In this document: positions 1 to 64,000 of the stretch, piece after piece | Layout of the letters: each line of letters starts with the position of its first letter | Numbering within the stretch: the first letter of the stretch is position 1 | DNA from: Syntrophales bacterium | GTDB taxonomy: Bacteria; Desulfobacterota; Syntrophia; Syntrophales; UBA8958 | Length of the DNA stretch: 64,000 bases | Reading direction: 5' to 3' | NCBI GenBank assembly: GCA_026417625.1 | Contig: JAOACW010000001.1 | Location: 124,001 to 188,000 of the forward strand | Notes under the pieces: model-generated | Seen by the model: only the letters and a program-made list of their open reading frames with translations | The model's database searches: none | What the model was told of the DNA's origin: nothing | Made by a program: the position numbers and the translations under genes

Positions 1-76
1 ACACGTCGGAAATTGCTACCGCTGCTTCCTTCCGGACCTGACGGGGTTCACAACCCTCCGTTGCACGGGACCCGGC
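1..76 (-). ncRNA. ffs: SRP RNA (4.5S-type), 3' end cut by window
   Basis: Read on the minus strand, this stretch contains the nearly invariant SRP domain IV segment GTCAGGTCCGGAAGGAAGCA with flanking complementary arms. That segment binds the Ffh M domain, and the RNA is the scaffold of the signal recognition particle for co-translational membrane targeting. The 5' end is placed near 76 where the GCCGGG arm begins; the 3' part lies beyond the window edge. Two tRNA-Ser genes follow upstream on the same strand, an arrangement often seen around ffs. Confidence 0.93.
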
Positions 77-93
77 TATTCTGAAAAAATTTA

Positions 94-186
94 TGGCGGA
101 GAGAGCGGGATTCGAACCCGCGGTACACCTTTTGGGCATACACACGATTTCCAGTCGTGCCCTTTCGGCCTCTCAGGCATCTCTCC
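94..186 (-). tRNA. tRNA-Ser (anticodon GGA)
   Basis: The minus strand folds into a class II tRNA: acceptor GGAGAGA pairing with TCTCTCC, a five-base-pair anticodon stem CACGA/TCGTG around a CTGGAAA loop (anticodon GGA, reading UCC/UCU), a long variable arm typical of serine tRNAs and a T arm with GGTTCGAATCC. The 3' CCA is encoded in the DNA at 94-96. Confidence 0.97.
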
Positions 187-201
187 GTTCTTTCATAAAC
201 A

Positions 202-295
202 TGGCGGAGAGAGGGGGATTCGAACCCCCGTGAGGGCTTTTGACCCCCAAATCGATTTCGAGTCGACCCCGTTACGACCACTTCGGTATCTCTCC
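202..295 (-). tRNA. tRNA-Ser (anticodon CGA)
   Basis: A second class II serine tRNA, 15 bases from the first. The acceptor GGAGAGA/TCTCTCC and the T arm are nearly the same as in its neighbour, but the anticodon stem GTCGA/TCGAT encloses CTCGAAA, giving anticodon CGA for UCG codons. CCA is encoded at 202-204. The shared acceptor sequence points to an old local duplication with anticodon change. Confidence 0.97.
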
Positions 296-307
296 GCTCT
301 ATAATTA

Positions 308-757
308 TTATCTCTTTTTCCGGAAAAATCCACTCAAAATTTCTCCACATGCATCGCCTAGTACCCCTTCAGTAACTTCTACCACATGGTTCAAACGCTT
401 ATCGGAAAACAGACTGTACATGGATTTCACCGCTCCTCCTTTCGGATCCGCCGCACCGTAAACCACCCGGGCAACACGCGCATGAATAATGGCACCCGCA
501 CACATAACGCAAGGTTCTAAGGTAACGTAAAGCGTAGTGCCCGGTAGTCTGTAATTGCCCAGAATTCGAGCAGCTTCCCGAAGCACAAGCACCTCCGCGT
601 GTGCTGTAGGATCTACTAAGGAAATAGGACTATTATGAGCTTTCGCGAGTATACGGCCCTCTATTGTTAAAACTGCACCAACGGGTACTTCGCCCCTATT
701 CATCGCTTTCATTGCCTGTTCCAAGGCTATCCTCATCATTTTTTCGTCTTCGTTCAT
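308..757 (-). CDS. tadA: tRNA-specific adenosine-34 deaminase TadA
   Basis: A 149-residue cytidine/deoxycytidylate-deaminase-fold protein that should convert A34 to inosine in the wobble position of tRNA-Arg(ACG). The zinc and catalytic signature is complete: H53-A-E55 (ligand and proton-shuttle Glu) and PCVMC at 82-86 (two Cys ligands). Length and the N-terminal helix with GEVPVGAV match TadA rather than guanine deaminase. It sits directly upstream of the two tRNA-Ser genes on the same strand and may be co-transcribed with them and the SRP RNA. Confidence 0.93.
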   Translation of the reverse strand: MNEDEKMMRIALEQAMKAMNRGEVPVGAVLTIEGRILAKAHNSPISLVDPTAHAEVLVLREAARILGNYRLPGTTLYVTLEPCVMCAGAIIHARVARVVYGAADPKGGAVKSMYSLFSDKRLNHVVEVTEGVLGDACGEILSGFFRKKR

Positions 758-764
758 AGATCCT

Positions 765-794
765 ATTCCAATACGAGAAATTCACCTTGTCAAC
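765..794 (-). promoter_or_regulatory. Candidate sigma70 promoter for tadA and downstream RNA genes
   Basis: On the minus strand a perfect TTGACA (complement of 789-794) is followed 18 bases later by TGGAAT (complement of 765-770), four of six matches to the -10 consensus, just upstream of the tadA start. Seen by eye only; no transcript evidence. Confidence 0.35.
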
Positions 795-868
795 CATTTT
801 GATTGATTTTTAAAGACTTTTTCTATAAAAATGACACCAACACATTCAATAACACTTCGAGGCCCAGA

Positions 869-1657
869 ATGGAAAACAACGAGAAGATCGAAAAAGTAGC
901 AGGAATGATTTTGGAAAGCGAAAAAATAGTCGTATTCACCGGAGCTGGAGTCAGCACAGAATCCGGCATCCCCGACTTCCGTAGCCCAGGAGGTATATGG
1001 TCCCGCTTTGATCCTGAAGATTTCACTATTTACAAATTTCTGTACGATCCTGTGGCGAGGCGCAAACATTGGCAGTTCCTCAGGGAAAGCGGCTTGTTCG
1101 ACGATTCTGTAAAACCAAATGCAGCCCACTACGCCATTGCGTGGCTGGAATCCATCGGTAAACTCACGTGTGTAATCACACAGAACATCGACAACCTCCA
1201 CCAGAAAGCGGGGAATAATCCCCAGAAGGTATACGAGCTTCATGGTAATATGCAGTGGATAAAATGTCTCGAATGTTATGCTCGTTTTGACCTTCTAGAT
1301 ATACTAAAAAAATACAGTCATCATGATGAGGTTCCTTACTGCCCCAATTGTAAAGGCCTCCTCAAACCAGACGTGATCTTTTTCGGGGAAGAACTCCCCT
1401 CACAAACTCTTAGAGAGGCAAGAGAACATGCCAGTTCTTGTGACTTGTTAATAGTTATAGGTTCCTCACTTGTTGTCTATCCTGCAGCTTATATACCCCT
1501 TTACGCCAAAATGGCGGGGGCTCGCCTGGTCATCATAAATCTCTCACCAACACCCTACGATAACGAAGCGGATATAGTCATTTGCGGGCCTGCAGGAGAA
1601 ACTATGACCAAAATAGTTGAGGAGGTAAAAAAAGGCCTGAGCTACTCATGTGCCTGA
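869..1657 (+). CDS. Sir2-family NAD-dependent protein deacylase
   Basis: A 262-residue bacterial sirtuin, which removes acyl groups from lysines using NAD+ and releases nicotinamide and O-acyl-ADP-ribose. Visible motifs in order: Rossmann GAGVSTESGIPDFRS at about 25-39, TQNID at 104-108, the catalytic His in LHGN at 125, and a zinc site from Cys133/136 and Cys158/161. The frame is open further upstream (to 803), but the ATG at 869 is preceded by a GAGG-containing stretch and gives the usual sirtuin N-terminus. Its 3' end overlaps the next gene by ten bases, so the two are probably translated together. Acyl specificity cannot be told from the sequence. Confidence 0.93.
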   Translation: MENNEKIEKVAGMILESEKIVVFTGAGVSTESGIPDFRSPGGIWSRFDPEDFTIYKFLYDPVARRKHWQFLRESGLFDDSVKPNAAHYAIAWLESIGKLTCVITQNIDNLHQKAGNNPQKVYELHGNMQWIKCLECYARFDLLDILKKYSHHDEVPYCPNCKGLLKPDVIFFGEELPSQTLREAREHASSCDLLIVIGSSLVVYPAAYIPLYAKMAGARLVIINLSPTPYDNEADIVICGPAGETMTKIVEEVKKGLSYSCA

Positions 1658-2433
1658 TAATCCTTGCATACAAGGTTCATCCCACTTACCAACTCATAAT
1701 GGTGGCGAACAGGGACGAGTTCTACGACAGGCCATCCGCACCAGCTGATTTTTGGGAGGAAAATCCCCTTATTTTAGCCGGTCGGGATTTAAAGGAGGGT
1801 GGTACGTGGTGCGGTATAACAAAAGAGGGTAAATTTGCCGCTCTCACAAACTACAGAGATCCTCAGGCTCTAAAAATAGGTGCCCCATCGCGAGGGCTGG
1901 TGGTACGCCGCTTCCTGGAAAGCGATGATTCGCCCGAGAAATTCTTAGAATGGCTAAAAGCCAACGGGGGAAAATTCAACGGTTTCAGCATAGTATTTGG
2001 CACACCTTTGTCTCTGTTTCACTATTCAAACAGAGGAGGTTTTGGCCCACTAACTCCTGGTATCCACGGTTTGAGCAATGCCTTAATTGACACCCCTTGG
2101 CCAAAGGTTAAACGAGGCGTCGCAGCAGTGGAGCACATCCTTGGGAATAAAAAGAGGTTAAATCCTTTGGAGCTCCTTCAGTGTTTGCACGATGAAAAAA
2201 TCGCTCCCGATGAGGAATTGCCCAACACAGGCGTAGGTAGGGAGTGGGAAAGGTTACTCTCCCCCCTCTTCATTCGAAGTTCCATATACGGAACCCGATC
2301 GACAACTGTCATTCTGCTAAATGAAAGTGGAAAGGGTATATTCATTGAGCAAAACTTCAATGGGGAAAAGGAACCTTGGATGATCTCCATATTCCATCTG
2401 GAGGGACCTAATGGAAAGAAGGGAGTATCCTGA
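1648..2433 (+). CDS. NRDE/TANGO2-family protein
   Basis: A 261-residue protein of the NRDE family (transport and Golgi organisation 2 homologues), named for the Asn-Arg-Asp-Glu motif seen here at residues 21-24 after MVA. The start MCLI leaves Cys2, a position conserved in the family and suggestive of an N-terminal nucleophile fold. Biochemical role in bacteria is not settled; animal TANGO2 has been linked to haem or lipid handling. It overlaps the sirtuin upstream by 10 bases and the Nudix gene downstream by 23, so this is a tight operon. Confidence 0.88.
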   Translation: MCLIILAYKVHPTYQLIMVANRDEFYDRPSAPADFWEENPLILAGRDLKEGGTWCGITKEGKFAALTNYRDPQALKIGAPSRGLVVRRFLESDDSPEKFLEWLKANGGKFNGFSIVFGTPLSLFHYSNRGGFGPLTPGIHGLSNALIDTPWPKVKRGVAAVEHILGNKKRLNPLELLQCLHDEKIAPDEELPNTGVGREWERLLSPLFIRSSIYGTRSTTVILLNESGKGIFIEQNFNGEKEPWMISIFHLEGPNGKKGVS

Positions 2434-2839
2434 TAGACCTGTTGTTGGTGTGGGAGCTGTTGTATTCAAAGATGAAAAGGTCTTACTAGTGAAAAGAGGC
2501 GTACCACCTAGGAAAGATCTGTGGGCTATCCCTGGTGGTAGTGTAAAACTGGGTGAAACACTCAAAGAGAGCGCAGTAAGAGAAGTCTGGGAGGAAACGG
2601 GTATAACTATAGAGGTAGGAGATATAATCTACGTTTTTGACCTGATCGAGAGAGACAAAAACGGAAAGATCTGTTATCATTTTGTGGTAATAGATTTCTT
2701 GGCACGGTACATTAGTGGAGAGGTCAAAAGTGGTGATGACGCCTCAGAGGCTCGCTGGATCAGCAGAGAAGAATGCCTTCATCTGCCCCTTTCAGAGAAT
2801 ACAGAGAAACTTTTAAGAAAACAAGGATTTATAAGTTAA
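2411..2839 (+). CDS. Nudix hydrolase
   Basis: A 142-residue Nudix protein. The full box GX5EX7REVXEEXGI is present at residues 43-65 (E61 and E62 being the metal-binding pair). Family members cleave nucleoside diphosphates linked to another moiety; substrate is not predictable here, though ADP-ribose, a NAD-derived product related to those of the neighbouring sirtuin, is a reasonable guess. Start lies inside the end of the NRDE gene, implying translational coupling. Confidence 0.9.
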   Translation: MERREYPDRPVVGVGAVVFKDEKVLLVKRGVPPRKDLWAIPGGSVKLGETLKESAVREVWEETGITIEVGDIIYVFDLIERDKNGKICYHFVVIDFLARYISGEVKSGDDASEARWISREECLHLPLSENTEKLLRKQGFIS

Positions 2840-2882
2840 AATGTGCGTTGTGGTTCATTAATTCAGAAAAGGAGGTAAAATC

Positions 2883-3629
2883 ATGAAAGTTGTTTACTCA
2901 CCAGCATTTGAGGTGTCTTATTGTTCCGATCCCGCAGCAGCGCCGGGCAGAATGGAGGCAATACTCAAAGAGATAAAAGATAAAGTACAATTTGTGGAAC
3001 CTCAGCCCGCTTCGGAAGAAGATATTGCAGCGGTCCACACAAAACCCCATATAGATATGGTAAAACGTGAAGGTATCTACAACATAGCTGCTCTGGCAGC
3101 AGGCGGAGCTATCCTTGCAGCCAAAATAGGACTGGAAGAACCAAGTTTTGCCCTCATTCGTCCACCGGGACACCATGCCTCTGCAAACAGTGCCTGGGGT
3201 TTCTGCTATTTCAACAATATGGCTATTGCACTGGAAAAATTGCGTTCTGATGGACTGATCAATATTGCCAGGGTCCTCGACATTGATCTGCACTTCGGTG
3301 ACGGGACGGTAAATATCCTCAATCCCAAGGGATACGTGACAATTTATAATCCATCGTCATCAATTCGAGGTGAATACTTAAAAAGTGTGGAATCCTTCTT
3401 GTTCGGCGCATGTGCCGATATTATAGGAGTATCCGCAGGTTTCGACAATCACGTGGAAGATTGGGGTGGATTATTAACCACCTCCGATTACAGAGAGATA
3501 GGCCAGATGGTAAGAGAAGCAGCAAGACGCAACCAGGGTGGGTGTTTTGCCATCCTAGAAGGAGGATACAATCACCGCGTTTTAGGCAAAAACGTTCTCG
3601 CTTTTCTAGAGGGTTTGGGCAACCTATAG
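2883..3629 (+). CDS. Histone-deacetylase-family (AcuC/APAH-like) amidohydrolase
   Basis: A 248-residue zinc-dependent deacetylase of the arginase/HDAC superfamily, acting on acetyl-lysine or acetylpolyamines. Catalytic features are all visible: PPGHHA with the His pair at 97-98, zinc ligands D135 and H137 in DIDLHFGDGT, third ligand D188 in SAGFD, and the transition-state Tyr229 in EGGY. It is shorter than typical AcuC or APAH (over 300 residues), with loops between residues 150 and 180 trimmed. A strong AGGAGG precedes the ATG. Together with the sirtuin upstream this puts a zinc and an NAD-dependent deacetylase in one gene group. Confidence 0.87.
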   Translation: MKVVYSPAFEVSYCSDPAAAPGRMEAILKEIKDKVQFVEPQPASEEDIAAVHTKPHIDMVKREGIYNIAALAAGGAILAAKIGLEEPSFALIRPPGHHASANSAWGFCYFNNMAIALEKLRSDGLINIARVLDIDLHFGDGTVNILNPKGYVTIYNPSSSIRGEYLKSVESFLFGACADIIGVSAGFDNHVEDWGGLLTTSDYREIGQMVREAARRNQGGCFAILEGGYNHRVLGKNVLAFLEGLGNL

Positions 3630-3674
3630 CCCATTTCCAGAAGAGCTTAAAGTGTACTATTCATCTGTTCAGTC

Positions 3675-5609
3675 TTAGATCGACCTCCCTATCTCGAAAC
3701 CCTCGAGTATGGCATCTTTGATCATGCGTGCCTGGACACAATCTCCCACAAAGTAAACTTCTGGGGTTTTACCTAAAAAAATTCTTGTTTTTTCTTGATC
3801 AGCTTTGAAACCCACAGCTATGATCACATAGTCACCTTCCACAGTTTCCACCTTGCCGTTATACTCAACCTGAACACCCTCCTTCGTTATCCCTACAACC
3901 TTAACACCTGTTTTCATTCTTATCCCTTCACTTTTTAAACGGGCAAGGAAAAACGGCCGATATGTAGGCGATACATTATCAGCCATACGGTCAAGCATCT
4001 CTAAAATTGTGACCGAAGATATCCCTTCCCCCCTGAGCAAAACGTGCTCCGCTGTTTCACAACCCACCATGCCACCCCCGATTACAATCACGTTTCCTCT
4101 TACTCTTCTTACGTCCTGCAGAACATCCTCTGCTGTGACCACATGCGGCAGATCCACACCGGGTATTTCGGGAATTGTGGTCTCGGCCCCGGTGGCCACA
4201 ATGACTACATCTGGTTTTTCCTCTTCAATTAGAGCCTCATCAACTCTCGTGTTCAATCTCACATCCACTTCAGCTCTTTTCAACCGTTCTGAAAAACTGT
4301 TAATCAAATCTGTTATCTCTTCTTTATAAGGAGGAATGGCTGCCAATGACAAACGCCCTCCTAACCTCCCGTGTTCCTCGAACAGAGAAACTTTGTGGCC
4401 TCTAACTGCCGCGATAATAGCCGCCTCCATACCGGCGGGTCCACCTCCTATTACATAAACTTTTTTCTTTACGTCTGGTACCTTCAGGAGGTCAGTGCCC
4501 TCCCGTCCTGCTTCTGGGTTTACAGCACAGTAAGTTGTCGCAGGTTCTCCCCACTTCCTGTAGCAGGCCATAACCTCCGTAAGACAGTGAGAACATGCGA
4601 GACAAGGGATAATCTCTTTCCATCTGCCCTCCCGAGCCTTGTTGGGAAGAAACGGATCCGCCATGAGAGCCCTCCCCATTCCCACCAGATCCGCTTTTCC
4701 ATCCGCAAGAATCTCTTCTGCAACAAAGGGACTGTTTATGCGATTTGCCGCAATAACAGGCACCGACACAGTTGCCTTAATCTGAGCAGCAAGATGTGCA
4801 AATGCCCCCCTAGGCAGCGATGGGGCAACCGTAGGGACTGTGGACTCATGCCAACCGGTGTAAACATTAATAATATCAATACCTGCTTCTTCCAGAATCT
4901 TCGCCACAATCTTCGAATCTTCAATTGTATGTCCCCCCGGCATCTGCTCTTCCACATTGAGTCGGCAACTATAAATAAAATCCTCACCTGCCTCCTTCTT
5001 CATGGCATCAATTACTTCCAGAATAATCCGCATACGATTCTCGAGACTACCACCATACCGATCATTCCGCTTGTTGCTTATGGGCGAAAGAAATCTATTC
5101 AGCAGATAACCGCCACCAACGAGGATCTCCACGGCATCAAAACCCCCTTCCCTAGCCCGGCGGGCCGCCTTTCCGCATTCTTTGACGATATACGTAATCT
5201 CGTCCTCCGTTAATTCTCTTGGCATTACCCTAAGCAACTGATTAACAACCGCCGATGGTGCAACAACTTCAGGTTTGCCCTCTTTAAAGACCACATGATA
5301 TGAAATTATCAGTTGGGCTGCAGTCCTTGCTCCATGCTTATGAATCTCACCTGTCAATCTCCTAATCCCCGGCAAAAAACGATCATCGTAAAGGCCGGGT
5401 TCCACAGGGGAACCGGCTTTTACAGGCGAAAAAGGTATAATAATGAGGCCTGTTCCCCCCTTGGCACGCTCAGCAAAGAAATTTATGAATCGATCCCCCA
5501 CCTCCTCATCCTTCTCCGTATATCCCGTTGTCATCGGTAACATAACTATACGGTTTCGGATCTCCAAACCCTTTATCCTAACCGGTGTGAACAATCTCTC
5601 AAATTCCAC
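3675..5609 (-). CDS. NADH:flavin oxidoreductase, FadH/enoate-reductase type (FMN, 4Fe-4S, FAD)
   Basis: A 644-residue three-part flavoenzyme: an N-terminal old-yellow-enzyme TIM barrel (residues 1-325), a cysteine cluster for a 4Fe-4S centre (Cys336, 339, 342 and later Cys349/361), then FAD and NAD(P) Rossmann domains (GGGPAGMEA near 390, IGGGMVGCE near 510). The family reduces activated C=C bonds such as 2-enoates or 2,4-dienoyl-CoA. The His-x-x-His substrate motif of typical old yellow enzymes is replaced by VGGGYLLNRFLSP, as also happens in FadH-type enzymes, so an acyl-CoA substrate is plausible. Start is a GTG with a strong GGGAGGGG upstream. Likely monocistronic. Confidence 0.9.
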   Translation of the reverse strand: MEFERLFTPVRIKGLEIRNRIVMLPMTTGYTEKDEEVGDRFINFFAERAKGGTGLIIIPFSPVKAGSPVEPGLYDDRFLPGIRRLTGEIHKHGARTAAQLIISYHVVFKEGKPEVVAPSAVVNQLLRVMPRELTEDEITYIVKECGKAARRAREGGFDAVEILVGGGYLLNRFLSPISNKRNDRYGGSLENRMRIILEVIDAMKKEAGEDFIYSCRLNVEEQMPGGHTIEDSKIVAKILEEAGIDIINVYTGWHESTVPTVAPSLPRGAFAHLAAQIKATVSVPVIAANRINSPFVAEEILADGKADLVGMGRALMADPFLPNKAREGRWKEIIPCLACSHCLTEVMACYRKWGEPATTYCAVNPEAGREGTDLLKVPDVKKKVYVIGGGPAGMEAAIIAAVRGHKVSLFEEHGRLGGRLSLAAIPPYKEEITDLINSFSERLKRAEVDVRLNTRVDEALIEEEKPDVVIVATGAETTIPEIPGVDLPHVVTAEDVLQDVRRVRGNVIVIGGGMVGCETAEHVLLRGEGISSVTILEMLDRMADNVSPTYRPFFLARLKSEGIRMKTGVKVVGITKEGVQVEYNGKVETVEGDYVIIAVGFKADQEKTRIFLGKTPEVYFVGDCVQARMIKDAILEGFEIGRSI

Positions 5610-5652
5610 GACACCCCTCCCGAATGACTAATTTTTTAAAGATGTTTTCAAT

Positions 5653-5682
5653 TCTTTAAAACTCAGTGAAACCCCGTGTCAA
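5653..5682 (-). promoter_or_regulatory. Candidate sigma70 promoter for the flavin oxidoreductase
   Basis: Minus strand TTGACA (complement of 5677-5682), 18-base spacer, TAAAGA (complement of 5653-5658), about 45 bases ahead of the GTG start. The -35 is a perfect match, the -10 weaker. Confidence 0.4.
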
Positions 5683-5721
5683 GCTTTATTAAAACTATAA
5701 ATTCATTGATTCAAAAAATAC

Positions 5722-5750
5722 TTGACAATTGGCAATTTAGGTCGTAGATG
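5722..5750 (+). promoter_or_regulatory. Candidate promoter of the ilv operon
   Basis: A perfect TTGACA at 5722-5727, 17-base spacer and TAGATG at 5745-5750. A start near 5757 would put the Val-rich leader peptide about 25 bases into the transcript, the spacing expected for ribosome-mediated attenuation. Confidence 0.5.
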
Positions 5751-5780
5751 TTTTCTAATTATAGAAAAGGGAATTTACCG

Positions 5781-5852
5781 ATGGCAATGGGAACACCGAG
5801 TTGCGGGATAGTAAACGTAGTAGTAGTACGGAGGGGCACCGCTGCTCGGTGA
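5781..5852 (+). CDS. Val-rich ilv operon leader peptide (23 aa)
   Basis: An ATG with AAAAGGG nine bases upstream opens a 23-codon frame ending in TGA at 5850-5852. The peptide is MAMGTPSCGIVNVVVVRRG followed by TAAR: an Ile codon, then five Val codons among six (5811-5828), four of them consecutive GTA. This is the layout of branched-chain leader peptides such as E. coli IvbL and IlvL. It lies between a promoter and an intrinsic terminator in front of ilvB. Its expected role is to sense charged tRNA-Val by ribosome stalling, not to make a functional protein. Confidence 0.82.
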   Translation: MAMGTPSCGIVNVVVVRRGTAAR

Positions 5853-5904
5853 AAAATATCGAGTAAATACCGAGCCGCGGGCCCCAAAACCCGCGGCTTT
5901 TTTG
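5794..5904 (+). promoter_or_regulatory. Attenuator hairpin set upstream of ilvB
   Basis: Four segments can pair in alternative ways. Segment 1 CACCGAG (5794-5800) complements segment 2 CTCGGTG (5845-5851); segment 2 GCTCGGT (5844-5850) also complements segment 3 ACCGAGC (5869-5875); segment 3 AGCCGCGGG (5873-5881) complements segment 4 CCCGCGGCT (5890-5898). A ribosome stalled on the Val codons would cover segment 1 and free segment 2 to open the terminator; one that reaches the stop codon covers segment 2 and lets 3:4 form. A local CACCG/CGGTG hairpin (5837-5851) could act as pause structure. Confidence 0.75.
5873..5904 (+). terminator. Intrinsic terminator of the ilv attenuator
   Basis: Nine-base-pair GC-rich stem AGCCGCGGG / CCCGCGGCT with an eight-base loop, followed by a run of six T. 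It lies after the leader peptide and before ilvB, so it terminates within the leader unless disrupted. Confidence 0.85.
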
Positions 5905-5915
5905 TTTGTTAAACA

Positions 5916-5948
5916 AAAAGCCGCTCAGTAACAGCGGCTTTTGTGTTT
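5916..5948 (+). terminator. Second terminator-like hairpin before ilvB
   Basis: Ten-base-pair stem AAAAGCCGCT (5916-5925) / AGCGGCTTTT (5933-5942) with a seven-base loop and a T-rich tail. Its 5' arm can alternatively pair with the 3' arm and U-tract of the first terminator (GCGGCTTTTTTGTTT, 5893-5907, with AAACAAAAAGCCGC, 5911-5924), so the two terminators are linked through a third, mutually exclusive hairpin. Confidence 0.6.
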
Positions 5949-5975
5949 TGAAAATCCAAAAGGGAGGTGTCAAAA

Positions 5976-7673
5976 TTGCAACTTAAAGGAGCTGAGATTC
6001 TCATTAAAGTTTTAGAGGAAGAAGGTGTGAAAACGATATTCGGCTACCCTGGTGGTGTTCTTCTTGACATATACGATGAACTCTACAGGAGCAAAATTAG
6101 ACACATTCTAGTGCGTCATGAGCAGGGTGCGGTGCATGCCGCCGATGGTTATGCCAGAGCTTCCGGGGAAGTGGGTGTCGTCCTGGTTACGTCGGGACCT
6201 GGAGCAGCGAATACAGTAACAGGTATTGCTACTGCCTACATGGATTCCATACCCATAGTTGTTCTAACAGGTCAGGTTCCGACCCATCTTATAGGTACGG
6301 ATGCATTTCAGGAAGTGGACATCATCGGTATTACCCGACCATGCACAAAACATAACTTCCAGGTCCGCCGGGTGGAAGAATTGGCTAAGACCCTTCATGA
6401 AGCATTTCACATTGCCCGCTCTGGGCGACCAGGACCAGTACTCGTGGACCTACCCAAAGACGTTATTGCATCCACAACAGAATATTTTCCCCAGCAAAGA
6501 TTAAAAGATGAAAAAGTGGAGTTTAGGCCCCCGTCTAAGAAGGCCTTTTATGTTTTGGACCTTTTAAATGAAGCCAAAAAACCCCTGATACTATCAGGTG
6601 GTGGTGTGATACTCGGTAGAGCCTCGGAGGAGTTAAGAAAACTCGCCTGGCGAACGAAAATACCTGTAACGTCTACCCTTATGGGGCTGGGAGCTTTTCC
6701 AGGAACCGATCCTCTTTGGCTTGGCATGCCCGGCATGCATGGGACCTACTATGCCAATATGGCAATCAGCCACTGTGATCTGTTAATCGCCATTGGTGTG
6801 CGTTTTGACGATCGTGTAACAGGGAAAATTGACAACTTTGCTTCACACGCAAAAATCGTACACGTAGACATTGATCCCTCATCGATAAACAAAAACGTTA
6901 TGGTGGATGTTCCCATTGTGAGTGACTGCAGAAGTGCTCTCATGACGTTCAACGACCTTCTGGAAAAGCAGAATTTCAACGTCACCTATGAACAGAGAAA
7001 GGAATGGCTTGAACTCATAGAAGAGTGGAAGCGAGAATACCCCCTTACCTATGCACACAGTGAATCGGAAATTAAACCCCAGTACGTTATAGAAACACTT
7101 TACAAATTGACGAAAGGAAAGGCAATCATAACCACCGAAGTGGGTCAGAATCAAATGTGGGCAGCTCAATTTTATAAATTTGACGAACCCAACAGATTTC
7201 TCTCCTCAGGAGGGCTGGGAACGATGGGTTACGGTTTTCCAGCTGCAATTGGCGCCAAAATCGCGCGTCCTGATATGCTCGTCATAGACATAGCTGGAGA
7301 TGGAAGTATCCAGATGAACATCCAGGAGATGGCTACCGCTGTTCAGGATAACATCCCTGTGAAAATAGTTCTCATAAACAACGGGTATCTTGGGATGGTA
7401 CGCCAGTGGCAACAGCTTTTTTACGGAAAACGCTACTCTTACTCCGATATAGCGTGTCAACCCGATTTTCTTAAATTAGCCGAAGCGTATGGGTGGCTAG
7501 GTCTGAAAGCCACAAAACCTGAAGAAGTAGAACCCGTCCTCAGGAAGGGCTTAGAATACTCGGGTCCGGCAATAATGGATTTCCATGTGTCACGAGAAGA
7601 GTGCGTTTACCCCATGGTTAGACCAGGCGGTCCACTCCACGAAATGACCCTAGGAAGAGAAATGGTAAATTGA
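5976..7673 (+). CDS. ilvB: Acetolactate synthase, large catalytic subunit
   Basis: ThDP- and FAD-dependent enzyme condensing two pyruvates (or pyruvate and 2-oxobutyrate), the first common step of Val, Leu and Ile synthesis. The 565-residue protein has the ThDP-activating Glu in VRHEQGAVHAADGYARASG near residue 50, the central FAD-binding domain, and the C-terminal ThDP motif GDGSIQMN...NN. The start is taken as TTG at 5976: the GGGAGG at 5962-5967 is eight bases upstream, whereas the in-frame GTG at 5967 overlaps that ribosome site and cannot use it. A rare TTG start fits tight control by the leader. First gene of ilvBNCD. Confidence 0.95.
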   Translation: MQLKGAEILIKVLEEEGVKTIFGYPGGVLLDIYDELYRSKIRHILVRHEQGAVHAADGYARASGEVGVVLVTSGPGAANTVTGIATAYMDSIPIVVLTGQVPTHLIGTDAFQEVDIIGITRPCTKHNFQVRRVEELAKTLHEAFHIARSGRPGPVLVDLPKDVIASTTEYFPQQRLKDEKVEFRPPSKKAFYVLDLLNEAKKPLILSGGGVILGRASEELRKLAWRTKIPVTSTLMGLGAFPGTDPLWLGMPGMHGTYYANMAISHCDLLIAIGVRFDDRVTGKIDNFASHAKIVHVDIDPSSINKNVMVDVPIVSDCRSALMTFNDLLEKQNFNVTYEQRKEWLELIEEWKREYPLTYAHSESEIKPQYVIETLYKLTKGKAIITTEVGQNQMWAAQFYKFDEPNRFLSSGGLGTMGYGFPAAIGAKIARPDMLVIDIAGDGSIQMNIQEMATAVQDNIPVKIVLINNGYLGMVRQWQQLFYGKRYSYSDIACQPDFLKLAEAYGWLGLKATKPEEVEPVLRKGLEYSGPAIMDFHVSREECVYPMVRPGGPLHEMTLGREMVN

Positions 7674-7706
7674 AGTAATAAAAAAACTACCAGGGGAGGT
7701 AAAGTT

Positions 7707-8192
7707 ATGGAAAAAAAACCACGCACACTGGCCTTGACCGTGAATAACAAACCTGACGTGCTCGCTCGCGTTGCAGGTGTTCTGGGAGGAAGAGGCTACA
7801 ACATTGAAACCCTGTGTGTGGACGCCACAATGGATCCCGCGTACTCAAAGATAATTCTAACCACGATACAGGACAAAAACACTATAACGAAGATTGAGAA
7901 ACAGCTCATGAAATTGATCGATGTGCACAAGGTTGCAGATATCACTGAAATAGCACACGTTACCAGAGAAATGATGCTCGTCCGCATGAAGTTAACGGAA
8001 TCTAACAAAGGAGATCTCGCTCTTATTGTCAACGCCTATCAGGGACGGGTAGTTACAATGAACGGTGATTATTGTGTGATTGAAATAACTGGGGACAAAG
8101 AACAGATCGAAAATGCTCTTGAAAGCTTAAAGCCCCTAGGAATTGATGATATGGCCAGAACTGGAATAGTTGCATTAGAAAGACAACCCTAA
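7707..8192 (+). CDS. ilvN: Acetolactate synthase, small regulatory subunit
   Basis: A 161-residue ACT-domain protein that activates IlvB and confers valine feedback inhibition. The N-terminal ACT segment (LTVNNKPDVLARVAGVLGGRGYNIETL) and the C-terminal regulatory domain are complete, matching the long IlvH type. Strong GGGGAGG ribosome site; 33 bases after ilvB. Confidence 0.95.
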   Translation: MEKKPRTLALTVNNKPDVLARVAGVLGGRGYNIETLCVDATMDPAYSKIILTTIQDKNTITKIEKQLMKLIDVHKVADITEIAHVTREMMLVRMKLTESNKGDLALIVNAYQGRVVTMNGDYCVIEITGDKEQIENALESLKPLGIDDMARTGIVALERQP

Positions 8193-8213
8193 ATTTCAAA
8201 GGAGGAGCAAACA

Positions 8214-9263
8214 ATGGCAAAACTAATCATCGGTGATGTGGTGGAAGAGGTTATAACATCCGAAGAATTTACTCTTGACATGGCCAGGGAAGTTCTAAAA
8301 GATGAAGTGGTTGCTGTTTTGGGTTATGGGGTACAGGGTAGAGGCCAAGCTCTGAATATGCGGGACAATGGCATAAACGTTATTGTTGGTTCCGCCGGTT
8401 ATAACTGGAACAAGGCAAAGGAGGAAGGTTTCGAACCTGGAAAAACCCTTTTCCCCATGATGGAAGCAGCTGCAAAGGGTACCATTATCCAATTTCTGGT
8501 TCCCGATGCTCAACAGAAGGCCATGTGGCCCGAGTTAAAACCCCACCTCACAAAGGGCAAAGCCCTCTATTTCTCCCATGGTTTTTCCATAGTATACAAG
8601 GATCAGACCGGTGTCATTCCTCCCCCCGATATCGACGTTATAATGGTTGCTCCCAAAGGCGCGGGGAGAACCGTAAGGGACAATTTTTTGGCAGGCAGTG
8701 GCATCAATTCCAGTTTTGCCATCTACCAGGATGCCACGGGAAGAGCTAGGGAGAGAACCCTAGCGATCGGGGTTGCTATTGGTTCCGGTTATCTATTCCC
8801 CACAACCTTTGAAATGGAAGTTTACAGTGATCTGACTGGTGAAAGAGGGGTTCTGATGGGTTGCTTGGCGGGCATCCTAGAAGCTCAGTACAACGAACTT
8901 CGAAAGAGAGGTCACAGCCCCAGCGAAGCATTTAATGAAACAGTAGAGGAACTAACCCAGAGCTTGATCCCCCTGGTCGCAGAAAATGGAATGGACTGGA
9001 TGTATGCAAACTGCAGCACCACTGCACAGAGAGGAGCCCTGGATTGGAAGAACCGTTTTCGTGATGCCGTAGCTCCTCTATTCGAGGAACTATACGACAG
9101 AGTGAAATCGGGAAAGGAGACAGAGATAGTTCTCAGCGCATGTGCAGCACCCAATTACCGTGATATGCTTCAAAAAGAACTTGAGGAAATGAGAAGCCAT
9201 GAAATGTGGCAGGCAGGAGCTGTTCTTCGAAGCTTGCGGCCTGAAAGAAGAAGAAAAAAATAA
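8214..9263 (+). CDS. ilvC: Ketol-acid reductoisomerase
   Basis: Converts acetolactate or acetohydroxybutyrate to the dihydroxy acid with NAD(P)H and Mg2+. Length (349 residues) is that of class I KARI. The dinucleotide motif GYGVQGRGQA lies near residue 38, followed by the cofactor-selecting loop VGSAGYNWNKA, in which the usual run of basic and hydroxyl residues that clamps the NADPH phosphate is not obvious. The metal-binding Glu/Asp region (DLTGERGVLMG, then E in the C-terminal helical knot) is present. An extra N-terminal strand (IIGDVVEEVI) precedes the Rossmann fold. Confidence 0.95.
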   Translation: MAKLIIGDVVEEVITSEEFTLDMAREVLKDEVVAVLGYGVQGRGQALNMRDNGINVIVGSAGYNWNKAKEEGFEPGKTLFPMMEAAAKGTIIQFLVPDAQQKAMWPELKPHLTKGKALYFSHGFSIVYKDQTGVIPPPDIDVIMVAPKGAGRTVRDNFLAGSGINSSFAIYQDATGRARERTLAIGVAIGSGYLFPTTFEMEVYSDLTGERGVLMGCLAGILEAQYNELRKRGHSPSEAFNETVEELTQSLIPLVAENGMDWMYANCSTTAQRGALDWKNRFRDAVAPLFEELYDRVKSGKETEIVLSACAAPNYRDMLQKELEEMRSHEMWQAGAVLRSLRPERRRKK

Positions 9264-9278
9264 AAAGGAGAAGCTTAT

Positions 9279-10940
9279 ATGCGCAGTGATCTGATGAAAA
9301 AAGGGTTAGAAAGGGCCCCCCACAGAGCGCTTTTCAAAGCTATGGGTTACACAGATGAGGAAATCCATCGCCCTATGGTTGGTGTTATCAATTCTTTCAA
9401 CGAAATCATTCCCGGGCACATACATCTACGAACGATAACTGAAGACGTAAAAGCGGGCGTAAGACTCGCCGGGGGCACTCCTGTGGAGTTTCCTGTAATT
9501 GGGATATGCGATGGTATTGCCATGGGGCATGAAGGCATGAAGTATTCCCTTGCGAGTAGGGAACTTATTGCTGACTCCATTGAATCGATGGTAATGGCCC
9601 ATCCATTTGACGCCTTGGTGATGGTAACCAACTGCGACAAGATCGTACCTGGAATGCTCATGGCAGCCCTAAGAGTGAACATCCCCACGATCGTCATAAG
9701 TGGGGGACCTATGTTGGCTGGTCACTACCAGGGAAGAACAATTGACCTTATAAGTGTCTTTGAAGGAATCGGGCAAGTAAAGGCTAGAAAAATCTCTCAG
9801 AAGGAACTTTTGGAGATTGAAAACAGAGCCTGTCCAGGATGTGGTTCCTGCTCCGGTATGTACACGGCTAATTCTATGAATTGCATGACGGAGGCCCTGG
9901 GACTGGGACTACCGGGAAACGGCACCATCCCCGCAATCAGTGCCCAGAGGAGACGTTTAGCCAAAGATGCGGGTATGAGAATCATGTACCTTCTGAAAAA
10001 CAACATCAAACCTCGTGACATAGCCACCCTAGAAGCCTTCAAAAATGCCATTGCAGTGGATATGGCCCTTGGGTGTTCAACAAATACGGTGCTTCACCTT
10101 ACAGCCATTGCCTATGAGGCGGGCATAAACCTAGATCTCGCTCTTTTTAACGAGATAAGTGCCAAAACACCAAACCTTTGCAAACTAAGTCCCGCTGGGT
10201 CCCATCATCTTGAAGATCTCGATGCCGCTGGAGGAGTTCCAGCGGTCATGAAAAGAATCTCCTCCCTAGGGCTCATAGATGAAACCTTAATCACAGTCAC
10301 AGGAAAGACAGTAGGTGAAAACATAAAAAATGCCCTCGTTCTTGATGATGACGTTATAAGGCCCCTCGAAAAACCCTACCATAGCGAAGGAGGTTTAGCT
10401 ATTCTCAAAGGTAATCTGGCACCAGAAGGTGCCGTTGTGAAACAGTCGGCGGTTGACAAAAGTATGCTTGTGAGGGAAGGTCCCGCTCGTGTCTTTAATT
10501 CAGAGGAAGAAGCCATCCAAGCCATCCTCGGCGGAAAAATAAAACCTGGCGATGTGGTGGTCATTCGCTATGAGGGTCCAAAGGGTGGGCCTGGTATGAG
10601 AGAAATGCTGGCCCCCACATCTGCCATTGCTGGTATGGGACTAGACACTACCGTTGCCCTCCTAACGGACGGGAGATTCAGCGGTGGAACGAGAGGGGCC
10701 GCCATAGGACACATTTCACCGGAAGCGGCTGAAGGTGGACCCATTGCTTTAGTGAATGAGGGTGACATCATCGCCATCGATATTCCCGGCAAAAAAATCA
10801 CATTGAAAGTATCAACTGAAGAATTGAGAAAACGAAAGAAGACTTTCAAGCCTAAAGAGCCGGCGATAAAAACTGGATACCTTGCCCGTTACTCAAAACT
10901 CGTTACCTCAGCGAGCACAGGGGCAATACTTAAATACTGA
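9279..10940 (+). CDS. ilvD: Dihydroxy-acid dehydratase
   Basis: A 553-residue IlvD/Edd-family Fe-S enzyme that dehydrates 2,3-dihydroxy acids to 2-oxo acids, the third shared step of Val and Ile synthesis. The cluster-binding Cys residues are visible in TNCDK and [18 protein letters not shown], and the C-terminal [15 protein letters not shown] motif is intact. Sixteen bases after ilvC with an AAGGAG site. Confidence 0.95.
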
Positions 10941-10952
10941 GGAGGCGAAAAT

Positions 10953-11333
10953 ATGTCTCATCCTAGAGATGTCTTCCTACGAGAAATTGACGAGGTTATG
11001 ATTCTCATAAAAAGGATAAACCTCTGCATTGAAGAGAAGAGAGATTTTAACCTGAAAGAAGTTTCGGAATACATAATTGAAATTCAAGAATTTTTAGAAA
11101 ACTTAAGCAAGCTCCCTCTCGAGGCCTTACATAAAAACGATAAAGAAGAATTCTTTCTTCACCTCAGAAAACTGAAAAACATCTTCAAAACGCTCGAAGA
11201 TTTGCACATAAACGAAGATCTTAAGAGGAACAAGGAAACATTGCTCCACGAAATAGAGAAGGAAACGGAAAGTTTCTGGAATGCAACCTCCAAATGGGGG
11301 AAAATTCTTAACTTTATGTACGACTCTCCCTGA
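10953..11333 (+). CDS. Small all-helical protein of unknown function in the ilv operon
   Basis: A 126-residue, highly charged, Lys/Glu/Leu-rich protein with no Gly-rich or Cys motifs and no membrane segment; it looks entirely alpha-helical, perhaps a helical hairpin or coiled coil. It starts 12 bases after ilvD behind GAGGAGGCG, so it is almost surely translated from the ilv transcript. I do not recognise the family. A role tied to branched-chain synthesis is only inferred from position. Confidence 0.7.
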   Translation: MSHPRDVFLREIDEVMILIKRINLCIEEKRDFNLKEVSEYIIEIQEFLENLSKLPLEALHKNDKEEFFLHLRKLKNIFKTLEDLHINEDLKRNKETLLHEIEKETESFWNATSKWGKILNFMYDSP

Positions 11334-11365
11334 TGAACAATGTAACTGAGAATAGTAAGACCCAT

Positions 11366-11399
11366 TTGACCTCTGGAATGGAAGTGATTAATATATAAT
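11366..11399 (+). promoter_or_regulatory. Candidate promoter upstream of the YbaK-like gene
   Basis: TTGACC at 11366-11371 is followed by TAATAT after 17 bases and by a perfect TATAAT at 11394-11399 (22 bases). It lies 27 bases ahead of the next start, which suggests the downstream genes have their own promoter separate from ilv. Confidence 0.45.
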
Positions 11400-11425
11400 G
11401 CGCAGAGGGAAGCAGTGGGTATCTC

Positions 11426-11908
11426 ATGAAGAAAGAAAATATCCCTATGACACCTGCTATAAGGCTGTTAAAAGAAGCAGGACAGTCATTCACGATCAAG
11501 TTCTACCGGTACCAGGAAAAGGGTGGCACAAAGGCTGCAGCGAGAGAACTTAAGGTAGATGAACACATAATAGTTAAGACCATCGTTATGGAAGACGAAA
11601 GTGGTAATCCTTTTTTGGTATTAATGCACGGTGACCGGGAAGTATCCACCAAATCCATGGCAAGAATATTAGGAGTTAAAAAGGTTTACCTCTGCGATCC
11701 CAAAGTTGCGGAGAAACACACCGGCTATAAAGTGGGTGGAACTTCTCCGTTCGGCACAAAAAAGAAGCTACCTGTTTACGTAGAAGAGACCATTATGTCA
11801 CTACCCTATGTACTGATAAACGCAGGAGGACGAGGTATATTAGCAGAATTATCCCCTAAAACTATAGAGGAACTTTTAAATCCCGTAAATGTAAACGTAG
11901 CCATATAG
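11426..11908 (+). CDS. ybaK: Cys-tRNA(Pro)/Cys-tRNA(Cys) deacylase, YbaK/EbsC family
   Basis: A 160-residue trans-editing protein that hydrolyses Cys mischarged on tRNA-Pro. The YbaK fold signatures are clear: the conserved Lys in HIIVKTIV near residue 50 and the GGTSPFGTK loop near 110, followed by INAGGRG. The length matches the family. The thioredoxin gene follows after eight bases. Confidence 0.9.
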   Translation: MKKENIPMTPAIRLLKEAGQSFTIKFYRYQEKGGTKAAARELKVDEHIIVKTIVMEDESGNPFLVLMHGDREVSTKSMARILGVKKVYLCDPKVAEKHTGYKVGGTSPFGTKKKLPVYVEETIMSLPYVLINAGGRGILAELSPKTIEELLNPVNVNVAI

Positions 11909-11916
11909 GTTTAACT

Positions 11917-12477
11917 ATGGAATACGATTACATTATTGTGCGTTGCCTACACTGTGGCACAAAAAACCGAATTCCCCGGGAAAGGTTGGGAGACAAACCC
12001 AGCTGTGGAAAGTGTCGTGCACCGCTTGATGAAATGATTATAAGATGTTTGCACTGCGGTACGAAAAACCGCATGCCTGAAGAACGTCCCCACGACAAGC
12101 CGCGTTGTGGTCGCTGTGGATTACCTCTAGTTTTGGGAGGCGAAATAGGCCGGCCCATTGAAGTTACAGATGCCTCCTTTTTCAGAGAAGTTCTCAAAAA
12201 TTCTGGGACTGTTGTAGTTGATTGCTGGGCTCCATGGTGCGTCCCGTGCCGTTCCGTGGACCTCCTTATAGAAGACCTTGCGGTGAGGTATGCGGGGGGT
12301 GCCAAATTTGCGAAACTGAACGTAGACGAAAACCCAGTAACCACCCTCCAGTATAGCATTCGCAATATACCTACTCTACTTTTCTTTCAAGCAGGAGAAC
12401 TGAGAGATAGATTGGTTGGAGCTATGTCTCCTGAAGAGATAGAGAAAAGGCTTCTCGCCATCATAAAAACCAACTGA
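11917..12477 (+). CDS. Thioredoxin with two N-terminal zinc ribbons (Trx2-like)
   Basis: A 186-residue protein. Residues 10-33 and 44-67 are two near-identical zinc ribbons, each with CLHCGTKNR and then CGKC or CGRC (Cys10/13/30/33 and Cys44/47/64/67). The thioredoxin domain follows, with active site WCVPC at 107-111 and the cis-Pro in NIPTLLFF. E. coli TrxC has one such ribbon; here it is duplicated in tandem, with about 65% identity between copies. Expected role: disulfide reduction in the cytoplasm, with the ribbons possibly giving redox- or zinc-sensing. trxB lies at 56.5-57.5 kb. Confidence 0.9.
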   Translation: MEYDYIIVRCLHCGTKNRIPRERLGDKPSCGKCRAPLDEMIIRCLHCGTKNRMPEERPHDKPRCGRCGLPLVLGGEIGRPIEVTDASFFREVLKNSGTVVVDCWAPWCVPCRSVDLLIEDLAVRYAGGAKFAKLNVDENPVTTLQYSIRNIPTLLFFQAGELRDRLVGAMSPEEIEKRLLAIIKTN

Positions 12478-12487
12478 GATAAGTGAA

Positions 12488-13024
12488 ATGGAAAAATCAG
12501 GTTCTTCACCCGTATATTCATGTCGGATATTTCAGGTATACGAAGAGGTCGTAGAATATCCCAATGGCCGGAAAAGTCGCTTCAGTAGGATAGAACATGC
12601 ACCGTGCATAGCCGTGGTGCCTATAAATGAAAAAGGTGAACTCATCCTCATTCGCCAGTGGAGACCAGCAGTTGGCGACTACCTGATAGAGATACCTGCC
12701 GGTGTCATTGATCATGGTGAATCCGTAGAAGAGTGTGTACAGAGAGAACTTGCAGAAGAAACGGGTTATCGTGCCGGAGAAATTACAAAGCTTTTCGAGG
12801 GTTATCTAGTCCCCGGTTATTGCAACGAGTATATGTACTTTTATCTCGCAAGAAACCTTGTAGAATACCCTCTACCACCCGATGAAGACGAGGATGTCGA
12901 ACTGATTCCCGTTACTCAGGAAGAAGCGGAAAATATGATAAAAAATGGAAGAATTAAAGATACAAAAACCGCCCTCGGTATTAAACTTGCCCTTGATTTT
13001 TTGAACGTATCCGAAAACATCTAG
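12488..13024 (+). CDS. ADP-ribose pyrophosphatase, Nudix (NudF-like)
   Basis: A 178-residue Nudix hydrolase of the ADP-ribose type, splitting ADP-ribose into AMP and ribose 5-phosphate. The box GVIDHGESVEECVQRELAEE runs from residue 72 and ends ETGY at 91-94; upstream IRQWRPAVGDYLIEIPAG is characteristic of NudF/YjhB-type ADPRases. Ten bases after the thioredoxin. Its last four bases overlap the end of the convergent lipoprotein gene. Confidence 0.9.
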   Translation: MEKSGSSPVYSCRIFQVYEEVVEYPNGRKSRFSRIEHAPCIAVVPINEKGELILIRQWRPAVGDYLIEIPAGVIDHGESVEECVQRELAEETGYRAGEITKLFEGYLVPGYCNEYMYFYLARNLVEYPLPPDEDEDVELIPVTQEEAENMIKNGRIKDTKTALGIKLALDFLNVSENI

Positions 13025-13488
13025 TTAAATCTTCCTCTTTTCTGAAGATCGATTTCCAGTCTCTTAAGTGTTTCTAGATCATCTCTCAGTCGTCTGTTCT
13101 CCTTCTCCAACCTATCGATCTCTTTCGTCGTTTGTTCCAGAGATCGCCTCACCCTCTCCAGGTCACTCTGACAAACACCCACCCGCTCAAGAGCTTCGTT
13201 CTTACTCAGCTCCGAAGATTCCAATCCATCGATGACCTTTATGAAGAGACGCGCATAGGGCGCCCATCTGCTATCAGGATATTCAGCCAACAGAACGGAA
13301 AACATCTCCCTCGCCTTAAAATAGTCTTCCATCTCTATTTTGCCTTTAACAATTATGTTGCACGCCTCACGGAAAAGTTTTGCATCGGGACTGACCATAG
13401 AAACGACAGGTGAAACAGGATTCAAAGTTTGAGTACTGGCGCATCCCCAAAAAAACAGAACAAAAAATACGATGAAAAACCCTCTCAC
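13021..13488 (-). CDS. Lipoprotein with C-terminal coiled coil
   Basis: A 155-residue protein with a signal peptide (MRGFFIVFFVLFFWGC) whose lipobox FWGC marks lipidation at Cys16. A short helical-repeat-like region (about 40-85, YPDSRWAPYARLFI) is followed by a long charged coiled coil (about 105-150). Probably anchored in the outer membrane; function unknown. The GTG start overlaps the stop of the GGDEF gene (GTGA) with GAGGAT upstream, so the two are coupled. A link to envelope assembly or cyclic-di-GMP signalling is inference. Confidence 0.8.
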   Translation of the reverse strand: MRGFFIVFFVLFFWGCASTQTLNPVSPVVSMVSPDAKLFREACNIIVKGKIEMEDYFKAREMFSVLLAEYPDSRWAPYARLFIKVIDGLESSELSKNEALERVGVCQSDLERVRRSLEQTTKEIDRLEKENRRLRDDLETLKRLEIDLQKRGRFN

Positions 13489-14807
13489 AGTGCAATATCC
13501 TCTGCACTAACCACTTTACTTCCCGGCAGAGTTTTACCGTAATTCTTAACCTGGGCCACCGCCCTTGCCATTTCGATGGGATTCTTGTACATCCTTCCAT
13601 CATCAGTGACGATAGAAATCGTCAAGGAGATCAATGGAAAAAACAGCACATTCCCCTTTCTATCCCGCCCCCAAATACCCCCACTCTTCCGATCCTCCTC
13701 AGTGTAAAATTTAAGACTCCTCCGATCGAATTCCTGGATTATCCATAAGGCCATAGTACGTGCCCGCTCCGGTTCATCCAGAAGAACAAAATCATCTCCT
13801 CCGATATGCCCGATAAAAGTCAACTGACCTCCCATCTTTTTTTTCGCCTCCTCTAAAATAAGGGCCACCTCCCTTATAACCTCACTTCCCCAAGCATATC
13901 CATAGTTGTCACCGTAAGGTTTAAAATTGTCCAAATCAATGTGGCATAAACTGAAAGGTATACCGCCATGAAGACGCTTACTAATTTCCTCTTCTATAGC
14001 TCGATTACCGGGCAAACCCGTTAATGGGCTAGCATCAAGGAGCATAGCTTCGAGTACTTTCAGTTTTTCTACCATTGCGTCAAAGGCCTTTGAAAGACTA
14101 CCTATTTCGTCATTGCGACTTAAATTGATCTTCTCGTTAAAATTTCCCTGCGCAATGAGAGACGTCATCTTTTCCAGCCGGCTCAGCGGTTTTGAAATAT
14201 CAAGGGTCACCCGAACAGCCAGAAATAAACCGAGGAAAAGCCCTGAAATGGTTAGAAGCATCGTTATCCTCGATGCTTTCACGCTTTCCCTGTTTATCTC
14301 CTTTATACGGGCATCTACAGTTTGTTCCGCTTTCCTCTGAAGAGCTTTTATGCTGGACAACAAACTTTCAAAAAAATGCTTCCCCTTATCCTCTGAAAGC
14401 CTCGTTGCCTCTCCCAATCTCCCTTCATTAATCAAACTAACTTTCTGTCGAAATAATTCCTCGTATTCCGATTTTGCCAACATTACCTTCTCCAAATAAT
14501 AGGAGAACCCAGGTAACTTCAGATCCGCCACTGAGTCAATCATCCTCTGCAATTCTGAACTGTACAACCAAAAAAGCGCTGCAATAGAGTCATCTTTCAT
14601 TACGAGAAACTTCTTCTCCACATTTTCCATCCCCAGTGCAAGATCAGCCATCTTCCTCGAATTCTCCAAAGCTTCATAGTCTTTACTTATTACGGAACTG
14701 GCCAGTTCACTCATATCTTTAAGACGGAAAATGGCGTAGGACCCTGCAATTAGGGTAAATCCTGCCACAATAGTGAAACAAATCAACAACCGCTTCCCAA
14801 TGGTCAC
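13485..14807 (-). CDS. Membrane GGDEF-domain protein with HAMP linker
   Basis: Layout: transmembrane segment (LLICFTIVAGFTLIAGSYAIF), a periplasmic four-helix-type sensor of about 140 residues, a second transmembrane segment (ITMLLTISGLFLGLFLAV), a HAMP linker, then a GGDEF domain. The signature is GGDDF, an allowed active form, but the preceding residues (FIGHI) lack the RxxD inhibitory site, and YGYAWGSEVI departs from the usual substrate-binding segment, so activity is uncertain. The start is unsure: GTG at 14807 gives an MCP-like N-terminus, while the frame stays open to a TTG at 14933; neither has a good ribosome site. Confidence 0.82.
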   Translation of the reverse strand: MTIGKRLLICFTIVAGFTLIAGSYAIFRLKDMSELASSVISKDYEALENSRKMADLALGMENVEKKFLVMKDDSIAALFWLYSSELQRMIDSVADLKLPGFSYYLEKVMLAKSEYEELFRQKVSLINEGRLGEATRLSEDKGKHFFESLLSSIKALQRKAEQTVDARIKEINRESVKASRITMLLTISGLFLGLFLAVRVTLDISKPLSRLEKMTSLIAQGNFNEKINLSRNDEIGSLSKAFDAMVEKLKVLEAMLLDASPLTGLPGNRAIEEEISKRLHGGIPFSLCHIDLDNFKPYGDNYGYAWGSEVIREVALILEEAKKKMGGQLTFIGHIGGDDFVLLDEPERARTMALWIIQEFDRRSLKFYTEEDRKSGGIWGRDRKGNVLFFPLISLTISIVTDDGRMYKNPIEMARAVAQVKNYGKTLPGSKVVSAEDIAL

Positions 14808-14933
14808 GAATTTTAAGTACCACAATAGTTCCGACAATGCAAAAAACAAAGAAACATTCGATAAAAAGATACTCACATCCGATATTGTGCAATAGCCAAA
14901 CCCGCTAAACCCTCTGGACCCCAGAAAGACCAA

Positions 14934-15326
14934 AAAAAAGGAAAAGGTGGTAATGTGGATTACTGGTTCAAAAACTTTTTGATCAAAGGATTGAGGCGAT
15001 ATATCTGGATGCCCAAAATCGAATTGCCTATATCTCTCTTTACCTAAAAAATTCCAGTGTTCCCTTGGTAAGAGGTTGGCTAAAAAAGACTATGGATCCA
15101 GGGGAGGGATATTTAGACCTACGGTCATTGTGGGCAAAGCAAAAAAAATATCACCTCAGGAATTAAAAATCCCCGAGCCTAAGTATCAACCATGACTTAA
15201 ATAGAAGATCCACTCTCATTTAAAACACTTGCGCTCTAATGCCCTGTGACTAGACATGGGACCACTTCCAGACATATCAATGACCATCCATTAATACGTT
15301 TTTCTACAAATATTCCTCTTTCCAAC
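14934..15326. other. Non-coding or decayed stretch of about 390 bases
   Basis: No full gene, RNA or repeat recognised. On the plus strand an uninterrupted frame from 14954 to a TAA at 15164-15166 encodes a protein-like sequence of 70 residues (including YLDAQNRIAYISLYLKNSS and PGEGYLDLRSLWAKQKK) but has no good start; an ATG at 14953 with AAAGGTGG upstream is in another frame and stops after nine codons. This could be a frameshifted gene remnant. The rest (15170-15326) shows nothing. Confidence 0.4.
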
Positions 15327-16718
15327 TCATTCCACCTCAGGTGGTTGGGGCAAAGGCACATCTTTTGGAACAATGTATTGTTTCACCAATTGACTAGTTC
15401 TTGCGACGTTCAGTTTCTGGAATAAAAATGCAAATTTAGCTTCCAATTCTTCACCTAGACTCTTAAGTACCCCCTCTGGTAAATGCCAGAGTTCAAATTT
15501 GAAGGGTCCAAAACCTTTCTTCCGCGTTTTGTATATAAACTGTTCGTCCGTATCGGTTTCCTTCTTTTCAGCTATACATTCCTTGCGCAAATAATCATAA
15601 ATCTTCGATTTTAACTCTTGGGGAAACACTGGACTGTCGTAAACAAGGTTCTGAAAACCGGTTGCCAAGTGAACCTCCGCTGTCCCAACCGCAGGGAACA
15701 TGTCAAAAGCTTCATCTGGAAGGGTAGATGCGCCATGCTGTACAGCTCCCGCCAGTCCGTACTTTTCCCTAGCCGCTTTTGAGAGTTTTTCCAAAGTATC
15801 AAAATCCAATTTAACACGTGCTATTGTCCCGTCGGGCAGAGGAACCCCTCCATGGGTCGTTCCCGTCTGAACACTTATCTTACTTATCCCCTTAATATCG
15901 TGACCGCTTTTCAGCAATTCTTCCTTGAATCCCTCCATGAAAGCATCAAGCTCCTCTACAGTACTATTCTTACCCCCAACCTCACCTATTTCTCCTCCTA
16001 TGGATATGGTCACACCACGGGGTTCTAAATCCCTGATTACCGTAGCCAATTCCGCAGCCAAAATAAAATTCAAACGCTGCTGCTCTTTTACATCTTCCTT
16101 AGACAAGTCCACTAGCGTAGACGTATCCACATCAATATTGTAAAAACCCGCCTCAATTGCCTCCCAGATCAGATCTTTTACCGCTTTAACCTCTGATTCT
16201 GGATCTTTTCTGTATCGAGACAAACTTATCTGAAAATGATCACCCTGCAGGAAAAGAGGACCTTTATAGCCCACCTTAATTGCAGCAGCCATAACAGCGA
16301 CTGTGTACTCCTCGGGTCTCTGACGGGTGTAATCAATCTCTGACCGGGCTATTTCAAATATCACCGGTCCCACATCAAGCGCCATCGCCGCCCTTAGCAC
16401 CGCTTGGGCCGTATCGTAAGTTATCATCCTGATATTAATTGCTGGGACGGTAAATCCCCCCACCTCTCCCCGTCCCATTGCCTCATAAAGCGGCTGGATT
16501 GAAGAAGGCACAATGCCGAGCGCAGCTCCAGCACGACGGATCAACCAGCGCGCTACCTTCATCGTCACTGGAGAAGGGCTGAATACCGCTGTATACACTA
16601 GATCATCAATAAGAGACGTCCGCAGAGAATCCTCGCTTAGGATTCTCACTTCATCTCCCTCCGGCTGAAGAATGCCCTTTATACCTTCGCGCAACTGCGA
16701 CATATCATGGAATATCAT
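15327..16718 (-). CDS. fba: Class II fructose-bisphosphate aldolase, long form
   Basis: A 463-residue zinc aldolase that joins or splits fructose 1,6-bisphosphate, dihydroxyacetone phosphate and glyceraldehyde 3-phosphate. Class II hallmarks: LFLQGDHFQ (Asp and zinc His), the GGEIGEVGG glycine-rich segment, TGTTHGGVPLPDG and AVQHGAST (further zinc and substrate residues). It is over 100 residues longer than the E. coli enzyme, with an N-terminal helical extension and a long C-terminal tail, a subtype seen in several anaerobes. It follows fbp by nine bases, suggesting a gluconeogenic operon. Confidence 0.87.
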   Translation of the reverse strand: MIFHDMSQLREGIKGILQPEGDEVRILSEDSLRTSLIDDLVYTAVFSPSPVTMKVARWLIRRAGAALGIVPSSIQPLYEAMGRGEVGGFTVPAINIRMITYDTAQAVLRAAMALDVGPVIFEIARSEIDYTRQRPEEYTVAVMAAAIKVGYKGPLFLQGDHFQISLSRYRKDPESEVKAVKDLIWEAIEAGFYNIDVDTSTLVDLSKEDVKEQQRLNFILAAELATVIRDLEPRGVTISIGGEIGEVGGKNSTVEELDAFMEGFKEELLKSGHDIKGISKISVQTGTTHGGVPLPDGTIARVKLDFDTLEKLSKAAREKYGLAGAVQHGASTLPDEAFDMFPAVGTAEVHLATGFQNLVYDSPVFPQELKSKIYDYLRKECIAEKKETDTDEQFIYKTRKKGFGPFKFELWHLPEGVLKSLGEELEAKFAFLFQKLNVARTSQLVKQYIVPKDVPLPQPPEVE

Positions 16719-16727
16719 ATCCCCCTC

Positions 16728-17669
16728 CTAAGATTGCTTGAGAAAGTGCGCGGCTTTTTCAACCTCATACCGACTTCCTATGTAAATCGGACTCCTCTGG
16801 CTGAGGTCTTCCACCGGTATGTCCAGAATTGGTACCAGACCATCTGTAGCAGCTCCACCCGCCTGCTCAATTAGAAATGCCATCGGCTGCAGCTCAAAGA
16901 GAAGTCTCAACTTACCTTTAGGACTGTTTCTCAGCGCGGGATACGTAAAAATCCCCCCGTTCTTTATGAGTATCTGATTGATGTCGGGAACAAAACCACC
17001 ACTGTATCTAAGTTTGTAACCTTCATCTTCCAAAAATTCCACAAACCTAAGATGGGCATCAGTCCATTCCTTCCGCAAACCACCAAGGCTGTAAATATCG
17101 CCTTTCTCCTTAAGTTGGATATTTTCCTGAGACAGAACGTATTCACCCTCCCGGTTAAGCACAAATTCATGAGTTCCCTTACCCGCAGAATAAACCATCG
17201 TTATTAGAGGTCCATATGTGATGTACAGAGCAGCCACCATAGTATCGCGTCCCTTACCTAGCATCGTATCCCTGTGAATACCAATTATGGTTCCGATGGC
17301 AAGGTTCGTGTCCACAAGTGAAGAACCATCAAGAGGATCAGCTGTGATCACATACTTTTCGTGACCCTGTCCTATGGTGATGATCTCGTTGCCCTCTTCG
17401 GAAGCGTACTCTTTAACAAAACCAGAAAACTTAAGCTGATTCCTCAAAATCTCATCGGAGCTTCTATCTAGCGCAAGCTGTTCCTCACCGTAAATATTCT
17501 TAAATCCCGCTAGCTTGCGATTCGCCTCGTGGATCTTTGCAGAAATGTACTTTCCTGTTACAGCAATCTGCCAGATCAACCTCCTAAGATCCTGCTCTAC
17601 CCCCGCCATCCACATATGACGCCTAAGATCTACATAGAACCTCGTATAATCAGAAATACCCTCTCCCAT
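16728..17669 (-). CDS. fbp: Fructose-1,6-bisphosphatase, class I
   Basis: A 313-residue Mg2+-dependent phosphatase of gluconeogenesis. The metal site DPLDGSSLVDTNLAIGT lies near residue 112 and the substrate-binding C-terminal part (NSPKGKLRLLFELQPMAF, EQAGGAATDG) is complete. It is the first gene of an fbp-fba pair, so the two consecutive gluconeogenic steps (triose phosphates to fructose 6-phosphate) are expressed together. Confidence 0.94.
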   Translation of the reverse strand: MGEGISDYTRFYVDLRRHMWMAGVEQDLRRLIWQIAVTGKYISAKIHEANRKLAGFKNIYGEEQLALDRSSDEILRNQLKFSGFVKEYASEEGNEIITIGQGHEKYVITADPLDGSSLVDTNLAIGTIIGIHRDTMLGKGRDTMVAALYITYGPLITMVYSAGKGTHEFVLNREGEYVLSQENIQLKEKGDIYSLGGLRKEWTDAHLRFVEFLEDEGYKLRYSGGFVPDINQILIKNGGIFTYPALRNSPKGKLRLLFELQPMAFLIEQAGGAATDGLVPILDIPVEDLSQRSPIYIGSRYEVEKAAHFLKQS

Positions 17670-17681
17670 GATATCACCTAC

Positions 17682-17708
17682 TTATCTTAACTTTTTTTGT
17701 TAAATAAC
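17682..17708. promoter_or_regulatory. Inverted repeat upstream of fbp
   Basis: TTATCTTAAC (17682-17691) and GTTAAATAAC (17699-17708) form an imperfect palindrome around seven T, 13 bases before the fbp start. It could be a repressor site or a weak hairpin in the 5' leader. No known regulator matches by eye. Confidence 0.3.
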
Positions 17709-17751
17709 AATGATTTATCAGTTTGACAAGGGCATTTTTGAACATAAATCC

Positions 17752-18594
17752 TCACAGTAACACCCCACACAACACCACAACAAAAACCATCGACAACGCT
17801 ATGAGATCCCTCACTGTAATACGAAAGTCATAAAGGCTCGTTCTTTTACCGAGCCCGTAACCCCGGGCATCCATGGTGCGTGCCAGCTCTTCGGCTCGAC
17901 GAAACGCACCTATCATGAGAGGAATTGTAACACGACTGGTTCGTACCACACGCATCTTGAAATCGCCTCCAAAAAAATCCCCACCACGAGACAAATAGGC
18001 CAAGCGCAATCGATTGTATTCATCAACAAACGTCGGAACAAAACGTAAAGCCATGACCACCATGATCGCCAGTTCCTGAACAGGAACCCCAACTCTTCTC
18101 AATGGACCAAGGAGATAATTGAATCCCGTTACAAGTGCTGATAGAGGCGTCGTAACTGTTAGCAAAAACCCTCCGTAAAAGAGTAAAAGATACTGCCAAA
18201 CGACAAAAGTTCCTCTCAATAAACCGTCCCATGTTATCCTAGCTGCTCCAACTGACACGATAGCTTCACCATCTGAAAAAAAGACATGTAGAGAGAAAAT
18301 AATAAGGGCAAAATAGAAAAAAGGTTTCATTGCAGATCCTATCTGAGCGGGATTGAGGCGAGCTAGAAGAGTAATTGCAACAAAAACAACGGTAAGAAGA
18401 GCAAGAACATGCCAGCTACTTTGAAAGGTCACTAAACTAAGAAGAACTGAAGCTACAATCTTTACCCTCGGGTCTACTCTGTGAATGGGCGAACTCCCAG
18501 GCACAAAGATTCCAAAGCCAAAAGTTTTACTTAGCACGTGCGTTCGTAAACCGCGTGCCGAGACTGAATTTTCCAAACCAACCACCCCCGTCAC
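17752..18594 (-). CDS. bioN: Energy-coupling (T) component of biotin ECF transporter, BioN-like
   Basis: A CbiQ/EcfT-family membrane protein of about 280 residues with the typical N-terminus FGFGIFVPGSSPIHRVDPRVKI, several hydrophobic segments, and the coupling-helix region with Ala-Arg-Gly-like motifs (AYLSRGGDF and TMDARGYG) that docks onto the ATPase. It powers the BioY substrate unit. The start is uncertain: GTG at 18594 overlaps the ATPase stop (GTGA), and GTG at 18537 would give the more usual N-terminus. It is the last gene of birA-bioY-bioM-bioN. Confidence 0.85.
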   Translation of the reverse strand: MTGVVGLENSVSARGLRTHVLSKTFGFGIFVPGSSPIHRVDPRVKIVASVLLSLVTFQSSWHVLALLTVVFVAITLLARLNPAQIGSAMKPFFYFALIIFSLHVFFSDGEAIVSVGAARITWDGLLRGTFVVWQYLLLFYGGFLLTVTTPLSALVTGFNYLLGPLRRVGVPVQELAIMVVMALRFVPTFVDEYNRLRLAYLSRGGDFFGGDFKMRVVRTSRVTIPLMIGAFRRAEELARTMDARGYGLGKRTSLYDFRITVRDLIALSMVFVVVLCGVLL

Positions 18595-19418
18595 CGGAAA
18601 TGATCCAGTAACTTTGTTATCTCCTCCAAAACCCCCTCGGTTGTATTGATATCTGTGCGAACTGGAAAACCCAGAGACCTCATACGGCACATCAAATCAA
18701 CCAAGGGTGGAGGCTCAATACGCAAATTAGGACTACTGCACAGAAAATCAAAAACATCCTCTGGTGAACCACAGCATGGGAATCCCCCATAATCCATAAC
18801 CAAAATACGATCAGCCTCCATAAGCTCAGAGACATCATGACTGATATGAATGACGGTAATACCCCTTCGGTGTAAATCCGCGATGAGATTCAATATTCTC
18901 TTCTTACTTGAAGGGTCGAGATAAACAGTGGGTTCATCACACACCAAATACCGCGGTTGCATCGCCAAAACAGCTGCAAAATTTACCAACCTCTTTTCGC
19001 CACCCGATAGAGTATAAGGCATGCGAGAAGCTAAATGGGCTATCCCACACGTTGTGAGAGCCTCGTCCACCCTCCGTTTAATCTCCCGAGGAGGAAAACC
19101 GAGATTCTCCGGTCCAAAGGCGACATCCTCTTCCACCGTTAAACCGATGATCTGAGAATCAGGATTCTGAAACACCATGCCGACTAGACTACGGATCTTT
19201 TTAACAGACACCTGATCATTGGTGTACATTCCATCCACACAAACGGTTCCTCTATGGGGCAGCAATAGCCCATTTAGTAGATAAGCCAGTGTACTCTTAC
19301 CACATCCATTCGGTCCAATAATACCTAGGTACTCTCCTTCAAAGATGGTGAGATTCACATCCCTAAGAATACAAACTTCTGAGCCGTAAGAAAAAGTCAC
19401 ATTTTTTAGCTCAATCAT
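18591..19418 (-). CDS. bioM: ECF transporter ATPase, BioM-like
   Basis: A 275-residue ABC ATPase: Walker A GPNGCGKST near 36-44, Q-loop FQNPDSQIIG, signature LSGGEKR, Walker B YLVCDEPTVYLD and the H-loop His in HISHD. The NPDSQ form of the Q-loop is typical of EcfA/CbiO/BioM. It overlaps bioY by four bases and bioN by four, so the three are translated as a set. Confidence 0.9.
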   Translation of the reverse strand: MIELKNVTFSYGSEVCILRDVNLTIFEGEYLGIIGPNGCGKSTLAYLLNGLLLPHRGTVCVDGMYTNDQVSVKKIRSLVGMVFQNPDSQIIGLTVEEDVAFGPENLGFPPREIKRRVDEALTTCGIAHLASRMPYTLSGGEKRLVNFAAVLAMQPRYLVCDEPTVYLDPSSKKRILNLIADLHRRGITVIHISHDVSELMEADRILVMDYGGFPCCGSPEDVFDFLCSSPNLRIEPPPLVDLMCRMRSLGFPVRTDINTTEGVLEEITKLLDHFR

Positions 19419-19936
19419 ATGACCTTCAGCGATTTCACTTTTTTCGCGATTAAAGCGGCAAGTACGACCTTTATTAACTCACCGGGAATCATGGGTGCAA
19501 GACCAACAGCAATAGTCTTCTGAAAACTCAACTGAGCGACAACCATAAGTTGAAACAGACCAAGCCCATACACAAGAATAAGACCCGTCAAGGCAGAAAA
19601 GACAAACCATTTTACACTTGATTCTTCCCTTAAGGAAACAACATATCCAATAACATAGGCACCACAGACAAAACCGATTAAGTAACCTCCGGTGGGTCCA
19701 AAAAGCACTCCCATACCTGCTTTACCGCCAGCAAAAACTGGCAAACCCATAATACCGAGAAACAAATAAACAAGCTGACTCATAGCCCCCATAGTTTTCC
19801 CAAGGAGCAAACCCGACAAAACAACAAAAAAAGTCTGCATTGTTATGGGAACGGGAGGTAAAGGAATGGATATATATGCCCCAACAGCGGTCAAAGCTCC
19901 AAACATGGCGGCATAAGACATTCCCCTGAGTGTCAC
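19415..19936 (-). CDS. bioY: Biotin-specific S component BioY
   Basis: A 173-residue integral membrane protein with the BioY signature: N-terminal AAMFGALTAVGAYISIPLPP, VPITMQTFFVVLSGLLLG, and the GGKAGMGVLFGPTGGYLIGF glycine-rich loop. It binds biotin with high affinity and is energised by BioM and BioN. It lies 23 bases after birA. Confidence 0.94.
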   Translation of the reverse strand: MTLRGMSYAAMFGALTAVGAYISIPLPPVPITMQTFFVVLSGLLLGKTMGAMSQLVYLFLGIMGLPVFAGGKAGMGVLFGPTGGYLIGFVCGAYVIGYVVSLREESSVKWFVFSALTGLILVYGLGLFQLMVVAQLSFQKTIAVGLAPMIPGELIKVVLAALIAKKVKSLKVI

Positions 19937-19959
19937 CTGACCCTCTCCTCCATCAGACC

Positions 19960-20946
19960 TTACACAAAGGTTAAATCTCCAGCCCAGAGCTGCTGGTATT
20001 GCCCATTGACATCTCTAACTAGGAGACAGCCATTGATGTCTAAATCTTCCACAATACCTTCACTTTGGCCCAGATGCGTCTGCAGACGAACCCGCCGACC
20101 AATTATGTCCGTTTCCATAATGTACAGATGGCGTAAACGTTCAAATCCTTTAACCATCATCTCTGTGTAAAATGCGTCGAAATGATTAATGTAGCTCACA
20201 AGGAGCGGAATTCGGTGAAACACCTTTCCTGTCTCCATCAGAACGCTCGTTGCAGAACAAGAGATATCCTCAGGGAATTCTTCACGGGTCAAATTTACAT
20301 TTAAACCCGCTCCAACTATTATAAACTCCACCGTTTCACTATCGGCGGCTATCTCCGAGAGGACACCGCCAATTTTTCTACCATTTACTAATAGATCATT
20401 AGGCCACTTTATGGTGACACAAAGACCCGTTTCCTTTCTCAATGCCTCTGCAACAGCCAAAGCAGCAAGAATGGATATTCTCGGGGTCTGTGTCGGATGG
20501 ATCAAAGGTCGTAACACTATGGATACATAAATACCCTTCCTCCAGGGGGAAAACCACATCCTTTTTCGCCTCCCACATCCATGGGTCTGCCCCTCCGCTA
20601 CCACCACAGTGCCCTCTGGCGCTCCCTTTCGCGCAAGATCAAACGCCCTTATATTTGTAGAATCCGTTTCTTCAAACCTTACGATACGCTCCTTTCCTAT
20701 GATCTTTGTCTCCAAACCACTCTTTATTTCCAAAGGTAACAAACAATCGGAGACACCATAGAGACGATATCCCTTATTCCTTCTGGCCTCAATGAAATAT
20801 CCATTCTTCCTCAGAGAACTGACCACTTTCCAAACAGCACACCGGCTGACCCCAAGGTTGTTACTTAGCTCATCACCTGAGACCCATAAACCATACCTTT
20901 CCTTCAGCACCCTAAGGATTGCCACTCCACCTTTTTGCCTTTCCAT
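19960..20946 (-). CDS. birA: Bifunctional biotin-[acetyl-CoA-carboxylase] ligase and biotin operon repressor
   Basis: A 328-residue BirA with an N-terminal winged helix-turn-helix (VSGDELSNNLGVSRCAVWKVVSSLR), the central ligase domain (GCGRRKRMWFSPWRKGIY biotinyl-AMP loop and IKWPNDLLVNGRKIGGVL) and the C-terminal SH3-like domain. It charges biotin carboxyl carrier proteins and, as biotinyl-AMP complex, represses biotin genes. Start is the ATG at 20946 (GGTGG just upstream) rather than the ATG five codons earlier. A BirA-type operator lies immediately upstream, so autoregulation of the whole birA-bioYMN unit is expected. Confidence 0.93.
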   Translation of the reverse strand: MERQKGGVAILRVLKERYGLWVSGDELSNNLGVSRCAVWKVVSSLRKNGYFIEARRNKGYRLYGVSDCLLPLEIKSGLETKIIGKERIVRFEETDSTNIRAFDLARKGAPEGTVVVAEGQTHGCGRRKRMWFSPWRKGIYVSIVLRPLIHPTQTPRISILAALAVAEALRKETGLCVTIKWPNDLLVNGRKIGGVLSEIAADSETVEFIIVGAGLNVNLTREEFPEDISCSATSVLMETGKVFHRIPLLVSYINHFDAFYTEMMVKGFERLRHLYIMETDIIGRRVRLQTHLGQSEGIVEDLDINGCLLVRDVNGQYQQLWAGDLTFV

Positions 20947-20987
20947 AATCCACCACCGCATGGGTGCGCATACAAAATAAAAAAAGA

Positions 20988-21020
20988 ATTGTCAACGCTA
21001 TTTTTTTTACGGTTGACAAT
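20988..21020. promoter_or_regulatory. BirA operator upstream of birA-bioYMN
   Basis: A perfect inverted repeat ATTGTCAAC (20988-20996) and GTTGACAAT (21012-21020) separated by 15 bases. Size, arm sequence and spacing agree with the known BirA consensus (TTGTNAAC, N14-16, GTTNACAA). The birA-proximal arm doubles as a minus-strand -35 element TTGACA, so BirA binding would block RNA polymerase. It sits 41 bases from the birA start. Confidence 0.85.
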
Positions 21021-21040
21021 CCTTATTCGATACTATCCCG

Positions 21041-22210
21041 TCAATTGCTGAAAGCCTTTTCTATGCGTTCCATTGCCTCTAAAAGACGGTGATCAGGCAC
21101 CGTAAGAGATATTCTTATGTAACCCTCACCGTATTGACCATAAGCTGTACCTGCGGCAACTACAATAGCCGTTTTATCAAAAAGGAGATTGGTGAATTCC
21201 AGCGATGTCATTTTGGACGGGACAGGCACCCAGAGGTAAAACGTGCCCTTAGGAGGCTCAAAAACTATACCTATTTTTCTCAGTGTTCGTAAAACGATTT
21301 CCCGGCGCTTCCTATAGATCTCCACCATTTTCCCTATAAATTCACTTTCGTCCCGAAGCGCAACAATCGCAGCATATTGAATGGGATTAAAAACCCCAGA
21401 ATCGGTATTTTCCTTAACCTTACTCATAGCTGCAATAAGATCCGCATTTCCACAGGCCATACCAATGCGCCAACCACACATGTTGAAAGGTTTTGAAAGG
21501 GAATTGAGCTCAACCCCCACGTCCTTCGCGCCAGGGATCATGAGAAAACTGAGTCTTTCCTGACCGTCGAAGACAATCTCAGAATATGGATTATCATAGC
21601 ACACCGCAATATCATAATCCCGTGCAAAGGCAATGAGATCCCTGAGAAATTCCCGAGTAGCACATGCACCAGTAGGATTATTGGGATAATTTAGGAAAAA
21701 AGCAGTTGCCTTTCTTGCCACATCAGACGGAATATCTTCTAGCAGGGGAAGATAATTGTTCTTTTCGAATATCGGAACATTGTAAGGTTCACCTTCCCCC
21801 ATAAGAATGCTTGCCCTGTACGCAGGATATCCTGGGTCAGTCATCAGAACTGTCTCTCCCCTATTCACTCGCGCCAGGACAAAATGATGACAACCCTCTT
21901 TAGATCCTATTAAGGCCAATACCTCTGTCTCCGGATTCAACTCTACGCCGTATCTATCACTGTACCAGCGAGACACCATCTGTCGGAATAAAAACATCCC
22001 CTTTTCCTCATCTATGGGATACCTGTGATTCACAGGGTCACGTGCCTGACGGCACAACTCATCAATTACGGCATCTGGAGTAGGTTCAACTGGATCGCCA
22101 ATTGCGAGACTTATGACATCCACCCCTTCTGCCTTCGCTTTAGCGATCTTCTTCCTAAGCTCCATGAAAAGGTAGGGAGGTATCCTGTTCAAACGTTCAG
22201 CAGTACGCAC
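21041..22210 (-). CDS. dapL: LL-diaminopimelate aminotransferase
   Basis: A 389-residue fold-type I PLP aminotransferase that makes LL-diaminopimelate directly from tetrahydrodipicolinate, bypassing the DapD/C/E steps. Visible features: LAIGDPVEPTP, the LNYPNNPTGA substrate loop, and the PLP Lys in SLSKPFNMCGWRIG. The assignment over other class I/II aminotransferases rests on these motifs and on dapF being its immediate neighbour. Found in plants, Chlamydia and many anaerobic bacteria including Desulfobacterota. Confidence 0.9.
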   Translation of the reverse strand: MRTAERLNRIPPYLFMELRKKIAKAKAEGVDVISLAIGDPVEPTPDAVIDELCRQARDPVNHRYPIDEEKGMFLFRQMVSRWYSDRYGVELNPETEVLALIGSKEGCHHFVLARVNRGETVLMTDPGYPAYRASILMGEGEPYNVPIFEKNNYLPLLEDIPSDVARKATAFFLNYPNNPTGACATREFLRDLIAFARDYDIAVCYDNPYSEIVFDGQERLSFLMIPGAKDVGVELNSLSKPFNMCGWRIGMACGNADLIAAMSKVKENTDSGVFNPIQYAAIVALRDESEFIGKMVEIYRKRREIVLRTLRKIGIVFEPPKGTFYLWVPVPSKMTSLEFTNLLFDKTAIVVAAGTAYGQYGEGYIRISLTVPDHRLLEAMERIEKAFSN

Positions 22211-22267
22211 ACATATTCTCCTTTCTATAAAAATTTCGCTGACCTATATATCAAAGTCCATCGAGCG

Positions 22268-23110
22268 TCAACTCCCTGAGCTATACGCCTCCTTCCACAG
22301 TGTGCCTTCACATATCACCCTAGTTTTTCCCTCGAGATAAACCCTTTGAAATATCGAAGGATGAACCCTCTCAAAATAAACCTTAAGAATCTCACCGCTG
22401 CGAACATGGACAGCCACAGGAGATTCAACAAATCCTTTACACGAAGAAATGAGGACGCTCGCCACAGCACCTGTTCCACAAGCTAATGTTTCATCCTCCA
22501 CGCCCCTCTCATAAGTCCTTATCTCAATAGTCCCGCTATCAATCACATTCACAAAATTTGCATTTGTCCCCCCGGGGTGGTAATGCTCATGATAACGGAT
22601 CTTCCGCCCTATTCCACATACGTCGTAATGATCAAGATCCCTCACAAAACATACCACATGGGGCACCCCGGTATTAACGCTATTAACCACCAATTCCTTA
22701 CCATCGAGAGGTAAGACATAATCCGTTTTTAAATCCCTGGGATCAGTCAATCTGATCTTCACAACATCATGCTCCACAAAAGCATCTATAATCCCCGCTT
22801 TAGTCTCAAAAGACATCGCCGCTGGCGCTATTCCCTTCAAATAGGCAAATCGGGCAGCACACCGCCCACCATTACCGCACATTTCTACTTCTGAACCGTC
22901 GGAATTGAAAAACCTCCATGAGAAATGAGCATTTTTAGACCCTTCTATAAGTATCAAACCATCGGCTCCTAGTGAAATTCTCCTCGTACAAACCATCTTT
23001 ACGAAGTCCTCAACTCGCGTGTCACCAAGAGCATCTTCAACTTGGCCGCTCCTATTGTCAATTATGATGAAATCATTACCACTACCACTCATCTTAAAAA
23101 ACTGAAGCAT
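22268..23110 (-). CDS. dapF: Diaminopimelate epimerase
   Basis: A 280-residue cofactor-independent epimerase converting LL- to meso-diaminopimelate. Both catalytic Cys are present, in EMCGNGGRCAARFA and TLACGTGA, and the N-terminal SGNDFIIIDNR is canonical. GGGAGG ribosome site before the ATG; dapL follows after 57 bases. Confidence 0.95.
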   Translation of the reverse strand: MLQFFKMSGSGNDFIIIDNRSGQVEDALGDTRVEDFVKMVCTRRISLGADGLILIEGSKNAHFSWRFFNSDGSEVEMCGNGGRCAARFAYLKGIAPAAMSFETKAGIIDAFVEHDVVKIRLTDPRDLKTDYVLPLDGKELVVNSVNTGVPHVVCFVRDLDHYDVCGIGRKIRYHEHYHPGGTNANFVNVIDSGTIEIRTYERGVEDETLACGTGAVASVLISSCKGFVESPVAVHVRSGEILKVYFERVHPSIFQRVYLEGKTRVICEGTLWKEAYSSGS

Positions 23111-23125
23111 TTGAACCTCCCTGTT

Positions 23126-23725
23126 CTAAGAATTGCTACTCTTCTCAAAAGTAAGATTACCCTTCAACAATAGTTCATCATTCCTCAGTTCCAAGTGAAT
23201 CAGACAAAATTCACCTCTTGCGTTTTTATCCTGAAATTTAACATTAAACACCCTGCAAAGGGGGATGGTTGTGGGATTCAAAAAAGGAACAAGATCAAAA
23301 CTCGAATCATCGAAAACGGGGGCCTTTGCCCGTTTGAAATTCATTATTAACCCGTCCTTTTGATCAGAGATTCTGAGCTCCATAATGACAGAGGCCCTAC
23401 CCTCCGAGGCCGAGATGAAAATTCCACCACCCCGCAACTCGAAATCCACATCTACATGTAAAAATAACGCATTCGGTTCACCAGATGGGGTAATACGTAT
23501 ATTTTCCGGATTAAACAAACGCACCTCATAGGGAACCTCAAAAATTCCGAACAGCTTTAACGTTTTTTTTATTGTTATGGGAAAAGTAGCTCCAACAAAT
23601 GATTCCACAGTTTCTTTGCCAACGCTGATCTCCACAAGCCCAGCTTTCGCCTCGCAAGTAAAAACATACAGAGACAAAAAAACAATAATCACACAAACAC
23701 TGACCAAAACTCCACGTTTACTCAC
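23126..23725 (-). CDS. Exported protein of unknown function
   Basis: A 199-residue protein with a signal peptide or single N-terminal membrane anchor (GVLVSVCVIIVFLSLYVFTC) and an extracytoplasmic beta-rich domain (SFVGATFPITIKKTLKLFG, then alternating hydrophobic strands). The fold may resemble the DUF1439/YceB or other lipid-binding tubular proteins, but this is a guess. The start is GTG at 23725, overlapping the fpg stop (GTGTGA) with GAGGTG upstream; the frame is open further upstream but that part lies inside fpg. Between fpg and dapF in one operon. Confidence 0.7.
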   Translation of the reverse strand: MSKRGVLVSVCVIIVFLSLYVFTCEAKAGLVEISVGKETVESFVGATFPITIKKTLKLFGIFEVPYEVRLFNPENIRITPSGEPNALFLHVDVDFELRGGGIFISASEGRASVIMELRISDQKDGLIMNFKRAKAPVFDDSSFDLVPFLNPTTIPLCRVFNVKFQDKNARGEFCLIHLELRNDELLLKGNLTFEKSSNS

Positions 23726-24501
23726 ACCTGACACCTCGGACAATAAAATGTTCCTCTCCCATCTGCTATTATCTTTTCTATAACAGCACCACAACGAGAA
23801 CAGGGTTTCCCTTCTTTACCATAAACGCGTAATCGATATTGATACAAACCGGGCCTGCCAAAAAGATCACACCAGTCGGCAACAGTTGTCCCACCAAAAC
23901 GTACCGCTTCTCTCAAAATCTCCTCTGTACATCTAGCTAACGTAAACCATTCTTCTTTTGTAACACGACAAACGGCACGTTCGGGATGTATCTGAGCTGC
24001 AAAAAGAATCTCATTCACATATATGTTACCAAGACCAGATACTATCTTTTGATCCATCAAAAATCTCTTTATGGATGACTTTCTTCCTGAAAGCTTTCCC
24101 TCTAGAAAAAGATTGACGATCCTCTCCGGAGGATCTTCAACGGGCGTGGCAAAACCCCAGAAGGGTTCCACCGACAAAGTGGCAAATCGACGCACATCAA
24201 CAAGCGTCAGATAGCCACTATCAAAGGTAATCATCATCCGTGTGTACGGTGATACGAGCTGGAGATGTTTTAGAAATCGCAACGTGCCGGTCATGCGCAG
24301 ATGGATTCTGAGTAGATAACCATTGTCCAGTAAAAAGAGTAAAAACTTTCCTGAACGACTGATTTCCCTTATATAGCGCCCCCTTATCTCTGGTACTGGA
24401 CCAATGAGCTCGTCAAACACATGGACGTCATGAATAAGCCGAAAAAGAACGACCTGTCGTAATTGCCTGCACAATGTCTCTATCTCTGGTAACTCTGGCA
24501 T
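23722..24501 (-). CDS. mutM: Formamidopyrimidine-DNA glycosylase
   Basis: A 259-residue base-excision repair enzyme that removes 8-oxoguanine and formamidopyrimidines and nicks the strand. The N-terminal PELPEIET supplies the catalytic Pro2 and Glu3, which fixes the start at 24501. The beta-turn Lys in SGKFLLF, the H2TH segment SGLGNIYVNEILF and a C-terminal zinc finger (CSRCG ... FYCPRC) are all present. First gene of the fpg-unknown-dapF-dapL unit. Confidence 0.94.
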   Translation of the reverse strand: MPELPEIETLCRQLRQVVLFRLIHDVHVFDELIGPVPEIRGRYIREISRSGKFLLFLLDNGYLLRIHLRMTGTLRFLKHLQLVSPYTRMMITFDSGYLTLVDVRRFATLSVEPFWGFATPVEDPPERIVNLFLEGKLSGRKSSIKRFLMDQKIVSGLGNIYVNEILFAAQIHPERAVCRVTKEEWFTLARCTEEILREAVRFGGTTVADWCDLFGRPGLYQYRLRVYGKEGKPCSRCGAVIEKIIADGRGTFYCPRCQV

Positions 24502-24628
24502 ACTCCTCACTCCTCAATGCAAAGTCACTAAATCGTAGCAACAGTTAATGATATACACGATTCCCCCATTGCGATAACAGATTCATCATGATAGAGCAAA
24601 CACAACTTGTTCGTAAAGGGGTGACGAG

Positions 24629-26827
24629 GTGAGCACATACTTTGAGACAATTGAAAAAGCAAAAAAAGAAAATAGGTTCACACTCAATGAAGAAGAATCA
24701 AAAAAAATAATAAGTGCATACGGGATACCCGTGGTGGAATCTATAATCGTTCACACCCCACAGGAAACGTTCAGTCTAGCAGAGCAACTCCCTTTCCCAG
24801 TTGTTGTGAAGGGATTGGGGGCGACTTTGACACACAAAACGGAAAGAAAACTTGTAAAACTCAACCTTCACACCCCCGAAGAGGTATTCCTAGCGGCCAA
24901 AGAAATTGCCTTCCTCGCCGGGAATGAGTTAGAAGGATTTACTATACAACCTCAAATTCAAGGAAAGAGAGAGTTCGTAGCAGGGGCATTTTACGATCGA
25001 CAATTCGGTCCAGTGGTTATGTTTGGACTTGGCGGTATACTTACAGAGGCCATACAGGATGTAGCCTTCCGTATTGCACCCATTGACGAGCGTGAAGCCT
25101 TTTCAATGATAGAGGATATCAGGTCCAAAGTCCTGTTAGGCGAATTTAGAGGTGATGAACCAGTCAACAAAGAAGAAATAGCCAAGACCCTTATAGGTTT
25201 GTCCCGCCTTATTACTGAGCAGACCGACATATTAGAAGTGGACGTCAACCCCCTCATAGTATCTTCGGACGGTCGTATTAAAGCCGCAGATGCGCTCGTT
25301 GTTCTCGGGGAAAGAAAATCAAAAAAAGAAAGATCCTACAGAGTTTCCTCGAAGGATCTCTTCAAAATTTTTTACCCCCGATCGATAGCCTTCATAGGCG
25401 CATCGGAGAAGATTGGCAAATGGGGACATCGATTATTCGCCACAGTTGTAAAAGGGGGATACGCGGGGAAAATTTTCCTTGTAAATCCAAAGGGAGGGTA
25501 CATTGGAGGCCATCGTGTGTACCCCTCAATTTTAGATCTTCCCGAATCCGTCGACCTGGGAGTTGTTACAGTTCCTGCATCCAGTGTCCGGGGACTTCTA
25601 CCCGCATTGAAAGAAAAAAGGATAAAGTACCTTCTCATCATTTCGTCCGGTTTCAGCGAGACAAGCATCGAGGGGAAACTAGAAGAGAAGAAACTCGTTG
25701 AAGAAGCATTAAAAGCGGACATCATTTTCGTGGGGCCAAACACTATGGGTATTGCTAATCCCCACAACAAATTCTACTGTCTCGGTGTAGGTACGTGGCC
25801 TAAACCAGGATCCATCACACTGGTTGCCCAATCGGGCAATCTTGGTTTACAGCTTCTATGCTTTGCTGAAAGAGAGGGAATTGGAATCCGTGCTTTTTGT
25901 GGTTCTGGTAATGAGGCCATGATCACCGTGGAAGATTACATGAGAATCTTGGGAGAAGATGAAACTACCAACACTGTTACCCTTTACATCGAAAGCATAA
26001 AAAATGGTCAGACCTTCTTAGAAGCTGCGAAACTCTTAACAAGAAAAAAACCGGTGATCCTTCTGAAAGGTGGGAGAACAGAAGCGGGCAGCAGAGCAGC
26101 TGCTAGTCACACGGGGGCAATGGCAGCAAATCAACGTATATTCGAAGGGGCTTGCAGACAGGCAGGAATAATTCTCACAAAAAACACAACGGAACTTCTC
26201 GACCTTGCTGCAGCCTTCTCCTCACTGCCACTTCCAAAAGGTAACCATGTAGGAATAGTAACCCTTGGAGGTGGTTGGGGAGTTGTAGCCAGCGATCTCT
26301 GTGCGGAAAACGGTCTTGCCATACCCTCCCTTCCCCCTAATATTCTCGAGGATTTAGACAAACTACTACCTCCCTATTGGAGCCATACAAATCCTGTGGA
26401 CTTAGTAGGCGAACCGGATCCTTACCTCCCACTGGCAGTTATGGAAATCCTAGCAGCATGGGAAGGCTGTGATGCCATCATTCACCTCGGTACCCTCGGA
26501 AGGGTATTACTCACAAAAAGCATGGTGGAAGCTGTGAAAATGGCAGATGCCACAATTGACAAACGCATCCTCGATAAACTCATCGAAAACGATCGAGAGG
26601 CAGAAATGCACCTTCACAGAGAAACGTGTCGCCTGATGGAAAAGTACGAAAAACCAATCATCGGCGTATACATCATAGTAGAAGAAGGTTCACGTATAGT
26701 AAATGAAGTTCCTGGATACACGTTTAAAAGCATAGTGCTACCCACACCGGAAAGAGCCGTATACACACTAGCAAAAATGGTGGAATACAAAAACTTTCTC
26801 TCCTTAGAGAACAGAAAAGATAGATAA
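24629..26827 (+). CDS. NDP-forming acyl-CoA synthetase (ATP-grasp then CoA-binding order)
   Basis: A 732-residue fusion related to ADP-forming acetyl-CoA synthetase: ATP-grasp domain first (about 1-225; PFPVVVKGLGATLTHKT and the EVDVNPL metal site near 205), then a CoA-binding Rossmann domain (about 245-350; SIAFIGASEKIGKWG) and succinyl-CoA-synthetase-like domains with the phosphorylated His in SHTGAMA near 493. It interconverts an acyl-CoA plus ADP and Pi with free acid plus ATP; substrate unknown. The beta-alpha domain order is the reverse of many Acd fusions. Start is GTG with AAAGGGG upstream. In a syntroph it could harvest ATP from acyl-CoA. Confidence 0.87.
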   Translation: MSTYFETIEKAKKENRFTLNEEESKKIISAYGIPVVESIIVHTPQETFSLAEQLPFPVVVKGLGATLTHKTERKLVKLNLHTPEEVFLAAKEIAFLAGNELEGFTIQPQIQGKREFVAGAFYDRQFGPVVMFGLGGILTEAIQDVAFRIAPIDEREAFSMIEDIRSKVLLGEFRGDEPVNKEEIAKTLIGLSRLITEQTDILEVDVNPLIVSSDGRIKAADALVVLGERKSKKERSYRVSSKDLFKIFYPRSIAFIGASEKIGKWGHRLFATVVKGGYAGKIFLVNPKGGYIGGHRVYPSILDLPESVDLGVVTVPASSVRGLLPALKEKRIKYLLIISSGFSETSIEGKLEEKKLVEEALKADIIFVGPNTMGIANPHNKFYCLGVGTWPKPGSITLVAQSGNLGLQLLCFAEREGIGIRAFCGSGNEAMITVEDYMRILGEDETTNTVTLYIESIKNGQTFLEAAKLLTRKKPVILLKGGRTEAGSRAAASHTGAMAANQRIFEGACRQAGIILTKNTTELLDLAAAFSSLPLPKGNHVGIVTLGGGWGVVASDLCAENGLAIPSLPPNILEDLDKLLPPYWSHTNPVDLVGEPDPYLPLAVMEILAAWEGCDAIIHLGTLGRVLLTKSMVEAVKMADATIDKRILDKLIENDREAEMHLHRETCRLMEKYEKPIIGVYIIVEEGSRIVNEVPGYTFKSIVLPTPERAVYTLAKMVEYKNFLSLENRKDR

Positions 26828-26831
26828 GGTT

Positions 26832-27515
26832 CTATATAAGATTCTCCCATCCAAACATGGCATCGTCACGACGCTGATTCTCAAGCATCAATTTCTCGAT
26901 CTCCAAACGAATTCTTTCGAAAGAAGACTCGTCGAGATTTTGCGGAACATAAATGGGCTCACCAAATCTGGTTACAATTTTACTGAAAGGCTTCGGTACG
27001 ATAAAGGCATCCCAACTATTAAGCACCCACGCCTTGTCCACTGAAGCATAAACTGGAAAAACAGGCGCCTGCGAAAGCTGCGCTAATCGTACAAGTCCGG
27101 GCTTTATCACACCCCGGGGTCCCCGCGGACCATCAAGTACGTGGGCAACAAGACTGTGCGTAGCAAGATCGGCGATAATAGCTCGAAGCCCCTCCCTGCC
27201 ACCACGAGAACTAGAGCCACGGATGGGACGAAAACGGAATGTCTTGTAAACCTCAGCGATTATATCACCATCGCGACTCTGACTTATCAACACCGATGGT
27301 TCGTACACAGAATAAGACAAAGCAGCAGGCAAAACCAAAAGGATACGCTGATGCCAAAGGGCAGCTATTCCTTTACCTCCCCCCTCCAGTTGCCTACGTA
27401 AGACATCGTCGTTAATCATAGTGTGCTTAACGGTATAAAAATAAAGCCGCAAAAGATAAACAGCGAACGGTATGAGACCAAGACGTAGGGCAACTCGAGA
27501 TAACTGTTTAATCAT
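26832..27515 (-). CDS. DUF374-family lysophospholipid-type acyltransferase
   Basis: A 227-residue membrane-associated acyltransferase of the DUF374 group. Visible: ALWHQRILLVLP (the HX-type region near residue 53), QSRDGDIIAEV, RGSSSRGG, and LDGPRGPRGVIKPG. The family is found in bacteria with lipid A and has been proposed to act in lipid A or phospholipid acylation. N-terminal hydrophobic segment (VALRLGLIPFAVYLLRLYF). Converges with the acyl-CoA synthetase with a five-base gap. Confidence 0.85.
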   Translation of the reverse strand: MIKQLSRVALRLGLIPFAVYLLRLYFYTVKHTMINDDVLRRQLEGGGKGIAALWHQRILLVLPAALSYSVYEPSVLISQSRDGDIIAEVYKTFRFRPIRGSSSRGGREGLRAIIADLATHSLVAHVLDGPRGPRGVIKPGLVRLAQLSQAPVFPVYASVDKAWVLNSWDAFIVPKPFSKIVTRFGEPIYVPQNLDESSFERIRLEIEKLMLENQRRDDAMFGWENLI

Positions 27516-27577
27516 TGCCCGTAACCCCCAACCACATATTCATAAAACAAGTGTTTCACGTGAAACAGTTTCATAAC

Positions 27578-27934
27578 CTACAGATAATACTCAATTTTTG
27601 ATGTGGCACGCTCCTTTATAGCGCCCACTAAATACTCCATAACGGGAAAAACGTTTTCCCTAAAGTCACCTGTGATAACAACCTTCATTATCTCTTCCCC
27701 CACCATGAGGAGTCCCTCTTTTACCTCCACATGTACATCAAAAATACCAGGTTTTTTTTTGCACTCATCGATCAGCTCCTCGAGTTTGTCCCAGTTTACC
27801 TCTACGTGTAGTGCCTTAACAGCACGACCATCCCGGGAGACTCCTCGAACAATGCCCGTATGGCAGAGAACCATACCCACCGTTTTCCAATCACATCTAT
27901 CTATATTCGTACTCGCACAACACTTGAAACACAT
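27578..27934 (-). CDS. MoaE-like protein with N-terminal cysteine cluster
   Basis: A 118-residue protein. Residues from about 21 resemble the molybdopterin synthase large subunit MoaE (HTGIVRG, then VHVEVKEGLLMVGEEIMKVVI and a terminal helix VFPVMEYLVGAIKERA). The family's C-terminal PxWKKE segment, which supplies a catalytic Lys, is replaced by SKIEYYL, so it is probably not a standard molybdopterin synthase subunit. The first 24 residues carry five Cys (MCFKCC, DRC, LC), an unusual cluster that could hold a metal. The start is supported by GGAGG nine bases upstream of the ATG at 27934. Monocistronic. Confidence 0.5.
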   Translation of the reverse strand: MCFKCCASTNIDRCDWKTVGMVLCHTGIVRGVSRDGRAVKALHVEVNWDKLEELIDECKKKPGIFDVHVEVKEGLLMVGEEIMKVVITGDFRENVFPVMEYLVGAIKERATSKIEYYL

Positions 27935-28007
27935 ACGTAAGTTTCCTCCGCGACTACGTTTATTAATAACCTTGACCGGGAACGTTAACTGTGAGAGACT
28001 TTAATAT

Positions 28008-28493
28008 GTGAGAGTCAAAAAACATTCTACACTAAAACCCATAGGTGAGATTCTCTCCACCATAATAAAAAAGAGAAAAATGCCTCTTTACGTGGAGCAG
28101 CGTGAACTCCGTGTCATTTGGGATACCGTAGTAGGTCCTTCCATTGCTGCACATACATCCCCCTCCCACGTCAAAAAAGGCGTTCTCTACGTACATGTCT
28201 CTTCTTCTGCTTGGCTTCACCAACTCCAATTCCTAAAGAACGAAATCGTAGAAAAACTTAACGAGGCTTATCCCCATGGAAAGATCCAATCTATGCATCT
28301 CTCTCTGGGGGAAATTCCCCCAGTGAAAATTAAAAAAGAAATGCCCACTCTTTCCCCTTCTCCATCTCTTCTCTTTCCTCGAGATCAAAAGCTTATAAAT
28401 GAATGTACCCGTCTCATTGCCGACCCGGAACTAAAGGCTGTGTTCAAGGCAGCAATGATAGCCGAAATCAGCCGCCGCCGTTCGACAAAGTAG
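28008..28493 (+). CDS. DUF721/DciA-like protein
   Basis: A 161-residue basic protein whose first 100 residues match the DUF721 family (IGEILSTIIKK, IWDTVVGPSIAAHTSP, VLYVHVSSSAWLHQLQFLKNEI). DciA, the family's characterised member, loads the replicative helicase DnaB in bacteria without DnaC or DnaI; assignment of that role here is by family. Starts at GTG. The end overlaps the convergent methyltransferase gene by 26 bases. Confidence 0.82.
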   Translation: MRVKKHSTLKPIGEILSTIIKKRKMPLYVEQRELRVIWDTVVGPSIAAHTSPSHVKKGVLYVHVSSSAWLHQLQFLKNEIVEKLNEAYPHGKIQSMHLSLGEIPPVKIKKEMPTLSPSPSLLFPRDQKLINECTRLIADPELKAVFKAAMIAEISRRRSTK

Positions 28494-29241
28494 TCCATCC
28501 GATCATTGAGAGTACTTCGTTTGTGTATCTACCTTCTCTTTCGGTATAAATATAAAGGGGTGGGAGAAATCTAAGCTCTTCTCCACCGCCTTTAATGCCT
28601 TCTAAAAGTATGAATTCCGCATCACCTCCAGGGTAAGAGTAAACTACTCTTACCCTCTTAGGTTCCAAGTGTCGCTCTCGCATCCTGCATATAGCTTCTA
28701 CCATTCTTCTCGCAGAATAGATAAGATACACCTTTCCCCCATGTACAAGAGCGTAACTTGCCGCTTTTAAAAAATCATCCACCGTTCCGTCTATCTCGTG
28801 CCTCGCACGTGCTTTCTCACTTAGATGACTTATCCTCCCTGATTTCAATCTCCGATATGGAGGGTTAAAAACAACTCTATCGAAAGAACCAGGTTGTATT
28901 AAGGTATCAATTTTACGGCAGTCCCCGCACATAAACTTAAGTGAGGAATTCACACTGTTAATCAATGCTGAACGTTTCGCCATATCGATCATACTCTCCT
29001 GCACATCTATGGCCGTTATAAATCCCTCTTCCAATCGACTGTAAAGTAAAAAAGCTATAATACCACATCCAGTTCCCAATTCGAGGATTCTGTCACCTCT
29101 CCTAACTTCGACAAAATTTGACAGAAGAAACGCATCCAACGAATAACGATATCCCTTCTTCTTTTGAATGATTTTGAAACCGGAAAGGGGAACTTTCTCT
29201 ATTGTTTCATCATCTCTTTGATACTTTTTATCCTCAGTCAT
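28468..29241 (-). CDS. tRNA1(Val) A37 N6-methyltransferase-like (TrmN6 family)
   Basis: A 257-residue SAM-dependent methyltransferase with motif I ILELGTGCGIIAFLL and the N6-adenine motif IV NPPY in VVFNPPYRRL. These, and the length, match the YfiC/TrmN6 group that methylates A37 of tRNA-Val; other N6-methylases of similar size cannot be excluded. Confidence 0.82.
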   Translation of the reverse strand: MTEDKKYQRDDETIEKVPLSGFKIIQKKKGYRYSLDAFLLSNFVEVRRGDRILELGTGCGIIAFLLYSRLEEGFITAIDVQESMIDMAKRSALINSVNSSLKFMCGDCRKIDTLIQPGSFDRVVFNPPYRRLKSGRISHLSEKARARHEIDGTVDDFLKAASYALVHGGKVYLIYSARRMVEAICRMRERHLEPKRVRVVYSYPGGDAEFILLEGIKGGGEELRFLPPLYIYTEREGRYTNEVLSMIGWTTLSNGGG

Positions 29242-29265
29242 AGAACTTTGTCACTAGGAAAAACT

Positions 29266-30501
29266 TCAATCTATAAGGTGGACGAACAGTCCACTGCATG
29301 GTTTAGGTTCAAACCATGTTGATTTAGGAGGCATAACCTTTCCTGCATCGGCCACCATCTTCAACTCCTCCAGTGTCGGCGGAGAAAGGGCAAAAGCAAC
29401 TCGATAACTGCCTGAATTTACAAGACGCTCCAGTTCTTCTAATCCTCTTACTCCTCCCACAAAGTCTATTCTCTTATCTGTTCTCGGGTCACCTATTCCC
29501 AGAATAGGAACCAACAACCAATCGTGAAGAATAGCTACATCAAGACGTTTCACGGGGTCACTCTCGTCAAAGAGATACTCTTTGGCGGTAATTTTTATCC
29601 ATCTACCATCAAGGTACACACCAAACTCCTTTGGTTTTACTGAAATTCTCTCTTGCGGTTGATCAAAGACATAAAAACGCTCAGAAACTTTCTCTAAAAA
29701 TGTCCTACGATCCAAACCGTTGAGGTCTCTGACAACCCTGTTATACTCCATTATGCGCACCTGATCATGGGGGAACAGAATAGCGAGAAACCGCTCTGCC
29801 CCATTGCCTTCACCCACGATACTGCTGGTCCTTTTTCTCCTCGCCACCCTAGCGGCAGCAGCAGCTCGGTGGTGCCCATCCGCAATATACAAACAATCGA
29901 TCAAAGAAAAATAGTGCATTATAGCGTCTATGTCTTCCCGTTTATCTATGACCCAAACAGTATGCCCAATGTTACTTTCGTCTACAAAATTGTACTCCGG
30001 TTCATCCCTTGTCAATCTCTCGATTAGCTCATCGATATGGGGCTTTTTCCAGTAAAAAAGAAACACAAGGCCCGTATGAGCTCCTACTCTTTCCACATGA
30101 CGAGTTCTTTCCCACTCCTTATCACTACGCGTCATTTCATGTTTCTTTATTCTTCCTTCCTCATAATCCTTCACACCCACTGTTGCCACAACACCAAATT
30201 GAACATGATTTCCCATGACCTCTCGGTAAATGTAAAAACACGGACGTGGTTCAAGAAACATAACACCACTTTCAATGAGTTGCTCTAAATTCCTTCGGGC
30301 AATTGAGAATTCATCAAATTTACCGCTCGACGCATCCTCTACGTTTATCTCCGACTTCTCCACCCGTAGAAACGAAAGAGGGTTATTCTTCGCTATAACC
30401 CGCGCCTCCTCAACAGTTACTACATCGTATGGTGGAGCAGCCACCCTATGGGCAAACCTCGAATATGGTCTCAATGCACGAAATGGAACAACCCTTATCA
30501 T
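29266..30501 (-). CDS. DUF1015-family protein
   Basis: A 411-residue protein starting MIRVVPFRALRP, with the family's VAAPPYDVV, SFLRVEKSE, YIADGHHRAAAA and FALSPPTLEELKMVAD segments. YIADGHHR resembles the ParB/Srx-like nucleotide-binding motif of free-serine kinases, and DUF1015 genes are often placed near serine metabolism in anaerobes, so an ATP-dependent kinase activity is a possible but unproven role. The start is the ATG at 30501 with GAGGA seven bases upstream. Confidence 0.82.
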   Translation of the reverse strand: MIRVVPFRALRPYSRFAHRVAAPPYDVVTVEEARVIAKNNPLSFLRVEKSEINVEDASSGKFDEFSIARRNLEQLIESGVMFLEPRPCFYIYREVMGNHVQFGVVATVGVKDYEEGRIKKHEMTRSDKEWERTRHVERVGAHTGLVFLFYWKKPHIDELIERLTRDEPEYNFVDESNIGHTVWVIDKREDIDAIMHYFSLIDCLYIADGHHRAAAAARVARRKRTSSIVGEGNGAERFLAILFPHDQVRIMEYNRVVRDLNGLDRRTFLEKVSERFYVFDQPQERISVKPKEFGVYLDGRWIKITAKEYLFDESDPVKRLDVAILHDWLLVPILGIGDPRTDKRIDFVGGVRGLEELERLVNSGSYRVAFALSPPTLEELKMVADAGKVMPPKSTWFEPKPCSGLFVHLID

Positions 30502-30621
30502 ATACAATTCCTCAGGGTATCTTGATTCTCTTTACATAGAAACATCTGGAAAATCAACTTATCTGGACATTTTCTGTGTGTCAATGTAAACTGAGATCAA
30601 GTTTTCATTAAGGAGAAAGAT

Positions 30622-31095
30622 ATGACGAGAATCTTCGTTCATGGATTAGAAAGTTCAAGTAACGGAACAAAAGGAAAATACTTCAAACAACACTTTCCAG
30701 ACATGATAGTGGAAGACTACACTGGCAGCCTTTCCCAAAGAATGGAAAAACTTAAAAGGGATCTGCAAAGCAAACAGAACATTATAATGGTTGGTTCAAG
30801 CTACGGTGGATTAATGGCAACGATCTTCGCCATCCTATATCCAGAAAAAGTCAGAAAATTGATTCTGCTCGCCCCTGCCCTCAACCTACCTGAATTTGAA
30901 ATGTACAGAGAAGCAATCTCGGGAACCCCTACAATCATCTTCCATGGATCTGAAGACGAAGTAGTCCCCATCGACGAGGTCAGGGCGGTTGCAAAGAAAA
31001 CATTCACCCAACTTAACTACTACATTCTTCAAGACGACCACTCCCTTCACAGAACCTTTGCAACGTTACCGTGGGATGATCTTCTCCGAGGGTGA
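30622..31095 (+). CDS. Small alpha/beta hydrolase (YqiA/RsbQ-like size)
   Basis: A 157-residue minimal alpha/beta hydrolase. The triad is visible: nucleophile in VGSSYGG near residue 56, Asp in HGSEDEVVP near 112 and His in DDHSLH near 136; the oxyanion region is VHGLESSSNG. Substrate unknown; an esterase acting on short esters, and in this place possibly on PHA-derived material, is conceivable. Precedes phaE by 89 bases. Confidence 0.78.
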   Translation: MTRIFVHGLESSSNGTKGKYFKQHFPDMIVEDYTGSLSQRMEKLKRDLQSKQNIIMVGSSYGGLMATIFAILYPEKVRKLILLAPALNLPEFEMYREAISGTPTIIFHGSEDEVVPIDEVRAVAKKTFTQLNYYILQDDHSLHRTFATLPWDDLLRG

Positions 31096-31136
31096 AGTGA
31101 ATATTTCGCTTAAGTGAAGCTAGAAAAAACTACAGC

Positions 31137-31165
31137 TTGACAATAATAAATGCTAATCATACATT
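31137..31165 (+). promoter_or_regulatory. Candidate promoter of phaE-phaC-phaJ
   Basis: Perfect TTGACA at 31137-31142, 17-base spacer, TACATT at 31160-31165 (four of six), 20 bases before the phaE ATG. A near-perfect 14-base palindrome (TTCGCTTAAGTGAA, 31105-31118) lies just upstream. Confidence 0.55.
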
Positions 31166-31184
31166 AAAATAAAAACTGATTGAA

Positions 31185-32117
31185 ATGGACAACCAAGATA
31201 AAAATTCACCAGCGATTTTTCAGGACTTAATTGAAGATCTTCTAAACTCTTATCTGGAAATTGGAAGGAATTTATCTCTAAAAGGTCTTTCAGTATGGCT
31301 TTCCGTAATAAACGCAACGCTCCTGTCAAATAAAAACCGCCTTACTGAATCAGTTTCTCTCCTGGCGAAATTTTGGTCAACGCTATTTACGTACACATAC
31401 GACCCCAAATTACGTTCCTGGTTAATGGAAGAAACAGAAAAAGTTCCAGAGTACTTTCTCGAGCTCACAAAAACTAGTTTCGAAAATCTTGGTCACATCC
31501 AAGATCTTTCATTAGAAAGGATGAGCAGGCTCTTTGAGAAAACAGCTTTATCTAAAATATTTGCAGAAGAGGTAGAACTTATCAACCTTATAAGACAAAT
31601 ATACGATGCAGAGGTCAAATGGTTATACCACATACCCCAAGTAGGCCTTGCCAGGTACTATCAAGAACGTTTTAACCTGTTGGGAGATCAGTGGAACAAA
31701 CTAAATATTTCAATTGGTCAATTCTTAATCACCCTATTTTCACCCATAGAAGATTCGTTTCGTGCGACTCTAAATGAAATGACATCCTCCATTGAACAAG
31801 GCATAATGCCAGAAAGCGCAAGAACTATCTACAACAAATGGCTAAAGTATCTGGAAGATCAATATCTTAGCCTTTTTAAGTCCCCACAGTTCATCAACGT
31901 CTTGCAGGAAATGTTAACTGAAATCGAAAACTTCTCGCTCATAAAGAACCGTGTTCTGCAGGATATGTTACAGTTCTTGCCAATCCCCACTAACAGAGAA
32001 ATGGACGAGCTTTATAAGGAGGTTTACCTTCTGAAGAAAAAAATAAACCAACTGGAGCAAAACTTGAGTGCACGAACAGTTCCATCCTCGAGTGCTGGCC
32101 AAGAAGAAGAGGAGTAA
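31185..32117 (+). CDS. phaE: Class III PHA synthase accessory subunit PhaE
   Basis: A 310-residue, largely helical protein of the PhaE type, the non-catalytic partner of PhaC in class III polyhydroxyalkanoate synthases. No catalytic motif. C-terminal coiled-coil-like segment (ELYKEVYLLKKKINQLEQNL) precedes a short acidic tail. Identification rests on size, helical character, the YNKWLKYLEDQYLSLFKSP region typical of PhaE, and phaC five bases downstream. Confidence 0.86.
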   Translation: MDNQDKNSPAIFQDLIEDLLNSYLEIGRNLSLKGLSVWLSVINATLLSNKNRLTESVSLLAKFWSTLFTYTYDPKLRSWLMEETEKVPEYFLELTKTSFENLGHIQDLSLERMSRLFEKTALSKIFAEEVELINLIRQIYDAEVKWLYHIPQVGLARYYQERFNLLGDQWNKLNISIGQFLITLFSPIEDSFRATLNEMTSSIEQGIMPESARTIYNKWLKYLEDQYLSLFKSPQFINVLQEMLTEIENFSLIKNRVLQDMLQFLPIPTNREMDELYKEVYLLKKKINQLEQNLSARTVPSSSAGQEEEE

Positions 32118-32122
32118 ATAAA

Positions 32123-33307
32123 ATGGAAAGTAAATCCAGCACGTTGAGTAGGTTTGTAGCCAACTTAATTGAGGAATTTAAAAGATGCCAGGAGACGTGT
32201 ATACGCGCTATCGAGATTTTACAGAACCCACTGGATACCACACTTGCATCTACGCCTTATGAAGTCATTTATGAAGAGGACCGCGTTCGCCTCAAACATT
32301 ATAAGCCCAGCGAGATAAAGTACAAAACGCCACTACTTGTTACATACGCCCTTATCAACAGGGAAACCATGTTGGATCTTCAACCCGATCGAAGCGTGGT
32401 GCAAACGTTTCTGAAAAACGGAATCGATTTGTACATGATCGATTGGGGCTATCCCACAATGAAGGATCGCTACCTCACCATAGGCGACCATATAAACAGA
32501 TATATGAATAACATTGTGGAGTTTATAAGGAAAAGATGTGGTGTACCCCAGATCAACCTTATGGGGATATGCATGGGAGGAACGTTCAGTGTGATTTATG
32601 CCGCACTTTACCCTGAAAAGGTAAAAAATTTAGTAACAACCGTAACCCCCACCAATTTCGACACAGACCAGGGATTGCTGCACGTTTGGATGAGGCACGT
32701 TGATGTTGATCGACTTGTCGATACATTTGGCAACATCCCAGGTGACCTGTTGAACATCTGTTTTCTCCTACTCAATCCAGCGCGCCTAATAATTGATAAG
32801 TACTTGAATCTATTCGATAATTTTGGAAACAAACCGTTCATCGAAAATTTCGTGCGCATGGAAAAATGGATCTTTGACAGTCCAGATGTCCCGGGGGAAA
32901 CTTTTCGTCAGTTCATAAAAGATTTTTACCAGAAAAACTTGCTCATAAAGAACGAGTTAATGATAGACGGAATAAAGGTAAACCTGAAAAACATCACCAT
33001 GCCCCTTCTAAATATCTACGGATTATATGACCACCTCGTTCCTCCCGAGGCTTGCAACCGCCTTACAAAGGCAGTGGCAAGCGCAGATACGGAGGACATC
33101 GCGTTACAAACCGGACACATAGGCATCTACGTAAGCTCAAAAGTGCAGGATGAATTTGCCCCTAGAATTGCACGATGGCTGAAAGAAAGGGATGATGGAG
33201 GAATTGAAAGGAAAAATAAGCATCAAGGAAAAAGAGAATCCACACCAAGAAAGAAACCAGAGAGGAAAAAACCACTTGATGAGGTTATCGAAGAAACGAT
33301 AACTTGA
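32123..33307 (+). CDS. phaC: Class III polyhydroxyalkanoate synthase, catalytic subunit PhaC
   Basis: A 394-residue alpha/beta-hydrolase-fold synthase that polymerises (R)-3-hydroxyacyl-CoA on the granule surface. The modified lipase box GICMGG gives nucleophile Cys150; Asp303 (GLYDHLVP) and His332 (TGHIG) complete the triad. Length is that of class III PhaC. Residues 360-394 form an extra Lys/Arg-rich tail (KNKHQGKRE, RKKPERKKP) not usual for PhaC, which could bind DNA or the granule surface. Confidence 0.94.
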   Translation: MESKSSTLSRFVANLIEEFKRCQETCIRAIEILQNPLDTTLASTPYEVIYEEDRVRLKHYKPSEIKYKTPLLVTYALINRETMLDLQPDRSVVQTFLKNGIDLYMIDWGYPTMKDRYLTIGDHINRYMNNIVEFIRKRCGVPQINLMGICMGGTFSVIYAALYPEKVKNLVTTVTPTNFDTDQGLLHVWMRHVDVDRLVDTFGNIPGDLLNICFLLLNPARLIIDKYLNLFDNFGNKPFIENFVRMEKWIFDSPDVPGETFRQFIKDFYQKNLLIKNELMIDGIKVNLKNITMPLLNIYGLYDHLVPPEACNRLTKAVASADTEDIALQTGHIGIYVSSKVQDEFAPRIARWLKERDDGGIERKNKHQGKRESTPRKKPERKKPLDEVIEETIT

Positions 33308-33333
33308 TTTATAGCTGTTGGGGAGGAAAGTTT

Positions 33334-33765
33334 ATGACAGGAAAATCAATTGAAGAGATTTCCCTCGGCGAGGTAGCAGAATTTTCTAAAACTGTATCAG
33401 AAACAGACATTTATCTATTCGCCGGCATCACAGGAGATTTTAACCCTGCTCACATAAATGAGGACTACGCCAAAAACACCATATTCAAAGGTAGAATTGC
33501 CCACGGGATTTTATCAGCAGGTTTCATCTCCGCCGTACTAGGTACAAAACTTCCCGGTCCCGGAACGATTTACTTAAAACAGGAACTCAATTTTCTTGCC
33601 CCCGTGAAGATCGGCGATACAATTACCGCCCGAGTTGAAGTTATAGAGAAAAACACAGAGAGGAACAGAGTCCGCTTGCGTACGAGATGCACAAATCAGG
33701 AAGGGAAAATAGTCCTCGATGGTGAAGCAACGGTCATGCCTCCTAAAAAAAGCCATCAAGGCTAG
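33334..33765 (+). CDS. phaJ: MaoC-like (R)-specific enoyl-CoA hydratase (PhaJ-type)
   Basis: A 143-residue hot-dog-fold hydratase. The hydratase-2 motif with catalytic Asp and His is seen in GDFNPAHINEDYAKNTIFKG followed by RIAHG. It would supply (R)-3-hydroxyacyl-CoA from beta-oxidation intermediates to PhaC. The ATG at 33334 has GGGGAGG upstream; the frame is open ten codons further up but lacks a site there. Its 3' end overlaps the convergent gene by four bases. Confidence 0.88.
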   Translation: MTGKSIEEISLGEVAEFSKTVSETDIYLFAGITGDFNPAHINEDYAKNTIFKGRIAHGILSAGFISAVLGTKLPGPGTIYLKQELNFLAPVKIGDTITARVEVIEKNTERNRVRLRTRCTNQEGKIVLDGEATVMPPKKSHQG

Positions 33766-34268
33766 CTCCTTTTGCGCGTACTTTCTTTTCTCGTTTTCCC
33801 TCCAAGAAAAGAGGAAAGCATATTTAGCATTTCTTGGAACTCTTTCTGTTGTTTTGTGAGGAGTAATTGGAACTCTGTAATAGGAAAGGTTGTGCCTTCT
33901 GTTCTCTCCTGAACAATTTTTTCCAACTTCTTTATCTCTTCCTCCCTCTGGGTGAGCTTTTCCTCTAGCTCTTGACACTTTCTGAAGAGATTTTGGTGTT
34001 CTTCAACGGGAACGTAACCAAAAACACCCATTTTTAGGCATTCCTTCCAGAGCTCGTTCATTGATCTCAACCACCAATCCATCTCCCTCATGAAGAAATT
34101 CACAATCGCTTCCTCACCGGCGATCTTCCAAAAATTACTGTACAGGTACTCCCAATCCTTCCACAGTTGCCTGTTCCATCTGCTAATATCTCCAAATTTA
34201 TATCCCGCACTAATAAAATCTGGAAGCAAACGCCACCAAGAATACGATTCAGAAAAAGTAAACGCCAT
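33762..34268 (-). CDS. Uncharacterised Trp-rich coiled-coil protein in the PHA island
   Basis: A 168-residue protein I do not recognise. The N-terminal half is rich in Trp and aromatic residues (SYSWWRLLPD, WNRQLWKDWEYLYSNFWK, MDWWLRSMNELW), followed by a coiled coil (about 95-130, FRKCQELEEKLTQREEEIKK) and a basic C-terminus (GKTRKESTRKRS). The tail recalls the basic tail on the neighbouring PhaC. No signal peptide or membrane segment. Start fixed by GGGAGG ahead of the ATG at 34268. Placed between phaJ and the phasins and read with the phasins, it is a candidate granule-surface, granule-DNA tether or PhaE-like factor. Confidence 0.72.
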   Translation of the reverse strand: MAFTFSESYSWWRLLPDFISAGYKFGDISRWNRQLWKDWEYLYSNFWKIAGEEAIVNFFMREMDWWLRSMNELWKECLKMGVFGYVPVEEHQNLFRKCQELEEKLTQREEEIKKLEKIVQERTEGTTFPITEFQLLLTKQQKEFQEMLNMLSSFLGGKTRKESTRKRS

Positions 34269-34309
34269 TTTTACCTCCCTATTATGAATCACTAACAACC
34301 CAAGGTCTT

Positions 34310-34347
34310 GCTGGGCTGAGTTTCTTATTCAGGAAACCAAGCCCAGC
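34310..34347 (-). other. Stem-loop between phasin and the Trp-rich protein gene
   Basis: GCTGGGCT (34310-34317) and AGCCCAGC (34340-34347) form an eight-base-pair stem, extended by an inner GTTTC/GAAAC pairing. There is no U-run on either strand, so it is more likely a partial terminator, mRNA processing or stability element that sets phasin levels above those of the downstream gene. Confidence 0.5.
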
Positions 34348-34360
34348 GCCACACATCTAC

Positions 34361-34636
34361 TCACTTATCGGAAGAGGCAAAGGAGGAAAAATAATCTTCC
34401 AATCTTTTGTAGGCCTCATCCACCCGTTTTTTAAATTCATCCCTGCTGCTCTTGTACGCTTTCACCCATTCAGCTATGGCCTTTTTCCCCTCCTCAGGGA
34501 TGAATCTCGCCTGTTCCATCCACGTGTTAAAGATCTTCTCCCCTTGATCCTGAGTCATTACAAGAAAATTGAAGGATCTATCAAAGACAAGCCTGTTAAA
34601 CTCCAGAATCTGCTTCATAAAGTTTTTGGGGTCCAT
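34361..34636 (-). CDS. Phasin-like PHA granule protein (copy 2)
   Basis: A 91-residue helical protein, about 35-40% identical by eye to its upstream neighbour: both share K-Q-(I/M)-L-(E/D)-F, EQ..(F/W)(I/V)PEEG(R/K)K, a W(V/I)(K/E)AYK segment and a VDE(A/S)YK(R/K) segment. Amphipathic helices without membrane segments fit a phasin coating PHA granules. GGAGG site before the ATG. Confidence 0.8.
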   Translation of the reverse strand: MDPKNFMKQILEFNRLVFDRSFNFLVMTQDQGEKIFNTWMEQARFIPEEGKKAIAEWVKAYKSSRDEFKKRVDEAYKRLEDYFSSFASSDK

Positions 34637-34671
34637 TGCAAACCTCCTTTTTTGGTCACAGAAACTGATAT

Positions 34672-34962
34672 TTACTGGGATCCTTTGGCCTTAGATTCCT
34701 TAACGACTCCTGCAAAGAAGGCCTCTACCTTTTTGTAACTCTCGTCAACAGCAGCTTTAAACTCTGTCCTTCCCTTTTTATACGCCTCAATCCAATCGTT
34801 TATGAGTTTCCTTCCCTCCTCGGGAACCCACGGAGACTGCTCCAAAAACATGTTTACCATTTTCTCCGTTTGTTCCTGTAATAAACACATCGCATTGAAG
34901 GTGTTATCAAAGGTTGTTTTGTGAAAATCCAGCATCTGTTTTACAATCTTACCGTGTTCCAT
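34672..34962 (-). CDS. Phasin-like PHA granule protein (copy 1)
   Basis: A 96-residue phasin-type protein with MLDFHKTTFDNTFNAMCLLQ, VPEEGRKLINDWIEAYKKGR and a helical C-terminus. The ATG at 34962 has GGAGG eight bases upstream; the frame is open five codons further. It is a tandem paralogue of the next gene. A promoter and candidate PhaR site lie upstream. Confidence 0.82.
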   Translation of the reverse strand: MEHGKIVKQMLDFHKTTFDNTFNAMCLLQEQTEKMVNMFLEQSPWVPEEGRKLINDWIEAYKKGRTEFKAAVDESYKKVEAFFAGVVKESKAKGSQ

Positions 34963-34989
34963 CTTAAAAACCTCCACATTTTTGGAAAA

Positions 34990-35037
34990 AACTTACTTTA
35001 AACTTACCCCGCTGTCAAGCGAAATGTTGCAATGCAA
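34990..35037 (-). promoter_or_regulatory. Phasin promoter with candidate PhaR site
   Basis: Minus strand TTGACA (complement of 35013-35018) followed after 17 bases by TAAGTT. Upstream lies the perfect palindrome TTGCAATGCAA (35027-35037), of the form TGC-N3-GCA, which matches the core of PhaR sites described in other bacteria (CTGC-N3-GCAG). Confidence 0.5.
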
Positions 35038-35117
35038 TAAAAAAATTTTTTAAACTCTAAACACATGCATTTTCACAACTATTCAATCTAACGCAATATC
35101 CCTCAATAAAATAACTC

Positions 35118-35155
35118 TTGAATTTTTTCTCTCAAAATTTTATGCTGCGAAGCAA
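35118..35155 (+). promoter_or_regulatory. phaR promoter overlapping candidate PhaR site
   Basis: TTGAAT (35118-35123), 17-base spacer and TATGCT (35141-35146). CTGCGAAGCAA (35145-35155), again TGC-N3-GCA, overlaps the -10 and start region, 14 bases before the phaR ATG, as expected for an autorepressor. Confidence 0.5.
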
Positions 35156-35169
35156 AAAGCAACGGGTAT

Positions 35170-35613
35170 ATGCAAGCAAACAAAGTAATCTATAAAAAAT
35201 ACGGAAATCGAAGACTTTACAACACATCTACCAAAGCGTACGTCAACCTTGACGATGTAACTTCCATGGTAAAGGTGGGGTATGAGGTCCAGGTGATCGA
35301 TGCCCGTTCAGGGGATGATGTCACCGCTTATATACTCACGCAGATAGTTCTTGAAGAAGCCAAAAAGAAAAACTATCTCCTTCCACCGCCGTTCCTACAT
35401 CTGATCATCCGATATGGTCAAGACCTTATAGATGGTTTTTTTGAAAAGTACTTAGATGTGGTACTAAAGAACTATATGGCATTAAGAGAAGCAACGGAAG
35501 CTAATTTCAGACAGTGGTTGGAAATGGGCTTGCAGATGTCTAAAATTACAGCATTTAGATCGTTTATGGATCTAATAACAATTCCCGAACAAGGTAAATC
35601 CGAAAATCCCTAA
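35170..35613 (+). CDS. phaR: PHA synthesis repressor PhaR
   Basis: A 147-residue PhaR protein: N-terminal DNA-binding domain IYKKYGNRRLYNTSTKAYVNLDD and the PHB-accumulation domain (VIDARSGDDVTAYILTQIV). PhaR represses phasin and its own gene and is released when it binds PHA granules. It is divergent from the phasins across a 207-base region with two TGC-N3-GCA sites. Confidence 0.92.
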   Translation: MQANKVIYKKYGNRRLYNTSTKAYVNLDDVTSMVKVGYEVQVIDARSGDDVTAYILTQIVLEEAKKKNYLLPPPFLHLIIRYGQDLIDGFFEKYLDVVLKNYMALREATEANFRQWLEMGLQMSKITAFRSFMDLITIPEQGKSENP

Positions 35614-35712
35614 AGTCGCTTACGGTTCACTTTGTTTGCTGGGTGACATCCCTCAAAATAGCTTGACATAATACATTATAAAAATTTATCTTACCAATAA
35701 GAGGTAACGTTT

Positions 35713-36132
35713 ATGGAAGAAATGGTATCCCGAAAGATCATCTTACATTACACGGCAGATATAGTTGATCAACCTATTATCTGTCAGCTGGTGAAAAAAC
35801 ACGACTTGGTATTCAACATTCTCAAAGCCAGGATACTACCACGAAGAGAAGGGGTTATCGTGCTTGAGTTGAGTGGCACAAAAAAGAACTTCGATGAAGG
35901 CATTAAATTCCTGAAAGAAAAAGGCCTGAGGGTAGAACCCCTCTCCAGAAGGGTAAGCCAAAATCCCGAAAGATGCGTGCATTGTGGGGCCTGTACGGGA
36001 TTCTGCCCAACAGAAGCCCTCTCTCTTGATCGGACCACAATGAAAGTTGTTTTCGATGTTGAGAAATGTAACGGATGTGAGTTCTGTGTTACTGCATGTC
36101 CCGTGCGGGCAATGGAAATAAACATCCTTTGA
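35713..36132 (+). CDS. NIL-domain 4Fe-4S ferredoxin
   Basis: A 139-residue protein: N-terminal NIL domain (1-75, a ferredoxin-fold domain first named from MetN-type ABC ATPases) and a C-terminal 2[4Fe-4S] region with CVHCGACTGFCP and CNGCEFCVTACP. In sulfate reducers and methanogens such proteins have been tied to homocysteine or sulfur metabolism; the electron partner here is unknown. GAGGTAA site; a TTGACA lies 45 bases upstream. Confidence 0.9.
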   Translation: MEEMVSRKIILHYTADIVDQPIICQLVKKHDLVFNILKARILPRREGVIVLELSGTKKNFDEGIKFLKEKGLRVEPLSRRVSQNPERCVHCGACTGFCPTEALSLDRTTMKVVFDVEKCNGCEFCVTACPVRAMEINIL

Positions 36133-36154
36133 GTGTTGATTTGTTCGTTCCCCG

Positions 36155-36478
36155 TTACTTCGCTATCTTTTCTAGGTTCTCTGCTACTTTTTTACCCTTT
36201 TCTATCATCACCTTACCCGTATCTACAGCTTTTTTCCCCACCTCCACAAGGTCGGACGCCTGTTTTCTCGTACTCTCCCAAACTTTCATCACATCAGCGG
36301 GTGACTTTTTTGGTGCTGTTATGTAAAAATAACCACCCACACAAACAAGTATTAGAATTAAGAAAAAAGCCAGTCTGAAAAGACTCTTTACAAGAAAGTA
36401 AATGACCAAAAGAGCCACGCCAAGAACAGCAATTACCGCGATTTGATGTGTGGTAAAGCCAAACCAAAGACTTTCCAT
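36155..36478 (-). CDS. Small membrane protein with amphipathic tail
   Basis: A 107-residue protein with two adjacent membrane segments (IAVIAVLGVALLVIYFLV and LAFFLILILVCVGGYFYI) and a C-terminal amphipathic helix of repeated Lys/Val/Glu pattern (about 70-107), reminiscent of lipid-surface helices. Function unknown. It has its own promoter. Confidence 0.65.
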   Translation of the reverse strand: MESLWFGFTTHQIAVIAVLGVALLVIYFLVKSLFRLAFFLILILVCVGGYFYITAPKKSPADVMKVWESTRKQASDLVEVGKKAVDTGKVMIEKGKKVAENLEKIAK

Positions 36479-36531
36479 ATAGCCCCCCTGCGTACCTTTT
36501 TAAGAAAACTTTCCTATTAAGGTTTTTTTCA

Positions 36532-36561
36532 AGTATACAAGTTTTCATTGATTCTTGACAA
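36532..36561 (-). promoter_or_regulatory. Promoter of the small membrane protein
   Basis: Minus strand TTGTCA (complement of 36556-36561), 18-base spacer, TATACT (complement of 36532-36537): five of six matches in each element. The -35 overlaps a plus-strand TTGACA at 36555-36560, so two divergent polymerases may compete here. Confidence 0.6.
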
Positions 36562-36580
36562 CACAAAAAGGGACATTTAA

Positions 36581-37942
36581 ATGTTAGACCAAATGGGGAA
36601 ACTTACAGCGAAAGATAAGCGTAAAGTTGCCCTTTTCACACTTGGCTGCAAAGCCAACCAGTGTGACACCGCAGCTATCGGCGGGATATTACTCAACTAT
36701 GGGTTCACAATTGTTCGTTATTCTGAGAATGCAGATTTTTGCATTATTAACACATGCACCGTCACCGCCAGTACCGATTCCCAGTGCCGGCAATTGATAA
36801 GAAAAGTTGCCAGAAATAACCCCGCCATCTGCATCATCGTTACAGGATGCTATGCGGAGAGAGCACCCGAAGAACTGCTTAATTTACAGGAGGTTACTGC
36901 TGTCGTCACAAACAAAGCAAAAGATAAAATCCCAAAAATCCTAAGCGAGATTTCTCAGAAGGAACACTTACATAAAGAGAAGATCCATATTAAAGCCCAC
37001 ACTTGGGAAAACGATCTCCATTCATCGGAACACTATCATATGCCGGACCACACAAGGGTCTTTCTAAAAATTCAGGATGGCTGTGACGAACGTTGTAGTT
37101 ACTGCATTGTTCCTTACACAAGGGGACCAAGTCGTAGCTTACCCGAAGACGCAGTTCTAAGAAGAATCGAAAAGTTGAGCGAAATGGGATTTAAAGAGGT
37201 AGTACTCACAGGCATTCATCTTGGTGCGTACGGCTGCGATCTAAAACTACCCTCCACACTGTCGAAAATCATCGAACGCATAGAAAAAGCTAAACTCGTC
37301 AAGCGGCTCCGCTTAAGCTCCATAGAACCCCTGGAAATAGACGAAATGCTTTTAGAGTTACTCGCCCGTTCTGAAATACTCTGTCCGCATCTACACATCC
37401 CCCTTCAAAGCGGCGATGACAGAATACTGAGAGCAATGAACAGAAAATACACAACTAGCCAATTCTTGCAGATCGTGGACAAAATAATAAAAACGAAACC
37501 AGATATTGCCATTGGCACAGATGTTATCGTAGGATTTCCAGGAGAAGATGAACGATCCTTCAATAACACACTCCAATACGTGCAAAACCTCCCTCTTGCC
37601 TACATTCATGTTTTTCCTTACTCTCCAAGACCCGGAACGCAGGCAATCAACTTATCCAATACGACCACAGAAAAAGAGAAAAAGGAAAGAGTTAAGGTTT
37701 TACAGACCATTGGTAGATCAAAAAAGGACACGTTCATGAAGAACTTGATAGGGAAAAGAGTCTCCGTTCTTCTCGAAAGGGTGGCGGATGAAAAAACAGC
37801 AACACTCAGAGGTCTTACAGAACATTATATGCCAGCACTCGTTGCCAATTGTAAACAGGGATCACAAAACACGATTGTAGATACATTTCCTGAAAAAGTA
37901 GATGGGGGATTTCTCATCGGGAGGGCAATCGATCATGAATGA
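36581..37942 (+). CDS. mtaB: tRNA (t6A37) methylthiotransferase MtaB
   Basis: A 453-residue radical SAM methylthiotransferase that makes ms2t6A37 in tRNAs reading ANN codons. N-terminal UPF0004 domain with three Cys (TLGCKANQCD, NTCTVT, TGCYAE), the radical SAM CDERCSYCIVP near 165-175, and a C-terminal TRAM-like domain. The N-terminal TLGCKANQCD form separates MtaB from MiaB and RimO. Overlaps rnc by eight bases. Confidence 0.92.
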   Translation: MLDQMGKLTAKDKRKVALFTLGCKANQCDTAAIGGILLNYGFTIVRYSENADFCIINTCTVTASTDSQCRQLIRKVARNNPAICIIVTGCYAERAPEELLNLQEVTAVVTNKAKDKIPKILSEISQKEHLHKEKIHIKAHTWENDLHSSEHYHMPDHTRVFLKIQDGCDERCSYCIVPYTRGPSRSLPEDAVLRRIEKLSEMGFKEVVLTGIHLGAYGCDLKLPSTLSKIIERIEKAKLVKRLRLSSIEPLEIDEMLLELLARSEILCPHLHIPLQSGDDRILRAMNRKYTTSQFLQIVDKIIKTKPDIAIGTDVIVGFPGEDERSFNNTLQYVQNLPLAYIHVFPYSPRPGTQAINLSNTTTEKEKKERVKVLQTIGRSKKDTFMKNLIGKRVSVLLERVADEKTATLRGLTEHYMPALVANCKQGSQNTIVDTFPEKVDGGFLIGRAIDHE

Positions 37943-38648
37943 GGATCGTAGGGCCATACTGGAGGAACTCCAAAAGAGGCTTGGTTACTGGTTTCAAAAT
38001 CAAGAACTCCTGAATATGGCACTAACCCACCGTTCTTTCGTCTCCGAGCAAACAGAAAAAAAGTGGGAAGACAACGAAAGACTAGAATTTTTGGGAGATG
38101 CCGTTCTTAGTTTGTGCATAGCAAATCTCATTTACAATCGATTCCCCCATGAAGACGAGGGTCAACTCTCTAAAAGAAGAGCGGCCTGTGTGAATGAAAA
38201 GTGTCTCGCCCGATTGGCCAAATCCCTCCTTCCGGGAGAAGCACTCATTCTGGGAAAAGGGGAAGAAATGTCCGGTGGAAGGGAGAAAAACTCCGTACTG
38301 GCTAATACCTTCGAAGCTTTGATTGCTGCTGTTTACCTAGATGGCGGTTTAGGAGCTTCTATATCCCTTGTGGAAAGGCTTTTTGGCGACTTACTTGATC
38401 GATGTTTGGGAGATTACTGCGACTACAAATCCCTCCTTCAGGAAAAGTGCCAGAACAAATTCCACAGTCTACCCAGATACAATCTCATTCAAGTTCAGGG
38501 CCCTGACCACAACAGGACATTTACGGTGAACCTGCACATGCCCTGTGGAGTTGTCACCCAGGGCATAGGTAAAAGCAGAAAAGAAGCAGAACAGGACGCT
38601 GCAAAAAAAGCACTAAGTATCATAGAAGATGAGCAGAAAGAAGCGTAA
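37935..38648 (+). CDS. rnc: Ribonuclease III
   Basis: A 237-residue double-strand-specific endonuclease for rRNA and mRNA processing. The signature NERLEFLGDAVLSL and the downstream Glu of the active site (ANTFEALIAAVYLDGG) are present, followed by a C-terminal dsRNA-binding domain (KSRKEAEQDAAKKAL). The ATG at 37935 has GGAGGG nine bases upstream, so the upstream open frame is not used. Overlaps the radical SAM gene by 20 bases; rnc and era are separated only by that gene. Confidence 0.94.
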   Translation: MNEDRRAILEELQKRLGYWFQNQELLNMALTHRSFVSEQTEKKWEDNERLEFLGDAVLSLCIANLIYNRFPHEDEGQLSKRRAACVNEKCLARLAKSLLPGEALILGKGEEMSGGREKNSVLANTFEALIAAVYLDGGLGASISLVERLFGDLLDRCLGDYCDYKSLLQEKCQNKFHSLPRYNLIQVQGPDHNRTFTVNLHMPCGVVTQGIGKSRKEAEQDAAKKALSIIEDEQKEA

Positions 38649-39678
38649 AATGATAATAATACCCATATTCATCAACTATAGAGGTTGTCCTCATCGATGT
38701 CTGTACTGCAATGAGGAAATAACAGCCCCTAGGGATTACTCCGAAGTAACTGAGGATACGGTAAATAATATTATAACTAACTTCGCAAAAAGAAATACTA
38801 ACTTGAGAACCAATGAACAGATTGTGCAAGTGGCTTTCTACGGGGGTAATTTCACCGGACTTCCTCATTCCGAGCAGAAACGGCTAATCGATCTCATTAA
38901 ACCTCACATCGAAGAAGGTACTGTGGATAGCATCCGAATTTCCACCCGTCCCGATTACATAAACCCAGAAGATATCCAGCGACTATTGCAATGGCCCGTA
39001 CGAACCGTGGAAATAGGAGCACAGTCTCTGGATAACGACGTACTTTCAATGACAAAAAGGGGACATACAGCTGATGATGTCATTAAAGCTATTGATCTCC
39101 TGAAAAAAGCAGGATTCGAAACGGGAATACACTTAATGGTGGGGCTTCCCGGCGATAACGAAGATAAATTCTTTCAAACTGTGAACAAGGTCACCGCACT
39201 AAAACCCCATCTGGTTCGCCTCCACCCTACCCTCGTACTGCAGGGCACTGAACTTGAAAAAATGTTTATTAAAGGAGAGTACGTACCGCTAAGCCTGGAA
39301 CAGGCAATCGTCCTGTGTGGCGAAGCCATGAGGAAACTGCGTGCCGCGGGTATAAAAATCATACGTGTCGGGTTACACGTTTCACAGGAAATGCTGGTTA
39401 CAGGATCCGTCCTGGCAGGTCCGGTACATCCAGCCTTCGGAACACTCGTGGAATCTTACACATATTTGAAAATGGTGGAGGAACTCCTTGAAACACTTGA
39501 TGGAAAAGATATTCAGGGAAATGTGATAACATTCACCGTCCCCGAGGAGGAAATATCCTCTTTCCGAGGTTATCGCAATACAAATCTCGAATCAATTACA
39601 AAACGTTACAGACCATCCAGGATCAACATAATATCCGGACAATCCCTTAGCTTTCATCTGGAAAAAAGCCATGTTTAA
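38629..39678 (+). CDS. Elp3-like radical SAM protein (between rnc and era)
   Basis: A 349-residue radical SAM protein with the CxxxCxxC cluster in GCPHRCLYCN, SAM-binding YGGNFTG, and EIGAQSLDNDVL and HLMVGLPGD barrel motifs similar to the Elp3/HemN-like families. No GNAT acetyltransferase domain is present, so it is not a full Elp3. Its product is unknown; the position among mtaB, rnc, era and der suggests RNA modification or ribosome assembly. Confidence 0.85.
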   Translation: MSRKKRKMIIIPIFINYRGCPHRCLYCNEEITAPRDYSEVTEDTVNNIITNFAKRNTNLRTNEQIVQVAFYGGNFTGLPHSEQKRLIDLIKPHIEEGTVDSIRISTRPDYINPEDIQRLLQWPVRTVEIGAQSLDNDVLSMTKRGHTADDVIKAIDLLKKAGFETGIHLMVGLPGDNEDKFFQTVNKVTALKPHLVRLHPTLVLQGTELEKMFIKGEYVPLSLEQAIVLCGEAMRKLRAAGIKIIRVGLHVSQEMLVTGSVLAGPVHPAFGTLVESYTYLKMVEELLETLDGKDIQGNVITFTVPEEEISSFRGYRNTNLESITKRYRPSRINIISGQSLSFHLEKSHV

Positions 39679-40558
39679 ATCTGGGTTTGTGAGCATCATA
39701 GGCAGACCCAATGTGGGTAAATCCACGTTGATGAATGCTATCGTAGGTGAAAAGATCTCTATCATCACACCAAAACCACAAACAACGCGCAATAGAATAA
39801 AGGGAATCAAAAACCTGGATAATGCCCAAATTGTTTTCTTAGACACACCAGGGATTCACCAAGCCTTTACCGTTCTTAACAGGGCGATGGTTGAGACGGC
39901 AAAAAAATCAATCACTGGTGTGGACATAATTGCTTTTGTAACCGAAGCGCACCGCGGTTTCACCAAAGAAGACCAGCAAATTGCAGCGCTCCTTAAAAAA
40001 ACCCCACTGCCCGTTATTCACGTGATAAATAAAATCGACCTGACAGACCGCACAAAGATTAAGGAAATTAAAGCAAACATGAGCCTTTCTTTGCCAGCGG
40101 CAGCTACGATTCCAATCTCCGCCCTGCATGGAGAAGGCACAGATGTCCTACTTAAAACAATAGTTGATCTTCTCCCCGAAGGTCCTCCTTTGTTCCCCAA
40201 AGACATGGTGACTGATATAACTGAACGTTTCATAACTGCCGAGATTATAAGGGAAAAGATTATGCTATTTACCCACGAAGAAGTGCCATATTCAACCGCT
40301 GTCACTGTGGAATCCTTCAAAGAACTCCCCGAAAAAAACCTCCTCACCATCTCAGCAGTCATCACTGTGGAGAAAGATTCTCAAAAAGCCATTATGATTG
40401 GAAAAAAGGGGGAAATGCTCAAAAAAATTGGTACAGAGGCGAGAAAAGAGCTAGAAAATTTTTTTGGTACGCACGTGTTCCTTGAACTGTTCGTCCGCGT
40501 ACGAAAAAAATGGACCTCCGATGAGTCCATGATAAGGGAACTAGGATACAAAGAGTGA
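39671..40558 (+). CDS. era: GTPase Era
   Basis: A 295-residue GTPase needed for 16S rRNA maturation and small-subunit assembly. G1 GRPNVGKST at 11-19, G3 DTPG, G4 NKID, and a C-terminal KH domain (IGKKGEMLKKIGTEARKELE). Starts eight bases inside the radical SAM gene. Confidence 0.96.
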   Translation: MFKSGFVSIIGRPNVGKSTLMNAIVGEKISIITPKPQTTRNRIKGIKNLDNAQIVFLDTPGIHQAFTVLNRAMVETAKKSITGVDIIAFVTEAHRGFTKEDQQIAALLKKTPLPVIHVINKIDLTDRTKIKEIKANMSLSLPAAATIPISALHGEGTDVLLKTIVDLLPEGPPLFPKDMVTDITERFITAEIIREKIMLFTHEEVPYSTAVTVESFKELPEKNLLTISAVITVEKDSQKAIMIGKKGEMLKKIGTEARKELENFFGTHVFLELFVRVRKKWTSDESMIRELGYKE

Positions 40559-40589
40559 AACCCATAAACTGACCGACAGCTCTCTGGAC

Positions 40590-41924
40590 ATGAAACCAAT
40601 AAAACCTGTAATAGCCATAATAGGAAGACCAAATGTGGGTAAATCCACACTTTTCAACAGGCTCATCACACAAAGAAAAGCTATTGTCATAGATGAACCA
40701 GGCGCCACCAGGGACCGCAATTACGGAAGCTGCGAATGGCAGGGAAGATCTCTAATGCTCGTTGATACTGGTGGGTTCGAACCAACCGCTGGTGATCCAA
40801 TCCTAGTCCAGATGCGCGAACAGGCGCTGTTGGCGATCGAAGAAGCGGAAGCCATTATTTTTCTACTCGACGGTAAAACCGGTCTCACACCTGCCGACAA
40901 AGACATTGCAGAAATACTCAGAAAAATTAACAAACCCGTTTTCTATGTGGTTAACAAGGTCGACAATTCTCGACAGGAATTGGCCAGCACAGAATTTTAT
41001 GCGCTAGGAGTAGAAAAAATATACACCATCTCCGCCCAACACGGTCTTGGTATCCATGAAATGATGAGCGATCTCGTTATGCGTTTTCCGAAGAAAGCTT
41101 CCGAAGACGAAGAAGAACAAAACGAGAGCATAAAGGTTGCGGTTATTGGACGCCCTAATGTGGGAAAATCTTCTCTTGTTAATAAAATTCTTGGCGAAGA
41201 CAGAGTGATTGTCAATCCCCTACCGGGAACAACTAGAGATCCCATCGATACACTGTTTACCTGGAAGGGAAAAAACTTCCTTTTGATAGATACGGCGGGA
41301 ATTAGAAGAAAAAGCCGCATAAGCCTTACAATGGAAAAATACTGCGTCATCCAAGCCATCAAAACAATCCAGAGGTGTGACATAGCTTTACTAGTCATAG
41401 ATGCCATAGAGGGAATCACAGAACAGGATGTGAAAATCGCAGGTCTCGCTCTAGAAGAAGGTAAAGCGCTAATATTCACTGTAAATAAATGGGACGCCGT
41501 ATCCAAAGACGAGGAAACAGCGAGTAAATTCATAGAAAAAATAAGGGAAAAGGCAAAATTTATTTCTTTTGCTCCTGTTTTATTTGTTTCTGCACTTACG
41601 GGAAAACGGGTATACAAGATACTAGATACTGTCAAAGAGGTATATGCCCAATACACCAGAAGGGTAAGCACTGGTGTTTTTAACCGTATATGTCGGGACA
41701 TCATAGCTAAAAATCCACCTCCCGTTTTGAAAGGAAAAAGAAACTCTAATTTCACGTACATGACACAAGTAGACATAAAACCCCCCACTTTTGTCTTTTT
41801 CGGCCGTGACCCTGGTGATGTACACTTTTCCTACGAACGGTACCTGGCGAATTCAATTAGGAGTAAGCTAGGTTTCAATCACGTACCAATTCGTATTATC
41901 TTCAGAAAGAAAGGAGGAAAGTGA
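40590..41924 (+). CDS. der: Tandem-GTPase ribosome assembly factor Der (EngA)
   Basis: A 444-residue protein with two GTPase domains (GRPNVGKSTLFNRL near residue 10; GRPNVGKSSLVNKI near 187) and a C-terminal KH-like domain. It acts in 50S subunit assembly. Each domain has its DTGG/DTAG and NKVD/NKWD motifs. Follows era by 31 bases. Confidence 0.96.
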   Translation: MKPIKPVIAIIGRPNVGKSTLFNRLITQRKAIVIDEPGATRDRNYGSCEWQGRSLMLVDTGGFEPTAGDPILVQMREQALLAIEEAEAIIFLLDGKTGLTPADKDIAEILRKINKPVFYVVNKVDNSRQELASTEFYALGVEKIYTISAQHGLGIHEMMSDLVMRFPKKASEDEEEQNESIKVAVIGRPNVGKSSLVNKILGEDRVIVNPLPGTTRDPIDTLFTWKGKNFLLIDTAGIRRKSRISLTMEKYCVIQAIKTIQRCDIALLVIDAIEGITEQDVKIAGLALEEGKALIFTVNKWDAVSKDEETASKFIEKIREKAKFISFAPVLFVSALTGKRVYKILDTVKEVYAQYTRRVSTGVFNRICRDIIAKNPPPVLKGKRNSNFTYMTQVDIKPPTFVFFGRDPGDVHFSYERYLANSIRSKLGFNHVPIRIIFRKKGGK

Positions 41925-41939
41925 GAAAACTTTCCTTTT
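41915..41939 (+). terminator. Possible weak terminator after der
   Basis: AGGAAAGT/ACTTTCCT with a six-base loop and four T, overlapping the der stop codon. The stem is AT-rich, so termination may be partial. Confidence 0.4.
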
Positions 41940-42027
41940 AACCAATGGGTTTTAAAAGATTATCCCTTGACTGAAAGATATGTCATAAAGTAGTTTATCT
42001 CATTATGTCTAAAAATGGGAGGGAAAC

Positions 42028-43161
42028 ATGAGAGGGAAGTTGTTAAGAGGAATATTTTTGTGGTTGGTCACAACAATTTTTTTAGCCCTAAGTTTCAGCT
42101 CAACTTCAGCATCTGACACAATAAAACTAGGTGTCGCTGGAGCACACAGTGGTGACCTTGCATCCTACGGACTTCCGACCAAAAGAGCTGCTGAGCTTGT
42201 GGTAAAAGAGATAAATGCAAAAGGTGGAGTACTGGGGAAGAAGGTAGAAATTATAGCCGAAGATGACATGTGTAAACCAGAGGTTGCCGTAAATACTGCG
42301 ACAAAACTCGTTTCCCAAGGAGTCCATGTGGTGCTCGGACATATCTGCAGTGGTGCCACAAAAACAGCCCTCGGTATATACAAAGAGGCTGGAATCGTCG
42401 TCTGCTCATCCTCCGCCACCAACCCCGAACTCACCCAAAGCGGTAAGTACCCCAATTTCTTCCGTACCATTGCCTCCGATGATGCACAGGCAAAACTGGG
42501 AGCTGACTTCACAGTAAACGTGCTTAAAGCAAAGAAAATAGCTATACTCCATGACAAAGGAGATTATGGAAAAGGTTTTGCAGAGTATGCAAAAAAATTC
42601 GTGGAAGAATCAAAAAAGGCGAAAGTTGTGCTTTTTGAAGGGATCACACCAGGGGCAGTGGATTACTCTGCAGTAGTGCAGAAGATAAAACAATCAGGTG
42701 CCGATGCAGTGATATACGGGGGTTATCATCCTGAAGCTTCGTCAATCGTCATGCAGATGAGAAAAAAGAACATGAAAACCTACTTCGTATCCGACGATGG
42801 TGTAAAAGATGACACGTTTATCAAGGTGGCAGGTAAGTACGCTGAAGGGGTCTACGCATCTGGTCCCAAAGACACATCAAAGAATCCAATGGCTATAAAA
42901 GCCATCCAGGAGCACAGAAAGGTTTATAACGCCGAACCCGGGGCCTTCTTTTTAGAAGGTTACGCAGCAGCCCTAGCACTTCTCAACGCTATAGAAAAGG
43001 CAAAAACCACGAAAGGTGATGCTGTAGCAAAGGCCCTTCGCACATATCCCGTGGACACACCGCTGGGAAGAATAAAGTTCGACAAAAAGGGTGACGCAAT
43101 TGGGGTAGGCTTTTCCATGTACCAGGTTAAAAACGGTGTCTATGTGGAGGTAAAACATTAG
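42028..43161 (+). CDS. livJ: Branched-chain amino acid ABC transporter, periplasmic binding protein
   Basis: A 377-residue type I periplasmic binding protein with a signal peptide (GIFLWLVTTIFLALSFSSTSASD). The mature part starts TIKLGVAGAHSGDLASYG and carries the LivJ-like VLGHICSGATKTA and CSSSATNPELT ligand loops. It captures Leu, Ile or Val (or a related amide) for LivHMGF. GGGAGGG site. First gene of livJHMGF. Confidence 0.92.
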   Translation: MRGKLLRGIFLWLVTTIFLALSFSSTSASDTIKLGVAGAHSGDLASYGLPTKRAAELVVKEINAKGGVLGKKVEIIAEDDMCKPEVAVNTATKLVSQGVHVVLGHICSGATKTALGIYKEAGIVVCSSSATNPELTQSGKYPNFFRTIASDDAQAKLGADFTVNVLKAKKIAILHDKGDYGKGFAEYAKKFVEESKKAKVVLFEGITPGAVDYSAVVQKIKQSGADAVIYGGYHPEASSIVMQMRKKNMKTYFVSDDGVKDDTFIKVAGKYAEGVYASGPKDTSKNPMAIKAIQEHRKVYNAEPGAFFLEGYAAALALLNAIEKAKTTKGDAVAKALRTYPVDTPLGRIKFDKKGDAIGVGFSMYQVKNGVYVEVKH

Positions 43162-43189
43162 GAAAAACATTAAAACTTAAACAACATAC

Positions 43190-44092
43190 ATGGATTATTT
43201 TCTCGAAATATTCTTCGGTGGCCTGACGCGGGGAAGTATATACGCACTCATAGCCCTGGGCTACACAATGGTATACGGCATTATCGAGCTCATAAACTTT
43301 GCCCATGGGGAGATATACATGATTGGTGCGTTCATTGCCCTTATTGTTTCCGCCGTTCTTACCTATTATGGTATGGGGAGCATTTCAGTCTTCCTACTCG
43401 CAATGGCCTTCGCTATAATCTTTGCGGCATGCCATGGATTCACAGTAGAGAAGATAGCCTACAAACCTCTTCGGCAGGCCCCGAGATTATCTCCCCTTAT
43501 AAGCGCCATTGGTATGTCCATCTTCCTCCAAAATTACGTGATGCTGGCTCAAACTTCGGATTTCCTCCCCTTCCCCAATCTTATCCCTGATTTGCCTTTT
43601 GTAGAGGAGTACTTACCTTTCATGGGCCAGACAGACTTCGCCATCTTAGTAACAACTGTTGTTGTTATGATATGCCTTACAGTTCTCATTAAATTCACAA
43701 AGTTAGGCAAAGCTATGAGGGCAACTGCCCAGGATAAAAATATGGCTATGCTCGTGGGTATAGATGTGGACAGAATCATATCTTATACCTTCGTCCTCGG
43801 TTCAGCGCTAGCTGCGATAGGTGGTTTACTGATCGCGTCACATATAGGACGGATCAACTTTTTCATGGGATTCATTGCCGGAATAAAGGCTTTTACCGCA
43901 GCCGTACTTGGAGGGATAGGCAGCATACCTGGAGCTGTTCTTGGGGCAATGGTGCTAGGCTGGATGGAAAGTTTCGGCACTGGTTACGTGTCCAGTGACT
44001 ACGAGGATGCCTTTGCTTTCGCACTACTCATATTGATTCTTATAGTGAAACCATCAGGTATACTAGGGAAAACACCTGTCCATAAGGTATAA
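43190..44092 (+). CDS. livH: Branched-chain amino acid ABC permease LivH
   Basis: A 300-residue inner-membrane permease with about eight membrane segments; N-terminal LTRGSIYALIALGYTMVYGIIELINFAHGE is the LivH hallmark and GGIGSIPGAVLGA the coupling loop. Follows livJ by 28 bases. Confidence 0.94.
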   Translation: MDYFLEIFFGGLTRGSIYALIALGYTMVYGIIELINFAHGEIYMIGAFIALIVSAVLTYYGMGSISVFLLAMAFAIIFAACHGFTVEKIAYKPLRQAPRLSPLISAIGMSIFLQNYVMLAQTSDFLPFPNLIPDLPFVEEYLPFMGQTDFAILVTTVVVMICLTVLIKFTKLGKAMRATAQDKNMAMLVGIDVDRIISYTFVLGSALAAIGGLLIASHIGRINFFMGFIAGIKAFTAAVLGGIGSIPGAVLGAMVLGWMESFGTGYVSSDYEDAFAFALLILILIVKPSGILGKTPVHKV

Positions 44093-44098
44093 TTCACA

Positions 44099-45307
44099 AT
44101 GATCGTAACAAAACGTCTAACCAGATCTTTGGTAATTGCCCTTTGGTTCATGTTCCTCACTTTTCCCATTATCGTGATCCGAGTGAATACCATCGAAAAT
44201 ACCATTGAATGGCGGTGGGCAAACCTCATACGCGTCGGTATTGGAAGCTTCGTAATTTCCCTAATATGGTGCTACCTTCTGGAAAGAAAACAAAAGGAAG
44301 AGGGAAAAAACGAAAAAGGCAATTTTGTAAACTTTCTGCGAAAGAGACTAGTTTCCTTTTTTCCGGCAGAAAAGAACAAAATTGCAATAATCGTTTTATC
44401 GATCTTTTTACTTCTTTTTCCCTTCATCCCCTATGTGAGCCTCTACCAGATTAATATCATGACCAATGCCTTTCTTTACGTATTACTCGGTCTTGGTTTA
44501 AACATCGTTGTGGGTATGGCTGGGTTATTACATCTTGGTTACGTCGCTTTCTACGCCGCTGGTGCTTACACATATGCGTTACTACACCACCATTTTGGCA
44601 TAGGCTTTTGGACTGCTTTACCTCTGGGAGCTCTCACCGCAACAATCTTCGGACTCTTCCTAGGTGTGCCCGTGCTGCGATTGAGGGGTGATTATCTTGC
44701 CATTGTCACCCTCGGTTTTGGAGAAATAACCCGTCTCGTTCTAGAAAATTGGGGGGAATTTACCTTCGGACCCAGTGGAATAGCGGGCATTCCCAAACCT
44801 GGCTTCTTTGGCATTGATATGGACATCCACAGTTCCGCTGTATACATATACTATTTGACTGTTGTTATGTGCGCACTTACCATTGTTACAGTATACCGTT
44901 TACAACATTCTCGCATAGGCCGGGCTCTTGTAGCCTTAAGAGAGGACGAAATCGCTTCTGAAGCCATAGGTATCAATACTACTTTGATCAAGATCTCCGC
45001 TTTCATTCTCGGATCCATCTGGGCTGGACTTGCAGGAGTAATCTTTGCCGCCAAAACTACATTCGTCAACCCGGCCAGTTTCACGTTCCTAGAATCCGCT
45101 ATGATTCTCTGCATAGTCGTTCTTGGTGGTATGGGATCCATACCAGGAGTTATCCTCGGCGCCTTTATTCTCGTCCTTGCACCGGAATACCTAAGAGCTT
45201 TCAGCGAGTACAGAATGTTGATTTTCGGTATAATCCTCATTCTCATGATGGTGTTCAGGCCACAGGGACTGATTAGTGGAATGAAACGCACCTATAGAGA
45301 ATCTTAA
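44099..45307 (+). CDS. livM: Branched-chain amino acid ABC permease LivM
   Basis: A 402-residue LivM permease. The family core starts near residue 125 (LGLNIVVGMAGLLHLGYVAFYAAGAY), with GGMGSIPGVILGA as the coupling loop. An N-terminal extension of about 100 residues contains two additional membrane segments and a charged cytoplasmic stretch (ERKQKEEGKNEKG), as in long LivM proteins. Confidence 0.93.
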   Translation: MIVTKRLTRSLVIALWFMFLTFPIIVIRVNTIENTIEWRWANLIRVGIGSFVISLIWCYLLERKQKEEGKNEKGNFVNFLRKRLVSFFPAEKNKIAIIVLSIFLLLFPFIPYVSLYQINIMTNAFLYVLLGLGLNIVVGMAGLLHLGYVAFYAAGAYTYALLHHHFGIGFWTALPLGALTATIFGLFLGVPVLRLRGDYLAIVTLGFGEITRLVLENWGEFTFGPSGIAGIPKPGFFGIDMDIHSSAVYIYYLTVVMCALTIVTVYRLQHSRIGRALVALREDEIASEAIGINTTLIKISAFILGSIWAGLAGVIFAAKTTFVNPASFTFLESAMILCIVVLGGMGSIPGVILGAFILVLAPEYLRAFSEYRMLIFGIILILMMVFRPQGLISGMKRTYRES

Positions 45308-45327
45308 AGATAACCAATTACGTGGAC

Positions 45328-46110
45328 ATGGCCTACATTCTAGAAACAAAAGGACTAACCATGAGATTTGGCGGACTCGTAGCTCTTTCCAACGTAGATA
45401 TTCACGTTAATGAGGGAGAAATACTCGCAATAATTGGTCCCAATGGGGCGGGAAAAACTACCTTGTTCAACTGTATAACAGGTATTCACACTCCCACGGC
45501 TGGAGACATATATATCAATCCACCAGGTGCGAAACGCCAACGTATCACTGGATGGAAAACACATCGAATAACACATGTGGGGATTGCGCGAACTTTCCAG
45601 AATATAAGAATCTTCCCAGAAATGACAGTTCTAGAAAACGTTATGGTGGGTCGTCACTGTCGTACCAGCACAGGGATCCTAAAAGCGATACTCCGAGATG
45701 CAAGCACACACAGAGAAGAGAAGGAAACGATGGACAGAAGCTACGCCATACTGGAAAGATTTGGCATCGCTCAGTATGCACACACACTTGCAAAAAATCT
45801 CCCTTACGGTGCCCAGAAACGTCTTGAGATTGCCAGAGCACTGGCAACAGAACCTTATATCCTTTTACTCGATGAACCTGCAGCTGGGATGAACCCTCGG
45901 GAAACAGACGAACTGGAAGCTTTGATAAGACAGATATCCGAAGAACAGAAAATAACCATAATAATGATAGAACACGACATGCGAATAGTTATGAGTATAT
46001 CCGACCGCATAGTGGTTCTTGATTATGGTCAGAAAATAGCCGAAGGGTCCGCCGATGAAATTAGAAAGAACCCCCTTGTAATAAAGGCCTACCTCGGTGA
46101 AGAGATTTAA
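45328..46110 (+). CDS. livG: Branched-chain amino acid ABC transporter ATPase LivG
   Basis: A 260-residue ABC ATPase: Walker A GPNGAGKTT, GIARTFQNIRIFPEMTVLENVMVG Q-loop region, and Walker B ILLLDEPAAGMNP with the LivG-specific AAGMNPRE. The signature is degenerate (LPYGAQKRLE), which is normal for LivG. The ATG at 45328 is preferred over a GTG two codons earlier. Confidence 0.94.
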   Translation: MAYILETKGLTMRFGGLVALSNVDIHVNEGEILAIIGPNGAGKTTLFNCITGIHTPTAGDIYINPPGAKRQRITGWKTHRITHVGIARTFQNIRIFPEMTVLENVMVGRHCRTSTGILKAILRDASTHREEKETMDRSYAILERFGIAQYAHTLAKNLPYGAQKRLEIARALATEPYILLLDEPAAGMNPRETDELEALIRQISEEQKITIIMIEHDMRIVMSISDRIVVLDYGQKIAEGSADEIRKNPLVIKAYLGEEI

Positions 46111-46113
46111 GGT

Positions 46114-46818
46114 ATGCTTCTATTAAAAAACATCAACACTTTTTACGGCAACATCAGAGCTCTTAAAAACATTTCTTTAAAAGTCAACGAAGGCGAAATA
46201 GTTACCCTAATTGGTGCAAACGGTGCAGGAAAATCCACAACGTTACTCTCCATATGTGGATTGGTACCCCCTAAATCCGGCGACATAGTATTTCAGGGAC
46301 GATCACTGGTAGGCTTGAAACCTCACGAAATTGTTTTTCTCGGTATTTCCCTGGTTCCCGAAGGAAGAAGGATATTTCCTCGCCTTTCGGTAAAAGAAAA
46401 CCTGGAAATGGGTGCTTTCCTTAGGAAAAACAAACACCTCATAAAAAAAGACATGGAACACATCTTTGAGCTCTTCCCCATACTCGCCGAGAGGAAAAAT
46501 CAAACAGCAGGTACACTGAGTGGCGGAGAACAACAGATGCTAGCCATATCCCGTGCCTTAATGGCAAAACCGAAACTCTTGCTTCTGGACGAACCCTCTC
46601 TCGGACTTTCCCCTATTTACGTTAGAACTATATTTGAGATCATCGAAAGGATAAACAAAGATGGAACCACAATATTTTTGGTCGAACAGAACGCCAACAT
46701 GGCATTAAAGCTGGCACACCGTGGCTACGTCATGGAAACCGGTCAGATAACCATAGAAGGTCCGGCTTCAGAACTTATGAACGACGACAGAGTAAAAAGT
46801 GCTTATCTTGGACTATAA
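46114..46818 (+). CDS. livF: Branched-chain amino acid ABC transporter ATPase LivF
   Basis: A 234-residue ABC ATPase with Walker A GANGAGKST, signature LSGGEQQML and Walker B LLLLDEPSLGLSP followed by the LivF-type FLVEQNANMAL. Three bases after livG. Confidence 0.95.
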   Translation: MLLLKNINTFYGNIRALKNISLKVNEGEIVTLIGANGAGKSTTLLSICGLVPPKSGDIVFQGRSLVGLKPHEIVFLGISLVPEGRRIFPRLSVKENLEMGAFLRKNKHLIKKDMEHIFELFPILAERKNQTAGTLSGGEQQMLAISRALMAKPKLLLLDEPSLGLSPIYVRTIFEIIERINKDGTTIFLVEQNANMALKLAHRGYVMETGQITIEGPASELMNDDRVKSAYLGL

Positions 46819-46837
46819 ACCACAATCAGGAGGATCT

Positions 46838-47083
46838 ATGCCGAAAAGTGGAGAAAAGTTTGTGTGTTTAAATCATCCCGATGTCGAACTGATGATTCTA
46901 AACGAAAAAAATCCCAAAATGTTCCACGCCATTCGCCTGGCAACCTTCGCTTCCAGAAACCGCATACAGATGGAAAGTAAATCAACCCTCCTCAACATCT
47001 TAGCATGTCCCGAATGCGGGTATGCAGAGTTATATCTAACAGAAGCAGAGTTATCTCTGCTTAGAAGCCTTAAAAGCGATTAG
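46838..47083 (+). CDS. Small zinc-ribbon-like protein at the end of the liv operon
   Basis: An 81-residue protein with one Cys near the start (FVCLNHPD) and a CPECGYAELYLTEAE ribbon half near residue 57. It begins 19 bases after livF behind AGGAGG, so it is likely made from the liv transcript. Family not recognised; a metal-binding or protein-contact role is only inferred. Its end overlaps the convergent phosphatase gene by 14 bases. Confidence 0.7.
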   Translation: MPKSGEKFVCLNHPDVELMILNEKNPKMFHAIRLATFASRNRIQMESKSTLLNILACPECGYAELYLTEAELSLLRSLKSD

Positions 47084-47699
47084 GCCTACCTTCCAAATGG
47101 GAACGATCATTGAAAGATGTGATGGTACCTCTACCATCCTCAAATAATACAGTGGTTATGGACGCGACCTCCACAGAAACCCTGCGGAACTGAGAAAGTG
47201 GTATTTTTTCAATATAACACAGTATAGTGGCTATGGTAAAATTGTGGGAAACCACAAGGGCATTCTCCCCCCTATCAATTATCAACTCCATAACCTTCCA
47301 TGCCCTTTTCTGAACCTCATCGAACGTTTCACCCCCAGGTATCCGTATCGAGCTTGGATCTGCAAGCCATTTTCTGAGAAACTCTTTCTCACACAACATT
47401 AGTTCATCATAGGAAAGACCCTCAAAACATCCTTGATCCATCTCCATCAAACGCGGGTCAATGTGGAGAGGTACACCGTGATATTGGTTAATTATACGGG
47501 CAGTAGATAAAGCCCGCTTCAATGGACTGGTATAAATGACGCTAAAACTCCTGTTACGAAGATAGAGGGCAAGAGATTCAGCTTGTTTCAGTCCCTCTAC
47601 ACTAAGATCGAGATCGGATACCCCCTGAACCCGCCGGTCACTATTCCAGATTGTTTCGCCATGACGGACAAGAATGACCTCCTGGGATTTCCCTTTCAT
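47070..47699 (-). CDS. Histidine phosphatase (phosphoglycerate-mutase superfamily)
   Basis: A 209-residue branch-1 histidine phosphatase: phospho-His in ILVRHGETIWN, the second Arg/Glu in TSPLKRALSTA and EMDQGCFEG, and the second His in VVSHNFTIA. Could be a cofactor-dependent phosphoglycerate mutase-like enzyme, an alpha-ribazole phosphatase or a broad phosphatase; the sequence does not decide. Ten bases downstream of the nitroreductase. Confidence 0.85.
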   Translation of the reverse strand: MKGKSQEVILVRHGETIWNSDRRVQGVSDLDLSVEGLKQAESLALYLRNRSFSVIYTSPLKRALSTARIINQYHGVPLHIDPRLMEMDQGCFEGLSYDELMLCEKEFLRKWLADPSSIRIPGGETFDEVQKRAWKVMELIIDRGENALVVSHNFTIATILCYIEKIPLSQFRRVSVEVASITTVLFEDGRGTITSFNDRSHLEGRPNRF

Positions 47700-47708
47700 A
47701 ACACTCTA

Positions 47709-48380
47709 TTAACCTTCAACCCATATCAAAATTTCGTCAAGGGAAACACGGCTTCTATTGAATTTATTTACCGGAGCCTCACTATCCCCATAACCCAACG
47801 CTATCGCAACAACAATCCTCCTATCCTCAGGAATCGGGGCAAAACGTCTAATCAACTCAGGATAACAAACAGCCGATGCCATTACACAGGAACCTATGCC
47901 CCTCTCCCAAGCAAGGAGACAAATAGTCTGTGTCACGATCCCTACGTCGAGCAAAGCGTACTCCACTGCCACACCCGCGTGTATACACACAACCATCAGA
48001 TGAGGAGCACCGAAAAAAGACGCCATTTCTTCGTAGTACATGAGGCGTTTCTCCCTATCCTCCCTGGAAATATCCAGGGCCGTGAGTACAGCCCTACCCA
48101 CCTCCGTATATCTCCTCCTTATGTGCTCCGGCCAAACCTCAGGCATTGATATTTCAGGAGAAATAGGAGTTCCTCGCTTCACGTACTCCCTATGCTGCTC
48201 TCGCAGATCGTTGAGGGGTTTACCACTGAGTATATAGAACTCCCACGGCTGTGTGTTACCCCACGAAGGAGACCAGCGGGCGATATCCACTATCTCCTTC
48301 AGAACTTGCTTTGGAACTTCTACATTTCCTTTGAACTTTCTTATACTTCTTCTTTTCATCACAGCTTCCGTTACTGTCAT
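47709..48380 (-). CDS. Nitroreductase-family flavoprotein
   Basis: A 223-residue FMN-dependent oxidoreductase: RRSIRKF N-terminal FMN-binding motif, ARWSPSWGNTQPWEF, and IALGYGDSE near the C-terminus. Substrate unknown (nitroaromatics, quinones or flavin). The ATG at 48380 has AGGAGGT and overlaps the pgi stop (ATGA), so translation is coupled. Confidence 0.88.
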   Translation of the reverse strand: MTVTEAVMKRRSIRKFKGNVEVPKQVLKEIVDIARWSPSWGNTQPWEFYILSGKPLNDLREQHREYVKRGTPISPEISMPEVWPEHIRRRYTEVGRAVLTALDISREDREKRLMYYEEMASFFGAPHLMVVCIHAGVAVEYALLDVGIVTQTICLLAWERGIGSCVMASAVCYPELIRRFAPIPEDRRIVVAIALGYGDSEAPVNKFNRSRVSLDEILIWVEG

Positions 48381-50089
48381 AACGTACCTCCTTTTCGTAC
48401 TCCAGCTGCAAGACATACACAGAAATCCTTGAGAATACTCCGTGGCGAACCATGGGGATCCATCACGTGAAAAGATAAGACCCGTCGACCACGATTTTTC
48501 AATGCCCTGAAGTCCCCAAGGGCCTGCGCTACTTGTATCTCCGCGAATGAAACCTTAATCCCCCTCTGGTATTCGAACTCTGTTATTGGTATCTCTCCAG
48601 TCCTTTCCGCAGTGATATGAATAAAAACCCCATTGTTTGGACCCCCTTTGTGTAGCTGCCCAGTGGAGTGTAGATACTGCGGACCGTAGTTGATGGTAGA
48701 AGCTAAACAATACCTTTCACGAATAGCTTCCCGTACTTCTCCAAAAAGCCTGTCCGTCTCAGGATCCGGGGGTAGATACAGCAAAAATGAAACATAACAC
48801 CTCCGCTCAGACGAAGACAAAAGTACAAGCACCCTATTAACAGCTTCATCAACGTTTTCCCTTGTGAGTAAAATCCTGATCGGATCAGATACACTGGAAG
48901 GTGCCTTTCCTTGTATCATCACTTCTTTCGCATAAGCCTTCGCCTCCTCCACATCTGGTTGATCAAATGGATTTATCTTCAACAACCAGCCCGCAACGGC
49001 AACACCCAACTCCCATATTTGGCAGAAGGCACCAACCGCATCTGGACCTCTAAGTTCAATATCTAGAGCAGGGAAACCCGCATTTACAAGTCTTTGCAAC
49101 TTAAAATCGTCCACTACTTCATCACGGAATCGGAGTCTTATAAAAAAACGATCCGGACCATAAACAGAAGGATCACCGAGAGTTTCATCAAACACAGGCA
49201 AAATGCCTTTTCCACATTTACCCGTGCTCTCAGCAATTAACTGTTCCAACCACGACCCAAAACCCTTTGTTTTTTCGGTCAAAATAAATGTAGCTTTGTC
49301 CCGACTTCCAAGAGCCATTCCACCAAGGAAAGATCCTATCTGGGTTGCACATCCCTCAGGCACGTCGTTTAATTCACAATTTAAAGTCTGCACTGCTTGT
49401 CTAAGCAGTACGGACGGTTCAAAACCCATGAGTGCCACAGGCACAATACCAAAAAATGACAGTGCTGAAAACCTACCACCTACACAGGGATCGTTCAGAA
49501 AAACTTTCCGAAAAGAGAATTTCCGGGCTATTTTTTCAAGATTACTACCGGGATCCGTAATGGCTACGAAATGTTTGCCCGCTCTCTCCCTCCCCACCGC
49601 CGCCACCACTTTTCCATAGAAAAAGCTAAACAGGGACAGGGTCTCCACTGTATCACCTGATTTCGAAGCCACGATGTAGAGGTTTTCCGCCGCGGGATAC
49701 TTAGACGCTATCGAACGGATAACATCAGGGTCTGTAGTATCTACAACATGAATATCCAGATAACCTGGCTTAACACCCAACACACATCGAAACATTTTTG
49801 CCGCCAAAGATGCCCCCCCCATTCCTATCAACAACACCTTTCGGTAACCATCCCGTAGAATCTCGTCACAAAATTGCACTAATTCACCCACGTAGGCTCC
49901 CATGACACAAGGAGAGTCAACCCAGCCAAGGCGATTTTCTACTTGAGATGCGTAAGCACCCCACAGGGATGTGTCTTTTTCTATCAGCCGGCTAATCACC
50001 CCTTCTTCTCGGAGGGCAATTTTAGTTCGGGCAATAAACTCCTTCCACTCACCTAGGAAACGATAACAATGTACTAAGCGATCAACCAT
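48377..50089 (-). CDS. SIS-domain glucose-6-phosphate isomerase (transaldolase-fusion type, standalone)
   Basis: A 570-residue isomerase matching the C-terminal PGI part of the bifunctional transaldolase/phosphoglucose isomerase proteins rather than classical Pgi. SIS-fold motifs: VLLIGMGGASLAAKMF near 85, VASKSGDTVETLSLF near 135, and LNDPCVGGRFSALS. It interconverts glucose 6-phosphate and fructose 6-phosphate. No transaldolase domain precedes it here. Fits the gluconeogenic and pentose phosphate genes elsewhere in the window (fbp, fba, tkt). Confidence 0.84.
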   Translation of the reverse strand: MVDRLVHCYRFLGEWKEFIARTKIALREEGVISRLIEKDTSLWGAYASQVENRLGWVDSPCVMGAYVGELVQFCDEILRDGYRKVLLIGMGGASLAAKMFRCVLGVKPGYLDIHVVDTTDPDVIRSIASKYPAAENLYIVASKSGDTVETLSLFSFFYGKVVAAVGRERAGKHFVAITDPGSNLEKIARKFSFRKVFLNDPCVGGRFSALSFFGIVPVALMGFEPSVLLRQAVQTLNCELNDVPEGCATQIGSFLGGMALGSRDKATFILTEKTKGFGSWLEQLIAESTGKCGKGILPVFDETLGDPSVYGPDRFFIRLRFRDEVVDDFKLQRLVNAGFPALDIELRGPDAVGAFCQIWELGVAVAGWLLKINPFDQPDVEEAKAYAKEVMIQGKAPSSVSDPIRILLTRENVDEAVNRVLVLLSSSERRCYVSFLLYLPPDPETDRLFGEVREAIRERYCLASTINYGPQYLHSTGQLHKGGPNNGVFIHITAERTGEIPITEFEYQRGIKVSFAEIQVAQALGDFRALKNRGRRVLSFHVMDPHGSPRSILKDFCVCLAAGVRKGGTL

Positions 50090-50150
50090 ACGTTCCCCAC
50101 AGAGTTTATGTAAGCACTTTACGCGTTTCTTTAACCATTTAGGGCAAAAT

Positions 50151-50180
50151 TTATCAAGGAGTAAGGTACAGTGGTATAAT
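50151..50180 (+). promoter_or_regulatory. thiC promoter
   Basis: TTATCA at 50151-50156, 18-base spacer, and a perfect extended -10 (TGGTATAAT, hexamer at 50175-50180). Transcription would start near 50187, ahead of the riboswitch. Confidence 0.65.
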
Positions 50181-50230
50181 TACAAAAATCTTGATTTTAC
50201 AGTTACGCATGTTTACAGTATAAAGTTAAT

Positions 50231-50302
50231 ATAGGGGTGCTGAAAAGGCTGAAAATACACCCTTGGAACCTGATCTGGATAATTCCAGCGTAGGGAACAT
50301 CT
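50231..50302 (+). promoter_or_regulatory. TPP riboswitch (THI element)
   Basis: Contains the conserved aptamer segments: AGGGGTGC, then GGCTGAAAATACACCC, GGAACCTGATCTGGATAATT and CCAGCGTAGGGAA. It binds thiamine pyrophosphate and controls thiC. An intrinsic terminator follows, so control is likely by transcription termination. The stretch from 50090 to 50230 otherwise holds the promoter and no other element I can see. Confidence 0.95.
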
Positions 50303-50320
50303 TAAATCTGGGCTAGTCTA

Positions 50321-50355
50321 AGAGCGCACCTCAAAAAAGGTGCGTCTGCTTTTTC
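50321..50355 (+). terminator. Riboswitch-controlled terminator before thiC
   Basis: CGCACCT (50325-50331) / AGGTGCG (50338-50344) with a six-base loop and flanking AGA/TCT pairing, then GCTTTTT. It lies 41 bases before thiC and is the expected expression platform when TPP is bound. Confidence 0.85.
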
Positions 50356-50396
50356 CAGATAGCAATAGATTGTAAAGGAAAGGCAGGAGGCTAAAA

Positions 50397-51680
50397 ATGA
50401 CACAGATAGAAATGGCAAAAAACGGTCAAATATCTGAGGAAATGAAAATTTGTGCGGAAAAAGAAGGGGTCTCACCAGAGTATATAAGAGAAGGTGTGGC
50501 GAGTGGCACTATAGTCATAGTGCGCAATAGCAGACATAAATCTGTAACTCCTTTAGCCATAGGGAAGGGACTCCGGACTAAGATCAACGCCAATATTGGC
50601 ACATCAAAGGATAGGGTGGACTTGGAACTGGAGCTTCAGAAAATAAAGGTGTGTGAAGAGGCAGGGGCTGACGCAATTATGGACCTTTCCACAGGCGGTG
50701 ATCTTAGAAAGATACGTAGAACGATAATAAAGTCTTCATCAGTGGTAATCGGCACAGTTCCCATATATCAGGCGGCGGTGGAAACACTTGAAGCTAAAAA
50801 ACCCCTACCTGAAATGACCGGGGATGATATCTTCAGAGTCATTGAGGAACACGGAGAGGATGGTGTGGACTTTATCACTGTACACGTAGGTGTAACGAAG
50901 AGCAGCCTAGAGCGCTTGGAAAAGCAGGGGCGAATCCTGGGCATAGTGAGCAGAGGCGGATCTATTCTCGCCAATTGGATGGCCTGTACTGGGAAAGAAA
51001 ACCCCCTTTATGAATTCTATGATCGCCTCCTTGAGATCGCCCATCGGTTTGATATAGTTCTAAGTCTAGGGGATGGACTACGCCCAGGCTGTCTGGCCGA
51101 CGCAACCGATAGGGGACAGATAGAAGAACTAATTGAACTAGGGGAATTGGCACGACGTGCCAGGGACGCAGGAGTACAAGTGATGATCGAAGGTCCGGGA
51201 CATGTACCCCTTCCAGAAATTGAGTCCAACGTGCTTCTACAGAAAAAATTGTGTGATGGCGCACCATTTTATGTACTTGGACCCCTGCCAACCGACATTG
51301 CTGTTGGTTACGATCATATAGCTTCGGCCATAGGGGGTGCCATTGCGGGGGCTGCAGGTGCGGACTTCCTCTGTTACGTGACACCAGGAGAACACCTAAG
51401 ATTACCCAACCTGAATGACGTCAGGGAAGGTGTTATCGCTGCAAAAATAGCGGCCCACGTAGCGGATATCGCTAAGGGAATCCGAGGTGCAGTGGAGAAA
51501 GACAGAAAAATGGCTATCCACAGGCGTAATCTCAACTGGAGGGGCCAGATAGAAACATCTATCGACCCTGAGGCGGCAATAAAAGGTTTGGAAAAAAGCA
51601 CGGTTGCCCAAGAGGAAGGGTGCACGATGTGTGGTGATTTATGCGCTATTCGCCTGGGACGGATAAGGTTTTCGGGATAA
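50397..51680 (+). CDS. thiC: Phosphomethylpyrimidine synthase ThiC (short form)
   Basis: A 427-residue radical SAM enzyme that rearranges aminoimidazole ribotide into HMP phosphate for thiamine. Core motifs GTVPIYQA, EGPGHVPL and LGPLPTDIAVGYDHI are present. The C-terminal cluster reads CTMCGDLC, that is CX2CX3C, one residue shorter than the CX2CX4C of E. coli ThiC. The N-terminal domain of long ThiC is missing, as in many anaerobes. Confidence 0.95.
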   Translation: MTQIEMAKNGQISEEMKICAEKEGVSPEYIREGVASGTIVIVRNSRHKSVTPLAIGKGLRTKINANIGTSKDRVDLELELQKIKVCEEAGADAIMDLSTGGDLRKIRRTIIKSSSVVIGTVPIYQAAVETLEAKKPLPEMTGDDIFRVIEEHGEDGVDFITVHVGVTKSSLERLEKQGRILGIVSRGGSILANWMACTGKENPLYEFYDRLLEIAHRFDIVLSLGDGLRPGCLADATDRGQIEELIELGELARRARDAGVQVMIEGPGHVPLPEIESNVLLQKKLCDGAPFYVLGPLPTDIAVGYDHIASAIGGAIAGAAGADFLCYVTPGEHLRLPNLNDVREGVIAAKIAAHVADIAKGIRGAVEKDRKMAIHRRNLNWRGQIETSIDPEAAIKGLEKSTVAQEEGCTMCGDLCAIRLGRIRFSG

Positions 51681-51696
51681 AAACCATCCCGTATTG

Positions 51697-52434
51697 CTAA
51701 AACTTCCTGCCAACGTAGAGATGAGCAAACCCGAATGTAAGGGAGTAATGAACAATGTCACCTAAACCCCCCTCCTTCATCATGGAACTAAGTTCCTCCG
51801 GGGTATGAAATTTCCCAATCGATTCAATCAGATACTCATAAGCATCTGGCTGCGGTGAAAAGAGATTTGCCATAACAGGTACAACCGATTTGGAGTACAA
51901 CCGGAAAAACAAGCGAAAAATAGAATGGCTCGGAACATGCATCTCCAGCACGAGCACTTGGCCTCCCGGCACAACTACCCGGGCCATTTCTTCCAGAACT
52001 CTTTTGCGGTTCAAAATATTTCTAATTCCAAAGGCAATAATAGCTACATCAAAAGAGTCGTTGGCAAAAGGTAGATTCAGAGCATCACCCTTAATAAAAA
52101 AAATTCGGTAATCCAATTTTTCTCGTCTTACTTTTTCAAATCCCACCTCTATCATTTCACCAACCGTATCCACAGAAAAAACATAAATCTCAGGGAAACG
52201 TTTCGCCGCGATTATTGCTACGTCAGCCGTACCTGAAGCCACATCGAGAACACGTAGCGTCCGTGAAAAGCGCATATGTGACACGGAAAAACGACGCCAA
52301 AAGACGTCTATACCCAAACTCAAAACTCTATTCATAAGATCGTAACGACTGGCGATCCTCGAAAAAATCCTTTGAACGTAAGATGCGTGTTTATCCGATG
52401 CAAAAAGTGATGAATGAAATCCGTTTCTTCCCAT
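51697..52434 (-). CDS. ubiE: Demethylmenaquinone/ubiquinone C-methyltransferase UbiE/MenG
   Basis: A 245-residue SAM methyltransferase with VQRIFSRIASRYDLMNRVLSLGID, VLDVASGTADVA (motif I) and FGIRNI typical of the UbiE/MenG family. In an anaerobe menaquinone is the probable product. Twelve bases downstream of tkt, so co-transcribed. Confidence 0.9.
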   Translation of the reverse strand: MGRNGFHSSLFASDKHASYVQRIFSRIASRYDLMNRVLSLGIDVFWRRFSVSHMRFSRTLRVLDVASGTADVAIIAAKRFPEIYVFSVDTVGEMIEVGFEKVRREKLDYRIFFIKGDALNLPFANDSFDVAIIAFGIRNILNRKRVLEEMARVVVPGGQVLVLEMHVPSHSIFRLFFRLYSKSVVPVMANLFSPQPDAYEYLIESIGKFHTPEELSSMMKEGGLGDIVHYSLTFGFAHLYVGRKF

Positions 52435-52446
52435 TGATTCGAGTTA

Positions 52447-54495
52447 TTAAGAAATGAGCGAACGGGCCACTTTCACAATGTGTTCAACAGTAAAGCCAAA
52501 CTTCCCCATAAGAACTTTTTGGGGGGCACTGGCGCCAAAGCTGTTCACCCCTATTATCCTCCCCTCCAGTCCCACGTAGTGTTCCCACCCTAAGGGCACC
52601 CCTGCCTCCACAGCAATTCTAGCCTTGACCATTGGTGGTAGTACACTATATTTATACGATTCTGGTTGTTCATCAAAAAGTTCCCAACACGGAAGAGAAA
52701 CCAGACGGACCCTTACGCCTTCCCGAGCGAGTTTACGGGCCGCATCCAATGCCAACGCAACTTCTGAACCCGTGGCTATAAAAAGGAGATCTGGCATTTG
52801 AGAGGAAGATTCCCAGAGAACATAGCCACCTTTTCGTAAACCATCCGCTGGTGCTAACTCCGTCCGATCCAGCACTGGCACATCCTGGCGAGTTAAAACA
52901 ATTGCCGTTGGACCTCTCCTATGCATTACGGCCATCTTCCACGCTTCCACCGTTTCCGCCGCATCACACGGCCTTATCACCCGCAGATTTGGGATAGCCC
53001 GGAGGTTCATCAGTTGCTCAACTGGTTGGTGAGTTGGTCCATCTTCTCCCACAGCTATACTGTCATGGGTAAAGACATAAATTACAGGTAACCCCATTAT
53101 AGCCGCCAAGCGCATCGGAGGACGCATGTAATCACTAAAAACCAGAAAAGTAGCAGCGTAAGGCCTAATACCCCCATGTACCGCCAACCCACCGGCTATA
53201 GCACCCATGGCATGTTCTCTAACACCAAAATGGACATTCCTGCCGCTGTAATTCCAACCACCCCCCACCTCACCATCCAACGGTTCACGGTGCTCACCAG
53301 GTCTCTGAAAATCGCCCTTGTTCTTGAGCCATGTGAGGCAAGAAGGATTAAGATCAGCAGATCCCCCCATGAGTTCCGGTATCTTTTCAGCGAGAATTTG
53401 CAACACAGACTCTGAAGCTTTTCTAGTAGATAAATCTCTTTGGGGGAAACTGAGCTTATTCAGACTTTCTTCCCATCCTCCCGGAAGATCACCCCGCATA
53501 ACCCGCAAAAACTCTTGCCCCCGTTCCGGAAAAATTGCACAGTATCTGTTAAACTCCCTTTCCCATTCGCTCTGTTTCTTTGCCCCCTCATCCTTAACAC
53601 TGCGGCAGTACGAAAGAACATCCTCTGGCACATAGAAAAATGCATCTACTGGCCAGCCGAGCTGCTCTTTCGCAGACACAAGTTCCTCCAAACCAAGTGG
53701 AGCACCGTGGCACTTTGAAGTACCACCCTTTTTGGGTGCACCGTAGCCAATCTTCGTAAAAACCCTGATTAGTGAAGGACGGTTTTTTTCATTTTTAGCC
53801 TCTTCTATAGCTCTGCTGATCTCACGACAATCAGTCCCATCGAATACCCTGAGTACCTGCCAGCCCAGGGCGCGGAAGCGTGCTTCTATATCCTCGGTGA
53901 ATGTTAATGCCGTTGATCCTGCAAGGGAAATACCGTTATCATCGTACAAAACAATCAGTTTCCCCAAACCCAAATGCCCAGCCAGAGCACAAGACTCAAA
54001 AGTAACCCCTTCCATCATGTCACCATCGCTAGCCAGTACATATGTGTAGTGATCCACTATAGTGATTTCAGGTGTATTGAACTTTGAAGCAAGGTGAACC
54101 TCCGCCATTGCCATGCCCACTGCATGACTTATCCCCTGCCCCAAAGGACCAGTGGTCAGCTCTACTCCAGATGGATGACACCGCTCAGGATGCCCAGGGG
54201 TTTTGCTTCCCCACTGTCTAAATTGCTTTATATCCTCAAGTGTCACATCATAACCTGTGAGATACAAAAGTGCGTAGAGCAACATCGAAGCATGTCCAGC
54301 CGAAAGTACAAATCGGTCTCGATCTGGCCAAAGAGGATCAGCAGGGTTATGCTTAAGATGATACACCCAAAGTGTAAAGGCGAGGGGTGCTGCTCCCATA
54401 GGCATACCGGGATGACCTGAACCTGCCTTTTCTATGGCATCAGCAGCGAGAAAACGTATTGCATTAATACAACTGTTTTCAATTTCTGTATTCAC
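52447..54495 (-). CDS. tkt: Transketolase
   Basis: A 682-residue ThDP enzyme of the pentose phosphate pathway. [31 protein letters not shown], the ThDP motif GDGDMMEG-like [13 protein letters not shown], and the C-terminal transferase motif [19 protein letters not shown] are all present. Full length, no gaps. Confidence 0.95.
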
Positions 54496-54560
54496 CTCTC
54501 ATCACCTTGTCGCTCAATTGAGGTTAACCATATAGGTTTGGTTTCTCTGCTTAGTGCTCT

Positions 54561-54881
54561 TTACCGCTTTAAACAACCATTCACCCACTGGAGGTACGGC
54601 TCATAACCGATTAATACCGGAAAAGCAAGGATCTCTGGCACCTCATAAGGATGGTTAGAACGGATAGCATTCTCCAATTCCTGATACAGTTCACGGCGGC
54701 TCTTAATAAAACACATCCATTCCGTTGCTTCTTCCAGCTTTCCCTGCCAGTGATAAACACTCTTCACCGGACCACTCACCTGCACACATGCCGCCAACTT
54801 CTGCTCCACAAGTAAACTTGCAATACTCTCTGCCCTTTCCTTTGTGTCTACAGTAACGACGAGTTGAATATATTCCGTCAC
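54561..54881 (-). CDS. cutA: CutA-family divalent cation tolerance protein
   Basis: A 106-residue CutA1: VVTVDTKERAESIASLLVEQKLAACVQV, SVYHWQGKLEEATEWMCFIKS and HPYEVPEILAFPV. Trimeric ferredoxin-like fold; the exact bacterial role is unclear. The GTG at 54881 overlaps the stop of the SpoU gene with GGAGGT upstream; the longer upstream frame is inside that gene. Confidence 0.92.
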   Translation of the reverse strand: MTEYIQLVVTVDTKERAESIASLLVEQKLAACVQVSGPVKSVYHWQGKLEEATEWMCFIKSRRELYQELENAIRSNHPYEVPEILAFPVLIGYEPYLQWVNGCLKR

Positions 54882-55666
54882 TTTGTACCTCCTATACCCG
54901 ATATTACATAAAGGATAATGGCCACAGCTTGAGGCAAACTCAGTGATTCTGCTCTCCCCTCGCCAGGAATACACCAGCACTCATCGGCGAGTGTTTTAAT
55001 TTCCGCTGGCAAACCCCTGCTTTCACTACCAAAAACGAGTAGTGTAGGTTTCTCCTCCACGTGGGGTGGTAGACCGGATGTAACGTCAGTAACTATAACT
55101 GTCCCATTTTTCTTAAATTCCCTAATAACATAAAAGGGATCTACTTCATCCACTATACGGAGATGAAACAGACTCCCCATGGAGGTCCGAACCACTTTGG
55201 GTGATGTAAAATCCACAGATTCCTTGCTGATAAAAAGATTCCTGATGCCAAACCAATCCATAGATCGCATGATAGCCCCGAGGTTGTTTGGATCTCTTAT
55301 TTGATACAACATAACGGCGTGCTCACCCCTTTTCCAAAGAGGTTTCTCTGGAACTTCCACGCTGCGTCGTACAACGGCCATTATACCTTCAGGACTCTTG
55401 TCCTGACTAAGTAACTTCCATTCTTTCTCACCCACGGTATACTTGGGTACACTTACTTCCTTTAAGAAATTTACCTTATCTTCAAAATTGATTTTCCCCG
55501 AAAGAAAAAGCAAGGATTCCACCTGCCAGTTACTTTTGCACAGCTCTTCAACCACTTTAATCCCCTCGGCAATAAACAGGCCTTCTTTTCTTCTGTACTT
55601 TACCTTACTCAACTTCTTCCATAGAGAAATCTGCTTCGCCGTGGGTCTTTCGCGCAAAAAATCCAT
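54878..55666 (-). CDS. TrmH/SpoU-family RNA 2'-O-methyltransferase
   Basis: A 262-residue SPOUT methyltransferase: N-terminal RNA-binding domain (KEGLFIAEGIKVVEEL), then IRDPNNLGAIMRSMDWFG (motif 1), FGSESRGLPAEI (motif 2) and LSLPQAVAIILY (motif 3). Targets rRNA or tRNA ribose; RlmB-like in general layout. The ATG at 55666 gives a normal N-terminus; the frame is open upstream into lgt. Confidence 0.87.
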   Translation of the reverse strand: MDFLRERPTAKQISLWKKLSKVKYRRKEGLFIAEGIKVVEELCKSNWQVESLLFLSGKINFEDKVNFLKEVSVPKYTVGEKEWKLLSQDKSPEGIMAVVRRSVEVPEKPLWKRGEHAVMLYQIRDPNNLGAIMRSMDWFGIRNLFISKESVDFTSPKVVRTSMGSLFHLRIVDEVDPFYVIREFKKNGTVIVTDVTSGLPPHVEEKPTLLVFGSESRGLPAEIKTLADECWCIPGEGRAESLSLPQAVAIILYVISGIGGTK

Positions 55667-55685
55667 TGTCTGTTGCAAGACAAAT

Positions 55686-56534
55686 TTAGCTCTTAAAACT
55701 TTTGAAGAACCGTGAACGGTACACCAACATATATCCACCACACAAAACCATAAACAGGCAGAGAATCTGTCCCATGGTAAGACCAGGACCTAAGAACCCC
55801 AGATGGGGATCAGGTTCTCTAAAGAACTCCACAAAAAACCGAACCAAACCGTAACCGATGATGTAAAGAGATAACAATAATCCCTCGAATGGACTTCTCG
55901 TCCTGATAAACCACAAAATCAAAAAGAGAAAGATACCCTCAGAAAGTGCCTCGTACAATTGAGAGGGATGGCGGAGCAAACCATTAGTATCAGCAGGAAA
56001 ATACATACCCCACGGCATCTCCGTAGGTCGTCCGTAGAGCTCCCCATTGATAAAATTACCGAATCGACCGAATGTGTATCCTAGGGGAACGGCAGGTGCG
56101 AAAAGATCCGCAATGAACCAGAAATCCCACCCTCTTCGCTTACACAGATACCAGCTGCACAGTATAACCCCTATTGCACCGCCGTGAAAGGACATGCCAC
56201 TGATACCTACAAAACGCACACCCGAGGAAGAAATCTCAAAAGGCAGGAATATCTCCAGAGGATGGGCTAAGTAATACAAAGGGTTGTAAAAAAGTACATA
56301 CCCTAAACGACCTCCCAGCAACACACCGATTATACACCAAAGCAACACATCCTGGACATCCGCAACCGTAAGACAGGCGTATTTTTGTTCCCTTTTTGTA
56401 CGATACAAAACAAGCACATAGGTTAGTAAAAAAGCAACCACATACATCAAACTGTAATAGCGAACCTGAAAAGATCCAAAGGTAAATAAATAGGGCGATA
56501 TCCTTTCGGGAAGGTGCTGCCAGAACTCGATCAT
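55686..56534 (-). CDS. lgt: Prolipoprotein diacylglyceryl transferase
   Basis: A 282-residue inner-membrane enzyme that attaches diacylglycerol to lipobox Cys. Signature GRFGNFINGELYGRPTEMPWG, preceded by MSFHGGAIG, with about seven membrane segments. It would act on the lipoprotein at 13.0-13.5 kb among others. The ATG at 56534 overlaps the trxB stop (ATGA). Confidence 0.94.
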   Translation of the reverse strand: MIEFWQHLPERISPYLFTFGSFQVRYYSLMYVVAFLLTYVLVLYRTKREQKYACLTVADVQDVLLWCIIGVLLGGRLGYVLFYNPLYYLAHPLEIFLPFEISSSGVRFVGISGMSFHGGAIGVILCSWYLCKRRGWDFWFIADLFAPAVPLGYTFGRFGNFINGELYGRPTEMPWGMYFPADTNGLLRHPSQLYEALSEGIFLFLILWFIRTRSPFEGLLLSLYIIGYGLVRFFVEFFREPDPHLGFLGPGLTMGQILCLFMVLCGGYMLVYRSRFFKSFKS

Positions 56535-57484
56535 CCGTATGTTACCCCTCTGTAATCCTCGACGTACAGCCTTGCTGAATGGGCAGCCACAGCTCCATCT
56601 CCACATGCCGTCACTACCTGCCTCAGCGATTTCTCAATACAATCCCCACACGCAAATATTCCGGTAGCAGATGTCCTCATCTCACGATCAACCTTAATGG
56701 CACCATTTTCGGAAAGTTCAACAAGATCTTTGACGACGTCCACATTGGGTACAAGCCCAACAAAAACAAAAACACCTTGTGCTTCGAGCTCATCCAGCTG
56801 TTGCAATTCTGTGTTTTTAACAATAACAGCCTCCACCGACTGCCGTCCTTTTATCTCAATGACCTGGCTGTTCCACATGAAACTTATCTTTGGATTGGAA
56901 AATGCCCTTTCCTGAAGGACCTTTGACGCTCGCAAGCGATCTCTTCTGTGCACCACCGTCACATGGGAAGCAAATCTGGCAAGAAAAATCGCTTCCTGGA
57001 TGGCGGAATCACCGCCACCAACAACAACAACCCGCTGATCACGGTATAGGGGACCGTCACAGGTAGCACAATAAGAGACCCCGCGACCGGTAAACTCCTC
57101 CTCTCCAGGGATGTTCAGCTTTCTCCACGAAGCTCCTGTAGCCACAATAACAGCAATGGCCCTGTACGCTGAATCCCTGGTTATCACTTCCCACAAAAGA
57201 GATGGAGAGTAGGGCAATTTTCGAATGGAAACTACATCCTTCTTCACCGTTTCTAACCCAAAGGACAAGGCCTGTCTACGAAACAACTCCACAAGATCAA
57301 AACCACTTATACCGCCTACAATACCGGGATAGTTTTCGATAAAATCCGAAAGAGCAGCCTGACTAGCATTGGTCTCACCTTCCACAAGGAGAACTTTGAG
57401 ACCATCCCGGGCCACGTATAAACCAGCTGTAAACCCCGCAGGCCCACCACCCACTACTATAACGTCATACAGTTCTTGCACCAT
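56531..57484 (-). CDS. trxB: Thioredoxin reductase
   Basis: A 317-residue FAD/NADPH disulfide reductase: FAD motif VGGGPAGFTAGLY, redox site CATCDG (near 136-141), NADPH motif VVGGGDSAIQEA and C-terminal FACGDC. The ATG at 57484 has GGAGGA upstream. Partner thioredoxin may be the protein at 11.9-12.5 kb. Confidence 0.93.
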   Translation of the reverse strand: MVQELYDVIVVGGGPAGFTAGLYVARDGLKVLLVEGETNASQAALSDFIENYPGIVGGISGFDLVELFRRQALSFGLETVKKDVVSIRKLPYSPSLLWEVITRDSAYRAIAVIVATGASWRKLNIPGEEEFTGRGVSYCATCDGPLYRDQRVVVVGGGDSAIQEAIFLARFASHVTVVHRRDRLRASKVLQERAFSNPKISFMWNSQVIEIKGRQSVEAVIVKNTELQQLDELEAQGVFVFVGLVPNVDVVKDLVELSENGAIKVDREMRTSATGIFACGDCIEKSLRQVVTACGDGAVAAHSARLYVEDYRGVTYG

Positions 57485-57522
57485 CTCTCCATCTCCTCCA
57501 ATCATTCACAAACATAAGAAAA

Positions 57523-58482
57523 TTAAGCTGTAGACGCAATCAATTCTCGAATACGAGAGAATTCCGCTGTTGCTACTCCGATGTACTTATCCGCTATACC
57601 GTAGTACATAATCAAGTGCTGAGTCTTTTCATTGTAAATCAAACCTGTTGGAAATGTAACCCCTGGAACATCACCCAAAAAGTCTTGTTGCTCTTCAGGC
57701 CCAAAAATCCACCTGTTGCTACGGTAAATTATCTTCGTTGGATCCTCAAGATCCAACAGTGCTATTCCCACTCGATAAAGACTACCAGAAGCGGTGATCC
57801 TCACACCGTGGTATATTAACAACCAACCCTCAGGGGTTTCGATAGGTGGTGGCCCAATTCCCACGCGATGATGGTCCCACCAACCAGGCCTGGCCGGGAT
57901 CAAAATCCGATGATCCCCCCAGTATTTGAGATCGGGAGAAAAGGAAATCCATATGTGAGCTTCTCCGCGAATAATTGGTCTATGTATCAGGGCGAACTTT
58001 CCCTTGATCATCCTAGGAAATAAAGCTGCGTCCTTGTCCTCAGGCGGTAAAACTGAACCCAAACGTTCATACGTTTGAAAGTCCTCGGTCAGAGCAATGG
58101 ATACAACAGGTCCTCCACCTGAGAAGGAAACATAGGTAACAGCATAACGATTGAGATCCTTAACAAAAACTATACGCGGATCTTCCAGTCCAAACTGTTC
58201 CTCCTGTATGTTTGGATCCGGTAACAATGTTGGACAATTGTCGATAATCCAGTTCTCATATCCATCATTACTTACCGCCTTTGTGAGATGAGAAAAACCA
58301 CATAAATCTTCAACTCTCATGAGCAGTAAGACCTTACTGTTATAAACAACCGCTCCTGGATTAAACACAGCATTTGCTGGATAGGGAAGACTATCCGGGG
58401 TTATAACTGGATTGTTCTTATATCGTTGGAATATGTGTCTATTCTTAGCAAAGCAAGTATACTGCCACCTGTTCATCCCCAA
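57523..58482 (-). CDS. GH130-family beta-mannoside phosphorylase/hydrolase
   Basis: A 319-residue five-bladed-propeller glycosidase of family GH130: NPVITP, FNPGAVVYNSKVLLLMRVED, FGLEDPRIV (catalytic Asp region), and YHGVR. Members phosphorolyse beta-mannosides or mannosyl-glucose. In this context it may recycle a mannose-containing solute or glycan. The MFS transporter lies 79 bases upstream. Confidence 0.88.
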   Translation of the reverse strand: MGMNRWQYTCFAKNRHIFQRYKNNPVITPDSLPYPANAVFNPGAVVYNSKVLLLMRVEDLCGFSHLTKAVSNDGYENWIIDNCPTLLPDPNIQEEQFGLEDPRIVFVKDLNRYAVTYVSFSGGGPVVSIALTEDFQTYERLGSVLPPEDKDAALFPRMIKGKFALIHRPIIRGEAHIWISFSPDLKYWGDHRILIPARPGWWDHHRVGIGPPPIETPEGWLLIYHGVRITASGSLYRVGIALLDLEDPTKIIYRSNRWIFGPEEQQDFLGDVPGVTFPTGLIYNEKTQHLIMYYGIADKYIGVATAEFSRIRELIASTA

Positions 58483-58561
58483 TCCCTCAGATAAAAAAGT
58501 GGATCTGCTATACCAATTAACCTATATCTTCCGCCATAGATATTTAACGAGTGACTAAACA

Positions 58562-59875
58562 CTAATGGAATTCATGAGTCCTAAGCCAAACCAACGTGAA
58601 AACCCCAACGATCATGAAAAACGCTGCAAAGGTAAAACCAATCACCGGCGAAAAAAAAGTCCACAAAATACCTACCAACGAACTAGATATTAGTTTAGTT
58701 ACTCCATTTACCGTCCCCAGAACACCGTAGCTAAGCGTTAGAGTCTCGGAACGAACCATCTCGGCCGTCACCGTGGACTCCAGTGTTTCCTGCATAGCCA
58801 TATACGACCCAGCAATAAAAAAAAGAAGTACAAACAAAGGAACACTTCCCACATCAAACCAAAACGCCAGTGCTGCCAGAATCGCCGTCAACGCACCCAG
58901 CATGTAGCCAGCAATAAGCATAGTCAGATGACCAACTCTATCTGCGAAGAAACCCACGGGGTATGACATAGTAACCTGTACCACATTCCGCCACGTATAT
59001 AGAAGTCCAGCAACCTGGACGGCCTTCACTATACCTAAGGTTTTTCCCAACAATACAGTTGCCGTAAGGATTAGCAAACTGTGTGAAAAATCGCCAATAC
59101 CGAAAAGCACCACTGCAATAAGGTATCGTTTAAATCTCCCCGGCAACTCACGAAGAGACCCGAAGAATTTCATTGCAGGATTCGGGGAAAGTTGCGGGTC
59201 TTTTACCAGTATCAAAAAGGTCAATGGTGCAAGTAGACCAGGTACGAGAGAAAACAAAAAAACCAATCGAAAAGGCACAGAACTGTCGTGCCAATGCCAG
59301 TCCTGAAATAAACCAATTAGCGTTACTCCCAGCAATGGGCCCACAACAGCACCTATTGTGTCAGTAGCCCTATGAAAACCGAACGCTCTGCCCCGTGTTT
59401 CCGAAGTGACAGATTGAGCTACAATGGCGTCGCGTAATGGACCCCGTAATCCTTTACCAAACCAGGAAACTACACGTCCCAAAAGAACAAGTGGCCAACC
59501 TGCTGCCAATGCAATAAACACCTGTCCAATAGGTGTCAATGCGTAACCAACAATCACAATGAGCTTCCTATAGCCAAGTTTGTCAGCTAAGTATCCCGCG
59601 ATCAATTTAGTGAAACTCGCTACCGCGTCAGCGATACCTTCAATAACACCTAGCAACGCTGCGGGGATGCCAAGGACGGCGAAAAAACCAGGAAGGATGA
59701 CCGTGGCGGTTTCGTAACAAAAATCGCCCAAGGCGCTGGTAATACCCGCTCCTATAACATTGCGATTAAACCAAGTTGAACAATCACGTCCAAAAGGGGA
59801 AACATTCTGTTTCTTGGTCGATTCATCTGTCTTTGACGTCTCTCCAGCCAAACCTGAACCCTCAAAAAAATTCAT
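58562..59875 (-). CDS. MFS transporter
   Basis: A 437-residue major facilitator with about 12 membrane segments. The cytoplasmic loop 2-3 motif GYLADKLGYRKLI and the FGKGLRGPLRDAI segment match the bacterial MFS group close to putative drug or sugar exporters. N-terminal 35 residues are polar. Substrate not predictable; transport of a mannoside for the GH130 enzyme is speculative. ATG overlaps the stop of a small upstream ORF. Confidence 0.85.
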   Translation of the reverse strand: MNFFEGSGLAGETSKTDESTKKQNVSPFGRDCSTWFNRNVIGAGITSALGDFCYETATVILPGFFAVLGIPAALLGVIEGIADAVASFTKLIAGYLADKLGYRKLIVIVGYALTPIGQVFIALAAGWPLVLLGRVVSWFGKGLRGPLRDAIVAQSVTSETRGRAFGFHRATDTIGAVVGPLLGVTLIGLFQDWHWHDSSVPFRLVFLFSLVPGLLAPLTFLILVKDPQLSPNPAMKFFGSLRELPGRFKRYLIAVVLFGIGDFSHSLLILTATVLLGKTLGIVKAVQVAGLLYTWRNVVQVTMSYPVGFFADRVGHLTMLIAGYMLGALTAILAALAFWFDVGSVPLFVLLFFIAGSYMAMQETLESTVTAEMVRSETLTLSYGVLGTVNGVTKLISSSLVGILWTFFSPVIGFTFAAFFMIVGVFTLVWLRTHEFH

Positions 59876-60057
59876 GCCTTTCCAGCGGTATAAACACCTA
59901 GTATTATTATGCTTACACCGCCGAATCTCATCAACGAATACGCTAAAACAAATGACAGACTGCCACGGCTAAAGTAAAAGGTAAAACCTAAAAAACCCCA
60001 GGAATTTCCCACGTTTGTATTAACAAAATCCAGATTCAACGACAGATAACTCGACAC
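59872..60057 (-). CDS. Possible small membrane protein coupled to the MFS gene
   Basis: A 61-codon frame from a GTG ending in TGA that overlaps the MFS start (ATGA). The sequence is hydrophobic with two short membrane-like stretches (GFLGFTFYF and GGVSIIILGVYTAG). No good ribosome site is seen at the GTG. It could be a real small protein, a coupling ORF, or a chance frame. Confidence 0.35.
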   Translation of the reverse strand: MSSYLSLNLDFVNTNVGNSWGFLGFTFYFSRGSLSFVLAYSLMRFGGVSIIILGVYTAGKA

Positions 60058-60100
60058 AGTGTGAAAATTTTTTCAGGTAACGTTTGAATTTCGAACGTCG

Positions 60101-60289
60101 CTATTGAATAGGAACATAAGATATTCTTAACTTTTCCCCACATTTTCTGCAATAAATAGCCGGTTTTTCGGTTATCTTTTCGCCACAGTACGGGCATCTC
60201 CGAATAAGTTCAGTGTTGCAGTATTCACAGAAACGACGACTAGAATCTGATGTAGTGTAAGCACATTCAGGACAGATCAACAAACACAT
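60101..60289 (-). CDS. Small double zinc-ribbon protein
   Basis: A 62-residue protein with four CxxC pairs (CPEC, CEYC, CPYC, CRKC), enough for two zinc sites of the double zinc-ribbon/zinc-finger-NTP type. Function unknown. Starts at ATG 60289 with a weak AGGG. Confidence 0.7.
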   Translation of the reverse strand: MCLLICPECAYTTSDSSRRFCEYCNTELIRRCPYCGEKITEKPAIYCRKCGEKLRISYVPIQ

Positions 60290-60345
60290 GTTTGTACAAC
60301 CCTAAAACACTAAATACTCCAGAAAGTCAAACACAGGAAATGCTC

Positions 60346-60372
60346 TTGACATTTAATGTCAATTTCTATAGC
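60346..60372 (+). promoter_or_regulatory. carB promoter with palindromic candidate operator
   Basis: TTGACA (60346-60351) and TATAGC (60367-60372) with a 15-base spacer. The -35 is the first arm of the perfect palindrome TTGACATTTAATGTCAA (60346-60362), so a dimeric repressor binding here would occlude RNA polymerase. No known regulator site matched by eye. Confidence 0.5.
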
Positions 60373-60409
60373 AAACGTTGCGCCAAATAACAATGGAGAG
60401 ATGTGAGAG

Positions 60410-63400
60410 ATGCCCAAAAGAAACGACATAAAAAAGGTAATGATCATTGGATCAGGTCCTATAGTCATAGGCCAGGCTTGTGAGTTCGACTATTCAGGTA
60501 CCCAGGCATGCAAAGCGTTACGATCACTAGGTTACGAAATTGTGCTTGTCAACTCCAATCCGGCAACGATTATGACAGATCCCGGAATGGCTGATGTAAC
60601 TTACATTGAACCCCTCAATTTTCAAACTATGATAGAGATAATAGAAAACGAAAGACCAGATGCCATCCTACCAAATTTAGGGGGACAGACGGGTCTCAAC
60701 CTTACGGCAGAACTGTGGAAAAAGGGGATCTTGGAAAAATACGGTGTAAAGATTATCGGTGTCCAGGCAGAGGCAATAGAACGTGGTGAGGACAGGATAA
60801 TATTCAAAGAAACCATGAAAAAACTGGGTCTTGAAATGCCAAGGAGCGAACCTGCATTCACAGTGGAGGAAGCAGAGAGAATAGCTTGTCGTCTGGGCTT
60901 TCCCGTGGTCATACGTCCAGCTTACACGCTGGGTGGTACGGGAGGTGGCCTTGTTTACAACGTAGAAGAGCTGCGTACCGTGGCAAGCCGAGGGATAGCC
61001 GCCAGTATGGTAGGACAGATACTCGTCGAAGAATCCGTTCTTGGCTGGGAGGAGCTGGAATTGGAAGTGGTGCGCGACTCGAAAAACCAGATTATTACTG
61101 TGTGTTTCATAGAAAATGTGGATGCCATGGGCATCCATACAGGTGACTCCTTCTGCGTAGCTCCCATGCTCACGATACCACAGGATGTTCAACGTACACT
61201 CCAAGAATACGCCTATCGCATTGTGGAATCCATAGGTGTTATAGGTGGAACCAATATTCAGTTTGCACGCCACCCAGAAACAGGCAAAATAGTTGTTATT
61301 GAGATTAATCCTCGAACATCCCGTTCCTCTGCCCTTGCTTCCAAAGCTACAGGATTCCCCATTGCATACATATCCTCCCTACTTGCTGGTGGCCTTACCC
61401 TGGATGAGATACCCTACTGGAGAGAAGGAACCTTAGACAAGTACACCCCAAGTGGTGACTATGTGGTCGTAAAATTTGCCCGCTGGGATTTCGAAAAGTT
61501 CCGGGGGGCGGAAGATAGATTGGGCACCCAAATGCGGGCCGTTGGGGAGGTTATGAGCATAGGAAAAACGTACAAAGAAGCCCTGCAGAAAGCCATCCGT
61601 TCATTGGAAAAGGGTAGATATGGACTTGGTTTGGTTAAGGATTTCCATGAAAAAAAACTGGAAGACCTCCTCGACTTGTTAAAGGAACCGTCGAGCGAGC
61701 GGCAATTTATAATGTATGAGGCCTTACGCAAAGGTGCTGATGTAGAGACCCTCTACAAACTCACTCACATCAAACCTTGGTTTATTGAACAGATGAAAGA
61801 ACTGGTGCAACTGGAAGAGAAAATAATCACCTTTAGGGGGGAAAAACTACCTGATGAAATACTGATACAGGCCAAGAAGGATGGTTTTGCTGACCGATAT
61901 CTTGCTCAACTACTCAACACGAATGAAGAAAATATACGTGGGCAACGAACAGCCCTGGGAATAGTGGAAACCTGGGATTACATTCCAGTCAGTGGAGTGG
62001 AAAATGCCGCTTATTATTACTCCACTTACAACGCTCCCGACAGAACCACCGTCAGCCCCCGCAAAAAGGTTATGGTGCTTGGGGGAGGTCCCAACAGAAT
62101 AGGGCAGGGTATCGAGTTTGACTACTGTTGTGTGCATGCTGCCTTTACCCTCAGGGACGAAGGTTATGAGTCCATAATGGTCAACTGCAATCCGGAAACT
62201 GTATCCACTGATTATGATACCTCTGATAAACTGTACTTTGAGCCGTTAACAGTGGAAGACGTATTATCCATTTACGAAAAGGAAAAACCAGAGGGTATTA
62301 TATGCCAGTTTGGTGGGCAGACGCCCCTAAACATCGCTAATGACCTAGCAAAAGCGGGGGTTAAAATTTTGGGTACGTCTCCAGAAACCATCGACCTCGC
62401 TGAGGACAGAGACCGTTTCAGAAAAATGATGCAGAAGCTGGGTATCCCTATGCCACCTTCTGGCATAGCCAGTAATTTGGAAGAAGCTATACGGGTAGCA
62501 AACAGTATAGGTTATCCCCTAATGGTCAGACCCTCCTATGTTCTTGGTGGACGGGGCATGGAAGTAGTTCATGATGAGGAAATGTTAAAAGAATACGTCG
62601 CAGCTGCCCGCGGTGTGACACCCGATAGGCCTATTCTTATAGATAAGTTCCTGGAGAATGCCATAGAAGTGGAAACAGACGCCGTATCCGATGGGGAAGA
62701 CGTCCTCGTTCCTGCAATAATGGAACATATCGAACTCGCAGGGGTTCATTCAGGTGATTCCGCTTGTGTGATACCACCCATCTCCGTACCACCAAAGCAC
62801 CTGGAAACTATAGTGGAGTACACAAAGAGGATTGCCCTAGAATTCAAAGTGGTGGGATTAATGAACATCCAGTATGCTATTGCCAACGATACGGTGTATA
62901 TCTTGGAAGCCAATCCTCGTGCGTCACGAACAGTACCTCTCGTCTCAAAAGTGTGCAATATACCCATGGCTCGCATTGCCACACAGCTCATATTAGGGAA
63001 AAAACTCGCCGATCTTAACATAAAACCCAAAAGGGTACCCCATTTCGGGGTAAAAGAAGCGGTATTTCCTTTCAATATGTTCCCAGAGGTGGATCCTGTT
63101 CTGGGTCCTGAAATGCGTTCCACGGGAGAGGTCCTGGGATTGGCTGACTCCTTTGGTCTCGCCTTTTACAAAGCTCAGGAAGCAGCCCAACAGACCCTAC
63201 CTGATAGGGGAAGCGTTTTGATCACCGTTGAGGATAGGGACAAGGGCTCTATCTTGCCCGTCGCCCGGCAATTCAAAGAACTAGGTTTCCGAATATTGGC
63301 CACAAGTGGCACACGAAAATATCTGGCAGATCACGGTATCGAGGCCGACCTTGCGCTAAAGATGCATGAGGGTAGACCTCATATCGTTGATCTTGTGAAA

Positions 63401-63610
63401 AATGGAGAAATTCAGTTGATAATAAATACACCTAGTGGTAGAAAAAGTGTACACGATGATTCTTACATAAGAAAGTCAGCAATTAAATACAAAGTGCCCT
63501 ATATAACCACAACGGCGGCAGCGGCGGCGGCGGTGAAGGGAATAGAAGCATTTAGAAAGGGACACGGAAGAGCAAAGTCTCTGCAGAGTTATCACAAAGA
63601 TATTGGCTAA
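60410..63610 (+). CDS. carB: Carbamoyl-phosphate synthase, large subunit
   Basis: A 1066-residue synthase that makes carbamoyl phosphate from bicarbonate, ammonia (delivered by CarA) and two ATP for pyrimidines and arginine. Two homologous ATP-grasp halves (SGPIVIGQACEFDYSG near 15; GGGPNRIGQGIEFDYCC near 562) and a C-terminal MGS-like regulatory domain (about 935-1066). A GCG/GGC-rich run near 63515 encodes a short poly-Ala (TTAAAAAAVKG). carA is not in the window. Confidence 0.96.
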   Translation: MPKRNDIKKVMIIGSGPIVIGQACEFDYSGTQACKALRSLGYEIVLVNSNPATIMTDPGMADVTYIEPLNFQTMIEIIENERPDAILPNLGGQTGLNLTAELWKKGILEKYGVKIIGVQAEAIERGEDRIIFKETMKKLGLEMPRSEPAFTVEEAERIACRLGFPVVIRPAYTLGGTGGGLVYNVEELRTVASRGIAASMVGQILVEESVLGWEELELEVVRDSKNQIITVCFIENVDAMGIHTGDSFCVAPMLTIPQDVQRTLQEYAYRIVESIGVIGGTNIQFARHPETGKIVVIEINPRTSRSSALASKATGFPIAYISSLLAGGLTLDEIPYWREGTLDKYTPSGDYVVVKFARWDFEKFRGAEDRLGTQMRAVGEVMSIGKTYKEALQKAIRSLEKGRYGLGLVKDFHEKKLEDLLDLLKEPSSERQFIMYEALRKGADVETLYKLTHIKPWFIEQMKELVQLEEKIITFRGEKLPDEILIQAKKDGFADRYLAQLLNTNEENIRGQRTALGIVETWDYIPVSGVENAAYYYSTYNAPDRTTVSPRKKVMVLGGGPNRIGQGIEFDYCCVHAAFTLRDEGYESIMVNCNPETVSTDYDTSDKLYFEPLTVEDVLSIYEKEKPEGIICQFGGQTPLNIANDLAKAGVKILGTSPETIDLAEDRDRFRKMMQKLGIPMPPSGIASNLEEAIRVANSIGYPLMVRPSYVLGGRGMEVVHDEEMLKEYVAAARGVTPDRPILIDKFLENAIEVETDAVSDGEDVLVPAIMEHIELAGVHSGDSACVIPPISVPPKHLETIVEYTKRIALEFKVVGLMNIQYAIANDTVYILEANPRASRTVPLVSKVCNIPMARIATQLILGKKLADLNIKPKRVPHFGVKEAVFPFNMFPEVDPVLGPEMRSTGEVLGLADSFGLAFYKAQEAAQQTLPDRGSVLITVEDRDKGSILPVARQFKELGFRILATSGTRKYLADHGIEADLALKMHEGRPHIVDLVKNGEIQLIINTPSGRKSVHDDSYIRKSAIKYKVPYITTTAAAAAAVKGIEAFRKGHGRAKSLQSYHKDIG

Positions 63611-63617
63611 CAACGAG

Positions 63618-64000
63618 ATGATAAAAGCAAGGGATAATTGCGGGGTCTTCGGTATATATTCTCAGGAACCCTGTGTATATGACATCTTCAATGGACTCGA
63701 TTTCCTCCAGCACAGGGGACAGGAATACTGTGGGATAGCCACGTACGACGGCCGCATCCGTCAGGTAATCCATCATGGAAAAGCGGGGAACAGTTTCACT
63801 CCCCAGGACTTTGAATACCTTAAAGGCAACTGGGGCATCGGACACGTAAGTTTATGGGAACGTCAGCCCATGAGTTGGCAATCCAAATTGGGTGACATTG
63901 CTGTGGCCTTCAGTGGAAATATCCTTAATGCGGAAGAGCTTATCAAAGAGATGATGACTCAGGGTCACGCCTTCCAGGGGAGTTACCACACGGAAATACT
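63618..64000 (+). CDS. PurF-like amidophosphoribosyltransferase, N-terminal part, with altered glutaminase residues
   Basis: The frame from ATG 63618 runs off the window (127 complete codons). It shows the class II glutamine amidotransferase start DNCGVFGIYS with Cys8 as would-be nucleophile after propeptide removal, and LDFLQHRGQEY. The usual GHVRYSTTG is replaced by GHVSLWERQP (the glutamine-binding Arg is missing) and the HNGN oxyanion motif by FSGN. The enzyme may therefore use ammonia rather than glutamine, or have a changed donor. Eight bases after carB; a carB-purF neighbourhood is known in Desulfovibrio. Confidence 0.7.
   Translation, partial: MIKARDNCGVFGIYSQEPCVYDIFNGLDFLQHRGQEYCGIATYDGRIRQVIHHGKAGNSFTPQDFEYLKGNWGIGHVSLWERQPMSWQSKLGDIAVAFSGNILNAEELIKEMMTQGHAFQGSYHTEI

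Follow-up and report, generated by a model that had tools for sequence, protein, structure and literature searches.

A predicted valine-codon attenuator with a conserved, probably coupled second terminator upstream of ilvBNCD in Syntrophales

Introduction

The ilvGMEDA and ilvBN (ivbL) operons of Escherichia coli are preceded by leaders that encode a peptide rich in Val, Ile and Leu, in which 1:2, 2:3 and 3:4 compete and a U-run completes the terminator; some other ilv operons are controlled by T-boxes. A survey of the proteobacteria was reportedly carried out by Vitreschak et al. in 2004. The element described here, which precedes the ilvBNCD genes of a Syntrophales bacterium, resembles the E. 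coli leaders in its leader peptide rich in branched-chain amino acids (BCAA), its competing pairings and its U-run terminator, a likeness that we claim for the architecture only; whereas the textbook E. coli-type model has no second terminator complementary to the first, the Syntrophales element has one.

The earlier note on this DNA had regarded such attenuators as less often described outside the gamma-proteobacteria, which is only partly fair, since BCAA-rich ilvB leaders have been reported for Corynebacterium, Mycobacterium and Streptomyces, and the ilvB-OMG and Leptospira ilvB motifs for other lineages (PMC1262725; PMC10272879). In the motifs ilvB-II (Corynebacterium), ilvB-OMG and Leptospira ilvB, too, ilvB is preceded by alternative hairpins overlapped by an upstream ORF with many BCAA codons, and ilvB-II shares the terminator hairpin; compared by description, they differ in belonging to other lineages and in that no tandem coupled terminator is described for them in the accessible part of the source (PMC10272879). 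The candidate ilvB leaders of Actinobacteria also contain short ORFs with runs of Ile, Val and Leu overlapping a terminator; their mode of regulation is uncertain, since a codon substitution in S. coelicolor was without effect (PMC1262725).

More than one attenuation step per leader is known from the Salmonella mgtCBR leader, in which, however, two ORFs sense two signals independently, whereas the Syntrophales element has one ORF and two intrinsic terminators that share complementary arms (PMC3641672). The rimP-leader motif also combines two tandem terminators with an inverse motif and a potential antiterminator; it differs in belonging to rimP of Gammaproteobacteria, and the accessible part of its description mentions no amino acid leader peptide (PMC2965389).

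In the open-access literature, which was the scope of our search, we found neither an amino acid attenuator of Desulfobacterota nor two terminators wired by shared arms. With this scope, priority is not certain. The class of mechanism is known; what appears to be new is the order-wide family and, probably, the coupled second terminator.

Sequence data and analysis

The window, i.e. the whole stretch of DNA analysed, comprises 64,000 nucleotides of a source genome of 1.79 Mb in 32 contigs; the host, correctly guessed in the earlier note as a probable member of the Desulfobacterota, belongs to the order Syntrophales. Relatives were gathered by an IlvB search, and their ilvB upstream regions were compared. 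A covariance model (R1) was built on segments 2-4 of the leader only, and covariation was evaluated in an alignment (A3) of 113 sequences. A class-level search added nothing, the class sample being identical to the order sample.

Leader peptide gene and the ilvBNCD operon

The leader peptide ORF (5781..5852, + strand) comprises 23 codons (MAMGTPSCGIVNVVVVRRGTAAR, followed by the stop codon), of which five encode Val (codons 11 and 13-16) and one Ile. The control codons, I V N V V V V, are located at 5808-5828, and the stop codon occupies 5850-5852, where segment 2 ends. A ribosome site of modest quality (AAAAGGGA) precedes ATG 5781 by about 10 nt. The ORF had been proposed from the sequence with this ribosome site and these Val and Ile codons, and all of them are present.

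The leader lies directly upstream of four genes in the order ilvB-ilvN-ilvC-ilvD, all on the + strand: ilvB for the acetohydroxyacid synthase large subunit (5976..7673; TIGR00118), ilvN (7707-8192; TIGR00119), ilvC (8214-9263; TIGR00465), and ilvD (9279-10940; TIGR00110). The start codon of ilvB is probably TTG 5976, which follows AAAAGGGAGG, rather than GTG 5967 of the mechanically called ORF (window 5967-5978).

Segments 1 to 4 and the first terminator

The four segments of a classical attenuator were located on the + strand. Segment 1 (5794..5806; CACCGAGTTGCGG) pairs with segment 2 as a protector or pause hairpin; segment 2 (5833..5851; GGGGCACCGCTGCTCGGTG) pairs with either segment 1 or segment 3; segment 3 (5869..5885; ACCGAGCCGCGGGCCCC) forms the antiterminator with segment 2 and the terminator with segment 4; and segment 4 (5890..5903; CCCGCGGC plus six T) provides the 3' arm and U-run of the first terminator (T1), and is also complementary to segment 5 (see below). 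T1, i.e. 3:4 with the six T (5872..5903), was predicted by a terminator scan. The 1:2, 2:3 and 3:4 pairings and the GC-rich terminator with its six T were thus all found as the earlier note had described them.

The predicted fold of the leader is more stable than that of dinucleotide shuffles (z = -3.55). In simulated folds of the window leader, 1:2 and 3:4 formed when no ribosome was placed, 2:3 formed and the terminator was absent when segment 1 was masked, and 3:4 formed with a ribosome at the stop codon. In the relatives, all 117 folds gave T1 once the ribosome was placed at the stop, and masking of segment 1 replaced T1 in 82 of 117, the equilibrium fold retaining T1 in the other 35.

Covariation of 2:3, 3:4, 4:5 and 5:6 exceeds that of shuffles and of slid controls. 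For 2:3, 11 of 20 pairs are changed on both sides, with a score of 0.184 compared with 0.135 in shuffled and at most 0.112 in slid alignments (113 sequences); for 3:4, 95.8% of the cells are paired and three pairs are changed on both sides. The 1:2 duplex of the window (-23.6 kcal/mol) is more stable than in all 50 codon shuffles; order-wide, its support is only moderate, since the median is -19.7 versus -15.6 for codon shuffles (median p 0.09).

Conservation within the order

The same architecture was found in the ilvB upstream regions of many relatives, where the earlier note had suggested looking for it; the Val codons and the stem pairing are conserved there, and 2:3 and 3:4 covary. The R1 model matches 138 of 155 Syntrophales genomes, typically with one strong match per genome, and a leader ORF with a Val run is in register in 117 of the 118 order relatives examined; its peptide usually ends in GTAAR or GSAAL, and its stop codon lies about 24 nt inside the R1 model. 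A gene for an acetohydroxyacid synthase large subunit directly follows the element in 114 of 117 relatives; among the three exceptions is G149, in which it precedes an apparent ilvC.

When 84,980 named genomes were scanned with a strict pattern, 53 matches resulted. Of these, 51 came from Syntrophaceae, Smithella, Syntrophus or other related records of Deltaproteobacteria type, which identifies the order as Syntrophales; those in Paenibacillus filicis and Streptomyces ardesiacus are taken as chance.

The second terminator

The earlier note had confined a four-segment attenuator to 5781-5904. Its segments 1-4 stand, and its extent does not, for the element is longer and includes a conserved second terminator (T2) beyond that interval. 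Segment 5 (5911..5925, + strand; AAACAAAAAGCCGCT) can pair with segment 4, as an anti-T2, or with segment 6 (5933-5942, + strand), which is the 3' arm and U-run of T2; T2, i.e. 5:6 (5911..5942, + strand), was predicted by the terminator scan with its core at 5916-5942. Of the 117 leaders with enough sequence, 115 contain T2, and it is missing from G006 and G022. Across the order, segment 5 (AAAGCCGC), the 5' arm of T2, is complementary to segment 6 as well as to segment 4, and its core GCCGC is practically invariant, while the inner stem of T2 varies with partial compensation.

This double complementarity can be read in two ways. Since the RNA of T2 is complementary to T1, both terminators are probably switched together, and we consider a coupling of T2 to the T1 switch to be reasonably probable from these data. 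The competing reading is a classical four-segment attenuator followed by an uncoupled back-up terminator that merely resembles T1, e.g. by duplication, and that is leaky enough when the switch is ON; we rate this as a possible, clearly less probable explanation.

The pairing data bear on both. For 4:5, 95% of the cells are paired; both sides are changed in three pairs and in 33 cells, the latter compared with 15 cells in shuffles. Column 91:109 reads U-A in 56 sequences, G-C in 24, and either U-G or G-U in 15. In 46 of 113 sequences, the segment-5 base of this column has no pair in segment 6; it thus covaries with segment 4 and not with segment 6. In a different genus, which includes genome G044, segments 4, 5 and 6 have changed together from A-U to G-C. 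The independent 4:5 events are few, because the G-C cases at column 91:109 are confined to one family and the joint change to one genus. The median energy of the 4:5 duplex is -16.0 kcal/mol, compared with -6.9 for the 38 other terminators of these genomes, a small control set; only one of the 38 reaches the weakest true 4:5 value, and only one shares the core.

An uncoupled T2 leaves unexplained the order-wide 4:5 complementarity and the column that covaries with 4 rather than 6, and the core is common to so few of the other terminators; nor does it give a reason why an inducible switch should stay separated from its gene by a permanent terminator. A free-running T2 at this position would block the ON state too, so something must relieve it. 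In favour of a back-up, T2 by itself is a complete predicted terminator, 4:5 is weakened in a few leaders (e.g. G050 and G138), and clusters of hairpins in ordinary terminators are said to outperform single hairpins (PMC8355165, which also lists RNA-seq data of Syntrophus aciditrophicus, SRR3944268). Moreover, full 5:6 with its A-U extension is slightly more stable than 4:5 (medians -16.9 versus -14.8), so that 4:5 could counteract T2 only kinetically. If the U-run, which would still be in the polymerase, is left out, 5:6 reaches -11.9, and 4:5 wins in 103 of 115 leaders; 4:5 may therefore oppose T2 kinetically.

Comparison with RNA families, and the promoter

The coupled and the uncoupled T2 both presuppose control by a translating ribosome. 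If the leader RNA were instead a riboswitch or T-box, with direct binding of a ligand or a tRNA, this would fit the strong primary-sequence conservation of segments 2-4, and ppGpp riboswitches control ilvB in some bacteria (PMC10272879). When the ilvB leader was searched with the Rfam covariance models, no T-box, ppGpp or other family matched at gathering score, and up to E = 10 only chance-level scores were obtained; the conservation is itself explained by the triple pairing and by the frame of the Val-run ORF (117/118). Direct binding is therefore rejected for want of an Rfam match, and we consider it very improbable.

A promoter was predicted at 5722..5750 (+ strand), with the -35 box TTGACA (5722-5727), a 17-nt spacer, and a weak -10 box TAGATG (5745-5750), from which the RNA would start near 5757. 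Of 114 relatives, 113 have TTGAC[A/T] within 90 nt 5' of where the leader ORF starts, as against 3 of 114 shuffled sequences. This conserved promoter-like box 5' of the ORF makes transcripts that start downstream of 5850, which the earlier note had named as speaking against an attenuator, less probable. An upstream start codon of the leader ORF, ATG 5748 (34 codons), is unlikely because it overlaps the predicted -10 box and would lie outside the RNA.

A weak promoter-like match at 5948-5976 would suit a chance ORF over an ordinary terminator, with the ilvB promoter downstream, a reading with practically no probability left and rejected by conservation in relatives: ORF, stems and upstream TTGAC[A/T] are conserved order-wide, the upstream gene is divergent, so that it needs no + strand terminator there, and chance is excluded because VVVV is unique to the leader ORF among the 2,597 nested small ORFs (10-45 codons) of the window and more than 110 other genomes share the entire architecture.

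On the - strand, a sigma-70-like promoter match (11-of-12) at 5787-5758 overlaps the leader region; it faces a divergent gene for a BaiCD/OYE-like flavoenzyme (3675-5609).

Proposed mechanism

As judged from its sequence and its conservation, the element is very probably a ribosome-mediated transcription attenuator of ilvBNCD that is controlled mainly by valyl-tRNA. The Val-codon attenuation that the earlier note had proposed is supported by the leader ORF, by the covariation of 2:3 and 3:4, by the upstream TTGAC[A/T], and by the acetohydroxyacid synthase gene downstream. With the second terminator coupled, it would operate as a six-segment switch, in which 1:2, 3:4 and 5:6 make up the OFF state, and 2:3 and 4:5 the ON state.

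Transcription would begin near 5757. When Val (and Ile) is plentiful, the ribosome would reach the stop codon at 5850 and cover segment 2, so that 3:4 forms and T1 terminates; in transcripts that escape T1, segment 4 would be occupied, and 5:6 would pair, so that T2 terminates. A shortage of charged Val-tRNA would stall the ribosome at the Val codons, with segment 1 covered; 2:3 would form, and T1 would be blocked. The free segment 4 may then capture the emerging segment 5 (4:5) before T2 can form, and RNA polymerase would continue into ilvB. In this scheme, we infer that charged tRNA is sensed, that termination takes place, and that 4:5 disarms T2.

Such an attenuator would firmly place classical amino acid attenuation in the Desulfobacterota, with a single-order RNA family of about 120 examples and no Rfam match. 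If true, the coupled terminators would cut the basal leak multiplicatively at no cost to induced expression; evolution could in this way tighten a leaky attenuator and keep its inducibility, and the design would be usable in synthetic switches.

Related leaders in the order and phylum

A crude scan of 65 ilvB upstream regions outside the order yielded about one convincing leader with terminator (G186, L233), and the ilvB attenuator is therefore mainly a Syntrophales trait. The weak R1 matches outside the order are mostly leader-peptide attenuators of other pathways; one precedes ilvB. In other Desulfobacterota, Leu runs precede leuA (L069, L070, L081) and Trp leaders (WWRW) precede trpB-like genes (L071, L072, L074, L077), the leuA and trpB-like genes being checked with NCBIfam; a leader-peptide attenuator precedes a trpE-like gene (L083), and Tyr/Phe runs precede genes of the aromatic pathway (L075, L084, L078, L080, L082), these genes being named from sequence. 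None of the Leu, Trp and Tyr/Phe leader attenuators of other Desulfobacterota had an Rfam match.

In five leaders outside the order, T2 matches its own T1, one of them with the changed core GCCACGG in both. In the phylum, tandem terminators with a 4:5 match of their own precede leuA, aromatic-pathway genes and another ilvB, in support of the coupling. On balance, we favour the view that two terminators are set in series through shared complementary arms, with one ribosome position setting both, throughout Syntrophales and in some leucine and aromatic leaders of Desulfobacterota.

A second type of leader was observed before ilvB in Syntrophales (L007-L009, L011, L020, L022, L023, L027-L030), with an Ile/Val-rich ORF (e.g. 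MNGSRIANIAIIIIIGIIIPFRTGAG), a segment ending in GTGATGGTTTG, and only one terminator (CCGTTACC..GGTAACGG); where a genome has two ilvB genes, this type precedes one and the Val type the other. In L079 (about 1501-1575, - strand), a Tyr-rich leader peptide (MDNNQQRRKYYFYYRRLGLPSL) with a terminator precedes a gene for an MBL-fold hydrolase and not an amino acid gene.

Other RNA features of the window comprise a TPP riboswitch at 50223-50313 (Rfam RF00059, 62.9 bits), and a bacterial small SRP RNA with two tRNA-Ser genes (GGA, CGA) in a row at 1-295 on the - strand.
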